This document shows, one piece after another, positions 1-64,000 of a stretch of DNA of 64,000 bases. Under the pieces are notes generated by a model that was given only the letters and a program-made list of their open reading frames with translations, did not search any database and had not been told where the DNA came from. Both the position numbers and the translations under genes were made by a program. Position 1 is the stretch's first letter. The number at the start of each line of letters is the position of its first letter. Origin of the DNA: Alteriqipengyuania halimionae (GTDB lineage Bacteria; Pseudomonadota; Alphaproteobacteria; Sphingomonadales; Sphingomonadaceae); the NCBI RefSeq assembly GCF_009827575.1, contig NZ_WTYR01000001.1, positions 1,612,001-1,676,000 on the forward strand, written 5' to 3'.

Positions 1-2
1 GC

Positions 3-1391
3 AAATCGACCGACACATCCGAGGGTTATCTGCTGGGCGGGCGCAACCTGCATCCGGCGGTGGCGGCGCTTTCCGCCGGGGCGTCGGACATGTCGGGCTG
101 GCTGCTGCTCGGCCTGCCGGGGGCGCTTTATGCCGCCGGGCTGGTCGAGGCGTGGATCGGGATCGGTCTGTTCGTCGGGGCCTTCGTCAACTGGATCGTG
201 GTCGCGCCGCGGCTGCGCCAGCAAAGCGAGGAGCGCGGCAATGCGCTGACGATCCCGCAATTCCTGTCCAACCGCTTCCCCGACAAGGCGATCGCGCTGC
301 GCACCATTTCGGCGCTGGTGATCGTGGTGTTCTTCGCGGTCTATACCGCCAGCGGGCTGGTGGCCGGGGGCAAGCTGTTCGCCACCGCCTTCCCCGCGCT
401 GCTGCCCGACGTGCCGCTGTCGGATTACATGCTGGGCATCTGGATCACCGCGGGCGTGGTGCTGGCCTATACGATGGTCGGCGGCTTCCTGGCGGTGAGC
501 CTGACCGATTTCGTGCAGGGCTGCATCATGCTGGTGGCGCTGGTGCTGATGCCGCTGGTGGTGATGTTCGGCGCGGGCGGCGAGGCCGGCGGATCGCTGA
601 ACGACGTGCCGGTGGAAGGGTTCCTGAGCCTGACGCAAGGGCTGACGGCGCTGGGATTCCTCAGCGCGGTGGCCTGGGGGCTCGGCTATTTCGGCCAGCC
701 GCATATCATCGTGCGCTTCATGGCGGTGCGATCGGTCGCCGCGGTATCGACCGCGCGCAATATCGCGATGAGCTGGATGGGAGTCTGCGTGCTGGGCGCG
801 GTGGGCCTCGGCATTGCGGGCCGCGCCTATGTGGAGCGCAACGGCATGGTGGTCGAGGATCCGGAAACGATCTTCATCGTGCTGGCGGACCTGCTGTTCC
901 ACCCGCTGGTCACCGGCTTCCTGCTGGCCGCGCTGCTGGCGGCGATCATGTCGACCATCAGCTCGCAATTGCTGGTCGCCTCCTCCTCGCTGACCGAGGA
1001 TTTCTATCGCCTGTTCCTGCGCAAGAAAGCGAGCGAGCGCGAGACGGTGAATATCGGGCGCCTCTCCACCCTGCTGGTGGCGCTGGTGGCGATCGTCGTC
1101 GCGAGCGATCCGGAAAGCCAGGTGCTCGGCCTCGTCTCCAATGCCTGGGCGGGCTTCGGCGCGGCCTTCGGCCCGCTGATCATCCTGTCGCTGACCTGGA
1201 ACCGGATGACCGGATCGGGCGCGGTGGCAGGCCTGGTGGTCGGCACCGCGACGGTCGCGGCATGGATCGCGCTCGGCTGGTCGAGCTGGCTCTATGAGAT
1301 CGTGCCGGGCTTCATCGCGGCATGGATCGCGATCTGGCTGGTCAGCAAGGCGACCTGGAAAGGCACCGAACCCGCCGCCGCGACTGCCTGA
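3..1391 (+). CDS. putP: Sodium/proline (solute) symporter PutP family, 5'-truncated by window edge
   Basis: Sodium-driven uptake of proline or a related solute across the inner membrane (SSS/SLC5 family). The frame is open from base 3, and the residues before the first internal start codon (YLLGGRNLHPAVAALSAGAS) are typical PutP N-terminal sequence, so the true start lies left of the window; about 462 residues are visible. Many hydrophobic segments are present, and the segment SWLTEDFY-like (SSSLTEDFY, near 990) with MSTISSQLL before it is the conserved sodium-site region of PutP proteins. It ends 7 nt before a convergent hydrolase gene. Substrate specificity (proline versus another solute) cannot be decided from the sequence. 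Confidence 0.88.
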   Translation, partial: KSTDTSEGYLLGGRNLHPAVAALSAGASDMSGWLLLGLPGALYAAGLVEAWIGIGLFVGAFVNWIVVAPRLRQQSEERGNALTIPQFLSNRFPDKAIALRTISALVIVVFFAVYTASGLVAGGKLFATAFPALLPDVPLSDYMLGIWITAGVVLAYTMVGGFLAVSLTDFVQGCIMLVALVLMPLVVMFGAGGEAGGSLNDVPVEGFLSLTQGLTALGFLSAVAWGLGYFGQPHIIVRFMAVRSVAAVSTARNIAMSWMGVCVLGAVGLGIAGRAYVERNGMVVEDPETIFIVLADLLFHPLVTGFLLAALLAAIMSTISSQLLVASSSLTEDFYRLFLRKKASERETVNIGRLSTLLVALVAIVVASDPESQVLGLVSNAWAGFGAAFGPLIILSLTWNRMTGSGAVAGLVVGTATVAAWIALGWSSWLYEIVPGFIAAWIAIWLVSKATWKGTEPAAATA

Positions 1392-1398
1392 CGCGACG

Positions 1399-2358
1399 CT
1401 ACATCGGGTCGAGCACGAAGGCGACCACCGCCTCGACCACGCCCGGCGCGATCGGCAGGTCGGGATCGGCGTAGGAGGCGAGATTGGCCGCGCGGTCACC
1501 CTCGGGCACTTCCTTGAGGACGTGGTTCACGCCGCCCAGCAGCACCAGGGTCGCGTCTTCGCGGCTCTCGGCAAGCGTTTCGGCATCGGCGGCGGGGGTC
1601 TGGATGTCCTCGCGTCCGTTGACGATCAGCACCGGGAGATCGTGCGCCGCGATCAGCTCGGCCGGCTCCTGCTGGAACAGGCTCGACACGAAGCCCTGCA
1701 CTTGCGGAGCGAACAGCGCCAGCAGGCCGGGATGGATCTCGTCGGCAGGCACGCTCTCGCCCGCCTTGAGCCTGGCGATGATGCCATCGACCTGCGGCAA
1801 TAGGGGCGTGGCGGCAGGATTGGCCGCGATCTGGGCGCGGATTACATCGGCGGTGTTGCGGCCGGGGCTCGCGACCAGGAGGAGTCCGCAATAGGCATCC
1901 GGGGCCTTCGCCGCAGCCGCCATCGCGTGCAGGCCGCCCTCGCTATGGCCCAGCAGCCAGACGCATTCTTCATCGTTGCGAGCGGAGATCGTCGCGGCCC
2001 AGCTCTCGATGTCGGCGACGTAATCCTCGACCGTGACCTTGTTGGGGTCCGGGATCGCATCGGCGCTTTCGAACATGCCGCGCTTGTCGATGCGGACCGA
2101 CGCGATGCCTTGCGCCGCCAGCGCTTCGGCAAGCAATTTGTAGGTCTGCGCGGCCACGCCCGTCGGATTGTTGCCGTCACGATCGGTCGGTCCCGAGCCG
2201 GGAATGATGAGCACTGCCGGCGCGCCCTCTCCCAGTGTCCCTTCGAGGGTGCCGTGCAGCGGGGCGGCGATGCCATCATGCGTGGTGGCAATCGGCTCTC
2301 CGGCAAGGGCGGCGCTCGACAGCGCGAGCGAGACGAGGATTCCAGCGGTGAATTTCAT
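1399..2358 (-). CDS. Secreted alpha/beta hydrolase (serine esterase/aminopeptidase type)
   Basis: A 319-residue hydrolase of the alpha/beta fold. An N-terminal signal peptide (about residues 1-19, ending ALA-GEP) predicts export to the periplasm. The nucleophile elbow GHSEGG puts the catalytic serine at residue 139; Asp251 (NGRED) and His279 (GVNH) are the likely triad partners, and PGSGPTDRDGNN at 53-64 looks like the oxyanion region. The substrate is unknown. The ATG lies 1 nt after the stop of the SdpI-like gene, so it is the third gene of an sdpR-like / sdpI-like / hydrolase operon read leftwards. Confidence 0.85.
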   Translation of the reverse strand: MKFTAGILVSLALSSAALAGEPIATTHDGIAAPLHGTLEGTLGEGAPAVLIIPGSGPTDRDGNNPTGVAAQTYKLLAEALAAQGIASVRIDKRGMFESADAIPDPNKVTVEDYVADIESWAATISARNDEECVWLLGHSEGGLHAMAAAAKAPDAYCGLLLVASPGRNTADVIRAQIAANPAATPLLPQVDGIIARLKAGESVPADEIHPGLLALFAPQVQGFVSSLFQQEPAELIAAHDLPVLIVNGREDIQTPAADAETLAESREDATLVLLGGVNHVLKEVPEGDRAANLASYADPDLPIAPGVVEAVVAFVLDPM

Positions 2359-2359
2359 A

Positions 2360-3025
2360 TCAATTCCCTTTCTGCTGGCCTTTGCTCCGGTTCCAGAGCC
2401 ACCAGCTGTAAACGAACGGCACCACTGCCGCGACGAAGACCGCGCCGAGCGTGACGAAAATCTGCGTTTCGGGGGGCAGGAACAGCGCGCCGAGGATGAT
2501 CGCGAGACCCGCCAGCATCATCAGCTTCCCGCCCAGGCGATGGGTCGCGATCCAGTTGTCGGTATCCATGATCGCCCAAGGCGTGCGAATGCCGACGAAG
2601 AAACCGGGCCGGCTCTTGGGCAAGGCGTTGCCGAGCGCGAACAGCAGCACGCCGACACCGATCATGATGATGTTGACGGGGACCGCGATTCCGTAGGCCG
2701 GAAGCCCGATCGCCAGCTCGATCAGCGCGAACAGCAGCAGAATGCCGATCCACACGGCGCGCAGCACGGGGGCGGATCCTTCGAGCTTGTCCTGCAGCGG
2801 CTCCAGCCGCGGGGTCCAGGCGAACAGCACGGTCAGCAGCACCACCATGCCCGCCGGGAACAGCAGCGCACGAAGCGCAGGACTGAACGCGTCGGGTTCG
2901 CCTGCGGCATTCCAGTGCGTAGGCAACACCGCATCGGCGGGCAGCCGGGCGGCGGTGACGAAGGCGAACACCACCATTGCAGCCACCAGAGACAGCGAGG
3001 CAATCACAAGGCCCTTGGTCTTCAT
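2360..3025 (-). CDS. SdpI-family membrane protein (DUF1648 + SdpI domains)
   Basis: A 221-residue integral membrane protein. The N-terminal part (LPTHWNAAGEPDAF, about 35-48) matches the DUF1648 pattern and the second half (FVGIRTPWAIMDTDNWIATH, about 145-165) is the SdpI signature. In Bacillus subtilis SdpI gives immunity to the SdpC toxin and sequesters the repressor SdpR at the membrane. Here the start overlaps the stop of an ArsR-type repressor by 4 nt (ATGA), the same partnership as sdpR-sdpI, but no toxin gene is visible. About six membrane segments are seen. A role in envelope-stress sensing is inference. Confidence 0.82.
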   Translation of the reverse strand: MKTKGLVIASLSLVAAMVVFAFVTAARLPADAVLPTHWNAAGEPDAFSPALRALLFPAGMVVLLTVLFAWTPRLEPLQDKLEGSAPVLRAVWIGILLLFALIELAIGLPAYGIAVPVNIIMIGVGVLLFALGNALPKSRPGFFVGIRTPWAIMDTDNWIATHRLGGKLMMLAGLAIILGALFLPPETQIFVTLGAVFVAAVVPFVYSWWLWNRSKGQQKGN

Positions 3026-3315
3026 CGTTCGAACTCCTCCTGTTCGTCGCGTCCGCCGGCCATGCCCATTCGGCCCATGAAGCCATGCAGCGCTTCTTCC
3101 AGCGTCGACATGTTGAGCGTGTAGATGATCGTCCCGCCGCGATTGTCGCCCAGGATCAGGCCAGCCGCCTTCAGCTTGGCAAAATGGCCCGACATCGTCG
3201 GCTTTGATACATCGAACCGATCGGCCAGCTCACCCGCACTCTTGCCGCCGGACTTCAGCAGCTCGAGCACTTCGCGACGGATCGGATGCGACAGGGCATC
3301 GAACACGCTCGTCAT
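3022..3315 (-). CDS. ArsR/SdpR-type winged-helix transcriptional repressor
   Basis: A 97-residue DNA-binding protein. Residues 4-70 form an ArsR-type winged helix: FDALSHPIRREVLELL, then a recognition helix around SKPTMSGHFAKLKAAGL. There is no metal-binding cysteine motif, which fits the SdpR branch rather than a metal sensor. It is the first gene of the operon with the SdpI-like protein and a hydrolase, joined by an ATGA overlap. An AT-rich patch just upstream (3316-3340, tagctatttagctaaatgcc) contains a repeated TTTAGCTAAA-like element that could be its own operator. Autoregulation is inferred from the SdpR family. Confidence 0.85.
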   Translation of the reverse strand: MTSVFDALSHPIRREVLELLKSGGKSAGELADRFDVSKPTMSGHFAKLKAAGLILGDNRGGTIIYTLNMSTLEEALHGFMGRMGMAGGRDEQEEFER

Positions 3316-3380
3316 AGCTATTTAGCTAAATGCCTAAATGACCGGAGTCAAGCTCGACCGGTGGCTACCATCTCTGGGCC

Positions 3381-4133
3381 TCACCCGTAGCTGGCTTCGA
3401 TGAAAATCAGCGCTCCATAGATCGCGACACCGAGCAGGAATGGCGTGAAGCGGCTCTGCCTCTCTTCGGGCAGTTCCTCTTTCAAGACGTTCAGCACCAC
3501 CCCGCCCGCAAGGAAGGAAAACAGGCCGCCCACGGCCAGAGGCGGCAATGCGATCAGTTGTCCCACCAGCCAGCCGACCGTTACCGACACCGCCAGCACC
3601 CAGCGACCGATACCGTCATAGGCCGCCGCATGGTCCTGCCGCATGCCGAAATCGGCGGTGACGAAATGCAGCGCCATCGCGACGCTGTAGGCGGACAGGC
3701 TCAGCAGACCCGGCTCCTCGCGGTGGACGAGCAGGTAACCGATCAGGAAATTGAACACCGCGAAACTGCCGATATGAATCCACAATTCGCGATTTCCGGT
3801 GCGGTTGCCCTGCCCGGCTTTGGCCATCTGCGCGCGGCTGACCTTCACCCGGCGCTCGACCCCGTAGAACACCACCAGTCCGAGTAGCGCGAGCGCGTAG
3901 ATCCAGCGCTCGACCGCCATGCCCGTCAGCCCGATTTCATCGGCGAATTCGCGCTGATGGGTGGCGATTTCGGGGAGGATGTGGAGGAACACATAGGTCA
4001 CCGCCACCCCGCCGGCGAAGCTCAGCCCGCGGTTGCGCGGCATGGTGTCGAGCCAGCGCAGTCTGCCGATGAAGACGTGAATCGCGGCAAATACCAGTGC
4101 GATCAGCCCTGTCAGTACTACCATTAACCCCAT
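3381..4133 (-). CDS. Polytopic membrane protein resembling ZIP-family metal transporters
   Basis: A 250-residue inner-membrane protein with about seven to eight hydrophobic segments. The second segment (FAGGVAVTYVFLHILPEI, about 40-57) resembles the ZIP pattern of a glycine-rich helix followed by H-x-LPE, and the last two segments (SFLAGGVVLNVLKEEL, about 208-223) resemble ZIP helices 7-8. The full ZIP metal-site residues (HNxxE, HExxH) are not seen in the expected places, so transport of zinc or another metal is only a guess. It is divergent from the glycosyltransferase gene, with a 52-nt shared upstream region. Confidence 0.6.
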   Translation of the reverse strand: MGLMVVLTGLIALVFAAIHVFIGRLRWLDTMPRNRGLSFAGGVAVTYVFLHILPEIATHQREFADEIGLTGMAVERWIYALALLGLVVFYGVERRVKVSRAQMAKAGQGNRTGNRELWIHIGSFAVFNFLIGYLLVHREEPGLLSLSAYSVAMALHFVTADFGMRQDHAAAYDGIGRWVLAVSVTVGWLVGQLIALPPLAVGGLFSFLAGGVVLNVLKEELPEERQSRFTPFLLGVAIYGALIFIEASYG

Positions 4134-4185
4134 CGCGCGCTTGCTCCCCTTTGCCTAACGGCCCGCCCTTGCCTATGGGCGATCC

Positions 4186-5343
4186 ATGGCCGAACCGCAC
4201 CCCATTGCCGGAACGCGTATCGCGCTCTTTAGCGGCAACTACAATTACGAGAAGGACGGTGCCAATCAGGCGCTCAACCGCCTGGTCGGCTATCTGCTGC
4301 GCCAGGGCGCGGAGGTGAAGGTGTTCTCGCCCACCACCGATACGCCTGCGTTCGAGCCCGAGGGCGAGTTGCACTCGCTCCCCAGCAAGCCGATCCCGAC
4401 GCGCACGGAATACCAGTTCCCGCTCGGCCTCTCGGAGGAAAACAAGGCAACGCTCGAAGCGTTCGATCCGCAGATCGTGCACCTTTCCTCGCCCGACGTT
4501 TCGGGACACCGGGCGCTGACCTGGGCACGCAAGCGCGGCATCCCCACGGTCGCTTCGGTCCACACGCGGTTCGAGACCTACCCCGCCTATTACGGTGCCG
4601 CCTGGGCTGAAAAGCCGCTGCTCGCTATCATGCGCCGCTATTACAATCGCTGCGACATCGTGCTCGCCCCGACCGAGGTGATCCGAGAGGAATACCGCAA
4701 GCTCGGCCTGGGTGAGCGCTTCGGCATCTGGCAGCGCGGCGTGGACAAGAGCATCTTCAATCCCGGTCGCCGCGACTTGGAATGGCGGCGCGAAATGGGC
4801 ATCGCCGACGATGCGGTCGCGATCGGCTATCTCGGCCGGCTGGTGCTCGAAAAAGGGCTGGGCCAATTCGCCGAAGTGATCGGCGAACTGCGCGAGCGCG
4901 GCGTGAAACACGAAGTGCTCGTGATCGGCGAAGGTCCGGCGCGCGACTGGTTTGCCGAGCGGGTGCCCGATGCCCGCTTTGCCGGCTTCCAGATCGGCGA
5001 AGGCCTCGCCCGCGCGGTTGCGGGAATGGACGTGCTGCTCAATGCGTCGAGCACCGAAGGCTTCTCCAACGTCACGCTCGAATCGATGGCCTGCGCGCAT
5101 CCGGTCGTCGCGGTCGATACGATCGGCAGCGATCATCTGGTGCAGGACGGCGTCAATGGCCGCTTGATCGAACGCGGCAACATCGCGGGTTTCGCCGATG
5201 CGCTGGAAGCCTATTGCAAGGGCGCGAGCCTGCGCGAGGCCCATGGCCAAGCCGCCCTCGCCCGTGCGCACGAATTCGATTGGGACGGCGTCAACGATGC
5301 CGTCGCACAGACCTATCTCGAGCTCCTGAAAGAGCGCGGCTGA
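4186..5343 (+). CDS. GT4-family glycosyltransferase (group 1)
   Basis: A 385-residue GT-B fold glycosyltransferase. The N-terminal domain begins with GTRIALFSGNYNYEKDGANQ, matching the acceptor-binding half of GT4 enzymes of the SqdX/PimB-like group. The C-terminal domain (from about 211, VAIGYLGRLVLEKG) binds the nucleotide sugar, and the E-x7-E motif is at Glu291 and Glu299 (EGFSNVTLE). There is no signal peptide, so it should act on the cytoplasmic face, probably on a glycolipid. Sugar and acceptor cannot be told. The start is the first ATG; another at 4097 in a different frame is not coding. Confidence 0.85.
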   Translation: MAEPHPIAGTRIALFSGNYNYEKDGANQALNRLVGYLLRQGAEVKVFSPTTDTPAFEPEGELHSLPSKPIPTRTEYQFPLGLSEENKATLEAFDPQIVHLSSPDVSGHRALTWARKRGIPTVASVHTRFETYPAYYGAAWAEKPLLAIMRRYYNRCDIVLAPTEVIREEYRKLGLGERFGIWQRGVDKSIFNPGRRDLEWRREMGIADDAVAIGYLGRLVLEKGLGQFAEVIGELRERGVKHEVLVIGEGPARDWFAERVPDARFAGFQIGEGLARAVAGMDVLLNASSTEGFSNVTLESMACAHPVVAVDTIGSDHLVQDGVNGRLIERGNIAGFADALEAYCKGASLREAHGQAALARAHEFDWDGVNDAVAQTYLELLKERG

Positions 5344-5344
5344 T

Positions 5345-5779
5345 CTAGCGCAGCACGCCCTTCCTTCGCATCGCGATGCTGTAGATCAGCAGGAAGATCG
5401 TGATCGCCCATAGCATGACCGGGAACCACGCTGGCTGCATCTCTGCAAGCTCAACCGGCATCTCGGCCCCGGCTTCGTAGATCGTCGTCAGCGCTATGCC
5501 TGCAATCGAGACAGCGAAGGCGAGCCCGGCATGGCGGCTTCGCGCCAGCAGCAGGATCGAACCGGCAAACGCGGCTAGCGTGCCGAGCGCCCATGCGCCA
5601 TGGGCCCAGGCCGGAAACGCACCGAGATAGGCCACGCCTTCTGGTGGATATTCCATAACGTCGAACCACCATTCGCTGCCAAGACTGGACAGGACATAAT
5701 CCGTCGCTCCGACCGAATTCCAAAGCAGCGAAAGAATGCCCACGACCCACAGGTGCCATGGCGTTTTCGTATCGGTCAT
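5345..5779 (-). CDS. Small four-helix inner-membrane protein, function unknown
   Basis: A 144-residue protein with four predicted membrane segments and a charged C terminus (RRKGVLR). The start is taken at 5779, where MTDTKTPWHLWVVGILSLLW begins; an upstream in-frame ATG at 5839 would add 20 residues unlike a membrane-protein N terminus. The WHLWxVGxLSLLWN opening is recognisable from hypothetical proteins of sphingomonads, but no function is known to me. It converges with the glycosyltransferase (stop codons 1 nt apart) and is divergent from rarA. Confidence 0.7.
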   Translation of the reverse strand: MTDTKTPWHLWVVGILSLLWNSVGATDYVLSSLGSEWWFDVMEYPPEGVAYLGAFPAWAHGAWALGTLAAFAGSILLLARSRHAGLAFAVSIAGIALTTIYEAGAEMPVELAEMQPAWFPVMLWAITIFLLIYSIAMRRKGVLR

Positions 5780-5869
5780 TATTGCTCTCCCCAATTTTCG
5801 CCCCGGACCGCAGGCTAGCACGGTGTGCGGCAATGGCAATTCGCCCCGAAATCACTAGGTAGGGTCGCG

Positions 5870-7192
5870 ATGGCCGACCTGTTCTCCGACGACCCGCTCC
5901 AAGCCCCTGCTGCCAATGCCCCGCGCGAGGATGCGCCGCTGGCCGACCGTCTGCGCCCGCGCGACCTCGGCGAAGTGATCGGGCAGGATCATCTGACCGG
6001 CGCGGAAGGCGCGATCGGGCGAATGGTCGCGGCGGGCAAGCTCTCAAGCATGATCCTGTGGGGCCCGCCCGGCACCGGGAAGACCACGATCGCGCGGCTG
6101 CTCGCCGATGCCGTGGGCATGCGGTTCGAAAGCGTCAGCGCGGTGTTCTCGGGCGTGGCAGACCTCAAGAAGGCTTTCGCCGCCGCCGACAAGGCCGCCC
6201 AGGCCGGACAGCGCACACTGCTGTTCGTCGACGAGATCCATCGCTTCAATCGCGCCCAGCAGGACGGTTTCCTGCCCTTCGTCGAGCGCGGCACGGTGAC
6301 GCTGGTGGGCGCGACCACCGAGAACCCCAGTTTCGCACTCAACGCCGCGCTGCTCAGCCGCGCGCAGGTGTTGATCCTCCAGCGGCTCGACCATGCCGCG
6401 CTGTCCGAATTGCTCGACCGCGCCGAAGGGCTCGAAGGGCCGCTGCCACTGACCGAGGACGCGCACGATGCGCTGGTCGCGAGCGCCGATGGCGACGGGC
6501 GCTTCCTGCTGAACCAGGCCGAAACGCTCTACAACGCCAAGATCGAAAATCCGCTCGATCCCGCCGCGCTCGGCGGTTTCCTGCAACGCCGCGTCGCGGT
6601 CTACGACAAGGACCGCGAGGGTCACTACAACCTCATCTCGGCGCTCCACAAAGCGGTGCGCGGCTCCGATCCGCAGGCGGCGCTGTATTATCTCGCGCGC
6701 ATGCTGACCGCAGGCGAGGAACCGCGCTTCCTTTCGCGCAGGCTGGTGCGCATGGCGGTGGAGGATATCGGCCTCGCCGATCCGCAGGCGCTGGTGCAAT
6801 GCATGGCAGCCAAGGATGCCTACGAGTTTCTCGGCAGCCCGGAAGGCGAGCTCGCGCTGGTGCAGGCCTGCCTCTATCTCGCCAGCGCGCCCAAATCGAA
6901 CGCCGCCTACAAGGCGATGAAATCCTCCTTCCGCAGCGCCAAGGAGACCGGCAGCCTGATGCCGCCTCAGAACATCCTCAACGCGCCGACCAAGCTGATG
7001 AAAGAGATCGGCTACGGCAAAGGATACAGCTACGATCACGATGCCGATGAAGGCTTTTCGGGCGATAATTACTGGCCCGAGGAAATGGAGCCGCAGACCT
7101 ATTACACGCCGGTCGATCGCGGGTTCGAGCGCGAGGTGAACAAGCGCCTCGATTACTGGGACAAGCTACGGCGCGAGCGCGGTGCGGGCTGA
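5870..7192 (+). CDS. rarA: Replication-associated recombination protein A (AAA+ ATPase, MgsA/RarA)
   Basis: A 440-residue AAA+ ATPase that acts at stalled or damaged replication forks with SSB and the replisome. Walker A is GPPGTGKT at 65-72, Walker B is LLFVDEIH at about 117-124, and the C-terminal tetramerisation region ends with the family-typical DHDADEGFSGDNYWPE segment. The start at 5870 follows an AGGTAGGG ribosome site; an upstream ATG at 5825 adds sequence not seen in the family. Its last 11 nt overlap the next gene, so the two are probably translated together. Confidence 0.96.
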   Translation: MADLFSDDPLQAPAANAPREDAPLADRLRPRDLGEVIGQDHLTGAEGAIGRMVAAGKLSSMILWGPPGTGKTTIARLLADAVGMRFESVSAVFSGVADLKKAFAAADKAAQAGQRTLLFVDEIHRFNRAQQDGFLPFVERGTVTLVGATTENPSFALNAALLSRAQVLILQRLDHAALSELLDRAEGLEGPLPLTEDAHDALVASADGDGRFLLNQAETLYNAKIENPLDPAALGGFLQRRVAVYDKDREGHYNLISALHKAVRGSDPQAALYYLARMLTAGEEPRFLSRRLVRMAVEDIGLADPQALVQCMAAKDAYEFLGSPEGELALVQACLYLASAPKSNAAYKAMKSSFRSAKETGSLMPPQNILNAPTKLMKEIGYGKGYSYDHDADEGFSGDNYWPEEMEPQTYYTPVDRGFEREVNKRLDYWDKLRRERGAG

Positions 7193-8066
7193 CCGCTTCC
7201 GCCACTTCGTCGCGATCGACTGGTCGGGGGCCAAGGGAGAGCGGCATAAGGGTATAGCTATTGCCGTTGCGGACGCAGAGGGTGGCCCGCCGGTATTGAT
7301 CGAGCCCGAACGCGCCTGGTCGCGCGCCGATGTGCTCGCCATCCTGCGCGACCTGCCCGACGACACGCTGGTGGGGATGGATCTCGGGATTTCGTTGCCC
7401 TTCGCCGATTGCGGGGCGTTTTTCCCGGACCTCGCGAGTAGCCCGCCCGATGCTCGGTCGCTTTGGGCGCTGGTCGACGATGTGTGCTTGGAAGACCCTC
7501 ATCTCGGCGCGAACAGTTTCATCGATCACCCCAATTTTGCGCCCTATTTCCGCCGCCACGGTGGGCGCGAGGGTGCCCGCTTCCGCTGCGACGAAGCCAG
7601 CCACGGTCGCGGTCGTTTCCGGGTGACTGAACAGGCGCAGGCGGCGATGGGCTGTAAGCCCTACAGCAATTTCAACCTCGTCGGCGCGGCACAGGTCGGC
7701 AAGTCGAGCCTCACAGGCATGAGGGTTTTGCATCGGCTGCAGGGTGCGGTGCCCGTCTGGCCCATCGATCCCTTGCCCGAGCAAGGGTCTGTGATCGTGG
7801 AAATATACACAACCATCGCCGCCATAGCTGCGGGTCGCCGCGCCGGACGTGCCAAGATGCGGACCGGAGAGGAACTGGACATCGCGCTGGCGGCACTGGG
7901 CAGTGCGCCCATCTACCGCACCGGCCTGCTCGACGAGCACAGCACCGATGCGCTGGTGACTACGGCCTGGCTGCGCGCCGTCGGGAGCGAGCGCGCGCGC
8001 TGGTCGCCGCCTGCGCTCACGGCATCAATTGCGCGCACCGAAGGCTGGACTTTCGGCGCGCGCTAG
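7182..8066 (+). CDS. Putative RNase H-fold protein (DUF429-like), coupled to rarA
   Basis: A 294-residue cytoplasmic protein starting with GTG inside the end of rarA (11-nt overlap). It opens with an RNase H-like strand pattern: AIDWSGA (Asp13), then GMDLGISLPF (Asp67), VIVEIYTT (Glu207) and STDALVTT (Asp256). This D-D-E-D order and spacing fits the DUF429/RuvC-like arrangement of acidic metal ligands, although similarity outside these points is low. If correct it would be a metal-dependent nuclease or a relative without activity. The overlap with rarA suggests a role in DNA maintenance; that is inference. No signal peptide or membrane segment is visible. Confidence 0.6.
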   Translation: MRADRFRHFVAIDWSGAKGERHKGIAIAVADAEGGPPVLIEPERAWSRADVLAILRDLPDDTLVGMDLGISLPFADCGAFFPDLASSPPDARSLWALVDDVCLEDPHLGANSFIDHPNFAPYFRRHGGREGARFRCDEASHGRGRFRVTEQAQAAMGCKPYSNFNLVGAAQVGKSSLTGMRVLHRLQGAVPVWPIDPLPEQGSVIVEIYTTIAAIAAGRRAGRAKMRTGEELDIALAALGSAPIYRTGLLDEHSTDALVTTAWLRAVGSERARWSPPALTASIARTEGWTFGAR

Positions 8067-8251
8067 TGGGCAGGCCGCACAATCGATACCAAGCGCCAGG
8101 CCGTGCTAGGTTTCCGCGGACGCCGCGGATAACCTTGTCCGCACCGGACACATGATTGATCGCTACTCGCCCCCATCGGAGCGGAGCTGCATGGAGCCTG
8201 TGTCAGAAATTCACTACAGACGGTTTGCGCCGCTGGTGGCATGGTACAGCA

Positions 8252-9412
8252 ATGATCGGATTGTTGCTGACATCCGCCTTGCTTGGCACTGCATCTCCGA
8301 CATTGGCAAGCGAACCTGACCGCTGGCCGTTTCCGGGCGGCTCTTACGAAGCGTATGCAAATGGCGAGTTTACTCTGTCGCAAACCCTTTTGGAGCAAGC
8401 CTATCGCGATTGCGCCGCCAGCGACCCAGTCGCCGATGAATGCCTCGATCTGCTGTTCGCGCTCACGAAAGCCAGTAGTTCTGCCGGCAAGCGGGATGAC
8501 GCACTGCGCCATGCGCGTCAGGCCGTGCGGCTTGTCGCGCGCAGCCTGCCGGAGGATAACCCGGCCTATGCCACTGCCTATGGGAATCTCGGCACCGTCC
8601 TGACCGAACGGGGGCACTATGCGGAAGGCGAGACGGCTCTTCGAGAAGCGTTGTCGGTAATGCAAAACATGCCGTCTGCGGACGGCCTCGGGCTTGCCAA
8701 GGCATATCACAATCTCGGCGTAGCCTTGTATCAACAAAAACGACACTCAGAAGCCGCCGCAACGCTGAGATTGGCCGCAGACTTGTACGCCGATGCGTTA
8801 CCAGAAAATGAGCCGCTGATGGCCGACATCTGGGAGGCGCTGGCTCTGTCGCTCATAGAACAGCAGGCGTTTCAAGAGGCCGGTGAATTGATAGCGCGTG
8901 GGCTTTTGCTGCGCGCGAAAACACTCGGTGACGATCATCCCGCAACTGCCCTTAGCTATCACAATGCCGGGTCGATGATGATCGAAATGGGGGCCTATGC
9001 CGCTGCCGAACCTTACCTCAGCAAGGCACTCGAGATCCGCCTCAAGAGACTGCCCAAAGGCCACCCCGATCTCGCCGCTACGCTGGCGATGCTCGCCACC
9101 AGCATTACTGGACAAGCCAAGTTCGACGAAGCCGAGAATATTCTTCGGGCAGCTTGGGCGATTGCATCGAGTGCCCACCCACCTGGCCACCCGGCGCGTA
9201 TCAATGCAGCAATCCCTCTGGCTATGATCATGACCGAACAATCTGGCAATTTGGAAGAAATCCGGACGCTTTACCTCGAAGCGGAGCGAGATATTTTGAC
9301 CCGTGCAGCCGCGACCGCAAATTTCGATCAACCTGCGGAAGCCACGTTACGGCAGTACCGAACCGCCTTCGTCGGTCACGTCGAAACCGCCTGGCGTCTC
9401 GCCAACCGCTAG
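8252..9412 (+). CDS. Secreted tetratricopeptide-repeat protein
   Basis: A 386-residue protein with an N-terminal signal peptide ([20 protein letters not shown]), followed by at least five TPR/Sel1-like helical repeats from about residue 75 to 310. The repeats of type [21 protein letters not shown], [20 protein letters not shown] and [21 protein letters not shown] match the kinesin-light-chain (TPR_10/12) pattern. Start chosen at 8252 because it opens the signal peptide; a start at 8156 adds 32 non-secretory residues. Base composition is a little less GC-rich than its neighbours. Its TAG stop shares bases with the convergent glutaminase stop. Binding partner unknown. Confidence 0.72.
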
Positions 9413-10350
9413 CTTTTCTCGAAGGTCCCGCTGAAAACCGACCATCCCGTGCGGTCGGCGATCTGCGCCAGCGCCCGCGCGCCGAGCAGGCTGGTGCCCG
9501 CCCGGTTGAGCCCCGGGGACCACACTGCGAGCGTCGCGCGGCCCGGCACGCTCGCCAGGATCCCGCCGCCCACGCCGGACTTGCCGGGAAAGCCGACATC
9601 AAAGGCGAACTCGCCCGAATTGTCGTAGTGGCCGCACAGCAGCATCAGCGCATTGATCCGCCGCGCACGTTCGGTGCTGCACATGGTGAGGCCCGTCACC
9701 GGGTCGGTCCCGTCGAAAGCGAGAAACAGCGAGGCTTCGGCCAGCTGGCGGCAGCTCATCGCGATCCCGCACTGGCGGAAATAGACCGACAGCACGTCTT
9801 CGACCGGGTTCAGCAGGCGTCCGAAATCGGCCATGAAATAGGCAAGACTGCGATTGCGCGCGCCGGTCTCGCTTTCGGAGCGGGCGACGTCCTCGTCGAT
9901 CGTGATCCGCGTGTCGCGGGCCATGTTGTGCAGGCGGGAGAGCAGATCCGCGACCGCTTCATCCGGGCCGCGATCGCCGATGAAGCGATCGGTCGTCACG
10001 ATCGCGCCGGAATTGATGAACGGATTGCGCGGCTTGCCCTTCTCGCGTTCGAGCTGGACGATCGAATTGAACGGGTTGCCGGACGGCTCGCGCCCCACCG
10101 CTTCCCACAAGGCCGCGCCTTCGCGGTCGAGCGCCATGGCGAGCGCGAACACTTTCGACACGCTCTGGATCGAGAATTGCTCATCGGCGTCGCCGGCGCA
10201 GAAGACGCTGCCGTCGCGAGTCGCGATCGCAATGCCGAACTTGGTCGGATCGACCTGCGCGAGCGCCGGAATATAGCCGGCAGGCGTGCCCGATCCGCGC
10301 TCGTCGGCGAGCGCATTCCAGGTGTCGTCGACGATCTGTTGCAGGTCCAT
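9409..10350 (-). CDS. glsA: Glutaminase A
   Basis: A 313-residue serine-dependent glutaminase, hydrolysing L-glutamine to glutamate and ammonia in the cytoplasm. The beta-lactamase-like SxxK motif is Ser63-Val-Ser-Lys66 within [10 protein letters not shown]. Other family blocks are seen: GxxPxNPFNSI (about 89-97), [10 protein letters not shown] (107-116), and the C-terminal [15 protein letters not shown] (about 260-274). Length is normal for the family. It lies alone, convergent with the TPR gene and divergent from tRNA-Thr. Confidence 0.95.
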
Positions 10351-10413
10351 GCCCGCGCGTTAGGCAAAAGGACTGGATTTTACAGCCCCTTTCGCACAAA
10401 GGCGCTGCCAAGT

Positions 10414-10489
10414 GCCGGTTTAGCTCAGCTGGTAGAGCAGCGGTTTTGTAAACCGAAGGTCGCGGGTTCGATTCCTGCAACCGGCACCA
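10414..10489 (+). tRNA. tRNA-Thr (anticodon UGU)
   Basis: A 76-nt cloverleaf including an encoded CCA. The acceptor stem GCCGGTT (10414-10420) pairs perfectly with AACCGGC (10479-10485), followed by discriminator A and CCA. The D arm is GCTC/GAGC around 10423-10438, the T arm is GCGGG/CCTGC with TTCGATT. The anticodon TGT is at 10447-10449 in loop TTTGTAA; the first anticodon-stem pair (G-A) is mismatched. No obvious terminator follows before the exoD-like gene. Confidence 0.97.
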
Positions 10490-10536
10490 TTCCCTCCTTT
10501 GCCCGTTGGTGTGTCTCATCCCGGCAGGAGAGACCA

Positions 10537-11139
10537 TTGAAAACACCGCATTCCGTTGGTGATATCCTCGACGCACTGGAAGAACTCGCGAGCGACAACG
10601 ACCGGGTGTCGATCGCCGATACGGTCGAGGCGTTCGGCGCGCGCAGTTGGGGGCCGCTGATCATGGTTCCCGCGCTCATCGAACTGACCCCGATCGGCGG
10701 CATTCCGGGCGTCCCGACCTTCCTCGCGACCGTCATCGCGCTGGTCGCAGTGCAGATGATTTTCGGCCAGGACCATCTGTGGATGCCGGGTTTCGTCGAG
10801 GATCGCTGCGTCGAGGCCGACAAGCTGGACAAGGCCTCGGACAAGCTGCGTCCGATCGGCAAGCGGCTGGACAGCTGGTTTCACGGGCGCTGGCGGCGGT
10901 TCACGGAGAACCCATGGAACAAGATCGCCGGTGTGCTGATCCTGCTGCTCTGCGCCACCGTGCCGCCGCTCGAGCTGCTGCCATTCGCCAGCAGCGCGCC
11001 GATGCTGGCGATCGCCTGCTTCGGCCTAGCGCTGATGGTGCGCGACGGATTGCTGATGCTGGTCGCGAGCGGGCTCGCCCTCGCCTCTCTCGGCTTCGGC
11101 ACCTACATGCTGATGACCGGGGCCGTCGGCAGCGGCTGA
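10537..11139 (+). CDS. ExoD-type membrane protein (exopolysaccharide synthesis)
   Basis: A 200-residue protein of the ExoD family, first described in rhizobial exopolysaccharide production. The pattern MVPALIELTPIGGIPGVPTF (about 46-65) is the family signature, and three to four hydrophobic segments fill the second half. The start is a TTG at 10537 preceded by GGCAGGAGAG; no ATG or GTG sits at a suitable place, and the tRNA just upstream rules out a much longer protein. It follows tRNA-Thr by 47 nt on the same strand. Its biochemical role is not known. Confidence 0.82.
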   Translation: MKTPHSVGDILDALEELASDNDRVSIADTVEAFGARSWGPLIMVPALIELTPIGGIPGVPTFLATVIALVAVQMIFGQDHLWMPGFVEDRCVEADKLDKASDKLRPIGKRLDSWFHGRWRRFTENPWNKIAGVLILLLCATVPPLELLPFASSAPMLAIACFGLALMVRDGLLMLVASGLALASLGFGTYMLMTGAVGSG

Positions 11140-11147
11140 GCCGTGTC

Positions 11148-11600
11148 TCAGCCGCGACCGCGATAGGAGGCGACGCCCTGATCGGGCACCCACAGCCCCT
11201 CGGGCGGCGGGCCGGATTGCCAAAACACGTCGATCGGGATGCCGCCGCGCGGATACCAGTAACCGCCGATGCGGAGCCATTCCGGTTTCATCTCGGCATT
11301 AAGGCGCTGGCCTATGCCGACCGTCACGTCCTCGTGAAACCCGCAATGGTTGCGGAAACTGCCGAGGAACAGCTTGAGGCTCTTCGATTCGACGATGTGC
11401 GCGCCGGGTGCGTAATCGATCACCAGATGCGCGAAATCGGGCTGGCCGGTCACCGGACACAGCGAGGTGAATTCGGGCGCGGCGAAGCGCACCATGTAAA
11501 GTGCGCCCTGGCGCGGATTTTCGACATAATCGAGCACCGCCTGCTCGGGCGATTCGGGCAGCGCGCTGGTCTGGCCGAGATGGATAGGTGTGTCGCTCAT
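11148..11600 (-). CDS. queF: NADPH-dependent 7-cyano-7-deazaguanine (preQ0) reductase
   Basis: Reduces preQ0 to preQ1 in queuosine tRNA modification. The 150-residue length matches the short, unimodular YkvM-type QueF. The catalytic cysteine is Cys48 in [11 protein letters not shown] with Asp55 as proton donor, and the NADPH/substrate motif [21 protein letters not shown] starts at Glu71. The start at 11600 gives the normal length; an upstream ATG at 11750 would add 50 unrelated residues. It converges on the exoD-like gene (8-nt gap). Confidence 0.95.
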
Positions 11601-11738
11601 GCCACAAGCTCTGGCCGACATGCGGTCCGCATGCAAGCATGGGGCTGGCGAGCGCTCGCTTAACCCCCTATTCAGCGCCGCTTGACGAGGCTCCACCCTC
11701 CTCGCGCACAAGCCATTCTCCTCGTGCACAAGAACCCG

Positions 11739-13016
11739 ATGACCAAGCACACCGCCCTTTCGAAATTTTCGCTGCCGCTGCTGTCGCTGGCCGCATTGCT
11801 GGCGCTCGCGCCTGCCGAGGTCGCCGCGCAGGGCTACGATCTGCCGCCCGCGCCCACGCCGACGCCGACGCAGAGCCCGGTCTACGGGCCGCAGGATTCG
11901 ACCCGCCCGCGCCCGCGCCCGGTCCCGATCCCGCCGCCAGGCTCACGCCCGACGCCGCAGCCGACCCAATCGGCAACCCCCGACCGGGCGCCTGCCCCGC
12001 AACCGACGGGCACGCGTACCCCGGCGCCGCGACAGAGCCCGGTCGTCCAGCCGCAGCCCGGTGCACGCTCGACGCGCCAGCCGACGCAGGAGCGGCCTCC
12101 TCAACAGGCCACTCCTCAGGCCTCTCCGACGCCGCGACCTTCCGCGCCGTCACCGTCGCCGCTCGACCTGCCAAGCGTCAGCCCGTCGGCGTCCTCCACA
12201 ACGACCGGCGCCTCGACGCCTGCCTCCTCCGAACCGCAACCCGAATCCGGGAACAGCGGCGGCCGTCCCTGGCTCTGGATCGCGCTGGTCGGCCTCCTCG
12301 CCGCCTTAGCAGGCGCATTCGTCTGGTGGCGCAGGCGCGAGACCATCGGCGGCCCGGTTGCCGTGCCCTCGATCGAACGCCCCGAGCCGGTGGCGAAATC
12401 CACCGAGACACCCACGACGCCCGCACCCTCTGCCCCGGCATCGCCCTCGGCACCCGCAAAGGTCGCTCCGATGACGGGGGCGGCGAAGGCACCTGCGCGC
12501 GCCGAGGCGGTGAGCTTCTCCAAGGGGGCGCTGCACGTCGCTTTCGAGACGCGCAATCTCACGATCACGATGATGGCGGCGACGCTGGCTTACCGTATCA
12601 CGCTGTCCAATCGCGGCAACGACGCGCTGGACAACATTATGGTTGGCGGCATCGTCGAAGCGGCCAATGACCGGATCGCGATCGAGCGCCAGATCGAACC
12701 GCCGCTCGGCCAATTGCCGATCTCGCACCAGCTCGAAACGCTCGCTGCGGGCGAAGTGCACGAACTGACCGGCGAATTTCGCGTTCCGCTCACACATTTG
12801 AAACCGATCCTGCGCGGCGAAGCGCGGTTGTTCCTTCCGATCGCGCGCTTGCGGGCGGCCGGCACCCCGGCAGGGGGCGAACCGCTCATCGCGCAGCGAA
12901 GCGTCCTGCTCGGCATCCCCGGACAGGGAGCGCAACTCGCCCCACTGCGGCTCGATGCGGGCCCGCGGGTCTATCGGGAAATCAGCCAGCAAGTGGCTGT
13001 GCCGCGCGCCGCCTAG
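11739..13016 (+). CDS. Proline-rich single-pass membrane protein of unknown function
   Basis: A 425-residue protein. Residues 1-31 look like a signal peptide (ending EVAAQ). Residues 35-180 are a low-complexity Pro/Thr/Ser/Gln-rich region with PTPT and QPT motifs. A single membrane helix follows ([20 protein letters not shown], about 191-210), then a basic RRRE stop-transfer and a second Pro/Ala linker. The last 170 residues form a folded domain with beta-strand pattern ([23 protein letters not shown]) and no motif I recognise. Topology suggests an extended periplasmic arm and a cytoplasmic domain, unless the first helix is an anchor. It stands alone between divergent queF and sseA. Confidence 0.7.
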
Positions 13017-13087
13017 GCTTGTCCGCAAGGGTGGACGATAGCCTGCGCGCGCGGTAACCGTCAGGACACGCACCGGGAGAATTCTGC

Positions 13088-13936
13088 GTGGAAAGCCTCG
13101 TCTCTACCGAATGGCTCGCCGGCGAGTGCGACGCCGCCGACCTGCGCATCGTGGATGCCTCGAAACACCCGTTCGAACCGGATCGCGATCCGCGGGCCGA
13201 ATATCTCGACGGGCATATTCCCGGCGCGCTGTTCCTCGACCTTGGCGAGCTCGTCGACACGTCGACCGACGTCCCGAACACGCTTCCCCCTGCGGAAAAA
13301 TTCGCCAGCCGGATGCAGGCCTTGGGGATCGGCGATGGCAGCCGGATCGTGGTTTACGACAATGGCAGCCAGGTGAAGAGCGCGATGCGCGCCTGGTTCA
13401 TGTTTCACCACTTCGGCGCACACAATGTCGCCGTGCTCGATGGCGGCTTAGCCAAATGGCAGGCCGAGGATCGCCCGCTGGAGCAGGGGGCGAACGAACG
13501 GCGCCAGCGACACTTCACCAGCTGGGAAAGCGGAAAGTGCGTGCGCTCGAAGGCGGATATGCTCGCCAATATCGAAAGCGGTGCCGAACAGGTCGTCGAT
13601 GCCCGCCCGGCCGAGCGGTTCGAAGGCGCTACGCCCGAACCACGCGAGGGGATGGGGGCCGGGCATATCCCAGGCGCGGTCAATCTGCCGGTGGGGTGGC
13701 TTTACCGCGAAGACGGCACCTTGAAGGACGAGGACGGGCTGCGCGCCGCGTTCGAACGTGCCGGTGTCGATATGGATCGTCCGCTGGTGACGAGCTGCGG
13801 CAGCGGGATGACCGCATCGGTCGTGCTGTTCGCAGCCCAGCTGCTCGGCAAGGACGATGTCGCGCTCTATGACGGGAGCTGGGCCGAATGGGGTGCCGAT
13901 CCCGCCCTTCCCAAACAGACAGGACCGGCACGCTGA
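13088..13936 (+). CDS. sseA: Sulfurtransferase, tandem rhodanese (3-mercaptopyruvate type)
   Basis: A 282-residue two-domain rhodanese transferring sulfur from 3-mercaptopyruvate or thiosulfate to acceptors such as cyanide. The N-terminal domain (1-130) is inactive; the C-terminal domain carries the active loop CGSGMT with Cys237, a variant close to the CGSGVT loop of SseA-type mercaptopyruvate sulfurtransferases. The conserved HIPGA and HIPGAVNL segments are at 43 and 193. The start is GTG. Its end overlaps the metC-like frame, and it is followed tightly by metC and a mechanosensitive channel gene. Confidence 0.93.
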   Translation: MESLVSTEWLAGECDAADLRIVDASKHPFEPDRDPRAEYLDGHIPGALFLDLGELVDTSTDVPNTLPPAEKFASRMQALGIGDGSRIVVYDNGSQVKSAMRAWFMFHHFGAHNVAVLDGGLAKWQAEDRPLEQGANERRQRHFTSWESGKCVRSKADMLANIESGAEQVVDARPAERFEGATPEPREGMGAGHIPGAVNLPVGWLYREDGTLKDEDGLRAAFERAGVDMDRPLVTSCGSGMTASVVLFAAQLLGKDDVALYDGSWAEWGADPALPKQTGPAR

Positions 13937-15141
13937 CCGACGATAGCAACCGCACGAAACACCGCACGGCCACTAGGCTGGTCGAAGGCGGCCGACGCTC
14001 CGAATGGACCGGCGCGGTGGTCAATCCGCCCGTCTGGCGCGGGTCGACCCACCTTTACGAGAGCCATGCCGATCTCCTTACCGGCAAGCCCAATGCAGAC
14101 GGTCATTTCCATTACGGGCGCCGCGGCGGACCGACACAATGGGCGCTGGCCGAAGCGCTGACCGAGATCGAACCCGGTTCGGCAGGCACGATGCTTTATC
14201 CGTCGGGGACCGCGGCCCTCTTCTCGACCCTCGCGGCGGTCCTCAAAAGCGGCGATCGGCTGGCACTGAGCGACAATGCCTACGAGCCGACCCGCCAGAT
14301 CGCGTTCGGGCCGCTGGCGCAGATGGGCGTCGAGACAATGACCTTCGATCCGCTCGACCTCGACAGGTTCGAAGATCTGTGCCGCAGCGGGATCGCGGCG
14401 GTCATGCTCGAAAGCCCTGGCAGCCAGACGATGGAAGTGTGCGATGTGCCCGCGCTCGCCAAGATCGCGCATGCGCATGACGCGGTAGTGCTGCTCGACA
14501 ACACCTGGGCCTCCCCGCTCGGCTTCGCCGCGCTCGAGAATGGCGTCGACATCACGATCATGTCGCTGACCAAGCATGTCGGCGGCCACTCGGACCTGCT
14601 GATGGGCAGCGCGGCAGCGGGCCAGCAATACTACCGCGCGATCCGCCTCGCCGCGCAGGTCCAGGGCCAGCACGTTTCGCCCGACGATGCCGCCCTCGCC
14701 CATCGCGGCTTGCGCACCATGCAGATGCGGCTCGCACAAAGTACGGCCAACGCGCTTGCGCTGGCGCAATGGCTCGAAAGCCGTGCCGAAGTCGCGCAGG
14801 TGCTGTGCCCGATGCTTCCCGGCAGCCCGGGCCACGAATTGTGGAAACGCGACTTCACCGGCGGATGCGGCTTGTTCAGTGTGGTGCTGAAAGATGCCGA
14901 CAAGGCAGCGCGCGGGCGTTTCCTCGATGCCCTCGATCTGTTCGGGATGGGGTACAGCTGGGGCGGGTTCGAAAGCCTTGCCATCCCCTTCGACCCCGAA
15001 CGTATTCGTGACCGGATCGCATGGCCACCCGCCGGCTGCGATCCCGAAGATCGGCTGGGCGTGCGGTTTTCCGTGGGATTGGAAGACACCGAGGACTTGA
15101 TCGAAGACCTCGAACAGGCTTTTGCTGCGATGCACGCATGA
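13888..15141 (+). CDS. metC: Cystathionine beta-lyase (PLP enzyme, Cys/Met metabolism)
   Basis: A PLP enzyme converting cystathionine to homocysteine, pyruvate and ammonia. The Schiff-base lysine is Lys229 in MSLTKHVGGHSD (numbered from the ATG at 13888). HFHYGRRGGPT and YPSGTAA are the substrate and phosphate regions. The start is uncertain: the ATG at 13888 overlaps sseA by 49 nt, whereas a CTG at 13933, which overlaps the sseA stop (CTGA) and follows AGGA, would give the usual N terminus (LTDDSNRTKHRTATRL). Position after a sulfurtransferase fits sulfur amino-acid metabolism. Confidence 0.92.
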   Translation: MGCRSRPSQTDRTGTLTDDSNRTKHRTATRLVEGGRRSEWTGAVVNPPVWRGSTHLYESHADLLTGKPNADGHFHYGRRGGPTQWALAEALTEIEPGSAGTMLYPSGTAALFSTLAAVLKSGDRLALSDNAYEPTRQIAFGPLAQMGVETMTFDPLDLDRFEDLCRSGIAAVMLESPGSQTMEVCDVPALAKIAHAHDAVVLLDNTWASPLGFAALENGVDITIMSLTKHVGGHSDLLMGSAAAGQQYYRAIRLAAQVQGQHVSPDDAALAHRGLRTMQMRLAQSTANALALAQWLESRAEVAQVLCPMLPGSPGHELWKRDFTGGCGLFSVVLKDADKAARGRFLDALDLFGMGYSWGGFESLAIPFDPERIRDRIAWPPAGCDPEDRLGVRFSVGLEDTEDLIEDLEQAFAAMHA

Positions 15142-16226
15142 CCACGTCCGCTTCGCCTCCTGCCACGCCCGATGCGACCCCCGCCCCGTTCGACGATCTG
15201 TTCGGACGGCTCGACGACGCTGCCAATGCGACTCCGGCGCCCGAAGAGACCGCCACCCCGGCACTGACGGTGACCGACGGGTTAAAGGAAGCCGCGTCGC
15301 AGAGCGAAGCCGCAGGCACGGTGGTCGATGCACTCGATGCGCTCGCGGTCACGTTCGGCGATCACCGGATTTCGATGCTCGATATACTGGTGGTGTTCGG
15401 CATTATCGGCGGCGTCGTGCTGTTTGCGTGGGGCTTCGGCAAGCTCGTGCGGCGCGGCATCCGGCGCTTCTCGCGTTTCGACGCGACCCAGCAATTGCTC
15501 GCCGAAAAGCTCGTCTCGATCGCCGTCTGGGCGATGGCGTTCTTCATCGGGATCGACATGCTCGGGATCGATCTCACCGCGCTCGCCGTGTTTTCGGGCG
15601 CCTTCGGCCTGGCCATCGGTTTCGGCCTGCAGAAGACCTTCGGTAACCTGATCGCCGGGATCATCCTGCTGATGGACCGCTCGATCAAACCGGGCGACGT
15701 GATCGCGGTGACCGACCAGGCGGGCAAGGAAAGCTTCGGCCAGATCCGCAAGATCGGCATCCGCGCGGTTTCGGTGACCACCCGCGACCAGCGCGAATAT
15801 CTTATTCCGAACGAAAACCTGATGATCAACCAGGTCGAAAACTGGTCCTATTCCTCAAAGAACGTGCGCATGCAGGTGCCGGTGGGAGTGTCCTACGGCT
15901 GCGATATCACGGTGGCGGAAAAGCTGATGCTGCAGGCCGCGAATGCCTGCCCGCGCGTGCTCGACATTCCCCCGCCCACGGTGTGGCTCGACGGGTACGG
16001 CAACAGCAGCGTCGATTTCGTGATCCAGTGCTGGATCAAGGACCCGGAAGACGGCGTCGGCAATGTCCGCTCCGAAGTGCTCAAGAAGCTGTGGTGGCTG
16101 TTCCAGGAAAACGACATCGAGATCCCGTTCCCGCAACGCGACCTCAATCTGCGCCGCAACGAACAGTTCGACCAGCTCATCGCCGCTGTCGCGCAGCGGA
16201 TCGATACGGGCAAGAAAGAGCCCTAG
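15138..16226 (+). CDS. Small-conductance mechanosensitive channel (MscS family)
   Basis: A 362-residue inner-membrane channel that opens under membrane tension to release solutes. After an acidic, proline-rich N-terminal stretch (1-60), three membrane helices are seen, the last with the glycine/alanine-packed MscS pore pattern (FSGAFGLAIGFGLQKTFGNLIAGI, about 152-175). The beta domain follows (PGDVIAV, then ENWSYSSKN) with the cytoplasmic cage up to the C terminus. The ATG overlaps the metC stop (ATGA), so the pair is translationally coupled; the functional link is not obvious. Confidence 0.93.
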   Translation: MTTSASPPATPDATPAPFDDLFGRLDDAANATPAPEETATPALTVTDGLKEAASQSEAAGTVVDALDALAVTFGDHRISMLDILVVFGIIGGVVLFAWGFGKLVRRGIRRFSRFDATQQLLAEKLVSIAVWAMAFFIGIDMLGIDLTALAVFSGAFGLAIGFGLQKTFGNLIAGIILLMDRSIKPGDVIAVTDQAGKESFGQIRKIGIRAVSVTTRDQREYLIPNENLMINQVENWSYSSKNVRMQVPVGVSYGCDITVAEKLMLQAANACPRVLDIPPPTVWLDGYGNSSVDFVIQCWIKDPEDGVGNVRSEVLKKLWWLFQENDIEIPFPQRDLNLRRNEQFDQLIAAVAQRIDTGKKEP

Positions 16227-17122
16227 AGCCAGCCCTCGCGTTCGTACCAGCGCGCCGTGTCGCGCAGTCCTGCCCGCGTTTCCATCTGCGGCTGCCACAG
16301 TGACGATGGCGGTCTACGGTCCGCGCTCGCGACCCAGTCGGGATGCACCATGTAGCCGACCCGATCGAGCGTAAGCTTGGCCTTGTCGCCGCGCATCAGC
16401 CTGTCCGCCCGTGCTGCCAGCCGGAGCAGCGGAGCCGGAACGCGCGGCACGAGCGCCCGCGTGCCGACCGCATCGGCAATCGCCGTGGCCAGCTCGGCAT
16501 GTTCCCAGCCCTCGATCCGGCCATCGTCGGGCTCGTAGATCGCCCCGCTCGTCGGCTGCTCCGCCAGTGTCACCAGCAGGCGCGCCAGATCGTCGACATG
16601 CACGATCGACGTGCGCCCCTTGGGTGGCATGGGCACGAGATGCGCCTTGGCCGCGCGGAACAGATCGAACATCTCGGTATCGTGGGGACCGTAGATCGCC
16701 GGCGGGCGCACGATCGTCCAGTCGAGCGAAGAGGCGCGCACGGCGTCCTCGCCTCCGCGTTTCGAAGCGCCATAGAGCGACAATTGCGGCTCGCGCGCGG
16801 AGAGCGACGAAACCAGCACGAGGCGCTTGGTCCCCGCCCGCTCCATCGCCGCGATGACATTCTGCGTGCCGCCGATATTGGCCGCCTCGAAGCCTGCGCG
16901 ATCGGGCGCGTTCACCACCCCGGCAATGTGCAAAACGGCGTCGCTTCCACGCACCAGTTCTTCCAGCGCAGCCGCATCGGACAGGTCGCCGCGAATCCAT
17001 GCGACACCTTCACGCAGTGTCTGATCGCGCCGAGCGAGCGCCCGAACACTATGGCCTGAATCAAGCGTATGATTGACAGTCGTGCGGCCGACGAAACCGG
17101 TGCCGCCGGTGATCGCCAGCAC
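16223..17122 (-). CDS. NAD(P)-dependent epimerase/dehydratase-like SDR protein
   Basis: A 299-residue atypical short-chain dehydrogenase (NAD-dependent epimerase family, similar to NDUFA9-like proteins). The Rossmann motif ITGGTGFVG is at residues 4-12, VVSS-like strand LVLVSSLSA comes near 98, and the active-site pair is YGASK at about 115-119. Start: the GTG at 17122 gives the typical (V/M)LAITGGTG opening; TTG codons at 17128 (overlapping the obgE stop) and 17140 are alternatives. It follows obgE directly and is convergent with the channel gene, overlapping it by 4 nt. Substrate unknown. Confidence 0.85.
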   Translation of the reverse strand: MLAITGGTGFVGRTTVNHTLDSGHSVRALARRDQTLREGVAWIRGDLSDAAALEELVRGSDAVLHIAGVVNAPDRAGFEAANIGGTQNVIAAMERAGTKRLVLVSSLSAREPQLSLYGASKRGGEDAVRASSLDWTIVRPPAIYGPHDTEMFDLFRAAKAHLVPMPPKGRTSIVHVDDLARLLVTLAEQPTSGAIYEPDDGRIEGWEHAELATAIADAVGTRALVPRVPAPLLRLAARADRLMRGDKAKLTLDRVGYMVHPDWVASADRRPPSSLWQPQMETRAGLRDTARWYEREGWL

Positions 17123-17124
17123 GC

Positions 17125-18373
<1,249 letters not shown>

Positions 18374-18471
18374 GTTCCAGTCATCTTCGCAAACCGGCCC
18401 TTTCGGGCAATCTGCGCTCGCGAGGGGCGCCCATTAGCCAAAGGGTGCGCCCCTGCCAAGCGCTAATCGCG

Positions 18472-19356
18472 CTACCCCATCTTGCCCGGCTTTGGTCCAT
18501 AAGCAGGCTCGGCGCTGGGCGATGCGGTCGGCGTGGGCGACGGTTGGACCGGATCCGGATCGGGCAGCGGGGTGAAACCGGGTGTCTGCGAGGCGTCGTC
18601 GGATCCGTCGGTGGCCGGCCCGATAAACGGCTCGGCTGTAATCGCACCAGGTGCGGGCTGCGCGCCATTCGGCGCCCAGCCGAGGATCGGCGAGAACCGC
18701 TCTCCATAAGTCGCATCCCACTCGGCCACATCGAGGCGCCATTGCTCGAAATTGTCGTAGAACCGGATGAACACGTCATCGATTTCGGCAAGGCCCGTCG
18801 TCGCAAATTCGGTGAAACCGGAAGGCTCGATGCTGGCGGCGGTGAAGCTCAGCCGGTTGGCGACTTCGCAGAATTCTGGGATCGTCGGCGGGAAAGCGAA
18901 ATAATTGTAGACCTTGGTCATGAAGCTCTCGCGCGGGCCGACATAGCCGGCACCGTGCTTGCTGCGGAACTCCTGTTCGATCCCGCGATTGGCGGCTGCA
19001 AGCTCGCGCGATTGGCGTTTCAGCATCGCTCCGTAATTATCGATCAGCAGCGAATAATCGGAGCCAATGCAGTTGAGCGCTGCAACGTTGAGCGCACTGC
19101 GGAAGTTCCACACCGTCTGCGCGGTCGAGATGTTGCGATTGACGGTGTTGCGCACGCCGTAGACGTCGGTCGGCGGGATCACCACACCGCCCGTCACGCC
19201 GAGTGGCGGAGCGGGACGCGGCGGGACCACAACCACCGGCGGCGGCGGCGGGGGTGGCGGGGGAGGCGGGGGCGGCGGCGCGGGTGTGGCGCAAGCGGAT
19301 AGCGTTACCACCATCGCGAACGCGATTCCCGTTTGTTTGAGTGTGCGACCAGCCAT
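18472..19356 (-). CDS. Lipoprotein with a 14-residue polyproline tract, function unknown
   Basis: A 294-residue predicted lipoprotein. The signal peptide ends in the lipobox LSAC, giving lipidated Cys22. Directly after it come 14 consecutive prolines (27-40), encoded by mixed CCG/CCC/CCT/CCA codons, then a valine run and a Pro-rich spacer. The folded part (about 60-220) has conserved-looking Trp and Cys residues but no motif I can name. The last 60 residues are again Pro/Ser/Thr-rich. The polyproline run should need elongation factor P for translation and could act as a rigid spacer through the periplasm. It is followed by no clear operon partner. Confidence 0.75.
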   Translation of the reverse strand: MAGRTLKQTGIAFAMVVTLSACATPAPPPPPPPPPPPPPPVVVVPPRPAPPLGVTGGVVIPPTDVYGVRNTVNRNISTAQTVWNFRSALNVAALNCIGSDYSLLIDNYGAMLKRQSRELAAANRGIEQEFRSKHGAGYVGPRESFMTKVYNYFAFPPTIPEFCEVANRLSFTAASIEPSGFTEFATTGLAEIDDVFIRFYDNFEQWRLDVAEWDATYGERFSPILGWAPNGAQPAPGAITAEPFIGPATDGSDDASQTPGFTPLPDPDPVQPSPTPTASPSAEPAYGPKPGKMG

Positions 19357-19442
19357 CCCGTATCTCCCGTGTATTCTGCAACTGTCCCTGCGACATACGT
19401 TCTTAGCCGAAGCTGAATCCGCGCGCCACTACACAGGCAAAG

Positions 19443-19473
19443 AAAAAGCCCGGCAGGATCGCTCCCGCCGGGC
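19443..19473 (-). terminator. Rho-independent terminator of the BI-1/YccA-type gene
   Basis: An inverted repeat GCCCGGC (19448-19454) / GCCGGGC (19467-19473) with five A at 19443-19447 on the plus strand, so a U tract on the minus-strand transcript. It lies 24 nt downstream of the stop of the gene at 19498. Confidence 0.88.
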
Positions 19474-19497
19474 CATTTATCGTCAATGACGTGTGCG

Positions 19498-20235
19498 TCA
19501 GTCCTGGCTGCCGAGGAAGCTCAGCAGGAACTGGAACATATTGATGAAGTCCAGATACAGCGTAAGCGCGCCGAGGATCACTGCCTTGCCGGCCATGTCG
19601 GTGCCGCGCACATACTGGTACTGGGCCTTCAGACGCTGCGTATCGTAAGCGGTGAGGCCAGCGAAAATCAGCACACCGATGGCACTGATTGCCATGGCGA
19701 ACCCGCTCGACTGCAGCCACATGTTCAGCAGCATCGCCACCAGCAGACCGACCACGCCCATGATCAGGAACGTGCCCATGCCGGACAGATCCTTCTTCGT
19801 GGTGTAACCGAACAGACTGAGGCCTGCGAAGGCGGCGGCCGTCGCAAAGAAGGTGAGAGCGATCGAGGCCTGCGTATAGACGAGGAAAATCGTCGACAGC
19901 GATGCGCCCATCAGCGCGGCGAACGCCCAGAACATCAGCTGCAGGGTACCTGCGCTGAAGCGGTTCGCGCCGAAGCTCATCGCGAACACGATCGCGAGGG
20001 GCGACAGCATGATGATCCACGGCAGGATCGGGTTCGAATACAACGCCGTCGTCATGCCGGTGTTGGCCATGACGAGCGCGATGATCCCGGACAGCAGCAC
20101 GCCCGAAGTCATGTAGTTGTAGATCGAGAGCATATGCTTGCGCAGCCCTGCGTCGCGCACGGTGTTCGGAACCGACGCGTTCGAAATGCCCGGTTCGTAA
20201 CCGACGCCGCTGCGCTGGTCGTTCCAATCGGCCAT
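19498..20235 (-). CDS. Bax inhibitor-1/YccA family inner-membrane protein
   Basis: A 245-residue protein with seven membrane segments of the BI-1 (UPF0005) family, whose bacterial members include YccA, a modulator of FtsH proteolysis, and calcium-leak channels. Typical family stretches are MLSPLAIVFAMSFGANRFS (about 78-96), the TGALTxLFWAFA-like block and the C-terminal DTQRLK followed by ALTLYLDFINMFQFLLSFLG. A short hydrophilic N terminus precedes the first helix. It is monocistronic with a terminator at 19443-19473. Confidence 0.93.
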   Translation of the reverse strand: MADWNDQRSGVGYEPGISNASVPNTVRDAGLRKHMLSIYNYMTSGVLLSGIIALVMANTGMTTALYSNPILPWIIMLSPLAIVFAMSFGANRFSAGTLQLMFWAFAALMGASLSTIFLVYTQASIALTFFATAAAFAGLSLFGYTTKKDLSGMGTFLIMGVVGLLVAMLLNMWLQSSGFAMAISAIGVLIFAGLTAYDTQRLKAQYQYVRGTDMAGKAVILGALTLYLDFINMFQFLLSFLGSQD

Positions 20236-20343
20236 GATTAACTCCTATCCCGTTGGCGCCACCATAGGCGCCGACTTGTAATCCGTAATATCGGGATCAT
20301 GCGCGCGAAATTCAAGCGTAATCGGACAAGCTGCCGAACCGCG

Positions 20344-21144
20344 TCAGCGCGAGATTTTGCGTGCTTCTGCCGCCAGCTCCACGCCGCGGTCGCGCGCAGC
20401 GGTGAGGGTTTCGCGCAACAACGCGCGTAGGGCGTTGCCATCGTCGAGAACGTCGATCCCCTTTTGTGTCATGCCGCCCGGGCTCGCGACGCGTAGAGCG
20501 AGCGCTCCCGGATCGTGGCGCGAAGCGGCGGCGAGATCGGCTGCGCCGTCCACCATCGCCAGGGCAAGCCTGTCCGCATCCTCGCGTTCGAGCCCGAGAT
20601 CGTGCGCCGCACCGGCAATCGCGTCGATGAAGCGATAGAGGAAAGCCGGTCCCGAGCCAGTGAGTGCGGTGACGAGATCGTAGCGATCCTCATCGACCCA
20701 GGCGATCGGACCGAGCGGACGCGCCAGCTCCTCGATCGCCTGACGCTGGCGATCGGACAGATTGCGTCCGGCCAGCGCGATCGGCGACTTGCCGAGCGCG
20801 CAGGAGAGGTTCGGCATCAGGCGGATTACCTTGCCTGCTGTTGGAAAAGCCCTGCGCAGCGTGTCGAGATCGATGCCGCCAAGGATAGAGACGACCGTCG
20901 CACCGTTGGTGGCTGGCGCGATTTTGGTGGCCATCTCCGCCAGCATGTGCGGCTTGAAACCAAGCACCACAGCATCGAACGGGGTCGGTGGGAGGTCTGT
21001 TACCAGGCGGGTGCCGGTCGGCACTGTTTTTGGGCGCGGATTGTAGATCGTGAAATGATGCGGCGGGATGCCGCTTTTCAGCCAACCGTCGACCATGGCC
21101 GAAGCCATGTTGCCATATCCGCAGACGAGAATGCGTTCGAACAT
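20344..21144 (-). CDS. proC: Pyrroline-5-carboxylate reductase
   Basis: Last step of proline synthesis: reduces 1-pyrroline-5-carboxylate with NAD(P)H. The 266-residue protein has an N-terminal Rossmann fold (ILVCGYGNMASAMVDGWL at 4-21) and the C-terminal signature TALTGSGPAFLYRFIDA (about 158-174) with VASPGGMTQKGI near 229. The start at 21144 begins MFERILVCGYG; an ATG at 21231 would run into the preceding ybjN-like gene end. It lies 13 nt after that gene and is probably co-transcribed with it. Confidence 0.94.
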   Translation of the reverse strand: MFERILVCGYGNMASAMVDGWLKSGIPPHHFTIYNPRPKTVPTGTRLVTDLPPTPFDAVVLGFKPHMLAEMATKIAPATNGATVVSILGGIDLDTLRRAFPTAGKVIRLMPNLSCALGKSPIALAGRNLSDRQRQAIEELARPLGPIAWVDEDRYDLVTALTGSGPAFLYRFIDAIAGAAHDLGLEREDADRLALAMVDGAADLAAASRHDPGALALRVASPGGMTQKGIDVLDDGNALRALLRETLTAARDRGVELAAEARKISR

Positions 21145-21157
21145 GGCTGGGGGAGTA

Positions 21158-21661
21158 TTACGCTTCCCCCGCCGCGTCCACCAGTGCATTGGCGAGCGCT
21201 TCGGCGGGAGCCTTGTCGCCCCATAGTGCAAACTGGAAGGCGGGGTAGAACCGGTCGCACTCCTCGACCGCTGCCTCGACCGCGGTTTTCGCCTGCGCGA
21301 GGCTCAGCAAGCCATCGTCGCCGAGCATCAGGCCATGGCGATACAGTACCATGCCCCCATTCGACCAGATATCGAAATGACCCAGCCAAAGCTGTTCGTT
21401 GACCAGCGCGAGAAGCTCGACCACCGAGTCCCGCTTTTCCTTCGGCACCCGTACTTCGGGGAGGCACAGCAGCTGGAGCACGTGATCGTCGCGCCGCCAG
21501 ACACCGCGCAGCTGGTAAGTCGTCCAGCTGCCCTTGATCTCGCCGGAAATCTCGTCCTCGCCGGTGTACTCGAACGGCCAGCCATGCGCTTCGAACAGCG
21601 CCGCGAGCATATCGACAGGCGCGGCATCGTTGCCGATTTCGATCGTTCCTACCGCGCCCAT
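21158..21661 (-). CDS. YbjN-domain protein
   Basis: A 167-residue soluble protein of the YbjN family (type III secretion chaperone-like fold; in enterobacteria linked to motility and stress). It has the usual alternation of helix and strand, with GWPFEYTGEDEISGEIKGSW near 27-46 and a C-terminal helix pair. No catalytic motif. It precedes proC by 13 nt on the same strand. Upstream lies a gene-free stretch with three GANTC sites and two near-consensus DnaA boxes. Confidence 0.85.
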   Translation of the reverse strand: MGAVGTIEIGNDAAPVDMLAALFEAHGWPFEYTGEDEISGEIKGSWTTYQLRGVWRRDDHVLQLLCLPEVRVPKEKRDSVVELLALVNEQLWLGHFDIWSNGGMVLYRHGLMLGDDGLLSLAQAKTAVEAAVEECDRFYPAFQFALWGDKAPAEALANALVDAAGEA

Positions 21662-21826
21662 GATGCCCTCATATCCATGGGGCCCCTTATGAATCGCGAT
21701 GAATCACTCGCGCAATGAGCGGCTGACTCGCAGCTGCGTATAACTCGATAAGCCTGTGGTATTGTTGTGGAAAAGCCCGGGAATTGCTGGGGATAAAATG
21801 GTTGTGCCGAATGGTTGATGCAAAGT
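21662..21826 (-). promoter_or_regulatory. Intergenic region with GANTC cluster and DnaA-box-like sites
   Basis: A 165-nt stretch, lower in GC than the flanks. GANTC sites occur at 21691-21695, 21701-21705 and 21725-21729. TGTGGAAAA (21766-21774) and TGGGGATAA (21788-21796) each differ by one base from the reverse DnaA box TGTGNATAA. In alphaproteobacteria GANTC is the CcrM methylation site used for cell-cycle control of promoters. It probably holds the promoter of the ybjN-like/proC unit; the protein-binding roles are inference. Confidence 0.45.
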
Positions 21827-23530
21827 TCAACCGTCCGGAAGCAGCACCACTTCCTCGCCATCACCTGAACGCCAGACGAGACTTTCGTGCCCCTCTTCCT
21901 TAAGCGCATTGACCATTTTCATCGCTTCCGCACGCGAGGCAAACGGCCCGGTGACCATGCGATTCGTCTGGCCGAGAACCGAGCGATAGGCGTCGCGCCC
22001 GTCTAGTATCTCGTATTTTCGCTTGAGCCTGCGCCAGTCGAAAGCGAGCGCATCGACATCGCGTCCGATCCCCAGCTGAACCCAGATTCGCGCCGGGTTG
22101 GGCGGCGGTGGGGGATCTTCAGGCTCGGGCCGCGCAGGCTTGATCGCGGTGACGTCAACCGCTCCCGATGACGCTTCGGCTTCCGGCATGGCATCGGGCT
22201 TGCCGATATCGCCGAACGCGCTGGCAAAATCGGGTTCGCGCGCAGGCTCTTGCACCGGCTCGTCGCGGATCGTGCCCGGCACCGTAGCCAGATCGAAACC
22301 CGGCCCAGCGGTTGGACTGGGTTCGCGCACCGGTGATTGTGCCACGTCTTGCGCAGGAGCCTGTGAAGGTGCCTGCACCACCGGCTCGGCCACGGTCGGA
22401 GCGGGCGGCTGAGTGGTATTCTCGGCAACGGGTCCTGTAGCAGGCGGATTCGACCGACCGGTGGGGCCCTCGCGGCGGCGCTGTTCTTCCTGATCTCGCA
22501 ATGTTGCCGCCTGCCGTGCAAGCCGGTCGGGCTCGTCGGTACGCGATGCGGGAGGCGCAGTCGTTTGGCCTTCGCTCGATTGGCGTGAGGGAGCAGCCGC
22601 AGAAGCCCGACGCGGCGGACCTCCCAGCGGTTCGCCTTTGGGCACAAGACCGTCACCCGCGCTGCGGCGAGGCTTCCGTACCGGCGGCTGGGCCGCGTAG
22701 GCCGCAATTTCGGGGGTGTCGCGTCCTATCTCGCTCGAGCCGGGGAACCGGCCGAGATTGGCGGCAGCGGCCTGTTGCGCGCGGGTAAGCCGTTCCATGA
22801 TCCTGAGGAACGGTTCCATTTCGCGAGCGAGCCCGGCGGGCATGACGGCATTGGCGACGGTGACCGCTTCATCGCTCGCCCCCAAGATCGCAAGCGAGAA
22901 AGCGCGCGTTCGCCAGGCCGATTTGTTCTGTCGTTGCAAAAGCGGAAGCAGCGTTGCTTCGGAGCCTTCGCGATCGCCCGAAATGGCGAGACTCAGTGCA
23001 AGGCGCCGGATCAACTCTTCCGACGAAGACCGCGCCATGACGGCACGATAGAGCGTCTGGGCGCGGCCCTGCGCACCGACCAGGTCGTAGGCTAGCGCAC
23101 GTTCGGCATCGATAACCGGATCGCCGAGCGCCTGCTCACCGACATTGTCGAACAGCGCGATCGCAGCGACGGGATCGTTGCGCCGCACCTGCACCGCCGC
23201 GATCCCTGCCAGCGCTTCGTCACTGCCCGGGTCGAGATCTCGGGCGCGGGAGAAAAAGCCGAGCGCAGCATCGCTATCGCCGAGCACGAGTGCGGAACGG
23301 CCGGCGATCAGCAGCGATCGCATGTCGTCCGGATTGCGCGCGAGCGCTTGCAGCGCCTCCTTCAGCGCCTGCTCTTCGGGCGGCGGCAGGCGCTGGACCA
23401 CTTCCTGAGCCACCGCCATTTCGGGCAGCGCAAAAGCCGCGCCGGCACAAACCAGCGCAGCCAAAGCGGCGGTAGCGCGTTTACTGGTTATTCTGGCGAC
23501 CGAGGAAGCGCGGAATGTTGACGGCGCCAT
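21827..23530 (-). CDS. TPR and SPOR-domain secreted protein, overlapping the ftsZ end
   Basis: A protein of about 567 residues. A signal peptide ([18 protein letters not shown]) is followed by TPR-like repeats (about 50-250), a long low-complexity Pro/Gln/Glu-rich linker and a C-terminal SPOR domain (last 85 residues: [15 protein letters not shown], then [19 protein letters not shown]). SPOR domains bind septal peptidoglycan lacking stem peptides, so a division-site role fits its place after ftsZ. The start must lie within ftsZ because no start codon exists after the ftsZ stop; ATG 23530 gives a 50-nt out-of-frame overlap, and ATGs at 23539 and 23551 are alternatives. Confidence 0.83.
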
Positions 23531-25289
23531 TATCGTCATCTTCGTCCTCATCTTCGGATCCGGCGGCAGGCGTCGGCGCGGAACCGCCGCGCGAGAGATT
23601 GGCCATCCGCTCGAACAGGGTGCTTCCGCCACCTGGCACGGGAGGCGCGCCGCCGGGCTGACCACCGGACTGTCCGGCGGGCTGACCCGATGCGGGGCCG
23701 GGTGTCCGTTCAGCCGTCACGTTTTCGCCCGAGCCACCGCTACGGCCCGAGCCCATACCCTGCGGAACGCGAGGTGCGGGATCGGCCGGTGCGTCGGAAC
23801 CGGAAGTGCCGCCGCCCTCTGCCAGACGCGATGCATCGAGCAACAGCTCGTCGCCACCCTCGTCCTCGTCGTCCTCGTCGATGGCCTTGGGCATACGCGG
23901 CAAACCGCCGCCCGAAAGATCGGCGTAAGCGTCCTGCGGAACGTCGTCTTCGCCTTCCTCGTCCTCGGCAAAGTCGAGCGAGAGGTCGAGCGGTTCGTTC
24001 CCGCCATCGTCCGCGTAGCCGCCATCCTCGCCGGGAACGGCATAGGCGCTGTCGTCGGTCGGCGACGGGGGTTCGGTCACATCGTCGGCGTCTTCGAACC
24101 CTTCGCTCGAATCGAGATCGCGTGCCGGACGGGCCTGGCCACGCTGCACAAGCGGGGATCCGCCATAATCGTCGTTATCCGCATCGGCATCGTCATAGCT
24201 GCCCTCGGTTTCCGTTACGGGCTCGGGGGCAGGCTCGGGCTGAGGCCGCGGGGCGGGATCGGAATAGCTCGTCGTCGCCGCGTAGGCCGGCTTGCGCGCC
24301 CCGCTTTCGTAGGAGCCGGATACGTGATCCTCGATCCCGGTGGCGACCACCGAAACGCGGATTTTGCCGTCGAGATCGGGATTGAACGCGGAACCCCAGA
24401 TGATGTTGGCATCGGGATCGACCAGTTCGCGGATATGGTTGGCCGCTTCGTCGACTTCGAGCAGGCGCATGTCCTCGCCGCCGATGATCGAAATGATGAC
24501 TCCGCGCGCACCCTGCATCGAAACACCGTCGAGCAGCGGGTTGGCGATCGCCATTTCGGCCGCTTCGAGCGCGCGGCTTTCGCCATCGCTCTCGCCCGTG
24601 CCCATCATCGCCTTGCCCATTTCCTGCATCACCGAGCGGATGTCTGCAAAGTCGAGGTTGATGAGGCCCGGCATCACCATCAGATCGGTGATCGAGCGTA
24701 CGCCCTGCTGCAGCACTTCATCGGCCAGCAGGAACGCTTCCTTGAAAGTCGTTTCGGCCTTGGCGACCAGGAAAAGGTTCTGGTTCGGGATGACGATCAA
24801 CGTATCGACATGGCTCTGGAGCTGGTCGATACCCTGCTCGGCCGCGCGCATGCGTCGCGTGCCTTCGAACAGGAACGGCTTGGTCACCACGCCCACGGTG
24901 AGGATGCCCATCTTGCGCGCGGTTTCCGCGATCACGGGAGCCGCACCGGTACCGGTGCCGCCGCCCATACCGGCCGCGATGAAGACCATGTTGACGCCTT
25001 CGAGCGCCTTTTCGATCTCGTTGATGGTCTCTTCGGCTGCCGCGCGACCGACTTCGGGCCGCGCGCCAGCACCCAGCCCCTTGGTCAATTCCGGACCAAG
25101 CTGGATACGGGTTTCTGCATTCGAGCTGTTCAGCGCTTGCGCATCGGTGTTGGCATAGACGAAATCGACGCCTTCGATATCGGCATCGATCATGTTCGAG
25201 ATCGCATTGCCGCCCGCGCCGCCGACGCCGATCACGACGATCCGCGGGCGCAGTTCATCCATGTCGGCGGGTGCGATGTTGATGCTCAT
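23481..25289 (-). CDS. ftsZ: Cell division protein FtsZ, with very long C-terminal linker
   Basis: Tubulin-like GTPase that forms the division ring. The 602-residue protein has the tubulin signature GMGGGTGTG at 107-115, GVGGAGGN at 21-28 and the T7 loop [11 protein letters not shown] near 208. The polymerising core ends around residue 320; then comes an acidic, Pro/Gly-rich linker of roughly 260 residues, and the conserved C-terminal peptide [10 protein letters not shown]. The linker is far longer than in E. coli and longer than in Caulobacter. Start at 25289 follows AGGAGACG. It lies 136 nt after ftsA and is overlapped at the end by the SPOR gene. Confidence 0.98.
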
Positions 25290-25425
25290 ATCTTCGTCTC
25301 CTGGGGGCATCTCTCCCCCATATTTGGGCAATTGGTTGCGTTAATGGCACAAAGCGGGGTGCGGTTCCAAGCGCTGAGGGTGCTAATCCCCAAGGCAATT
25401 GCACGACGCGGATGGTCTAAGCCTC

Positions 25426-26691
25426 TCAAAACCCGTCCTTCATCATTTGCCAGATGCGCCGGACCTTGCCCAGCGCACCGACCCCGCCGCTGCGATCGCT
25501 GCTCGCGCGCAGCTGTCGAAGGTCGAGTGGCGGGTTGGCGGCATGGAGCGCGAGACCCGCAAGCGTCGCGAAACCGGGGCCCGAATGCGCTTCGGCCATC
25601 CCGCGCACGAAGCCTGGCCGGCCAAGCCGCACGGGCCGCCCGAGTGCGCCCTGCATGTAATCGGCAATCCCTGCCAGTTCGGCTCCGCCGCCGGTGAGCA
25701 CGATTTGTCGCCCCGCCCCGGCATTGCCGCCCAGCCCCTTGAGCGCAGCACCGATATCGGCGGTAAAGCCCGCCAACTCCTGCCCGATGACCCCGATCAG
25801 GTCGACCCGGGCGATCTGCCCCGCTTCCTCACCGGCATCGCCTTCAGCTTCGAGGCCGACGATCGGGAGCATTTCCTTCTGATCGGTCAGCGAGGCGAGC
25901 GCGGAGCCGTGAACGCATTTCAACCGCTCGGCTTGGCCGCGCCGGATCCCGAATTGCGAGGCGATCGCTTCGGTCATGTCGGCCGAGCCCCAGGGCAGGG
26001 TCTGCAGCCCCACCGGACGCCCGCGCGAAAACAGTGCTATCGTGGTTACCTCGCCGCCGAATTCGACCAGCGCGCAGCCGAGATCGAGTTCCTCCTCGGT
26101 CAGGCAAGCCTGCGCCGCCGCGATTGGCGAAGCGACCAGCCCTGCGACATCGTAATGCGCGTTCTGGACCACTTCACGGATGTTCTTGATCGGCGCATGG
26201 TCGGCCAGCACCGCATGGACGTGGACCCCAAGTCGCTCGGCATGCATCCCGACCGGATCGAGCACACCCTGCGCATCGTCCATCGTGTATAGCGCCGGTT
26301 GCGCGTGTAGCAGCAGCCCGCGGTCACGCCCGATTTGATCGCGCGCGAGAAGCAGCAGCGTCTCGACGTCCTCGGGCTCGACCCGGCGGCCTCCGATCTC
26401 GCAATCGGCGGGCACGATCTCGCTCCGGAGACCGGCACCGGAGCACCCGACCCAGACCGCACGGACATTGCGTTCGGCGATCTGCTCGGCCTTGTCGATC
26501 ACGTGGCGTACTGCAGCGCTGGCAGCGTTCATGTCGACCACGTAGCCGCGCCTGAACCCGTCCGCCTTGCGATGGTGGGCGCCGAGCACGGTCACTTCGC
26601 CATCCTCGCCGATTTGCGCGACGAGTGCCGAAACGCGGAAACTACCGAGATTGACCGCGCCGATGATCCGGCCAGCCGTCGAAGCAGGCAT
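25426..26691 (-). CDS. ftsA: Cell division protein FtsA
   Basis: Actin-like ATPase that tethers FtsZ to the membrane and links it to later division proteins. The 421-residue protein has the actin-fold phosphate-1 motif (IIGAVNLGSFRVSALVAQI, about 8-26), the SHS2 1C domain (about 90-165), phosphate-2 (GCALVEFGGEVTTIALF) and adenosine motif (QIVLTGGGAELAGI). The C-terminal amphipathic helix is KVRRIWQMMKDGF. The ATG overlaps the ftsQ stop (TAATG). Confidence 0.97.
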   Translation of the reverse strand: MPASTAGRIIGAVNLGSFRVSALVAQIGEDGEVTVLGAHHRKADGFRRGYVVDMNAASAAVRHVIDKAEQIAERNVRAVWVGCSGAGLRSEIVPADCEIGGRRVEPEDVETLLLLARDQIGRDRGLLLHAQPALYTMDDAQGVLDPVGMHAERLGVHVHAVLADHAPIKNIREVVQNAHYDVAGLVASPIAAAQACLTEEELDLGCALVEFGGEVTTIALFSRGRPVGLQTLPWGSADMTEAIASQFGIRRGQAERLKCVHGSALASLTDQKEMLPIVGLEAEGDAGEEAGQIARVDLIGVIGQELAGFTADIGAALKGLGGNAGAGRQIVLTGGGAELAGIADYMQGALGRPVRLGRPGFVRGMAEAHSGPGFATLAGLALHAANPPLDLRQLRASSDRSGGVGALGKVRRIWQMMKDGF

Positions 26692-27605
26692 TATTCGGGC
26701 GCCCCCGTGCCTACGCCCGAGACTTCCCGCTTACTGCGGCCGGGATCGGTCATGTAAATCCGCGGCGGATTGCGCATGTCGAAACTGGTGGCCTTGCCGC
26801 CCAGCAGCCGAGTGCGCCCGTCCAGTTGGGCGAACTTGATCAAGGCTTCGCTCGCGCGGCGATCACCTTCGGGAAGAGCCAGCACCTGGCCGGTCTTGAA
26901 ATGGATGTTCCAGCGGCGATTGCCGATCCATTCGGCCTCGGCAATCTGCGGACGCAGCGCCGGCGCGGATTTGAGCAGCCGTTCAAGCGGTTGGATGCGT
27001 TCCGGGGCCCCCGCCCCGGCAAGCACGAGATAGTCTTCGGCCCCTTCGCGACCGATCACGTCGAGTTCGCTTCCTTCACGATCGACCAGCACCAAGCGAT
27101 CCGCCTTGCGCAACACCGCCACCGGTTCGCGTTCGACGATATCGACCACGATCGTATCGGGCAGCTGGCGCGAAACGCGTGCATCGGAAACCCAGGGCAG
27201 CGTCAGCAGATCGTCGCGCAACAGGTCCAGATCGACCAGCGGGAGAGCACGCTGTTCGATATCGAGCACGCGGTCATATACGCGCCGTTTGTTGAGGTGT
27301 TCGGTTCCGCGCACATCGACGCGAACGACTTCGAACCCGGCATCGTTGGCAACCACCGCGACCTGATGGCGCAGCATGGTCGGCACTCCGGCAGCGACCG
27401 CGACGGTCCAGACGAGGAACAGGCCGACGGCAATGATGAACGCCGCAAACACGCCCTGCCATTGCTTCTGGCTCAGCGGGATCGCGCCCATCGCCTGATC
27501 GAGCGCCGATGCGCCCTTTTTCTTGGCCGCAGTCGCCTTCGCACGGGTGTTCTTGCGCCGGGCAGTGGTCCGCGCGGGAGTCGCCTTGCGTTTAACCCTT
27601 GCCAT
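26691..27605 (-). CDS. ftsQ: Cell division protein FtsQ
   Basis: Bitopic scaffold of the divisome, which recruits FtsB/FtsL and later proteins. The 304-residue protein has a basic, Arg/Lys-rich cytoplasmic N terminus (1-48), one membrane helix (VFAAFIIAVGLFLVWTVAVA, about 52-71), a POTRA domain (FEVVRVDVRGTEHLNKRRVY, about 91-110) and the FtsQ beta domain to about 285. The start overlaps the end of ddl by 14 nt and its stop overlaps the ftsA ATG by 1 nt. Confidence 0.95.
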   Translation of the reverse strand: MARVKRKATPARTTARRKNTRAKATAAKKKGASALDQAMGAIPLSQKQWQGVFAAFIIAVGLFLVWTVAVAAGVPTMLRHQVAVVANDAGFEVVRVDVRGTEHLNKRRVYDRVLDIEQRALPLVDLDLLRDDLLTLPWVSDARVSRQLPDTIVVDIVEREPVAVLRKADRLVLVDREGSELDVIGREGAEDYLVLAGAGAPERIQPLERLLKSAPALRPQIAEAEWIGNRRWNIHFKTGQVLALPEGDRRASEALIKFAQLDGRTRLLGGKATSFDMRNPPRIYMTDPGRSKREVSGVGTGAPE

Positions 27606-28572
27606 CGGTGCCCCCGCCGCTTTCGTTCGTGCGGCTCCACGCCTCGGCGACGATCGCCTCGACCAGATCTTCGTAGGAGATGCCGCAATGGCGCGCCTGC
27701 TCGGGCACCAGGCTGAGCGGGGTCATCCCAGGTTGGGTGTTGGTCTCGAGCACGAAGAGCCCGTCTTCGCCCTGCTCGTCGTCCCAGCGGAAATCGGTCC
27801 GCGAGGTGCCGCGGCAACGCAGCACTCTGTGCGCGCGCAGGGCATAATCCCTGCACAATTCGGCAATGGTGTCGGGGATTTCGGCCGGACAGACATGTTC
27901 GGTCAGCCCATCGGTGTATTTCGCGTCGAAATCGTAGAAGCCCTGCTTGGGCTTCAATTCGGTCACGCCCAGCGCGCGCGCTTCCTTGCCGTCGTCGAGC
28001 ACCGCTGCGGTGAGCTCGCGGCCCTTGATGAAAGGTTCGGCCAGCAATTCGGCGAAGTCCTGCCAGGGACCTGCGACATCGCGCGAGATCGGATTGCCGT
28101 AATTGCTCTCGTCGGTGACGATCGCGACACCCACCGAGCTGCCTTCGTTGACCGGCTTCAACACATAGGGTCGGGGCAGTGGATCGCGCTGGTGGATTTC
28201 CGCGCTCTTGACGATCCGGCCACCGGGCATCGGGATCCCGTGCGGCACCAATGCCTGTTTGGTCAGCTGCTTGTCGATCGCGATCACCGAGGCGGCAAGC
28301 CCGGCATGCGTATAAGGGATGCCCATCAGGTCGAGCATGCCCTGCACGCTGCCGTCCTCGCCCGGAACGCCGTGGAGCGCGTTGAAGACCACATCGGGCG
28401 CGGCGTCGGCAAGCCGCGCCGCGATCTGCCGATCCATGTCGATCCGGGTGACGGTATGGCCCTTCGCCTCGAGCGCCTTGGCGACGCCCTCTCCACTCAT
28501 CAGCGAAACCGGGCGCTCATTCGCCCAACCGCCCATCAGGACGGCCACATGGAGGCGGGGAAGTTCAGTCAT
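27592..28572 (-). CDS. ddl: D-alanine--D-alanine ligase
   Basis: Makes the D-Ala-D-Ala dipeptide used by MurF. The 326-residue ATP-grasp enzyme opens with HVAVLMGGWANERPVSLMSG (the MGGxSxERxVS motif, with W-A-N in place of the usual residues), has PYTHAGL and the ATP-grasp core YVLKPVNEGSSVGV near 170, and ends with the metal site LETNTQPGMTPLS. The start at 28572 (MTELPRLHV) gives the usual length; ATG 28581, overlapping the murB stop as TAATG, is the alternative. Confidence 0.96.
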   Translation of the reverse strand: MTELPRLHVAVLMGGWANERPVSLMSGEGVAKALEAKGHTVTRIDMDRQIAARLADAAPDVVFNALHGVPGEDGSVQGMLDLMGIPYTHAGLAASVIAIDKQLTKQALVPHGIPMPGGRIVKSAEIHQRDPLPRPYVLKPVNEGSSVGVAIVTDESNYGNPISRDVAGPWQDFAELLAEPFIKGRELTAAVLDDGKEARALGVTELKPKQGFYDFDAKYTDGLTEHVCPAEIPDTIAELCRDYALRAHRVLRCRGTSRTDFRWDDEQGEDGLFVLETNTQPGMTPLSLVPEQARHCGISYEDLVEAIVAEAWSRTNESGGGTDGKG

Positions 28573-28580
28573 GCTTCCCA

Positions 28581-29549
28581 TTACGGACGCCCCACGCGCT
28601 GGATTTCCCATTCGAGATCGATGCCTGATTGGTCTCGCACGCGACGGCGGACTTCTTCGCCCAAGCCTTCGATATCCGCGCTGGTGGCATCACCGGTATT
28701 GATCATGAAATTGGTATGCTTCTCGCTCACTTGCGCGCCGCCCAGTTCGAGCCCGCGACAGCCTGCCTCATCGACCAGCTTCCACGCGCTGGCACCGTCG
28801 GGGTTCTTGAATGTGGAGCCTCCGGTCTTGGTCCGAAGCGGCTGCGATTGCTCGCGCGCATCGGCGATCCGGTCCATTTCCGCGCCGATCGCCTCCGGAT
28901 CGCCTGGTTCGCCCTTGAACCTCGCCGATACCACCACCGCGCCGGGCGGTAATTCCGAATGGCGATAGGAGTATCGCAGCGCGCTCGCTGGGAGCACCAT
29001 GGAATCCCCGTTGCGCATCACCACCGTGCAATCGACCAGTACGTCGGACACTTCGCGGCCATAGGCGCCGCCATTCATCCGGACGAAGCCGCCGACCGTT
29101 CCGGGGATCCCGCGCATGAATTCGAGACCAGCGATCCCCGCGTCGCGCGCCGTCGAGGCGGCGAGGATGCCGGGCGTGCCACCCCCGGCCTTTATCGTGC
29201 AATCGTCCTCGACCTCACAGCCCGAAAACGGCTTGCCGAGGCGGATCACCACGCCAGGAATCCCGCCATCGCGGACGATCAGGTTCGAGCCCAGCCCCAG
29301 CGCCATGACCGGTACCGCCGGATTCAGTCGCGCAAGGAATAGGCGCAGATCGTCGAGGTCTTCGGGCTCGAACAGCCAGTCTGCCGGACCACCGCTCTTG
29401 AACCAGACCAGCTTGGCCAGCGGCGCGCATTTGGTCAGCGATCCGCGCGCCACATCTTCGGGCACCCGCGCGACGATCGCTTCGTCGATCGCGCCATCGG
29501 GCACGGTGGTGGCCATTGCGGCTTTCCAGTCGTCGGGCTGGTCGATCAC
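28581..29549 (-). CDS. murB: UDP-N-acetylenolpyruvoylglucosamine reductase
   Basis: FAD enzyme that reduces enolpyruvyl-UDP-GlcNAc to UDP-MurNAc. The 322-residue protein is a type II MurB: FAD-binding [22 protein letters not shown], then [21 protein letters not shown], and the catalytic serine and glutamate regions TGGSTFKNP and [12 protein letters not shown]. The start is a GTG at 29549 that overlaps the murC stop (GTGA), in keeping with the other junctions; an internal ATG at 29516 would be shorter by 11 residues. Confidence 0.96.
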
Positions 29550-31000
29550 GATTGCTTTTGCTCCTCGATCTGCCCCGCGAGCGAGGCAGCGATGCGGGTG
29601 ATATCGCCCGCGCCGAGGCACACGACGAGGTCTCCGCCGCGCAGCTCTTCCGCAAGCCGGGCGGCCAGCGCTTCGGGATCGGCGACTTCCTCTGCCGCGC
29701 GGGCACCGCGATCGCGCAGCCCCGAAACAAGCGCGGCAGCGTCGACGCCCTCGATCGGGTCTTCGCCCGCTTCGTAGACCGGGGTCACGAACACCATGTC
29801 GGCATCGTTGAAGGCGCCCTGGAAATCGCCCATCAGGTCGCGCAGGCGCGTGTATCGATGGGGCTGGCAGACCGCGATCACGCGCCCGCCTTCCCCTGCT
29901 GCGGCGACATTCTCGCGCGCGGCGGAAAGCACTGCGCGAATCTCGACCGGGTGGTGGGCGTAATCGTCGATGATCGTCGCGTTGCCGCCGTCGCAGCCGA
30001 CTTCGCCGACCTTGGTGAAGCGCCGCTTGACCCCGCCGAACTGATCGAAGCCGTTGCAGATATATTCGTCGTCGCAGCCCATTTCGGCTGCAACGGCGAC
30101 CGCTGCGATCGCGTTCTGGACATTGTGGCGCCCCGACATCGGCAGATCGATATCGGTGATCGTGCGCTCGCTACCGTCACGATCGCGGATCACGACGTCG
30201 AAGCAATTGCCAGACGCGGTCGGGCGAATGTTCTGCCCGCGCACATCGGCCTGGGCGGAAAAACCATATGTCACCACGCGGCGGTCGCGCACCATCGGGA
30301 TGATGTTCTGCACCTCGGGGTGATCGACGCACAGCATCGCCGCGCCATAGAACGGCACGTTCTCGATGAATTCGACGAAGGCCTTCTTCACCGCGTCGAA
30401 GCTGCCGTAGTGATCGAGATGTTCGGGATCGATATTGGTAACGACCGCTATCGTACCGTCGAGCCGCAGAAAACTGCCGTCGCTTTCGTCGGCTTCGACC
30501 ACCATCCAGTCGCTGTCGCCCAGGCGCGCGTTGGAGCCATACTGGTTGATGATTCCGCCATTGATCACGGTCGGATCGACCCCGCCCGCATCGAGCAGTG
30601 CGGCAATCATGCTCGTCGTCGTGGTCTTGCCATGCGTGCCGGCCACGGCGACAGTACGCTTCAGCCGCATCAATTCGGCGAGCATCTCGGCGCGGCGCAC
30701 CACGGGAATGCGCTTTTCGAGCGCGGCGGCGACTTCGGGATTGGTGCGCTTCACCGCGGTCGAGGTCACCACAACCGCAGCTTCGCCTAGATTTTCCGCG
30801 GCATGGCCGATCGACACCGGAATGCCGACTTCGCGCAGGCTCTCGACCCGCTGGCTTTCGGCGATATCCGAACCCTGCACATCGTAGCCCAGGTTGTGCA
30901 TCACCTCGGCGATGCCGGACATGCCGATCCCGCCGATCCCGACAAAATGGATCGTGCCGATATCGCGCATTCCGCCCAGCGGTTTGCCCTTAGCCGTCAT
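29546..31000 (-). CDS. murC: UDP-N-acetylmuramate--L-alanine ligase
   Basis: Adds L-Ala to UDP-MurNAc, first step of the stem peptide. The 484-residue Mur ligase opens with [22 protein letters not shown], has the ATP loop [12 protein letters not shown] (about 109-120), [10 protein letters not shown], and the C-terminal domain with [10 protein letters not shown]. The ATG at 31000 overlaps the murG stop (ATGA); its stop overlaps the murB GTG. Confidence 0.97.
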
Positions 31001-32172
31001 GCGCCTGCTCCCTGTGTCAGGGCCGATGCTTCGCGCTCGCCGCTCTCGCCCATGCGGATGACATCCATCAGCGGTGCTCCGCCGAAGCTCTCGACAAGGT
31101 CGGCCAGCTTGGCGGCCGCATTGGGATGCCCGCAGTTCCATGCCGCATGGGCGGCATTGGCCAAGGCGTCGGGCCGCTCGGCCAGCACCTTGATCTGCTT
31201 GGCCAGTTCCTTGGCAACGAAGTTTTCCTGCCGGATCGAGCGTGCGCCGCCCGCCTGAACCATTTCGCGTGCATTGACGGCCTGATGGTCGTCGGTCGCA
31301 ATCGGAAGCGGGATCAGGATGGCGGGGCGGCCCACCGTGGTGAGCTCTGCGATCGTCGATGCCCCGGCACGTCCGATAAACAGGTGCGCGCGGGACAGGC
31401 GATAATGCATGTCCTCGAAGAAGGTACCGAGCTCGGCCGGTATCTCATGGTTGGCATAGCGCTCGCGGACCGCCTCGATGTCTTCGGGGCGGCACTGCTG
31501 GACCACCTGCAATCGGCTGCGCAGCGCATTGGGCAGCATGGCGAGGCCATCGGGCACCACTTCGGACAGGACTCGCGCGCCCTGGCTGCCTCCCGTCACC
31601 AGCACGCGCAGCAGACCGTCTTTATCCAGCGGCGGAAACGGCTCGTCCCTCAACGCCAGGAGCGGCTTGCGGACCGGATTGCCGGTCAGGTCCACCTTGT
31701 GCCGATGCTTGTCGTCGAGCCGAAACGTCCGGCGATAGCTGGTCGCGATCGCATCGACCCCGCCAGCCAGCAGGCGGTTGACTCGGCCCATCACGGCATT
31801 CTGCTCGTGAATCACCGACGGCACCTTGGTCGAACGTGCGGCCAGAAGTGTCGGGAGCGAGGGATAGCCGCCGAAACCGACCACGGCGGTCGGCTCGAAA
31901 CTTTCAAAGAGTTGCAACGCCATCCGCCGGCCGGCCAGCACCGCGCGCAATCCCTTGAACAGCTGGATCGGGTTCTTCGAGAAGCGACCGGCAGGCACGA
32001 CATGGGTTTCGAGCCATTCGGGCTTGCCCGGGATCGCATCGCCTCTCGCATCGGTTACCAGCGCGACGTGATGGCCGCGCGCATGCAGTTCCTCGGCCAG
32101 CGCGAACGCGGGAACGAGATGCCCGCCCGTGCCACCGGCGGCTAAAACGAATTGGCGACTGGTCGAGCTCAC
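30997..32172 (-). CDS. murG: UDP-GlcNAc transferase forming lipid II (MurG)
   Basis: Transfers GlcNAc to lipid I on the cytoplasmic face. The 391-residue GT28 enzyme has the N-terminal glycine loop [17 protein letters not shown], a second G loop [13 protein letters not shown], and the sugar-nucleotide region [24 protein letters not shown]. The start is GTG at 32172 overlapping the ftsW stop (GTGA); the open frame continues upstream only as an unused reading of ftsW. Confidence 0.97.
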
Positions 32173-33374
32173 ATTTCCTCTCCCCGTTCGGCCCATAGCG
32201 GCCCTTCGCGGGTCAGATAGGGATTGCGCCGCGTGAGTGCGAGCAACATTCCCAGCGACAAGCACAAGGCGATGGTCGACGAGCCACCGTATGAAATCAG
32301 CGGCAAGGTCATACCCTTGGATGGGAACAGCTGCAGATTGACCAGGATGTTGATGAAGGCCTGCCCGCCCACCAGTGCGATCAGCCCGGTCGAGGCGAGC
32401 ACCGTGAACAGGTCCTCTTCGTCCGCGATACGCGACAACACGCGGATGACCAGCGCGAGGTAGAGGCAAATAATCAGCCCGCACACGAGCAGTCCGAATT
32501 CCTCACCGATCACCGAAAAGATATAGTCGGTATGCGCCTCGGGCAGCGACATCTTGCGTTCGCCCATGAACGGTCCGGTACCGAGCCATCCGCCCGCGCG
32601 CATGGTGCGCGCGGCGAGATCGACCTGGTCGAATTCGGTGCCGCCCGAGAAGAACGAAAGAATGCGGTTGCGCCCGTTCTCGTAGAACAGCAGCACCGCC
32701 ATCAGCAGCGCCACCGCACCGCCGGCAAACAGTGCGAAACGCTGGATCGGAACGCCCGAAACAAGCACCGTGACGCCCAGAACCCCGCCGAACAGCACCG
32801 TCGAGCCGAAATCCGGCTGCATCATCAGCAACCCGGCGATCAATCCGAAATACACGACCGAAAGCGCCACCACGGGCAGGTCCGGATCCTTCAAGCGCCA
32901 GCTCAGGATCCAGGCCAGTGTCACCGCGAAAGCGGGTTTGAGGAACTCGGCGGGCTGCACGCCCATACCGAGCCTGATCCAGCGCTGCGCGCCGTTCACT
33001 TCGTATCCCATGACCGGAACCAGAAGCAGAAGGGTGGTGAATACCGCCGCTGCAAGCAGCGCACCGCGTCGCACCTGCGTGCGCGAACGCATCGAGACAA
33101 AGATCATCGCCGCGAAACCCACGACCAGCCAGCGCAGATGGATGTAGAGGAAGTGGAGCGGATCGAGCGTCTCCTTGGACGTCGAGAGGTCCGCGGCGCT
33201 CGATGGCGAGGCGATCGCCACCGCCGCGATTCCGATGGTCGCCAACGCCACGATCAGGCCGAGCAGGACCTTGTCCAGCTCGCGCCACCAGATCGCAAGC
33301 TCTTCGCCGCGGCTGCGCGGGCGAATGTTGGGAAGCTGATTACGCGCGGCATGGAGCGATGGCGTCGCGGTCAT
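32169..33374 (-). CDS. ftsW: Septal SEDS peptidoglycan polymerase FtsW
   Basis: Glycosyltransferase of the SEDS family that works with the class B PBP FtsI at the septum. The 401-residue protein has about ten membrane segments; SEDS marks include PAEFLKPAFAVTLAW (about 140), the large extracellular loop with GTGPFMGERKMSLPEAHTDYIFSVIGEEFG (about 275-304, containing the catalytic Asp) and SYGGSSTIALCLSLGMLL near the end. The ATG overlaps the murD stop. Confidence 0.96.
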   Translation of the reverse strand: MTATPSLHAARNQLPNIRPRSRGEELAIWWRELDKVLLGLIVALATIGIAAVAIASPSSAADLSTSKETLDPLHFLYIHLRWLVVGFAAMIFVSMRSRTQVRRGALLAAAVFTTLLLLVPVMGYEVNGAQRWIRLGMGVQPAEFLKPAFAVTLAWILSWRLKDPDLPVVALSVVYFGLIAGLLMMQPDFGSTVLFGGVLGVTVLVSGVPIQRFALFAGGAVALLMAVLLFYENGRNRILSFFSGGTEFDQVDLAARTMRAGGWLGTGPFMGERKMSLPEAHTDYIFSVIGEEFGLLVCGLIICLYLALVIRVLSRIADEEDLFTVLASTGLIALVGGQAFINILVNLQLFPSKGMTLPLISYGGSSTIALCLSLGMLLALTRRNPYLTREGPLWAERGEEM

Positions 33375-34702
33375 GCGCCGATCTCCATATCCCCGACCAG
33401 CGCTTCGACGATCTGCCGGAAGGCGTCGCCCCGCGCTTCGTAATCTCGGAATTGATCGAAGCTCGCACAGGCCGGAGCCAGCAGCACGACGTCGCCCGGC
33501 TCGCCGGCTGAAATCGCTTCGCGCACCGCATCGCCAAGCATTTCAGATCGGGTGACGCGCGTATGAGGGGCAAGCAGATCGGCGAACAGCGCACCGGCAT
33601 CACCGATCGTGTAGGCCGCCTTGACGTAGTCGAAATACTGCTCGCATTCCTCGAGCGTGTCGCCCTTGGGCAATCCGCCACAAATCCAGTGGATCCGTGG
33701 GTCGGGATCCGGTGGAAAGGCCGCGAGTGCCGGGGCAGCGGAGGCGGGATTGGTCGCCTTGCTATCGTTGATAAACGTGACGCCGCCATGATCGGTTACG
33801 CGTTCCATCCGGTGTGGCAAACCGCGAAAGCTCGTGAGCGCAGGTAGCCACTGATCCGAAGTCAGACCGATCGCCTCGACCGTTGCGACCGCGGCGGCAA
33901 CATTCTGCAAATTATGCGGACCCTGGAGCGAAGGCCAGTCGCCTTGGCGGTCAGCAAGCTCCGCCCCATCGACATCGTGGACAAGCCCCGGCGCGCGACG
34001 CGCCTTTTCACGCTGCGAAACGGCACGGGTCTGCGGATCGCCAGTGCCGAAGACCGCATGGCGATCGGGCGCTTGCACTTCGAACAAGCGCGCCTTGGCA
34101 GCGGCATAACCCTCGAACCCGGCATAGCGATCGAGATGATCGGGCGTGATGTTCAGCAGCACCGCGACATCGCAGCTCAGCGTTTGCGTGATATCGATCT
34201 GGTAGCTCGACAATTCGAGCACATAGACGCCGTCCGGAGCAAGCTGCTGCTCTCCCAGGATCGGATTGCCGAAATTGCCGCCGATCAGGCTCGGCACGCC
34301 GGCTTCGCGCAGGATATGGTGGATCAGCGCGGTGGTGGTCGATTTGCCGTTGGTGCCGGTAATGCCGACCACCCGATGCGGCGGCAATTCGTCGCGCATC
34401 TGGGCGAACAGCTCGATATCGCCGATCAACGGCACACTCGCCCGCTTTGCAGCGTCGACGATCGGATGTCGGTTGAGCGGAACGCCGGGAGAGACGACGA
34501 CGCCATCGAAACCGGTCAGATCGATCGCGGTTGGATCGCCGATAGCCACATCGTCGGGCAGCGTGCTGCGCTGCTCCTCGCGGCTGTCCCAGGCCGTGAC
34601 CTGCGCGCCGCTATCGACCAGCATGTGCACGGCCGCACGGCCCGAGCGGGCAAGGCCAAGCACCGCATAGCGCTTTCCGGCAAAGGCGCCCAGCGCCTTC
34701 AC
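33371..34702 (-). CDS. murD: UDP-N-acetylmuramoylalanine--D-glutamate ligase
   Basis: Adds D-Glu to UDP-MurNAc-L-Ala. The 443-residue Mur ligase opens with [22 protein letters not shown], carries the ATP loop [19 protein letters not shown], and the C-terminal blocks [13 protein letters not shown] and [11 protein letters not shown]. The start is GTG at 34702, overlapping the mraY stop (GTGA). Confidence 0.97.
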
Positions 34703-35769
34703 CGCAGCTTCAGCGTCGAAAGCCCGATCAGCGCGAGCACGATGGCGACGATCCAGAAACGGATCACGACGGTGCTCTCGCTCCAGCCGAGCTGCTCGTA
34801 GTGGTGGTGGATCGGCGCCATTCGGAACACGCGCTTGCCAGTGCGCTTGAACCAGAACACCTGGATGATGACCGAGGCCGCTTCGAGAACGAAGAGGCCG
34901 CCGACGATACCGAGCACGATTTCGTGGTGGCTGGCGACCGCGATCGCGCCCAGCGCCCCGCCCAGGGCAAGGCTGCCGGTGTCACCCATGAAAACCGCGG
35001 CAGGCGGTGCGTTGAACCAAAGGAAAGCAAGTCCCGCCCCCATGATTCCGGCACAGAGGATCGCTAGCTCTCCCGCGCCTTCGACATAGGGAATCCCGAG
35101 ATATTCGGCATAGTCCACGCGCCCCGCAAGATAGGCGATGACCGCAAAGGCTCCGGCGGCGATGATCACCGGCATGGTGGCAAGTCCGTCGAGCCCGTCT
35201 GTCAGGTTAACCGCATTGCCCGCACCAACGATCACGACCGCGGCGAACACATAGTAGAACGGGCCAAGGGGAATGTAGGTGTTGACCAGAAACGGCACGT
35301 AGAGATTGGTGTCGATCTTGCTGACAATCAGCCACACCGCCACACCCGCGATGACGAATTCGATCAGCAGGCGAACCTTGCCCGACACACCCGCGTGATG
35401 CGCTTTGCGCACCTTGTCGAGATCGTCCATGAAGCCGATCAGCCCGAAACCCAGCGTCACCGCAAGGCAGGCCCAGACGAACGGGTTCGACAAGTCCATC
35501 CAAAGCAGCATGGCGCTGGTCAGGCTGACCAGGATCATCAACCCGCCCATGGTCGGCGTACCTCGCTTGGCGAGATGGCTTTGCGGACCGTCCTCGCGGA
35601 TCGGCTGACCCTTGCCCTGCCGTACGCGCAGCATGGCGATGAATTTCGGTCCGATGATGAGGCCGATGATCAGCGCGGTCATCAGCGTCGCGCCCGCGCG
35701 GAACGTCTGATAGCGGATGAGATTGGCAGCCCCGGGGAAATCGAACCACTCGGCGATCAAGAAAAGCAT
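34699..35769 (-). CDS. mraY: Phospho-N-acetylmuramoyl-pentapeptide transferase
   Basis: Integral membrane enzyme that makes lipid I from UDP-MurNAc-pentapeptide and undecaprenyl phosphate. The 356-residue protein has ten membrane segments and the MraY signatures [27 protein letters not shown] (acidic metal pair), [16 protein letters not shown] and the C-terminal [14 protein letters not shown]. It starts 2 nt after the murF stop. Confidence 0.98.
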
Positions 35770-35771
35770 AT

Positions 35772-37223
35772 TCAGTCCCCGCCGGTCAGGCCTGCGACCA
35801 GCGCGGCAAGACCGACCGAATTCGATCCTTTCACCAGCACCGCGTCGCTTTTGGCGAGATCAATCTCGTCAAGCGCCGCGCGCGCCGCGGAAGCCGTCTC
35901 GCAATGCGTGAATTGCACTGTTTTGCCAAGGGAATCGCTTCGCTCTTTCCCCAGCCTCTCAGCAAGGGCGTGCATCTCAGGGCCCACCAGGATCGCGCGA
36001 TCGACGTTCGCCTCGAACAGCGGATCGGCCAGTTCGGCATGGAAACGATCCGAATGCTCGCCCAATTCCTTCATCGCTCCGAGCACTGCGATCCGCCGGG
36101 TCGCCTCGGTTTCGCCAAGCTGCGCAAGTGCCGCACGCATCGAGGCTGGGTTGGCGTTGTAGCTTTCATCGATCAGCAGCGCTTCACCGTCGTTGACGGC
36201 GATGGTGTGCCGCGCACCACGCCCCGGCAAACCTTCGAGTTCCGCCAGCGCGAGCCCCGCCGCACCCAGATCGGTGCCGAGCGCATCACATGCAGCGATC
36301 ACCGCCAATGCGTTCGAAATCCAGTGACGGCCAGGATTTCCAATCGAAAAGCACAATCGCCGCTCGTGGACCTGGACCGTAAGCAGCGATCCGCCGTCGC
36401 GCATGATCACGCGTTCGAGGAGCTTGATGTCGGCTTTCTCGTCGAGACCGAAGGTGACGACTTTTGCTCCGTCGGCCTCAGCCATTGCGAAGAGGGTCCG
36501 GCAATGCGGGCTGTCTGCGGGAATGATTGCGATCCCGCCCGGCGCGAGCCCCTGGAAAATTTCGGCCTTCGCGCGGGCGATGCTCTCTTCGCTGCCAAGG
36601 TTCTCGATATGCGCCGGGGCAATCGCCGTCACGATCGCGACATCGGGGCGCACCTGGCGGGTCAGCGCTGCGATTTCTCCGGCATGGTTCATGCCCATTT
36701 CGAATACGCCGAAGGCGCTGCGCGCAGGGGTACGCGAGAGCGACAGCGGCACGCCCGTATGATTGTTGTAGCTCTTCACCGAGGCATGGGCGGCACCGCG
36801 GCTCGCCCGGTCGAGCGCGGCGAACAGCGCTTCCTTCGTGCTGGTCTTGCCGACCGAGCCGGTGATCCCGACCACTTTCATATCCGCCCGCGCACGCGCC
36901 GCCGCGCCCAGCGCTTCCAACGCTGCCTGTGTGTCCTCGACCAAGACGTGCGGACCATCCACTGGCTGCGACACCAATGCGCCCGCCGCACCGCGCTCGA
37001 ACGCACCTGCGACAAAGCGATGGCCATCCATCTCCGCGCCCTTGAGCGCGACGAACAGGTCGCCTTCGCCGACCTCGCGACTGTCGATCTCGACGCCCGA
37101 AACCTGAAATTCACCACGTACGGTCCCGCCAGTCGCTGCCGCGATGCTTTCCGCATCCCACAGCGCAAGGGGCTGTTCGTCAGCCGCTTCTTCAGGCCAG
37201 TCGAGGATGGCCGGATGCACCAT
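35772..37223 (-). CDS. murF: UDP-MurNAc-tripeptide--D-Ala-D-Ala ligase
   Basis: Adds the D-Ala-D-Ala dipeptide to complete the pentapeptide. The 483-residue Mur ligase has an N-terminal domain with [21 protein letters not shown], the ATP loop [15 protein letters not shown] and [11 protein letters not shown]. The C-terminal part has [15 protein letters not shown] and [12 protein letters not shown]. The ATG at 37223 overlaps the murE stop by one base (TGATG); an ATG at 37244 is possible but lies deeper inside murE. Confidence 0.96.
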
Positions 37224-38683
37224 CACGCCGCACCCCCGGCGCATTCACGCGCCACCGCCACATCGTCGAAGGCCAGCACCTGCGCATTCTCGCCGCTGCC
37301 GATGATCTGCCCCTGCTCGTGACCCTTGCCTGCAATCAGCACGATATCGCCGCGTTTGGCCCCGGAAATCGCGGCGTCGATCGCCGCGCGGCGGTCGCCT
37401 ATCTCCTGCGCTTGCGGAGCACCATCCAGGATCGCAGCGCGGATCGTCGCGGGATCTTCCCCGCGCGGATTATCGTCGGTCACGATGACCTTGTCGGCTG
37501 CCTTCGCTGCGACCTCGCCCATCGGCTTGCGCTTGCCCTGGTCGCGATCGCCGCCGGCACCGAACACCACCGTCAATTCGCCTTTGCAATGCGGGCGCAA
37601 CGCCGCGATCGCAGCTTCGAGCGCATCGGGCGTGTGGGCATAATCGACATAGGCGGGTGCCCCATCGCGATTGATCGCCGCGCGCTGAAGCCGTCCGGCG
37701 ACCGGCTGCAGGCGCGCTACCCCGTCGAGCGCTTGGCTGGGCGAAACCCCGGTGGCGACCGCGAGGCCCGCCGCGGTCAGCGCATTGGCGGCTTGGTAGG
37801 CCCCGATCAGCGGCAGCGCGATCTTCTTCTCGATGCCGGCATGGCGCACGACGATTTCCTGGCCCAGTTCGGTCGGCACTTGCGAGACGAGCACGATATC
37901 CTCGCCCGTTTTACCGACGGTCATCACCTCCAAGCCGCGCTTTTTTGCGCGAGCGATCACGTCGTCAGCCTTGGGATCGTCGGCCCAGATCACCGCCGTT
38001 CCGTCATCGTCGAGGACCTTTTCGACCAGCCGCATCTTGGCTTCGAAATAGTCTTCCATCGTCGCATGATAATCGAGGTGGTCGCGGCTGAAATTGGTAA
38101 ACGCCGCCGCCTTAACCGGCACGCCTTCGTTGCGATATTGCGAGAGGCCGTGGCTCGATGCCTCGTAGGCAATGTGGGTCGTACCCTCGCGCGCCAGCCC
38201 GCGCAGGTTCGAGAGGAACGTGACGATGTCGGGCGTGGTAAGGCCGGTCGATACGCTCTCGTCGGGCGTGGTGACGCCCAGCGTGCCGATCGAGGCCGCA
38301 CGCTCTCCCGCCATGCGCCATAACTGGCGGGTCATCTCGACCGTGGAGGTTTTGCCGTTGGTGCCGGTTACCGCGACGATCGTTTCGGGAAACGGACAGA
38401 AGAACGCGCCCGCGAGACGCGCGAACAGGCGGCGCGGCTTGTCGTCGGCAAAATGGACTGCGCCTTCGACTTTCGCCGGCGGCCGGGCGATCACACCGAT
38501 CGCCCCGCTCGCTATGGCCTGCGGAATGAAGTCCTCGCCATTGACGCTGTAGCCTTCGAAAGCGCCGAACACGGTGCCGGGTGCGACCTTGCGATGATCG
38601 ATCGCAAAGGCGTTGACCTCGACGTCCTCGGCCCCTTCGGGAAGGGCAACACCTGCGCGTTCGCACAACCGGGACAAACGCAT
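37223..38683 (-). CDS. murE: UDP-MurNAc-L-Ala-D-Glu--meso-diaminopimelate ligase
   Basis: Adds the third stem residue. The 486-residue Mur ligase has the ATP loop VTGTNGKTSTVEMTRQ and YEASSHGLSQYRNEGV. The DNPR motif in VTDDNPRGEDP marks the meso-diaminopimelate-specific type rather than the lysine type, so this organism has DAP-type peptidoglycan. It starts 2 nt after ftsI and shares one base with murF. Confidence 0.97.
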   Translation of the reverse strand: MRLSRLCERAGVALPEGAEDVEVNAFAIDHRKVAPGTVFGAFEGYSVNGEDFIPQAIASGAIGVIARPPAKVEGAVHFADDKPRRLFARLAGAFFCPFPETIVAVTGTNGKTSTVEMTRQLWRMAGERAASIGTLGVTTPDESVSTGLTTPDIVTFLSNLRGLAREGTTHIAYEASSHGLSQYRNEGVPVKAAAFTNFSRDHLDYHATMEDYFEAKMRLVEKVLDDDGTAVIWADDPKADDVIARAKKRGLEVMTVGKTGEDIVLVSQVPTELGQEIVVRHAGIEKKIALPLIGAYQAANALTAAGLAVATGVSPSQALDGVARLQPVAGRLQRAAINRDGAPAYVDYAHTPDALEAAIAALRPHCKGELTVVFGAGGDRDQGKRKPMGEVAAKAADKVIVTDDNPRGEDPATIRAAILDGAPQAQEIGDRRAAIDAAISGAKRGDIVLIAGKGHEQGQIIGSGENAQVLAFDDVAVARECAGGAA

Positions 38684-38685
38684 GA

Positions 38686-40407
38686 CTATTCCCCGGTTAC
38701 GACAAGTGGTCTGAGGTCCGAAAGATCGATGTCGCGCGTTGCGTCGGGCTCGATACCCAGCATCGGTCCGATCCGCGGGACGATGCGGCCGACAGCGGGC
38801 GCGGCGTTCCAGCCGGCGGTGCGCTGGCCGGAACTGGCGGCATTGCCCTTGGGCTCGTCGAACATCGCGATGATCACATAACGGGGCTTATCCATCGGAA
38901 ACGCCGCTGCAAAGGTCGAGACGAGGCTCTTGCGCCGATATCCACCATTGCCCGGCTTTTCGGCCGATCCGGTCTTGCCGCCGATCCGGAAACCCGCGGC
39001 ATCGGCCTTCCGACCGGTGCCAAACACGACAATCATACGCAGCATTTGCCTCATACGTGCCGACGTAGCAGGACTGAACACCCGCCGACCCTCGACATAT
39101 TTGCCCGGTGTCTGCTTCATCAGCGTAGCTGGACGATAGATCCCGCCATTGACCATCGCGGCATAGGCGCTGGCAAGATGCAGCGGGGTGACCGCAACAC
39201 CATGGCCGTAAGATGCAGTGATCGTTTTCACCCGCGACCACTTGTCCTTCTGGAACAGCGGATAGCCGCGCGCGGGCAGTTCGATCTGCGGACGGTCCGC
39301 GAGGCCGAGATCGACCATCGTCTTCTGCAACCGTTTGGTGCCGAGTTCGTCGGCGATCTGTCCGGTGACGATGTTGGAGGAATGGATCAGCGATTCCGGC
39401 ACGTTCAGGCTTGCCCCGATCGTGTGGCTGTCGCGAATGCGGAAGCGTCCGACCTGGAGCGGCTTGTTGGCCTGGAACCGGCGCGACAGATCCTTGATCG
39501 TCCCCGCTTCGATTGCAGCGGCGACGGTCAGCGGCTTGAAGGTCGAGCCGAGTTCGTAGACCTGGTTGGTCACCCGGTTGAAGATGTTCTTCGCGCCTTC
39601 GCGATCGATACGGTTGGGGTTGAACGACGGGAGCGAGGCTAGCGCCATGACTTCGCCGGTATTGACGTCGAGAATCACGCCTGCCGCGCCGATCGCATCG
39701 TGCATTTCCATGCCCGCGGCCAATTCATCCTCGAGGGCGCCCTGCACCCGCGCATCGATCGACAGTTCGACCGGCTCTGCCCGATGGGCCGGGTCTAGCA
39801 GTTCGTCCTGCAGCGCTTCTTCCATGCCCACCTTGCCCGCGCCATCGGCGTCCACGAAGCCGATGACATGCGCGGCGAGCGACCCTTGCGGATAATAGCG
39901 TTCCTTTTCAGGCGGATATTCGAGCGCAGGCTCTCCCAGCGCGTGGACCTTTTCCATTTGGGCGGGCAGGATGCGACGCGCGAGATAGGTCGGTTTGCCA
40001 GCCTTCAGCTTGCGTGCCAGCCGTGCTTCGTCGGCATCGGGAAAGATCGCCTTGAGCGAAGCGGCGACCTGTTCGGGCGATTTGACCAACGGCGGGCCGC
40101 CGTCGCCGATCGCTTTCGGGTTGAACCACAACGCGCGGGCGCGAAAGGCACGCGCAAGCGGCACACCGTTACGATCGACGATCTCGCCGCGCGAAGGCAG
40201 CAAGCGAGCGGCCATCGACATCGGTTGTGCACCCGGTTCGACCGCACCGAGCCAGGCGATCCGCCCCAGCGCGACCACCGCCAGCGCAGCGAACACCACC
40301 GCGATCCAGAGCCCGCGGATCTTCGCCATGTAGAGCACACGGCGTCGCTCGTGGTACAGTCGGTATGCCGGCGAGGCGGCGGTCACCCCGATCGGCGCGA
40401 AGCTCAT
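38686..40407 (-). CDS. ftsI: Septal peptidoglycan transpeptidase FtsI (PBP3)
   Basis: Class B penicillin-binding protein that cross-links septal peptidoglycan together with FtsW. The 573-residue protein has one N-terminal membrane helix (LWIAVVFAALAVVALGRIAW, about 33-52), the dimerisation/pedestal domain, and the transpeptidase domain with Ser288-Thr-Phe-Lys291 (STFK), SSN (about 348) and KTGSAEKPG. The ATG overlaps the ftsL stop (ATGA). Confidence 0.97.
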   Translation of the reverse strand: MSFAPIGVTAASPAYRLYHERRRVLYMAKIRGLWIAVVFAALAVVALGRIAWLGAVEPGAQPMSMAARLLPSRGEIVDRNGVPLARAFRARALWFNPKAIGDGGPPLVKSPEQVAASLKAIFPDADEARLARKLKAGKPTYLARRILPAQMEKVHALGEPALEYPPEKERYYPQGSLAAHVIGFVDADGAGKVGMEEALQDELLDPAHRAEPVELSIDARVQGALEDELAAGMEMHDAIGAAGVILDVNTGEVMALASLPSFNPNRIDREGAKNIFNRVTNQVYELGSTFKPLTVAAAIEAGTIKDLSRRFQANKPLQVGRFRIRDSHTIGASLNVPESLIHSSNIVTGQIADELGTKRLQKTMVDLGLADRPQIELPARGYPLFQKDKWSRVKTITASYGHGVAVTPLHLASAYAAMVNGGIYRPATLMKQTPGKYVEGRRVFSPATSARMRQMLRMIVVFGTGRKADAAGFRIGGKTGSAEKPGNGGYRRKSLVSTFAAAFPMDKPRYVIIAMFDEPKGNAASSGQRTAGWNAAPAVGRIVPRIGPMLGIEPDATRDIDLSDLRPLVVTGE

Positions 40408-40961
40408 TCAGCTGCCTCCTTGTCGAGGCGGTAATTGGCGAACAGCGCTGCAAAGCTCGGCTCGGCTTTATCCTCGGCCTTCACCTTCTCGACGACGGCG
40501 TGCTGGAAGCTCGGTGCCTTTTCCGTCGGTTCGGACGGCTTGCGCTCGGACTTCTTTTCAGGCTCGGGGCGCGCCGCGTCGACATCCTCGGTAAAGGAAG
40601 CGAGTTCGACCTCGGCAACGTCTTCGCGCGCGACGCGGATCATTTCGGGGGCATCCTTCGAGCGCGGCGCACTGAACGCCGCGAGCGCGCGCTCATTGGC
40701 CAGGAACTGCGCGGGCCCCGGCGCGACATAGCCGAATTCCATGCGGTTGAGCGCAGCAAGCTGTTGCTGGCTGGCGCGGGTTTCGAATTCGGTTTCGAGA
40801 TAGAGGTTGTCGCGTTCGAGCTGGACGATCCGCTCTTCGGCCTGGCGCACTTCGCTGCGCACTGCATTGACCTTAAACGCAAGCATGGTGACGGCGCCGG
40901 CGCAGCAAGCCAGCACCGCGGCCCAGCCAACGGTCTTTACGCGGGAGCGAGTAACGATCAT
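40404..40961 (-). CDS. ftsL: Cell division protein FtsL
   Basis: A 185-residue bitopic divisome protein that bridges FtsQ/FtsB and FtsWI. A short basic N terminus is followed by one membrane helix (about 11-30) and a coiled coil ([19 protein letters not shown]), then an acidic, Lys/Glu-rich tail of about 100 residues that is longer than in E. coli FtsL. The ATG overlaps the rsmH stop. The long open frame upstream in this register is not coding. Identified mainly by position between rsmH and ftsI plus topology. Confidence 0.9.
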
Positions 40962-41923
40962 GCGGCGACCCTCGCCGGTGCGCCGGTCCGGGTGCCTTCG
41001 CGCAGGATGGCCGAACGGGAGCGGGGGTTGAGATCGAGCTCGCCCTGGGTGGGCTTGATCGCCTTGCCGGGCTTCTCGAAGGTCGGGAGATGATCGTCGA
41101 GCCGCTCGGGCATGTGGCGCGATGTCGTCGACTGTCCGCCCGATGCAGCGCGCAGGAAGCGCTTGACCATGCGATCTTCGAGGCTGTGGAAGCTGACCAC
41201 GGCCAGCTTGCCGCCCGCACGCAGCATCTGCTCGGATGCGGTCAACGCATTTGCCATTTCGTCGAGCTCTCCGTTCACATGGATGCGGATTGCCTGGAAG
41301 CTGCGCGTAGCCGGATCCTTGGGCGCACGGCCCTGGTTGGAATGCGGCCGATAGCCCAGCGCGCGACGAACCACGGCGGCGAGATCGGCGGTGGTGTGGA
41401 GCGGGCGCGCGGCCACGATCGCGCGGGCGACCCGGCGCGACTGGCGTTCCTCGCCATACTGGTAGAGCACGTCGGCAATCTGGCCTTCGCCCGCGTCGTT
41501 GACGAAATCGGCGGCGCTGGTGCCCGACTGGCTCATCCGCATGTCGAGCGGACCGTCGGCACTGAAAGCAAAACCGCGCTCGGCCTGGTCGAGCTGCATC
41601 GACGAAACACCGAGATCGAGCGCGATACCGTCGACCTGCGCAACGCCGACTTCCTGCATCGCTTCGGCCATTTCCGAAAACCGGCGCGGATGGAGTACGA
41701 GGCGCTGCGGCTCGGCGCTGTGTTCGGGCCATTCGCGGCCCTTGGCTATCGCATCGGGATCGCGATCGAAGGCGTGCACGGTCGCGCCGCGATCGAGCAG
41801 CGCACGGGTATAGCCGCCGGCGCCGAAGGTTGCGTCGATGATGACCGAACCCGGCGCCGGATCGAGTGCGGCGACCACTTCGTCGAGCAGGACAGGGATA
41901 TGGGGCGTGTTGGCTTCGATCAT
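40958..41923 (-). CDS. rsmH: 16S rRNA (cytosine1402-N4)-methyltransferase
   Basis: Methylates N4 of C1402 in the ribosomal P site using SAM. The 321-residue protein begins with [13 protein letters not shown], has the SAM motif [15 protein letters not shown], and the family blocks [30 protein letters not shown] and [13 protein letters not shown]. The ATG overlaps the mraZ stop (ATGA), and its stop overlaps ftsL. Confidence 0.97.
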
Positions 41924-42438
41924 TTGCGTGCGCCTCCCTTGGCCTTCGCGGCAGCCTTTGCAGCGGCTTCGGCGGCGAGCGCACGGCAGGCCGCCTGCGC
42001 GCCCTCCCAGCCTTCGCCCTTGGCGTAGAGCTGGTCCGGGTTCCACATGGTGAAGAAACCGCCCGCGCCCTGGAAATAGACGTCGTCGCCCAGCTTGCCG
42101 AGTTCGGCGAGATGTTCGGGCATCACGAAGCGGCCGCTGTCGTCGAACGGGATTTCGGCAAATCCGAACAATTGCATCGCGCGCAGGTCGCGGTCGAAAT
42201 CCTTGTCGCGTTCGATCGCGATCCGCTCTTCGCGGTCCAGCTGGGCTTCGAGCTCGAGACGACGCGAGAGACCGAAGCCGACGAGGCAGTTCCAGCGCTC
42301 ATGCTTGGCGAGGCACAATACGCGCCCTTCGGAGCTTTCCTTGACGGCCTTGCGGAAGATCGGGGGCAGGACGTAGCGATCCTTTTCGCCGCGAAGCGAA
42401 AAGCCCTGACCGCTGTATTTTCCCACTCCGAGCGACAC
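41920..42438 (-). CDS. mraZ: Transcriptional regulator MraZ of the dcw cluster
   Basis: A 172-residue DNA-binding protein with two AbrB-like MraZ domains: [19 protein letters not shown] near the N terminus and [21 protein letters not shown] in the second half, followed by an Ala/Lys-rich tail that is unusual in length. In E. coli it represses the cluster through tandem repeats upstream. The start is uncertain: GTG at 42438 follows GGGGA at good distance; GTG at 42426 would begin right at the domain. First gene of the cluster. Confidence 0.93.
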
Positions 42439-42572
42439 GTCGCGTTCCCCGCTTTCATCTCCCCGACCGAAAAAGCGAACCCGTCCCCGGAAGCGCACGG
42501 CTTCGGGGCGGCCCCGCAGTCAACCGGGGCGCGCGGAATCATCAGTTCGTCCGATGGAGTCACTGTGTAACG

Positions 42573-42630
42573 CGTGAAAGGGCGTGAAAAAAGGGGATTT
42601 TACGGGAATTATCGGGCTTTTGCGGCAAAT
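42573..42630 (-). promoter_or_regulatory. Candidate MraZ operator: six repeats in 10-bp phase
   Basis: On the plus strand, similar units recur every 10 bp: GTGAAA at 42574 and 42584, GGGATT at 42594, GGGAAT at 42604, GGGCTT at 42614 and GGCAAA at 42624, each preceded by C or G and followed by a 3- to 4-nt spacer. MraZ proteins bind tandem direct repeats with a 10-bp period (TGGGN-N5 in E. coli, a 7-mer plus 3 nt in Mycoplasma). The array ends about 135 nt before the mraZ start, so it probably overlaps the promoter. Confidence 0.6.
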
Positions 42631-42675
42631 ACCTGTTTTGTAAGGATATTTTAAAAGCGCACTTCGCTCCATTCC

Positions 42676-42690
42676 TTAACAAAGAGTTAC
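42676..42690. promoter_or_regulatory. CtrA-like binding site upstream of mraZ
   Basis: TTAA-N7-TTAC on the plus strand; the consensus for the alphaproteobacterial cell-cycle regulator CtrA is TTAA-N7-TTAA(C), so one base differs. Its place upstream of the division cluster makes it plausible, but one such match can arise by chance. Confidence 0.4.
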
Positions 42691-42744
42691 CACAATCCGC
42701 GCCAAAGGCATGGATTTGCGTGCAAGCCCACGACTCCAACCTGA

Positions 42745-43563
42745 CTAGTCCCGTGATTTCCCGACTTTGGTGGCCAGCGCCGCATCCATCATTCGCTCTA
42801 GCAGCGCCCGGCGAATTTCGGCCCTTCCGCCCGTATCGGGCTCGAGCAGCGCGGCATCGGCCAGAGCAAGCAAGCGCCCCTTCCCGATGTCGCAGGACAC
42901 CAGCCGCGCATCGGCTTCCAATATACAGCGTCCCGCGAATTCCCCGGCATCGGGTTTCAACCGGAATCGACCGGGCTCGGAGAGCGGGAGCGTCACGCCG
43001 TTCCAGTCGGCACCGGTTTTCTCGTCGCTCTCATCGTGCTCGAGTTCGATTCCCCAGCGCGAAAGAATGGGGGAGAGCAATACCGTGTGGGCGGGGCGAC
43101 GCGGATCGCCGAGCGCATAGGCGCTTTCCTGCGTCAGGTGCGGATCGGCGAACAGCAGCACCGTGCCGCCATCGCGCACGAAATTGTCGAGCGCGACGTT
43201 CTCTTCCGGAGCCAGCGGGCGCGGTTGCGCCAACACCAATAGGTCGATCCCGGCCAGCGCATCATAGCCATCGTCGCGAATGCCCAGCCAGTCGACCGCC
43301 CGCCACTCGCCGCGATCGGACAACAGGCTGGTGGCCCAATGCGCTGGTACATCCTCGCGCAAGAGGTCTTCCATCGCCACGTTTTCCGGACGCGCTATCG
43401 GCAGGCTCGAAAACAGCGCGGTAGCGATCGGCTTGCGCGCAGGCTCCGCCGTTTCGGATGCTGCGGCCTGTTCGGCCCCGGCAGACGGATGGCATGCCGC
43501 GCCCGACAACACGCATACCGCAAGCAGTGACGCTTTAAAGAGCTGGCGGCGCTTTAGGGGCAT
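42745..43563 (-). CDS. Exported DUF4350-like protein, function unknown
   Basis: A 272-residue protein. The N terminus has KRR followed by a hydrophobic segment ending SGAACH, which may be a signal peptide or a weak lipobox. The segment LLVLAQPRPLAPEENVALDNFVRDGGTVLLFADP (starting near 108; two parts) is typical of DUF4350/GldG-like periplasmic domains associated with ABC transporters and MoxR-type gene clusters. No transporter genes are next to it. The start at 43563 lies inside the preceding small gene (29-nt overlap), so the two are coupled. Confidence 0.7.
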   Translation of the reverse strand: MPLKRRQLFKASLLAVCVLSGAACHPSAGAEQAAASETAEPARKPIATALFSSLPIARPENVAMEDLLREDVPAHWATSLLSDRGEWRAVDWLGIRDDGYDALAGIDLLVLAQPRPLAPEENVALDNFVRDGGTVLLFADPHLTQESAYALGDPRRPAHTVLLSPILSRWGIELEHDESDEKTGADWNGVTLPLSEPGRFRLKPDAGEFAGRCILEADARLVSCDIGKGRLLALADAALLEPDTGGRAEIRRALLERMMDAALATKVGKSRD

Positions 43564-43873
43564 CGCCTGCGGTCGAGGTCGGTTCGGGAGTGGGCGTCGT
43601 CGGTTCGGGCGACGGCACGACACCGATATCCGCCAGCGGATCAGAAGCCTGGGTTTCTTCCGGTGCGGGCGTGTTGAGCTTCGCTTCGGGCACGGCGGTC
43701 TGTTCGACTTCCTGCGCGCGGTCCATCACCACATTGGCGACGCCGATAACGAGCAGGATCACGCCGAGGCCGAGACCGCCGATCTGAAGGCGCTGTATCG
43801 CCTGCGCGCGCCGCCCGGGGCGCGTTCCTAGAAACGGCGGCGGTTCCTGCGCCGTGCGATCGTTGATGGCCAT
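43535..43873 (-). CDS. Small single-pass membrane protein, function unknown
   Basis: A 112-residue protein with a polar N terminus (PFLGTRPGRRAQAIQRLQ), one membrane helix (about 32-50, GGLGLGVILLVIGVANVVM) and an acidic Pro/Thr-rich tail (PTTPTPEPTSTAG) likely in the periplasm. No family recognised. Its 3' end overlaps the DUF4350-like gene in another frame. Confidence 0.62.
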   Translation of the reverse strand: MAINDRTAQEPPPFLGTRPGRRAQAIQRLQIGGLGLGVILLVIGVANVVMDRAQEVEQTAVPEAKLNTPAPEETQASDPLADIGVVPSPEPTTPTPEPTSTAGDAPKAPPAL

Positions 43874-43945
43874 GGCGCCAAAGTAGGCACTCCCCCGCGC
43901 GCGTCAATTGCGAACGATCGCCATGTCCTTCGGAACAGGCGCCGA

Positions 43946-44263
43946 TCAGTCTTCCGGGGCGATCGTGACCTTCAGCCCGTCGAGCGCGTCATCGAACGGA
44001 ATCTGGCACGACAGGCGCGAATATTCGGTGCGGTGATCGGTGCTTTCGAGCAGATCGTCCTCGTCTTCCGAAATGCCGGCGAGCTTGCCGAAATGTTCGG
44101 GATCGACATGCACGTGGCAGGTCGCGCACGAACAGCAGCCGCCGCACAGCGCAAGCAATTCGTCGAACCCGTTGTCGCGGATAGCCTCCATCACGGTCAG
44201 CCCGCTTTCGACATCGATCGTGCTTTCCTGGCCTTCACGGGTGACGACGGTGAGCTTGGGCAT
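43946..44263 (-). CDS. Adrenodoxin-type [2Fe-2S] ferredoxin
   Basis: A 105-residue electron carrier. The cluster ligands are Cys40, Cys46, Cys49 and Cys86 (C-x5-C-x2-C-x36-C), the adrenodoxin/putidaredoxin spacing. Extra cysteines at 43 and 44 sit in the cluster loop ([14 protein letters not shown]). It is probably a partner of a cytochrome P450 or of Fe-S assembly, but neither is encoded nearby. It is monocistronic and divergent from the glycosylase gene. Confidence 0.92.
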
Positions 44264-44321
44264 GGATTTTCCTCGACTGCTATATTCGCGTTCGACCGGC
44301 TGCTAAGGCGCAGGAGGAATT

Positions 44322-44957
44322 TTGGCAAGGAGCGCAAGAGTGGGTCTTTCGAAAGCGCAATTGGTCGAGGGTATCGATGCCGTCGCCGCGCAGGAGCCCG
44401 CGATCGCGGCAGCGGTGCAGCGGGTCGGCTATCCCGAGGAGCGCATCCGGCCGACGGGCTACCGCACCCTGCTGCGCACCATCGTCGGACAGCAGGTGAG
44501 CGTCGCGGCGGCAGCTTCGATGTGGAACAAGCTGACCGGGCATCTGGGCGAGGACGTGCCGACCGACCGCTTGCTGGCCAGCTCGTTCGATGAATTGCGC
44601 GCCTGCGGCCTCTCGCGCCAGAAGCAGGGCTATGCGCGTTCGCTTTGCGAACTTGTCGAAAGCGGCGAGCTCGACCTCGACGACCTGCCGGAGGACGACG
44701 AAGCTGCGATCGAGCAATTGACCCGCATCAAGGGGATCGGCCGGTGGTCGGCCGAGATCTATCTGCTGTTCGCCGAGGGACGGCCCGACATCTGGCCGGC
44801 AGGCGATCTCGCGGTGCAGGTCGGCATCGGCAAAATCCTCGAACTGACTGATCGCCCAAGCGAAAAGGAAACCCGCGCACTGGCCGAAGATTGGCGCCCG
44901 CATCGCGGCGCATTGGCTATTTTCACGTGGCACAGCTACAACAATCCGGCCCTGTAG
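44322..44957 (+). CDS. DNA-3-methyladenine glycosylase II (AlkA-like HhH-GPD)
   Basis: A base-excision repair glycosylase for alkylated bases. In the 211-residue protein the helix-hairpin-helix is LTRIKGIGRWSAE (133-145) and the catalytic aspartate is Asp162 in WPAGDLAVQ. It is shorter than E. coli AlkA because the N-terminal beta domain is missing, like the MAG-type of many alphaproteobacteria. The start is TTG at 44322 with AGGAGG just upstream; GTG 44340, also with a good AAGGAG site, is an alternative. Confidence 0.9.
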   Translation: MARSARVGLSKAQLVEGIDAVAAQEPAIAAAVQRVGYPEERIRPTGYRTLLRTIVGQQVSVAAAASMWNKLTGHLGEDVPTDRLLASSFDELRACGLSRQKQGYARSLCELVESGELDLDDLPEDDEAAIEQLTRIKGIGRWSAEIYLLFAEGRPDIWPAGDLAVQVGIGKILELTDRPSEKETRALAEDWRPHRGALAIFTWHSYNNPAL

Positions 44958-44967
44958 GCCGTTGGTC

Positions 44968-45009
44968 GATGGAAAATGGACTTTCCATCACGTAAAGCCT
45001 ACTTTCCAT
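44968..45009 (+). promoter_or_regulatory. Operator-like palindrome plus extra half-site before the S9 peptidase gene
   Basis: GATGGAAA (44968-44975) and TTTCCATC (44982-44989) form a perfect 8-bp inverted repeat with a 6-nt spacer. A third half-site, CTTTCCAT, lies at 45002-45009, 21 bp (two helical turns) from its copy at 44981. This lies 28 to 69 nt before the ATG of the peptidase gene, as expected for a regulator site. The regulator is unknown. Confidence 0.5.
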
Positions 45010-45036
45010 GTCATCCAATCAAGGGGAGTTGAGACG

Positions 45037-47097
45037 ATGAATATCAAGACTAGATTGTTCGCCACCTGCACGCTGGCCGCCATGGCAATGACGCTACCGG
45101 GCGCCGCGAGCGCGAACCTAATGAATGAAAGCCCATCTATGACCCAGACCGCCGAAGCCGCTCCGCTCATCCCGCGCGAGTCGCTGTTCGGAAACCCCTC
45201 CCGCGCCTCGGCCCAGATCAGCCCCGATGGCGAATGGCTCGCCTGGCTCGCGCCCGATAACGGCGTGCTCAACGTGTGGATGGCGCCGGTCGACGATCCC
45301 GACGCGGCCAAGGTTATGACCAAGGCAACCGATCGCCCGATCCGCCAGTATTTCTGGGCCCCCGACGGTCGCAGCCTGCTCTACATCCAGGACAAGGGCG
45401 GGGACGAGAACTTCCTGCTCTACGGCATCGACATCGCCAGCGGCAACGAACGCACGCTGACCGATTTCGAGAACACCCGCGTCATGCTGATCGGCGGTTC
45501 GGACCGGATCAAGGACAAGGTCCTCGTCGGCCTCAACAATCGCGATGCGCGGTTCCACGATGTCTACATGCTCGATCTCAACAGCGGCGAGCTGACCCAG
45601 ATGATCGAGAACAACGGCTATGCGGGGTTCGTCGCCGACGACAATCTCGACGTTCGCCTTGCCCTGCGTCCCAATGCCGAAGGCGGCATGGATTTCTTCC
45701 GCGTGGTCGAAAACGAAGTCGAAGCCGAGCCGTTCGGCAACACGACGCTGGAAGATTCGCTGACCACCAGCCCGGCCGGTTTCACCACCGATGGCAAGAC
45801 GCTCTACTGGCTCGACAGCCGTGGCCGGAACACCGGCGCGCTGGTCGCGATGGATGTCGAAACCGGCGAAACCCGCATGGTGGCCGAGAACGCCAAGGCC
45901 GATATCGGCGGCACGATCCGCGACAAGGAAACCGGCGAAGTCGAAGCCTATTCGGTCAATTACCTGAAAAACGAATGGACCGCGCTCGATCCGGAAGTGA
46001 AAGCCTCGCTCGACTTCCTCGAAGCCAATCTCGAAGGCGAATTCGGGATCGGCTCGCGCACCGATGACGACACCAAGTGGATCGTCGGCAACGATCCGGT
46101 CGTCGGGCCCAGCAAAAGCTATCTCTACGATCGCACCGACAACACGCTGACTGAGCTCTACGTGACCCGCCCCGAGCTGGTCGGCGCACCGCTTCAGCCG
46201 ATGCACACGCTCGAGCTCAAGTCGCGCGACGGGCTCACCCTGCCCTCGTACCTGACGCTCCCGCCGGGCAGCGACAGCGATGGCGACGGCAAGCCCGACC
46301 AGGCGGTGCCGATGGTCCTGTTCGTCCATGGCGGCCCCTGGGCACGCGATGGCTATGGCTTCAATCCCTACCACCAATGGCTCGCCAATCGCGGCTATGC
46401 GGTGCTGAGCGTGAACTATCGCGGCTCGACCGGCTTCGGGAAGGACTTCATCAACGCCTCGAACCTCGAATGGTCGAAAGCGATGCATGACGATCTGATC
46501 GACGCCACCCAGTGGGCGATCGACGAAGGCATCGCACATAAGGACAAGGTCGCGATCATGGGCGGCTCCTATGGTGGCTACGCCACGCTGGTGGGCCTCA
46601 CCTACACGCCCGAAACTTTCGCCTGCGGGGTCGATATCGTCGGCCCGTCCAACCTCGAGACGCTGCTTTCCACGATTCCGCCCTACTGGGCCCCGGTGAT
46701 CGCGCAGTTCCACGAGCGGATGGGCAATCCCGAGACGCCCGAAGGCAAGCAACTGCTGATCGACGCCAGCCCACTCTACAAGGCGGACCGGATCACCAAG
46801 CCGCTGCTGATCGGCCAGGGCGCCAATGATCCGCGCGTCAATCAGGCCGAAAGCGACCAGATCGTCGATGCGATGAAGGAAAAAGGCATCCCGGTGACCT
46901 ACGTTCTCTATCCGGACGAAGGCCACGGCTTCGCCAAGCCCGAAAACAACATCGCCTTCAACGCGGTGACCGAGAACTTCCTCGCCACCTGCCTTGGCGG
47001 CCGCGCCGAACCGATCGGCGATACGGTGGGCGCATCGACCGCCGAGATCGTCGAAGGCGCGGACTTCGTGCAGGGCCTGTCCGAAGCAATCAAATAA
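45037..47097 (+). CDS. Secreted S9-family prolyl oligopeptidase-like peptidase
   Basis: A 686-residue serine peptidase with an N-terminal signal peptide (about 1-26, ending ASA). Residues 45-410 form a beta-propeller with WD40-like repeats (SPDGEWLAWLAP), and the C-terminal alpha/beta hydrolase domain has the nucleophile Ser511 in GGSYGGYA, with Asp598 (GANDPRVN) and His630 (EGHGFAKPEN) completing the triad. SDSDGDGKPD at about 413-422 is an acidic loop that could bind calcium. Closest type is the acylaminoacyl-peptidase/DPP4-like group. A palindrome lies just upstream. Confidence 0.93.
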   Translation: MNIKTRLFATCTLAAMAMTLPGAASANLMNESPSMTQTAEAAPLIPRESLFGNPSRASAQISPDGEWLAWLAPDNGVLNVWMAPVDDPDAAKVMTKATDRPIRQYFWAPDGRSLLYIQDKGGDENFLLYGIDIASGNERTLTDFENTRVMLIGGSDRIKDKVLVGLNNRDARFHDVYMLDLNSGELTQMIENNGYAGFVADDNLDVRLALRPNAEGGMDFFRVVENEVEAEPFGNTTLEDSLTTSPAGFTTDGKTLYWLDSRGRNTGALVAMDVETGETRMVAENAKADIGGTIRDKETGEVEAYSVNYLKNEWTALDPEVKASLDFLEANLEGEFGIGSRTDDDTKWIVGNDPVVGPSKSYLYDRTDNTLTELYVTRPELVGAPLQPMHTLELKSRDGLTLPSYLTLPPGSDSDGDGKPDQAVPMVLFVHGGPWARDGYGFNPYHQWLANRGYAVLSVNYRGSTGFGKDFINASNLEWSKAMHDDLIDATQWAIDEGIAHKDKVAIMGGSYGGYATLVGLTYTPETFACGVDIVGPSNLETLLSTIPPYWAPVIAQFHERMGNPETPEGKQLLIDASPLYKADRITKPLLIGQGANDPRVNQAESDQIVDAMKEKGIPVTYVLYPDEGHGFAKPENNIAFNAVTENFLATCLGGRAEPIGDTVGASTAEIVEGADFVQGLSEAIK

Positions 47098-47105
47098 GGC
47101 GCAAT

Positions 47106-47233
47106 CTCCCCTCCCGCTTGCGGGAGGGCTGGGGGGTGGGCATGAAGCGATCGTAGCGATTGCAGCGGCCCACCCCGCTGCGACTGGCGAGCAAGCTCGC
47201 AAGTCTCGCTGCCCCTTCCGCTTGCGGGAGGGG
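47106..47233 (+). repeat. Intergenic palindromic repeat element, copy 1
   Basis: A ~128-bp element between the S9 peptidase and the SDR gene. It starts with CTCCCCTCCCGC / TTGCGGGAGGG and ends with CCTTCCGC / TTGCGGGAGGGG, so each end is itself a hairpin, with GC-rich sequence between them (CCCACCCCGCTGCGAC). It closely matches the reverse complement of the element at 55821-55953. Confidence 0.75.
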
Positions 47234-47263
47234 TTGTTCGTTTCTGAGGGAGAGTGTGCCGAC

Positions 47264-48070
47264 ATGAAAAAAGCGATCTTCATCACCGGCGGCGGGTCCG
47301 GCATCGGGCGGGCGACCGCGATCAAGTTCGGCCAGGAAGGCTGGTTCGTCGGTCTCGGCGATGTCGACATGGACGCGATGCGCGAGACCGAGAAGCTGCT
47401 GCCGGGCGGCTATCACTATTCGCACCAGTTCGACGTGCGCGACCGCGAAGGCTGGGACAAGGCGCTGGCCTCCTTCAAGGCGGCAGCCGGTGGCCGGATC
47501 GACGTGTTGTTCAATAATGCCGGCGTCCCGCTGGGTGGACCGCTGGCGGAGAACTCCACCGAAGAGGTCGAGCGCTGCATCGATATCAATCTGAAGGGCG
47601 TGTTCCACGGCGCGATGGCGACCTATCCCTATCTGAAGGAATCCGCTCCCGGATCGGCCCTGATCAACACGGCGAGCGCGGCAGGCATCTGGGGCACGGG
47701 CGGCGCAGCGGTTTATTCGGCCACCAAGTTCGGCGTGCGCGGAATGAGCGAAAGCCTCGATGCCGAATGGACGCCCGACGGGATCAAGGTCGCGGCGATC
47801 ATGCCGAGCTTCATCGAAACCCCGCTGCTCGACCATGCGCCCAATCGCGGCAGCAATGAATCGATCCGCGGCCGGGTGAAGGCCGCCGGGCTGGAACTGA
47901 CTCCGGTCGAGGATGTCGCGCAGGCGGTGTGGGATGCGGTGCATGGCGACGATCTCCACGTCGTCGTCGGCAAGACCGCAAAGCAGTTGCGCTTCGCTGC
48001 GCGCTGGATGCCGGGCAAGCTGCGCAAGCGATCGAAGAAGATGGCCGGCGTGATGGGAGAGAAAGCGTGA
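47264..48070 (+). CDS. Short-chain dehydrogenase/reductase
   Basis: A 268-residue classical SDR. The cofactor motif GGGSGIG starts at residue 9, NNAG is at 84-87, and the catalytic residues are Ser138, Tyr151 and Lys155 (YSATK). Asp33 after the second strand (LGDVD) favours NAD over NADP. The C-terminal 25 residues are basic. The substrate is unknown. Its stop overlaps the start of the split esterase (GTGA). Confidence 0.9.
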   Translation: MKKAIFITGGGSGIGRATAIKFGQEGWFVGLGDVDMDAMRETEKLLPGGYHYSHQFDVRDREGWDKALASFKAAAGGRIDVLFNNAGVPLGGPLAENSTEEVERCIDINLKGVFHGAMATYPYLKESAPGSALINTASAAGIWGTGGAAVYSATKFGVRGMSESLDAEWTPDGIKVAAIMPSFIETPLLDHAPNRGSNESIRGRVKAAGLELTPVEDVAQAVWDAVHGDDLHVVVGKTAKQLRFAARWMPGKLRKRSKKMAGVMGEKA

Positions 48071-49133
48071 TCCACACGCTTGCGACGCTTATCGCAGCGC
48101 CCCTCGCCCTGCTGATGGCGACGCCCGCCGCCGCGCAACCCGCGGATGGCGAACCGGTGACGATCGGGACCACTTATACGATCCCTGCAACCGCTTTCGA
48201 GGGCGAGCGCCGGATGACCGTTCGCCTGCCCGCGGGCTATGTCGAACAGCCCGAAATGCGCTTTCCCGTGGTCTATGTGATCGACGGGGGCCCGGAGCAG
48301 GACTTCCCGCATATCGCCGGGATCGCGCAGAGCCGCGATTGAACTGGAGCTTCGAGCGTTTCATCCTGGTCGGTATCGAAACCGTCAATCGGCGCGCCGA
48401 AATCTCGCCCGAAGTCTCCGCCGATAAGCTCGAAGCCTATACCGCATCGCTCGGTGCGACACCGGGCGGCGCCGACAATTTCCGCGCCTTCATCGCCGAC
48501 GACGTGAAGCCGTGGGTCGAGGCCAATTTCCGCACCGCTAGCCATGACGCGGTGATGGGGGAATCGCTGGCCGGGCTGTTCATCGTCGAGACGCTGCTCA
48601 CCCAGCCCGACCTGTTCGATGACTGGATCTCCGTGTCACCTTCGCTCTGGTACGACGATATGAAGCTGGCCCGACAGGCGGCCACGATGATGCAGCCGGG
48701 CGATGAACGGGTCTATGTCGCGCTCGCCAATGAAGGCTATCGTCACGAGGAAGGGGTCGAGCGCTTCGTCGATGCGCTGAAGGCCTCCGCTCCGGAAGGG
48801 TGGAAATGGTCATTCGTCCCGCTGGGCGACAGCGAGACCCATGGCACGATCTACCACACCGCCGCGCTCGACGCGTTCCGCATGTTCTACGGCACGGCCG
48901 ACCGCGAATACCGGCCGGGCGGCGACTTGCTGGGCCGCGAAGCGGAGCCGCGCACAGCCGAAGAACAGGCGCTACTCGATACCGAATGCACGGCGCAGAA
49001 CACGATCGCGCTCACGCCCGAAGCCGCGCGCAGCGGGCGTGAGCGGCTGTTCTATCGCTGCCTGAGGCTCGATCTCGGCCCGCGGCCCCGCGACAGCAAC
49101 TGGGTTCCGGGCGGCCCCGAAGCGGAGGACTGA
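48067..49133 (+). pseudogene. Esterase (IroE/Esterase-D-like), interrupted by a frameshift near 48340
   Basis: Two frames make up one alpha/beta hydrolase of the putative-esterase family. The first (48067-48342) starts with GTG, has a signal peptide (LIAAPLALLMATPAAAQP), and reads to FPHIAGIAQSRD before TGA. The second (48339-49133) continues with NWSFERFILVGIETVNRRAEIS, the expected next strand, and carries the nucleophile region GESLAGLFIVETLL. One base is missing or extra around 48335-48341. No internal ribosome site stands out for the second frame (its first codon would be TTG). It may be a real frameshift, a sequencing error, or a recoding event. Confidence 0.75.
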
Positions 49134-49136
49134 TCC

Positions 49137-49427
49137 TCAGACCAGCTTGTCGATCGCCTTGGCCAGCTTCACATCGCGCTGGCTGAGGCCATCGGCATCG
49201 TGCGTCGTCAGCGTGATCTCGACCTTGTTGTAGACATTGAACCATTCGGGGTGGTGATCCTGGCTCTGTGCGAGGATCGCGACCCGGGTCATGAAGCCGA
49301 AGGCATCGACGAAATCGTCGAATTCGAAACCGCATTCGATTGCCTTGCCATCGCCGCGCAGGCTCCAGCCGTCGAGTTCGGCCAGCGCCGCATCGCGTTC
49401 GGCTTGGGTGAGTTGGGATACGGACAT
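49137..49427 (-). CDS. phhB: Pterin-4-alpha-carbinolamine dehydratase (PCD/DCoH family)
   Basis: A 96-residue enzyme that recycles the 4a-hydroxy-pterin after aromatic amino-acid hydroxylation. Catalytic motif: [21 protein letters not shown] with the histidine pair and the later His (TTHD). The length is normal. It is convergent with the split esterase and divergent from ccmA. Proteins of this family without a phenylalanine hydroxylase nearby may have other roles in molybdopterin or folate metabolism. Confidence 0.93.
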
Positions 49428-49479
49428 GGGCCACTCCTGTTCTTGTCGCTCGCCCTCCCCTCGCCTAAGCCCCCTCGCG

Positions 49480-50082
49480 ATGCAAGCGCCCCGCCTCAAA
49501 GCCAGCGATCTCGCGTGCCGCCGCGGCGACCGGCTGCTGTTTGCCGGTCTCGACATCGATCTGGCGCCGGGTAACGCACTGCACCTCGCCGGGCCCAACG
49601 GGATCGGCAAGACCAGCCTGTTGCGTCTGCTCGCCGGGCTCGCACGGCCCTATGCCGGCACTGTGGAGCGTGAAGGCGAGGTCGGCTGGATCGACGAACA
49701 CGCCGCGCTCGATCCCGACCTGCCGCTGGGGCAGGCGCTGCGCTTCTGGGAGCGGCTGGACGGCAGCGCTGCGCCCGAGCGCAATGTGCGCGCGATGGGG
49801 GTCGATCACCTCCTCGACGTGCCGGTGCGATTTCTCTCGACCGGCCAGCGCAAACGCGCCGCTTTCGTCCGCCTGCTCAACCGCCATTGTCGCATCTGGC
49901 TGCTCGACGAGCCGCTCAACGGGCTGGATGCCCACGCCGCCGTCACGGTCGAGGGGTTGATCGCCACACATTGCGTGGGCGGTGGCATTTGCGTGATCGC
50001 CTCGCACCAGCCGCTGGCCATCGACGGGATCGGACGGCTGGAGCTGGACGCGCATTCACCCTCTCCGGAGGAAGGCGCATGA
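49480..50082 (+). CDS. ccmA: Heme exporter ATP-binding subunit CcmA
   Basis: ATPase of the CcmABCD system that releases holo-CcmE during cytochrome c maturation. The 200-residue protein has Walker A GPNGIGKT at 38-45, the signature [15 protein letters not shown] and Walker [13 protein letters not shown], with a helical end. The ATG at 49480 starts just before the ABC domain. It overlaps ccmB (ATGA). The other ccm genes are not in this window. Confidence 0.93.
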
Positions 50083-50735
50083 AGGTGTTTTCGGCTTTGC
50101 TGCGCCGCGATCTGGTGGCCATGTTCGGTTCGGGCGCACGCGGTGGGGCCTTCCTGCCATTGCTGTTCTTCCTCGCCGTGGCGACGCTCTATCCGTTTGC
50201 GGTGGGGAGCGATGCGCAATTGCTCGCGCGGACCGGCGGCGGCGTGCTTTGGGTAGCCGCGCTGCTTGCCGCGCTGTTGCCGATCGAGCGGCTGGTGCGC
50301 CCCGATCTCGATCTCGGCCTGTTCGACCAATTGGCCCTGCGCGGTGTGGCCGAGGAAGCGAGCATTGCGGCGCGGATCATCGCTCACTGGCTCAGCTTCG
50401 GCCCACCGCTGATGCTCGCCGCGTTACCGGGTGCGGCGCTGATGGGGCTATCGGGTGAAACGCTGCTCGCGCTCGAGCTTGGCCTGCTCATCGGCACGCC
50501 CGGACTGGCGGCGCTCGGTACCTTGGTTTCCGCGCTCACCGCCGCCCTGCGATCGGGCGCGGCGCTGGGCGGATTGCTGGCGATCCCGCTGGCGATCCCG
50601 CTACTGATTTTCGGCGCGGGCAGTCTCGACGGCAATGGCGACGGCGCCCTTGCGCTGACCGGCGCGGCAAGTCTTGTCCTGCTGGCCCTCGCCCCCTTCG
50701 CCTCGGGCGCGGCGATCAGGGCCGCTCGAGAGTGA
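50079..50735 (+). CDS. ccmB: Heme exporter membrane subunit CcmB
   Basis: A 218-residue membrane partner of CcmA with six helices. Family blocks: LLRRDLVAMF at the N terminus, LFDQLALRGV near 82 and the glycine-rich region PGLAALGTLVSALTAALR. The ATG overlaps the ccmA stop. No ccmC or ccmD follows; the next gene is convergent map. Confidence 0.92.
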   Translation: MKVFSALLRRDLVAMFGSGARGGAFLPLLFFLAVATLYPFAVGSDAQLLARTGGGVLWVAALLAALLPIERLVRPDLDLGLFDQLALRGVAEEASIAARIIAHWLSFGPPLMLAALPGAALMGLSGETLLALELGLLIGTPGLAALGTLVSALTAALRSGAALGGLLAIPLAIPLLIFGAGSLDGNGDGALALTGAASLVLLALAPFASGAAIRAARE

Positions 50736-50747
50736 AACGGGGCGCAG

Positions 50748-50765
50748 TCCCAGCGAAAGCTGGGA
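50748..50765. repeat. Short REP-like hairpin
   Basis: TCCCAGC-GAAA-GCTGGGA, a perfect 7-bp stem with a GAAA tetraloop, followed by TGACG. It lies between convergent ccmB and map and may stop transcription from either side. Sequences of this type occur as interspersed repeats in many proteobacterial genomes. Confidence 0.6.
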
Positions 50766-50772
50766 TGACGCG

Positions 50773-51600
50773 CTAGAGGCAGGCGGGGTTATGCCGCCCG
50801 GTCGGGCTTTCGGTGAAGATCTCCACCCCGTCCTCGGTGATTCCGATCGAGTGTTCGAACTGGGCCGAAAGCTGTCGGTCGCGGGTGACGGCGGTCCAGC
50901 CGTCTTCAAGGATCTTGCCCGCCGGTTTGCCGGCATTGATCATCGGCTCGATGGTGAAGAACATGCCCGGCTTCAATTCCGGCCCGGTGCCCGCGCGCGC
51001 GGCGTGGATCACTTCGGGGGCATCGTGGAACAGACGGCCGACGCCATGACCGCAGAATTCGCGGACCACGCCATAGCGACGCCCTTCGGCATGCTTCTGG
51101 ATCGCGGCCCCGATATCGCCGAGGCGTGCCCCGGGCTTCACCGCTTCGATGCCGAGCATCAGGCATTCATAGGTCGTCTCGACCAGCCGCTTGGCCTTCA
51201 GCGGGACCTCGCCGACATAATACATCCGGCTCGTATCGCCGTGCCAGCCATCGAGCTGCGGGGTCACGTCGATATTGAGGATGTCGCCTTCCTTCAGCAC
51301 CTTGTCGCCCGGAATCCCGTGACAGATCACGTGGTTAAGCGAGATGCAGGAGCTGTGCGTATAGCCGCGATAGCCGAGCGTGGCGGGCACGCTGCCGCCA
51401 TCGAGCATCATCTGGCGAATGATGTCGTCGAGCTCTCCGGTAGTGACCCCGGGGCGGACATGATCGTACATCGCGTCGAGGATTTCGGCGGCCAGGCGCC
51501 CGGCCTTGCGCATGCCTTCGAAGCCGGCGGGGCCGTGCAGTTTGATCGTGCCGTCGCGGATTAGCGGTTCGTCGCCGGTAATGGTTTCATAGCGTGTCAT
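50773..51600 (-). CDS. map: Methionine aminopeptidase, type I
   Basis: Removes the initiator methionine from nascent proteins. The 275-residue enzyme has the metal ligands in NIDVTPQLDGWHGDTSRMYYVG (Asp and Asp), FCGHGVGRLFHDAPEV (His), FFTIEPMIN (Glu) and SAQFEHSIGIT (Glu). The N-terminal extension of about 20 residues is short, without the zinc-finger region of eukaryotic forms. It is monocistronic. Confidence 0.96.
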   Translation of the reverse strand: MTRYETITGDEPLIRDGTIKLHGPAGFEGMRKAGRLAAEILDAMYDHVRPGVTTGELDDIIRQMMLDGGSVPATLGYRGYTHSSCISLNHVICHGIPGDKVLKEGDILNIDVTPQLDGWHGDTSRMYYVGEVPLKAKRLVETTYECLMLGIEAVKPGARLGDIGAAIQKHAEGRRYGVVREFCGHGVGRLFHDAPEVIHAARAGTGPELKPGMFFTIEPMINAGKPAGKILEDGWTAVTRDRQLSAQFEHSIGITEDGVEIFTESPTGRHNPACL

Positions 51601-51644
51601 GCCCCGCGATATAGGCGCGAGACCGGCGAAACGCCAGCCGTGTG

Positions 51645-52511
51645 CTAGTCCTCTGCCTTGCTCCCGGCGTCCTTTTTCGGCGCGTGGATCGCAAAGGCCT
51701 CGCGATAATCGGGCTTCACCGCCGCGAGCAACGCCTTAGTCACCGGCAGTTCGATTTGATACGAGCCCTCGACATAAGGACCGGCAGCGTAAGGCGGCAC
51801 GTCGAGACGGAGGCGATCGAACGCCTTGCCGTTCGAACTCAGCGGGACGATCACGGCTTCGGCTACCGGATCGATGCAATCCTCGAACAGGGCATCGCTT
51901 TCGCGATCGATCGGCTCTCCGCGCTTTTCCTCGCGCTGCTCGTCGAGCAGGTCGCAAAAGCGGGTGCGGATCGCCATGTTCAGCGCTTTGGAAGAGGTAA
52001 ACAGTTCGACCGGCTGAAACGCCTTTTTCGCGCCGTCGCTCCAGACGAGCGATTTGTACCCGGTATTGGGATGTGCGCCGCCGTAATAGGTGAATTCCTC
52101 CGCCTCTAGGCTCAGCCAGCCCGCAGGCCTGGCGGCAATGCGCCATTCGGTTTCCGAGGTATGCGGGCGGAAGGGATAGCCGTTCTTGTCCGAATCCGCT
52201 TTCGCCTTGCGCGCCTGCTGGATCAAGGTCGTGCGCCCCTGCTCTAGCTGGCGATCGAGCACCATGCGCAGACCCTGTCGCGCGCCGACCTCGCCGGGAT
52301 AAGAATAGCTGAAGATGTAGAGCTCGGTTTCGAGCGAGACGGTGCGCGCGCCGTCGCTGCTGTCATCCTCGGCCTGGGACACGCCGTCGCCGCCCGCCTT
52401 TACCGTCTTCGCACGCTCGACCGCGTCGGGCTGAACATCGCCCTCGCGACGCTCGCCGGAACATGCCGACAAGGCAAACGTAACCCAAACGAGCGCAAAA
52501 AGGCGTATAAT
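51645..52511 (-). CDS. Lipoprotein with PdaC/DUF3298-like domain, apparent AUU start
   Basis: A lipoprotein of about 288 residues. The mature part has LYIFSYSYPGEVGAR and the EFTYYGGAHPNTGYKS block of the DUF4163 (PdaC) family, then a DUF3298/RsiV-like second half (VPPYAAGPYVEGSYQIELP), domains found in peptidoglycan deacetylases and lysozyme-sensing anti-sigma factors. No start codon of the ATG/GTG/TTG type precedes the signal peptide: the lipobox LSAC is directly behind the first in-frame TTG (52472). Upstream in frame comes IRLFALVWVTFALSAC, preceded by ATT at 52511 and AAGGAG at 52526-52521, so ATT is the likely start. Confidence 0.72.
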   Translation of the reverse strand: MIRLFALVWVTFALSACSGERREGDVQPDAVERAKTVKAGGDGVSQAEDDSSDGARTVSLETELYIFSYSYPGEVGARQGLRMVLDRQLEQGRTTLIQQARKAKADSDKNGYPFRPHTSETEWRIAARPAGWLSLEAEEFTYYGGAHPNTGYKSLVWSDGAKKAFQPVELFTSSKALNMAIRTRFCDLLDEQREEKRGEPIDRESDALFEDCIDPVAEAVIVPLSSNGKAFDRLRLDVPPYAAGPYVEGSYQIELPVTKALLAAVKPDYREAFAIHAPKKDAGSKAED

Positions 52512-52559
52512 GGGGATGATCTCCTTGCAGAAACCGCGGCGAAGCGGTCAGGAACAATT

Positions 52560-53960
<1,401 letters not shown>

Positions 53961-54018
53961 CTTGCGGCGAAATGCGCTTGGCTTTAGGGGCGGCAGAACA
54001 GCGGGGCGGAAAAGACCT

Positions 54019-54369
54019 TTGGAAGACATAGTCAGCGGAAAATTCGGTTTGAAAGGGCCCGTCAAATGGCCCGACCATACCCGCGCGCCCATCCGCGGCG
54101 ACCTGGCGCATATCGCGCTGGCAGGGCGCTATCTCGTGCCGCATTACGCCGTTCCCCAGCCGCGCCCCGTGGTCAAGGCGACCACCCTTTGCGTCGGGGC
54201 GGACAAGCCGGAAGACAATCGCGGACAACTTGCCGAAGGCACGATTTTCGACTGCCTCGATATCGCCGGCGAATGGGCCTGGGGCATCCAGCACAGCGAT
54301 GCCGAAGACGGATTGGGTGGCCTGGTCGGTTGGGTCCGGCTCGAAGATCTCGGCGCGCCTGACCAATGA
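54019..54369 (+). CDS. Small SH3-like domain protein, function unknown
   Basis: A protein of about 116 residues. The region RGDLAHIALAGRYLVPHYAVP and the C-terminal WAWGIQHSDAEDGLGGLVGWVRLEDL have the strand pattern of a bacterial SH3-type (SH3b) fold. There is no signal peptide. The start is unclear: TTG 54019 (LEDIVSGKFGLKGPV) is preferred; a TTG at 53962 would begin only 1 nt after the aminopeptidase stop. It lies between the aminopeptidase and argC and is probably co-transcribed with them. Confidence 0.65.
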   Translation: MEDIVSGKFGLKGPVKWPDHTRAPIRGDLAHIALAGRYLVPHYAVPQPRPVVKATTLCVGADKPEDNRGQLAEGTIFDCLDIAGEWAWGIQHSDAEDGLGGLVGWVRLEDLGAPDQ

Positions 54370-54391
54370 GCGTACAAATGAGTTTCCCGGC

Positions 54392-55318
54392 GTGATCGAA
54401 GTATTCGTCGATGGTGCCGCCGGGACGACCGGGCTCGAAATCGTCCAGCGTCTCGAGGCGCACCCCGAATTCGTGCCCGTCCAGCTCGACGAAGAGCGCC
54501 GCAAGGATCGCGAGGCACGGCGCGAAGCGCTCAACGCTGCCGAATTCGCCGTCCTCTGCCTGCCCGACGTGGCCGCCAAGGATGCCATCGCCCTGATCGA
54601 CGACGACGCGAAAGTGCGCATCGTCGATGCCTCGTCCGCGCACCGCACCGCCACTGGCTGGACCTACGGCTTCCCCGAAATCGGCTTCCGCGATGCCATC
54701 CGCGAGGCAAGGCTGGTCAGCAATCCGGGCTGCTACCCGACCGGGTTCCTCGCCGGGCTCGCACCGTTGGTGAAAGCCGGAATGCTACCCGCAGACTGGC
54801 CGTATGGCGTCCACGCGGTCAGCGGCTATTCGGGCGGCGGCAAGACACTGGTCGAACGGTTCGAAGACGACGACTGCACCGTGGCGTGGCGCGGCTATGC
54901 AACTTCGCTCGAACACAAACACCTGCCCGAAATGCGCCAGCATGCCGGGCTGGCGCATGCGCCGATCTTTTCGCCCGCCGTCGTGCCCGCCTTCCGCGGC
55001 ATGGTGGTGGAAGTCCCGCTGCCGCTCGATGCGATGACGGGGACGAGCTCTGTTACCGAGATGCGAAAGCTGTTGGCCGAAACCTATCGCGACAGCCGCG
55101 TGATCCGCTTCCTAGACAGCGTACCCGACGAAATTATTGTCGAACGCGACACGGCGAGCTGGGATGGCCTGGTGCTCCGCCTGCTTTCCTCCGACGATGA
55201 TCGACGGGCCAAGCTGGTGGCGACGCTCGACAATCTCGGCAAGGGCGCAAGCGGCGCCGCAGTCCAGAACCTCAATCTGATGGCGGGCATTGCCGAAGAA
55301 ACGGGCCTCAAGGTCTGA
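54392..55318 (+). CDS. argC: N-acetyl-gamma-glutamyl-phosphate reductase, type 2
   Basis: Third step of arginine synthesis: reduces N-acetylglutamyl phosphate to the semialdehyde with NADPH. The 308-residue length and the opening EVFVDGAAGTTGLEIVQRL identify the short type 2 ArgC. The catalytic cysteine is in VSNPGCYPTGFLAGLAPL, and KHLPEM holds a conserved histidine. The start is GTG at 54392, which gives the typical N terminus; it starts 22 nt after the SH3-like gene. No other arg genes lie nearby. Confidence 0.94.
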   Translation: MIEVFVDGAAGTTGLEIVQRLEAHPEFVPVQLDEERRKDREARREALNAAEFAVLCLPDVAAKDAIALIDDDAKVRIVDASSAHRTATGWTYGFPEIGFRDAIREARLVSNPGCYPTGFLAGLAPLVKAGMLPADWPYGVHAVSGYSGGGKTLVERFEDDDCTVAWRGYATSLEHKHLPEMRQHAGLAHAPIFSPAVVPAFRGMVVEVPLPLDAMTGTSSVTEMRKLLAETYRDSRVIRFLDSVPDEIIVERDTASWDGLVLRLLSSDDDRRAKLVATLDNLGKGASGAAVQNLNLMAGIAEETGLKV

Positions 55319-55322
55319 AGCC

Positions 55323-55356
55323 TGCCGCAAACCGTGCATTATTTGCCGCAGTGCAC
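55323..55356 (+). promoter_or_regulatory. Direct and inverted repeats upstream of glnB
   Basis: TGCCGCA occurs at 55323-55329 and 55344-55350, 21 bp apart, and GTGCA (55334-55338) mirrors TGCAC (55352-55356). It lies 120-155 nt before glnB. The half-sites do not have the arrangement of the NtrC consensus (TGCAC...GTGCA), so the regulator is open. Confidence 0.3.
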
Positions 55357-55411
55357 AATAGACCCCTTTCGCGTCGCGCAACGATCCACTAGCGTAACCC
55401 GCCATGGTTGA

Positions 55412-55816
<405 letters not shown>

Positions 55817-55820
55817 AATA

Positions 55821-55953
55821 CTCCCCTCCCGCCTGCGGGAGGGGCAGCGAGACTTGGGCTTGCACAGCAAGTCCTGGTCGCAGCGGGATGGGCCGCCACC
55901 CGAACCGCCGCGACAAAGCCCACACCCAGCCCTTCCCGCAGGCGGGAGGGGAG
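55821..55953 (-). repeat. Intergenic palindromic repeat element, copy 2
   Basis: A ~133-bp element in the glnB-glnA spacer. Its ends are CTCCCCTCCCGC / CTGCGGGAGGGG (55821-55844) and CCTTCCCGCA / GGCGGGAGGGGAG (55931-55953). Its reverse complement aligns along its length with 47106-47233, including shared internal blocks such as CAAGTCTCGCTGCCCC and CCCGCTGCGAC. So these are two members of one repeat family in opposite orientation. Confidence 0.75.
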
Positions 55954-55971
55954 CAAGAAGGAAAGACACCC

Positions 55972-57381
55972 ATGGCCAGCGCAAAAGACATTCTGAAACA
56001 GATCAAGGACGAGGAAATCGAATGGGTCGACCTTCGATTCACCGATCCCAAGGGCAAGTGGCAGCACCTCTCCATGGTCGCCGGCGCGCTGGACGAGGAC
56101 ATGCTCGAAGACGGTCTCATGTTCGACGGATCGTCGATCGCCGGTTGGAAGGCGATCAATGAAAGCGACATGATCCTGCGCCCCGATCTCGACAGCGTCT
56201 ATGTCGATCCGTTTAGCGCCACGCCGATGCTGATCGCATTCTGCGACATCGTCGAGCCGAGCACCGGGGAACTCTACGGCCGCGATCCGCGTTCGACCGC
56301 GAAGCGGGCCGAAGCCTATCTCAAATCGACCGGCATCGGTGACACGATCTATGTCGGCCCCGAAGCCGAATTCTTCATGTTCGACGATGTCCGTTTCGAA
56401 GACGGCTATGCCGCCTCGGGTTACCGCCTCGACGATATCGAACTGCCGACCAATAGCGGCAAGGAATACGAGATGGGCAACATGGCCCACCGTCCGCGCG
56501 CCAAGGGCGGCTATTTCCCGGTCGCGCCGGTCGACAGCGCCGGAGATATCCGCGCCGAGATGGTCTCTACCATGATGGAAATGGGCCTCGACTGCGACAA
56601 GCACCACCACGAAGTGGCCGCTGCGCAGCACGAGCTCGGCCTGACGTTCTCCGAACTGACGACCTGCGCCGACCAGATGCAGATCTACAAATACGTCGTG
56701 CACCAGGTCGCCCATGCCTATGGCAAGACCGCGACCTTCATGCCCAAGCCGATCAAGGACGATAACGGCTCGGGCATGCACACCCACATGTCGATCTGGA
56801 AGGACGGCAAGCCGCTGTTCGCGGGCAATGAATATGCCGGCCTCTCGGACACCTGCCTCTATTACATCGGCGGCGTCATCAAGCACGCCAAGGCGCTCAA
56901 CGCGTTCACCAACCCGACGACCAACAGCTACAAGCGCCTCGTCCCGGGCTTCGAAGCACCGGTGCTGCTCGCCTATTCGGCGCGCAACCGTTCGGCCTCG
57001 TGTCGCATCCCCTATGGTGCGGGCGAAAAGGCCAAGCGTGTGGAATTCCGCTTCCCCGATGCGATGGCCAATCCCTACCTCGCCTATTCGGCGCTGCTGA
57101 TGGCCGGCCTCGACGGGATCCGGAACAAGATCCACCCGGGCGAAGCGATGGACAAGAACCTCTACGATCTGCCGCCCGCCGAACTGGCCGACGTGCCGAC
57201 CGTGTGCGGCAGTTTGCGCGAAGCGCTCGAAGCGCTCGAGGCAGACAACGACTTCCTCACCGAAGGCGGCGTGTTCACCAAGGAACAGATCGAAGCCTAT
57301 ACCGAGCTCAAATGGGACGAGGTGCTGCGCCTCGAAACCACGCCGAGCGCGGTCGAATTCGACATGTACTACAGCGCCTGA
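55972..57381 (+). CDS. glnA: Glutamine synthetase, type I
   Basis: ATP-dependent ammonium assimilation to glutamine. The 469-residue protein has the N-terminal signature [11 protein letters not shown], the metal and glutamate sites (VGPEAEFF), the ATP region [21 protein letters not shown], and the adenylylation tyrosine in [10 protein letters not shown] near 399, so it is of the adenylylation-controlled GSI-beta type. Start at 55972 ([12 protein letters not shown]) is the usual N terminus. A terminator follows at 57407-57445. Confidence 0.98.
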
Positions 57382-57406
57382 TCCAGACGCATACCGACCA
57401 CCGAGC

Positions 57407-57445
57407 GAGGGGCGCGGGTTACCTACCTGCGCCCCTCATCTTTTT
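57407..57445 (+). terminator. Rho-independent terminator of glnA
   Basis: A perfect 9-bp stem GAGGGGCGC (57407-57415) / GCGCCCCTC (57429-57437) followed by ATCTTTTT. It lies 26 nt after the glnA stop. Confidence 0.92.
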
Positions 57446-57485
57446 GGCCCGGGGTCCATCCGCCGTGATCGTGCGTTAGCTTCGC

Positions 57486-58754
57486 ATGGACGGTCCTTTC
57501 TTCGGCATTGCCGGTTATCACATCCTCCTGCTCGGTTGCGGGCTGGCGATCGTCGCCGCCTATTGGCTGCCGCGCTATTTCTCCGGTAGAGAGCCTGCCG
57601 CATCGGGCCTGCTGATCCTCGGCGGGCTGCTCGTATTCGGCCTGATGCCGGGCGTCCCGGAAGCCTTTAACCCGATCGAACGGCCGAAGTTCTGGGAAGT
57701 GGCGAGCGAATTTGCCGTCATCGTCGCGCTGTTCGGCACCGGCATTCGCATCGACCGGATCACTGGCGGCGGGGTGTGGGGCCCGACCGTACGCCTGCTC
57801 GCCATCGCCATGCCGCTCAGCATGCTCGGCGTGGTATTCGTCGGCACGCTGGCCGGGCTGACCATTGCGGGCGCCGTCCTTCTCGCCGCCGTGCTTGCTC
57901 CCACAGACCCGGTGCTTGCCGCCGACGTCCAGGTCGGCCCGCCACTCGAAGGCGGCGAACATCCGGTACGCCTCGCGCTCACCACCGAGGCCGGCCTCAA
58001 TGACGGGCTCGCCTTCCCCTTCGTCTATCTCGCGATCTTCCTCGTCGCCGCGCAAGGCGGCGTGGGCGACTGGATCGGCGAATGGCTGATGCTCTATGTC
58101 GGCTACAAGATCGCCGTGGGCGTGCTTGCGGGGATCGCGGCGGGCTGGCTGCTCGGCAAGATCCTGTTCGCGCTGCCGCGCGGCAACCCTCTGGCCAAGA
58201 CCGGCACCGGCGTGATCTCGCTGGCTGGCGTGCTGATGACCTATGGCGCGACCGAACTGATCGAGGGCTATGGCTTCATCGCCGCTTTCGTGATGGGACT
58301 GGTCCTGCGCCGCGCCGAAAGTGATCACGAATATCACGGCCGTTTGCACAGCTTCTCCGAAGCCCTCGAACACGCGGTCACCGCAATCCTGCTGGTGTTC
58401 CTCGGCGGCGCGATCCCGGCCCTATGGCCCTATCTCGACTGGTCGCATGCCGCGATGGGGCTGGCGCTGATCTTCATCATCCGCCCAGCCGGCGGAATGC
58501 TCTCGCTGATCGGAACGAAACTGTCGATCAAACAACGCGGGGTGGTCGCCTTCTATGGCGTGCGCGGGATCGGTTCGATTTACTACCTCGCCTATGCCGG
58601 TGCGCAGCTCGACTTGGTCGACGAAGGCCCGTTATGGGCGACCGTGGTGTTCACGATCCTTGTCTCCGCCCTCGTCCACGGCCTCAGCGCCGGCAGCGTG
58701 GTCTGGGCCGCGACCCATGACGAGGATTCGGAAATCGAGCCGGAGAAGGGCTAA
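57486..58754 (+). CDS. Cation:proton antiporter (CPA1/NhaP type)
   Basis: Exchanges Na+ or K+ for protons. The 422-residue protein has about twelve membrane segments. The CPA1 signature of discontinuous helices is seen as AAVLAPTDPVLAADVQVG (about 136-153) followed by TTEAGLNDGLAFPFVYLAI, where the Asp pair ND lies in the ion site. There is no long C-terminal cytoplasmic domain. It is monocistronic after the glnA terminator. Confidence 0.9.
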   Translation: MDGPFFGIAGYHILLLGCGLAIVAAYWLPRYFSGREPAASGLLILGGLLVFGLMPGVPEAFNPIERPKFWEVASEFAVIVALFGTGIRIDRITGGGVWGPTVRLLAIAMPLSMLGVVFVGTLAGLTIAGAVLLAAVLAPTDPVLAADVQVGPPLEGGEHPVRLALTTEAGLNDGLAFPFVYLAIFLVAAQGGVGDWIGEWLMLYVGYKIAVGVLAGIAAGWLLGKILFALPRGNPLAKTGTGVISLAGVLMTYGATELIEGYGFIAAFVMGLVLRRAESDHEYHGRLHSFSEALEHAVTAILLVFLGGAIPALWPYLDWSHAAMGLALIFIIRPAGGMLSLIGTKLSIKQRGVVAFYGVRGIGSIYYLAYAGAQLDLVDEGPLWATVVFTILVSALVHGLSAGSVVWAATHDEDSEIEPEKG

Positions 58755-58761
58755 CGCGCCC

Positions 58762-59421
58762 TCACCGCATCATGAACATGCCACGCCGTATTGTAGTAAC
58801 GAATGCAGCAATCAGGCCAAACCCCCACATCATCGTCAGCCAGTCGAGCGGCGCGGGTGCGGCAACGAAGCCGCAATGCGCCGCGAGCGCCCATCCCCCA
58901 CCAGCGAAGAACAACAAGTAGAAAGCCGTCGCCCCGTTCTGCTGACCCATGGCGCGCATCAGCTCGTCCTGCCGCTTTTGCGAAACGTAAGAGGCGAACA
59001 CGGCGAGTGCGATCAGGGCCACGAACAGAGCAAGCGCCGTACCGCTGGCAATGGGGCCGACCGGAGCAGCCAGCGCCGCAACGATCAGCGCCGCCCCCGC
59101 CGCGATCATTCCGATACCACTCGCGCCCAGCATCACCTTTTGCTCACGCAGTTCCTCGGCATCCTCGACGTTGAGAAAGCTCGCCCCGGCCTTGGGTGCC
59201 AGCACCCCCGCCAGCACGGCAGCTGCGGCAACCAGATAGACGAGGCCCACCAACGATGCGATTTCGCGCGATGTGCCCAACTCTCCCACCGCACCGCTAT
59301 CGGCAAAGCGCAGGAACAGGAAAGTCGCCGCGAACCCGGCTACCCCACCCAAGAGCAATGCGAACACGGTCTTCTTGATCTTGCTCGGCTGGCGGGTTGT
59401 CTCGGTCGTCAGGTCAGTCAT
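58762..59421 (-). CDS. Inner-membrane protein paired with an XRE regulator, function unknown
   Basis: A 219-residue protein with six or more membrane segments and a cytoplasmic loop KRQDELMRAMGQQNG. The start at 59421 (MTDLTTETTRQ) overlaps the upstream XRE regulator gene by 8 nt, so the two are translationally coupled. No transporter motif recognised. Small regulator/membrane protein pairs of this kind are common in sphingomonads; the signal is unknown. Confidence 0.72.
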   Translation of the reverse strand: MTDLTTETTRQPSKIKKTVFALLLGGVAGFAATFLFLRFADSGAVGELGTSREIASLVGLVYLVAAAAVLAGVLAPKAGASFLNVEDAEELREQKVMLGASGIGMIAAGAALIVAALAAPVGPIASGTALALFVALIALAVFASYVSQKRQDELMRAMGQQNGATAFYLLFFAGGGWALAAHCGFVAAPAPLDWLTMMWGFGLIAAFVTTIRRGMFMMR

Positions 59422-59623
59422 CTTGGGGCTTCCAATCGTCCAGAAAAAGCTCGGGCACCTGCACGGCAAAGAGTTTCGCCATGCGCAGCGCGAGCGGCAG
59501 GGAGGGATCGTATTTGTCGGTCTCAACCGCGTTGATCGTCTGCCGCGACACGCCGAGCCGCCGGGCCAGTTCGCCCTGGCTCCAGCCCGCCGTCTCGCGG
59601 AAATGCTTCACACGGTTGTTCAC
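59414..59623 (-). CDS. XRE-family helix-turn-helix regulator
   Basis: A 69-residue Cro/CI-type DNA-binding protein consisting of the HTH domain only (WSQGELARRLGVSRQTINAVETDKYDPSL, about 14-42) with a short tail, close to the YozG/HipB-like mini-regulators. It starts with GTG at 59623. It lies first in a two-gene operon with a membrane protein and is preceded by palindromic sequence at 59643-59693. Confidence 0.9.
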   Translation of the reverse strand: MNNRVKHFRETAGWSQGELARRLGVSRQTINAVETDKYDPSLPLALRMAKLFAVQVPELFLDDWKPQDD

Positions 59624-59642
59624 TCGATGACCTCTGTGCCTT

Positions 59643-59693
59643 GTAAAGAGCTCTTTACTGTAAAGAGCATTTGACAGTCAAGAGGTCTTTACA
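59643..59693 (-). promoter_or_regulatory. Palindromic operator region of the XRE regulator
   Basis: GTAAAGAGCTCTTTAC (59643-59658) is a perfect 16-bp palindrome. A second pair, TGTAAAGA (59659-59666) and TCTTTACA (59686-59693), makes a spaced inverted repeat of the same half-site. TTGACT (minus strand, around 59675-59680) lies between and could be a -35 box. Autoregulation by the adjacent XRE protein is the simplest reading. Confidence 0.65.
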
Positions 59694-59836
59694 GGCTCGG
59701 TTCTCGCGGGTGGTTTATGGTGTCACCTTCCGACTGAAGCGGTCAGACCCTGCCCGTCCTTTCCGCGCCGCGCATCTCTAGACCGGAATCGTCCCGAATG
59801 ACGGGAAGCATTCAGTTTCAGGTTTGGAGAAATACA

Positions 59837-60460
59837 ATGAAAACGATCATCGCCACCACCGCCCTTGCCATCGCCATGATGGCCACGCCTGCGCTCGCCC
59901 AGGATGCCGATGCGGCGTCCGACGCCGGCGGGTTCAAGCTCGGCGCGATCGTCGGCGTCGACAGCGCGACCATCGACGACGGCATCACCAGCGGATCGGA
60001 GGAAGGTGTGATCTACGGCATAACCGCAGGCTACGATGCCGTGCTTGGCGGCGTGGTGATCGGTGCCGAGGCCGAACTGGCCGGAAGCAGCACCGATGTG
60101 GTCGAGGACGGCCTGTTCGTGGCGGGCGACACCGCCGCGATCTCGGCCGGGCGCGACATCTATGCCGGGGTCCGTCTCGGCGCGACAGTCGGCAAGGGCA
60201 TCCTCTACATCAAGGGCGGTTACACCAACGCCGCGATCACGGTCGATTACGACGATGGTGCCGGCTCGGCCTTCCGTGCGACCGACAATATGGACGGTTT
60301 CCGACTGGGTGCGGGTGCCGAATTCCCGATCGGCAAGAGCCTGGCGATCCGTGCCGAATACCGCTTCTCCGATTACGGAGAATACCGCGTCAACGGCGCA
60401 GGTACCGGGGTCGACGTCCGGCGCCAGCAGGGTGTGATCACGCTGCTCGCGAAGTTCTGA
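59837..60460 (+). CDS. Outer-membrane beta-barrel protein (Omp25/OmpW-like)
   Basis: A 207-residue protein with a clear signal peptide (MKTIIATTALAIAMMATPALAQ). The mature part is Gly-rich with alternating hydrophobic residues, and ends with a strand RAEYRFSDYGEYRVNGAG ... GVITLLAKF whose final residue is Phe, the classic outer-membrane insertion signal. It belongs to the OMP_b-brl (Omp25-like) type. Start at 59837 has GGAG upstream. A terminator follows at 60467-60497. Confidence 0.9.
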   Translation: MKTIIATTALAIAMMATPALAQDADAASDAGGFKLGAIVGVDSATIDDGITSGSEEGVIYGITAGYDAVLGGVVIGAEAELAGSSTDVVEDGLFVAGDTAAISAGRDIYAGVRLGATVGKGILYIKGGYTNAAITVDYDDGAGSAFRATDNMDGFRLGAGAEFPIGKSLAIRAEYRFSDYGEYRVNGAGTGVDVRRQQGVITLLAKF

Positions 60461-60466
60461 ACCAAG

Positions 60467-60497
60467 CGGGGCGGCCCGATACGAGCCGCCCCGTTTT
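60467..60497 (+). terminator. Rho-independent terminator of the beta-barrel gene
   Basis: CGGGGCGGC (60467-60475) pairs with GCCGCCCCG (60485-60493) and is followed by TTTT. It lies 6 nt after the stop codon of the gene at 59837. Confidence 0.93.
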
Positions 60498-60560
60498 CCT
60501 ACATGACGCAATTCGCGTAGATGGTCCGGCCCTTCTTTACCTGAGAGGAGCGCCGTTCTT

Positions 60561-61190
60561 ATGAATCGTCAGCCCATTTTCGATACCGTCCGCGATCTGA
60601 TCGGACGCGGTTTCATGCAGGCGGAGGTCGACCGGATCGACCATGCCATAGATCTCGCTACAGGGGGCATCGCTGCCAACGCACCCCACCCCATGAAACG
60701 CGCTACCAGTGTGCCGAAAGCCTTCCGGCTGGGCCCGAGGGGAAAGGCGCTGATCCGCAAATGGGAGGGCTGCCACAAACGGCGGGCCGATGGCCGCTAT
60801 GATGCCTACCCCGATCCCGGCAGCGCCGACGGGCATCCTTGGACGATCGGCTGGGGCTCGACCGGACCCGGCATTGCCAAAGGCACCGTCTGGACGCGTG
60901 CGCAGTGCGATGCGCGGTTCGATGCCGACCTCCAACGCTATGCCGCCGAGGTCGAGCGCGCGCTCGAAGGCGCACCGACGACACAGGCGCAGTTCGATGC
61001 CCTGGTCAGCTTCCATTACAACACCGGCGCAATCTTCCGCGCCACGCTGACGAAGAAGCACCGTGCCGGCGATCATGCTGGGGCGACGCGCGAATTTGCC
61101 CGCTGGATCTACAATGATCGCAGGCCGTTGGCCGGGCTGGTCCGCCGCCGCAGAGAGGAAGCGGCGCTGTTTAGCTCGGGTTCATCGTAG
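60561..61190 (+). CDS. GH24 lysozyme (phage-type muramidase), no signal peptide
   Basis: A 209-residue muramidase of the T4-lysozyme family (GH24). The catalytic core starts near residue 57 with the glutamate in LIRKWEGCHK, then YDAYPDPGSADGHPWTIGWGS with the Asp and Thr of the E-x-D-x-T triad, and ALVSFHYNTGAI. The first 50 residues are an unassigned extension. There is no signal peptide, holin or other phage gene nearby, so export is unclear. An AGAGGAG ribosome site precedes the ATG. Confidence 0.88.
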   Translation: MNRQPIFDTVRDLIGRGFMQAEVDRIDHAIDLATGGIAANAPHPMKRATSVPKAFRLGPRGKALIRKWEGCHKRRADGRYDAYPDPGSADGHPWTIGWGSTGPGIAKGTVWTRAQCDARFDADLQRYAAEVERALEGAPTTQAQFDALVSFHYNTGAIFRATLTKKHRAGDHAGATREFARWIYNDRRPLAGLVRRRREEAALFSSGSS

Positions 61191-61236
61191 GAACCTTCGA
61201 CGGGAACCTCGCGTTGCTGGTCAAAGGAGTTTTGAA

Positions 61237-62241
61237 ATGCGCAGAGTACTGATCGGGACCGCCGCGGTGGCCATCGCCGCGATGACGGCCGCGTATTCGC
61301 TCCCCGCAGATGCCCAGGGGCGCGGACACGACAAGAACAAGGGTCCGGGGAGCGAGCAAGCCCAGCACCCAGGCAAGGGTAATGGGAAGAAGGCCGATCG
61401 CGGTCCGAAAATGAAGGATCGCAGCCCGCAGATGCAGGCACGCGGCAATAGTCCGGGCAATGACAAGGCGCGATTGCAGGATACGCGGATGGAACGCACG
61501 CCTGACCGGCGCGACCCTCCCCCCATGGCAGCGGCCAAGGGCAAGGCCGGAACCCCCCCTGCTCGCATGACCGACACGCGCGGCCCGGATCGTCGCGATG
61601 AACGCGATCGCGACTATTACCGCAGTGACGACCGGTATCGCGACAATGACGGGCCGTTTTTCGCCCGTTTCGAACGCGGCGGCAACAAGGGCCTGATCGA
61701 CGGATGCCCTCCGGGGCTTGCGAAAAAGAACAATGGCTGCCTGCCGCCAGGCCAGGCCAAGAAGCGCGACGATCGCTATCGCAGCAATTGGTTCGGCTTC
61801 GACGGGCGAGACGACTATCGTTATCGCGACGGCTATATGGTTCGCTACGGCGACAATGGCATTGCCGGTTACATTCCGTTGCTCGCCGGCGCCCTGTCGG
61901 TGGGCCAGGAATGGCCCGGACAGTTCGGCGTGCAAAGTGTGCCGGACTACTACCGGTCCTATTACAATCTCGGCGACAGCTACCGGTATTATGACAACAC
62001 GCTTTATCGGCTCGATCCGAAAACGCAGGCGATCACGTCGATCGCGGCGTTGATCACGGGCGACGATATCACCGTGGGCCAGGCGATGCCGCAGGGCTAC
62101 GACGTGTACAACGTCCCGCTCGGCTACCGCGATCGCTATCAGGACGGACCCGAGGCGTATTACCGCTATAGCGACGGGTATATCTACAAGGTCGATCCCA
62201 AAACCCGGCTCGTTGCCGCGGCCATCGAATTGCTGAGTTGA
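61237..62241 (+). CDS. Periplasmic repeat-containing protein (RcnB-like), function unknown
   Basis: A 334-residue exported protein with a signal peptide (ending ADAQ). Residues 27-150 are basic, Arg/Asp/Gly-rich and disordered. CPPGLAKKNNGCLPPGQAKK (about 163-182) is the pattern found in RcnB-like sphingomonad proteins. The C-terminal half has two related units with YRYYDNTLYRLDPKTQAI and YRYSDGYIYKVDPKTRLV. The start at 61237 has AAAGGAG upstream. It lies 46 nt after the lysozyme gene, on the same strand. Confidence 0.75.
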   Translation: MRRVLIGTAAVAIAAMTAAYSLPADAQGRGHDKNKGPGSEQAQHPGKGNGKKADRGPKMKDRSPQMQARGNSPGNDKARLQDTRMERTPDRRDPPPMAAAKGKAGTPPARMTDTRGPDRRDERDRDYYRSDDRYRDNDGPFFARFERGGNKGLIDGCPPGLAKKNNGCLPPGQAKKRDDRYRSNWFGFDGRDDYRYRDGYMVRYGDNGIAGYIPLLAGALSVGQEWPGQFGVQSVPDYYRSYYNLGDSYRYYDNTLYRLDPKTQAITSIAALITGDDITVGQAMPQGYDVYNVPLGYRDRYQDGPEAYYRYSDGYIYKVDPKTRLVAAAIELLS

Positions 62242-62258
62242 TCATGGGAGAGAGCCTG

Positions 62259-62837
62259 ATGAAAAGATCGATGTGGCTGGCGCCGCTGTTCGCCAGCGCA
62301 CTCGCCCTCGGCGGCTGCAGCAAGGCCGAAGACAACAGCGCGGACGAGACACCCACCGCGTCGCCGAGCGGAGAGACCCTTTCCGCCACCATCTCCGATA
62401 TCGACGGGATTTCGACATTCAATCGCGAGATTCGCGATGCCAATCTGTCGAGCGTATTCGACGGGGCCAGCCCGTACACCATCCTTGCGCCGACCGACGA
62501 GGCGCTCGAAGCGTTGGGGCCCTCCGCCGACATCTTCGGCGCCGATGCCGATCCCGCGCCTGTCATCGCGCTGATGCGCAATCACATCGTTACCGGCCAT
62601 TTGCGTCCGCAGGATCTTCGCGCCGCTCTCGAAGCGGCGGAGGACGGCACCGTGCGGATGTCGACTGTCGGCAGCGATCCGGTGACCTTCGCGATAGACG
62701 GTAATGCCATCGTCGCACGTGGCGCGGACGGTACTCAGGTGCGCCTGCTCGTCGCTCGCGCGTCGGAAGCGAGCAACGGAGTGGTCATTCCGGTCGACGG
62801 CGTCCTGCGCAAGCTGCCTGCAAACAGCGAAGACTGA
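62259..62837 (+). CDS. Fasciclin-domain lipoprotein
   Basis: A 192-residue lipoprotein with the lipobox LGGC (Cys20). A Ser/Thr/Asp-rich spacer is followed by a single FAS1 domain (about 50-190): SPYTILAPTDEALEAL, the H2 region MRNHIVTGHLRP, and the closing SNGVVIPVDGVLRKLP. Such domains mediate adhesion or act as periplasmic/cell-surface modules. It follows the RcnB-like gene by 17 nt and is probably co-transcribed with it. Confidence 0.88.
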   Translation: MKRSMWLAPLFASALALGGCSKAEDNSADETPTASPSGETLSATISDIDGISTFNREIRDANLSSVFDGASPYTILAPTDEALEALGPSADIFGADADPAPVIALMRNHIVTGHLRPQDLRAALEAAEDGTVRMSTVGSDPVTFAIDGNAIVARGADGTQVRLLVARASEASNGVVIPVDGVLRKLPANSED

Positions 62838-62906
62838 TTCACGCCCTAGCGCGGGATCGGGGCCTGCGACGCTGACGATCCCGCCGCGCCCCCGAACTTC
62901 GCTCGC

Positions 62907-64000
62907 CTAGTAGTCCTTGCGCGCTTCGAGGTTCAGCGATTCGCCCGACAGGGTTGAGATCGAGGCTAGGATCGACAGCCAGCTGGTAATCCGGAATTCG
63001 AGTTCGGTTGCGCTGTAGCCGCGCCCGTCGGTGATCAGTTCGACATAGAACCTGCGACCGAAATACTTGCCTACCGCAACCGACGTCCCGCGCCCGACCG
63101 TGGGGTCGGACCCAACGACGCGCAGACGATCGAGCCCGATGGCGCTGCGCAAGCTGTTGATCGGATCGAGCCCGCCGCCGCCGCCACGCAGGCTGGCCAG
63201 CGCCGCGCCCAGTTGCAGCGCTTCGGGCGCGGAAATGTCGGTCACCGAATCGCCGAACAGCAGCCGCGAGAGCACTTCCTCGTCGCTCAACCCGCTGGGG
63301 GACGAGAAATTGATGATCGGCTGGGAGGCTGTGCCGGTGATCGACACGCTCGCCTGCACCTCGCCCCCGTCATTGTCGGCGGTGATGTTCAGGCGCGGAT
63401 TGGGCGGGCTGCCACCGGTGAAATCGATCCGGCTCGTGTCGCGCAATTCGAACCGCGCGCCGGCAAACGAATAGGTCCCGCGCTGAAGCGTGGCCGAACC
63501 CGCGATCGCGGGATTGTCGACCGTGCCGCGCAGTTTGATGTTGGCGCCCCAATCGCTGTCTAGGCCCATGCCGCGCACCGCGACCTGGTTCGCCGCGACG
63601 GCATCGATCATGTAACGCCACGGTTTGGACCGGGTCGAAGACGGCGCGGCATCGGCGCGGCCATTGATCTCACGCGTTGCGATCTGCGGCAACCGCTCGC
63701 GCGCGGGGCCGCTGCCGAGCGACCAGCGTGCGTTTTCGATCCGCACGCGACCGGCGATCGTTCCGCCATCGCCATCCGAGACCACGCGCAAAGGCCCGGT
63801 GACGGTTGCGGCGAGATCGTCGCGCTCGAGCAGCTGGGCATCGCGTGCCGCCAGCTTCAGGTCGATCGTCGGCAATTGCTTGCCCAGGCCCGACAGGTCG
63901 ATGAAGCCCGATCCGCTGACGCTGCCGCCGCCGGGCGTCGTGCCGGAGAAGCGCGAGAGATTGAGGCGCGCGCCCGAGAACCGACCACGCGCGGTAATCG
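62907..64000 (-). CDS. tamB: Translocation and assembly module protein TamB (C-terminal part)
   Basis: The C-terminal 363 residues of a large periplasm-spanning AsmA/TamB-like protein that moves phospholipids or barrel proteins between membranes. Visible marks are the DUF490 blocks GVRGMGLDSDWGANIKLRGTVDNPAIAG, SGLSDEEVLSRLLFG and the end YSATELEFRITSWLSILASIST, which is the TamA-binding C-terminal region. The frame is open to base 64000, so the start lies right of the window. The nearby fasciclin gene is convergent. In many genomes tamA lies upstream; it would be outside the window. Confidence 0.92.
   Translation of the reverse strand, partial: ITARGRFSGARLNLSRFSGTTPGGGSVSGSGFIDLSGLGKQLPTIDLKLAARDAQLLERDDLAATVTGPLRVVSDGDGGTIAGRVRIENARWSLGSGPARERLPQIATREINGRADAAPSSTRSKPWRYMIDAVAANQVAVRGMGLDSDWGANIKLRGTVDNPAIAGSATLQRGTYSFAGARFELRDTSRIDFTGGSPPNPRLNITADNDGGEVQASVSITGTASQPIINFSSPSGLSDEEVLSRLLFGDSVTDISAPEALQLGAALASLRGGGGGLDPINSLRSAIGLDRLRVVGSDPTVGRGTSVAVGKYFGRRFYVELITDGRGYSATELEFRITSWLSILASISTLSGESLNLEARKDY

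Follow-up and report, generated by a model that had tools for sequence, protein, structure and literature searches.

A sphingomonad-wide family of REPIN-like palindromic elements with a conserved internal hairpin

Two inverted copies of a palindromic intergenic element in a 64,000-nt stretch of the Alteriqipengyuania halimionae genome (the window; contig NZ_WTYR01000001.1, positions 1,612,001 to 1,676,000) belong to a sphingomonad-wide, REPIN-like family in which a hairpin termed H3 is a new module. The family was judged likely (probability about 0.7) to consist of dispersed, non-autonomous elements working like REPINs, which are inverted doublets of REP sequences. Each REP-like half is made of a GC-rich hairpin and a tail; in single-stranded DNA or RNA, the inverted halves would pair via their tails into one long hairpin. 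One half of the full-length form additionally bears H3, which is imperfectly paired, has fixed arms and ends in a variable, self-complementary tip. Among the points against this reading are that no mobilising enzyme was found, that the copy number in the genome is low and that near-identical copies were seen in a single genome (G146).

Anatomy of the element

The copies at 47106–47235 (+ strand, copy 1) and 55821–55953 (− strand, copy 2) were aligned full-length in opposite orientation as one element, both of the full-length form ('type A'). They shared 75% identity over positions 9–136 of 148 (BLAST, own genome, E = 2.8e-15) and scored 103 and 96 bits, respectively, with the covariance model. 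Folding compared with dinucleotide shuffles gave z = −7.5 for copy 1 and z = −7.7 for copy 2. In the window, 6 matches to the hairpin pattern CTCCCGCNTGCGGGAG (1 mismatch allowed) were counted where chance would give 0.06, and 6/6 lay inside the two copies. The initial annotation had described two inverted copies of one element, each between genes of the same strand, and both statements were borne out. Copy 1 begins 8 nt after the stop codon of an S9-type prolyl oligopeptidase-like gene (44962–47097, +; start codon provisional) and is followed by a short-chain dehydrogenase-like (SDR) gene (47264–48070, +). Copy 2 lies 4 nt after the stop codon of glnB (PII protein; 55478–55816, +) and 18 nt before glnA (glutamine synthetase; 55972–57381, +). 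All four genes were named by eye. Copy 1 is oriented as its flanking genes are, and copy 2 is opposite to its own.

The full-length element is ordered as H1, tail, variable spacer, GCCCACCCC, H3 and terminal hairpin H4. H1 is the terminal hairpin CCCCTCCCGCnnGCGGGAGGGG and is followed by the tail YYGGGGGTGGGC (consensus over full-length copies: a linker YY, then the tail GGGGGTGGGC), with which GCCCACCCC pairs. In copy 1 (all on the + strand), H1 was placed at 47108–47128 by folding and the covariance model, the tail GGGGGGTGGGC, forming the 5' half of helix H2, at 47131–47141, the variable spacer, partly palindromic itself, at 47142–47167, GCCCACCCC, the complement of the tail and 3' half of H2, at 47168–47176, module H3 (GCTGCGACT-tip hairpin-AAGTCTCGCT) at 47177–47210, and H4 at 47212–47233 (covariance model). 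In copy 2 (− strand), H1 and H4 were placed by the covariance model at 55930–55951 and 55823–55844, and H3 occupies 55846–55884. H3 is an asymmetric hairpin, GCTGCGACTA-[variable complementary tip]-AAGTCTCGCT; according to the alignment, it contains a bulge of two bases and, in most cases, an A-A mismatch. The hairpin-core-hairpin design proposed earlier was therefore right for the terminal hairpins; the core, however, is asymmetric and contains H3, which had been overlooked and which varies least of all the parts across the copies examined.

Forms without H3 are short, symmetric inverted doublets, and half units also exist. A permuted arrangement (GCCCACCCC-H3-hairpin-tail) was found in 30/188 H3 contexts, some of them from records of Novosphingobium and Erythrobacter. 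Across 93 doublets, the element ends read TCT|CCCC and GGGG|AGA, the terminal inverted repeats are TCTCCCCTCCCGC...GCGGGAGGGGAGA, and the inverted repeat reaches out to TCT...AGA; in the end composition of these doublets, neither a GTAG nor a CGTC tetranucleotide tag was present at the hairpin foot. Outer arms were 85% identical within a copy versus 73% across copies, the doublets having been selected for perfect hairpins. The Rfam 15 covariance models gave no match to the element, and no tRNA or tmRNA identity was found for it.

Distribution, placement and mobility

Rather than two copies only and nothing in related species, the genome search proposed by the initial annotation returned about 13 copies or partial copies in the 2.8-Mb genome (pattern and BLAST), and many sphingomonad genomes also carry the family. 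Five copies in the genome have H3 (at 32348, 496872 and 875931, and the two in the window), five are short doublets without it (459751, 598204, 1843674, 2033211 and 2610480) and three are half units (26913, 2604745 and 2686510). Matches to the element model were obtained in 127/199 sampled genomes of the bacterial family, covering 76/96 genera; in 24 genomes from other families of the same order, BLAST gave no match at E ≤ 1e-5. When the H3 pattern was scanned against 84,980 species, the matches listed were sphingomonads or unspecified proteobacterial bins. The exact H3 pattern, in a class-wide sample, matched 4/5 family genomes versus 2/380 others. One of these two outsiders (G232, L400:1500–1536, another family) has a hairpin-forming H3 in its rpsL-rpsG gap, beside a small hairpin; the other match is not H3-like in appearance. 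The element was also located on 14 plasmids of sphingomonads, and a scan of viral sequences gave 37 contigs. By sequence or by name, no earlier description of the family was found in the portion of the open-access literature covered.

Copies are almost exclusively intergenic and occur in both orientations. When gene calls were made by a simple ORF-based procedure, 85 element-bearing gaps were tandem, 43 convergent and 13 divergent; the neighbour pairs remaining after subtraction of these gaps numbered 296, 77 and 77, respectively, and convergent gaps are therefore favoured and divergent (promoter) gaps avoided. In tandem gaps, 50 elements were opposite to the genes and 35 in the same orientation, so that there is no strand rule. 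Copies may survive near stop codons because hairpins are tolerated there. Positions just after stop codons, the enrichment in convergent gaps and a T-rich tail after H4 of copy 1 would also fit bidirectional transcription terminators; this is nonetheless very improbable, given that a T-run follows 5–6/93 copies on either side and is lacking at copy 2, and that a simple terminator has no need of H3.

The element was dispersed as a unit to unrelated intergenic sites. In genomes G115 and G132, with ten copies each, mean identity was 83% and 80%, and flanks were 25–29% identical, which is the chance level. Element-free sites occur in relatives: both window gaps are without the element in the one congener compared, so the element moves or has moved. 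The glnB-glnA gap is also element-free in other genera where synteny was readable. A half unit is present in the peptidase-SDR gap of a genome from another genus (G007), and insertion there could therefore predate the genus, with later loss.

No signal of a target-site duplication was found in the 93 doublets, a result resting on comparison of the two flanks of each doublet rather than on exact empty-site junctions; the borders are AT-rich. The terminal inverted repeats would be expected of a MITE of a DDE insertion sequence. This origin is rather improbable, however, since no duplication marks the 93 doublets, conserved internal hairpins and half units are atypical of MITEs, and the two pairs of neighbouring copies inspected had ordinary genes, and no transposase, between them. 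Near-identical copies, indicating recent moves, were seen in G146 alone, where the element lies inside a larger repeat. In that genome (L188-L204), a larger palindromic repeat (..AGCGGCCATTCT | element | ACCAGCGCAACCCCTCAATGTCCGCT..) captured the element and is present in about 8 near-identical copies, and a second composite is present in three copies.

Pairing across subfamilies and at the gcvH-gcvPA gap

Pairing was kept across sequence subfamilies. Among 14 copies, the named helices were paired in 93.8% of cells, and two-sided changes numbered 7 versus 1.8 in column shuffles. The H3 tip stem had a mean of 4.75 pairs versus 2.88 in shuffled tips (123 distinct tips); for tips of common lengths, the stem was 4.67, and 3.31 when halves were exchanged among copies. 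Between genera, the hairpins, the tail and the H3 tip differ yet stay paired, and the H3 arms are fixed, this fixity being partly a selection effect because most copies came from models or patterns containing H3; the gcv copies were picked by their position and are cleaner in this respect. G115 carries a GGGAGAGGG/GGTGAGGG subfamily with unchanged H3 arms.

The gcvH-gcvPA gap (L050:1970–2105; L373-L399 upstream of gcvPA) holds the GCGGGAG subfamily, which is that of the window, in five genomes and other H3 subfamilies in four (G069, G079, G090 and G124). In the latter, the terminal hairpins are AGAGGAG, AAAGGAG or related, and in places GTGGTG/CACCAC replaces GTGGGC/GCCCAC. Between subfamilies, both arms of H1, H2, the H3 tip and H4 changed together and the H3 arms remained nearly fixed; these helices were read sequence by sequence, since the A3 alignment of gcv copies mixed subfamilies badly. 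Other contents of this gap were a short doublet in G127 and CCCCGC-type doublets in G183, G122, G034 and G116, and several genomes had no palindromic doublet there. Occupancy by varied doublets could reflect an insertion hot spot or, alternatively, an advantage of having a hairpin at this site. A few copies, such as those at gcvH-gcvPA, may persist as intercistronic mRNA structures.

Compensatory change and occupancy of the gcvH-gcvPA gap in several genera could likewise be explained by a cis-regulatory or small RNA that is under selection and not mobile. As an account of the family this is improbable: copies stand in both orientations to the genes, have varied gene neighbours, are dispersed in multiple copies within genomes, are missing at the window sites in most relatives and are unmatched in Rfam.

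Mobilisation and comparison with known systems

In the REPIN-like reading, the doublet would pass through a single-stranded hairpin as intermediate and be copied in trans by an enzyme of HUH/Y1-like or other type, and H3, with its fixed arms, bulge and A-A mismatch, would be the best candidate docking site for that enzyme. The mobilising-enzyme and docking steps are put forward tentatively. Somewhat more speculative is the proposal that H3 may be the recognition hairpin of a non-RAYT mobilising system, placed in the linker of REP-like doublets from several subfamilies, which have fixed H3 arms but diverged terminal hairpins; one putative trans-acting enzyme could then copy different doublets across sphingomonads, and some copies would later have been kept at operon gaps such as gcvH-gcvPA.

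RAYT-associated REPs and REPINs usually exceed 100 copies per genome, and the REPs flank the gene of the REP-associated tyrosine transposase (RAYT, Y1_Tnp). The initial annotation had suggested a paired REP/BIME or small non-autonomous element, possibly with such a transposase. A dispersed, multi-copy, intergenic inverted hairpin doublet was confirmed; the RAYT association was not upheld. The sole Y1_Tnp gene of the genome is a pseudogene, its reading frame being disrupted and containing an in-frame TGA. No element was found near it. Y1_Tnp matches were obtained in 22/119 family genomes, and in these 22 no element lay within 1.5 kb of any match. A RAYT partner was rejected on the basis of the pseudogene here and the lack of linkage elsewhere; because the defining features were looked for and were absent, the element is not assigned to a RAYT-associated REP family. 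The pseudogene (L059:1725–2404) has inverted repeats of its own (AATCGACTTTCGG.. / ..CCGAAAGTCAATT), and two copies of TGTCCCCGGAATTTTCA lie in tandem close by.

Loss of the RAYT in many hosts of what was once a classical RAYT-mobilised REP/REPIN family would account for the architecture, for the retained Y1_Tnp pseudogene and for the somewhat higher copy number in Y1-positive genomes (medians of 13 and 2 copies; p = 0.012 by the Mann-Whitney test, not adjusted for relatedness and with copies counted up to 18 per genome). Persistence of REPs beyond RAYT loss is described in PMC6006769. Against such a history, which is considered unlikely, stand the lack of linkage, the lack of a GTAG/CGTC tag and the 27/41 family genomes with at least 10 copies in which no Y1_Tnp was detected.

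Like MITEs, the elements described here are small, non-autonomous and intergenic and have terminal inverted repeats; unlike them, they show no target-site duplication, and no parent element was found at the Y1 genes or between the two pairs of neighbouring copies inspected. The GI-GIII REPINs, or REP doublets (BIMEs), of Pseudomonas fluorescens SBW25 comprise extragenic hairpin singlets and inverted doublets with a spacer (PMC3116915). The present family resembles them in having hairpin singlets and inverted doublets of ~70–130 bp that are extragenic and spread as a unit, and differs from them in its lack of a linked RAYT and of a GTAG-type tag, in its extra asymmetric H3 and in its copy number, about a dozen in this genome rather than the hundreds of SBW25.

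The tags of the REP superfamilies published so far are GTAG or CGTC, and the CGTC-tagged alphaproteobacterial REPs have 8–9 bp stems with AT at the base, the CGTC tag and mostly a CCA tail (PMC3733652). A palindromic doublet of CGTCATTGCGAGCG... type resembling these was seen in a genome of the same bacterial family (G022, L111), in the flank of the glnA locus. As described in PMC3733652, CGTC REPs are similar to the present family in being abundant in alphaproteobacteria, in occurring mostly as inverted dimers and in having no dedicated transposase known; they differ from it in sequence, the ends here being TCTCCCC...GGGGAGA and the tail GGGGGTGGGC. For REP-like elements that lack a linked transposase, CGTC REPs among them, the question is what copies them. 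In the family described here, H3 is a defined conserved hairpin, many genomes have copies and many have none, and some gaps hold different subfamilies; the identity of the mobiliser and a possible influence on operon mRNA are thus directly testable.
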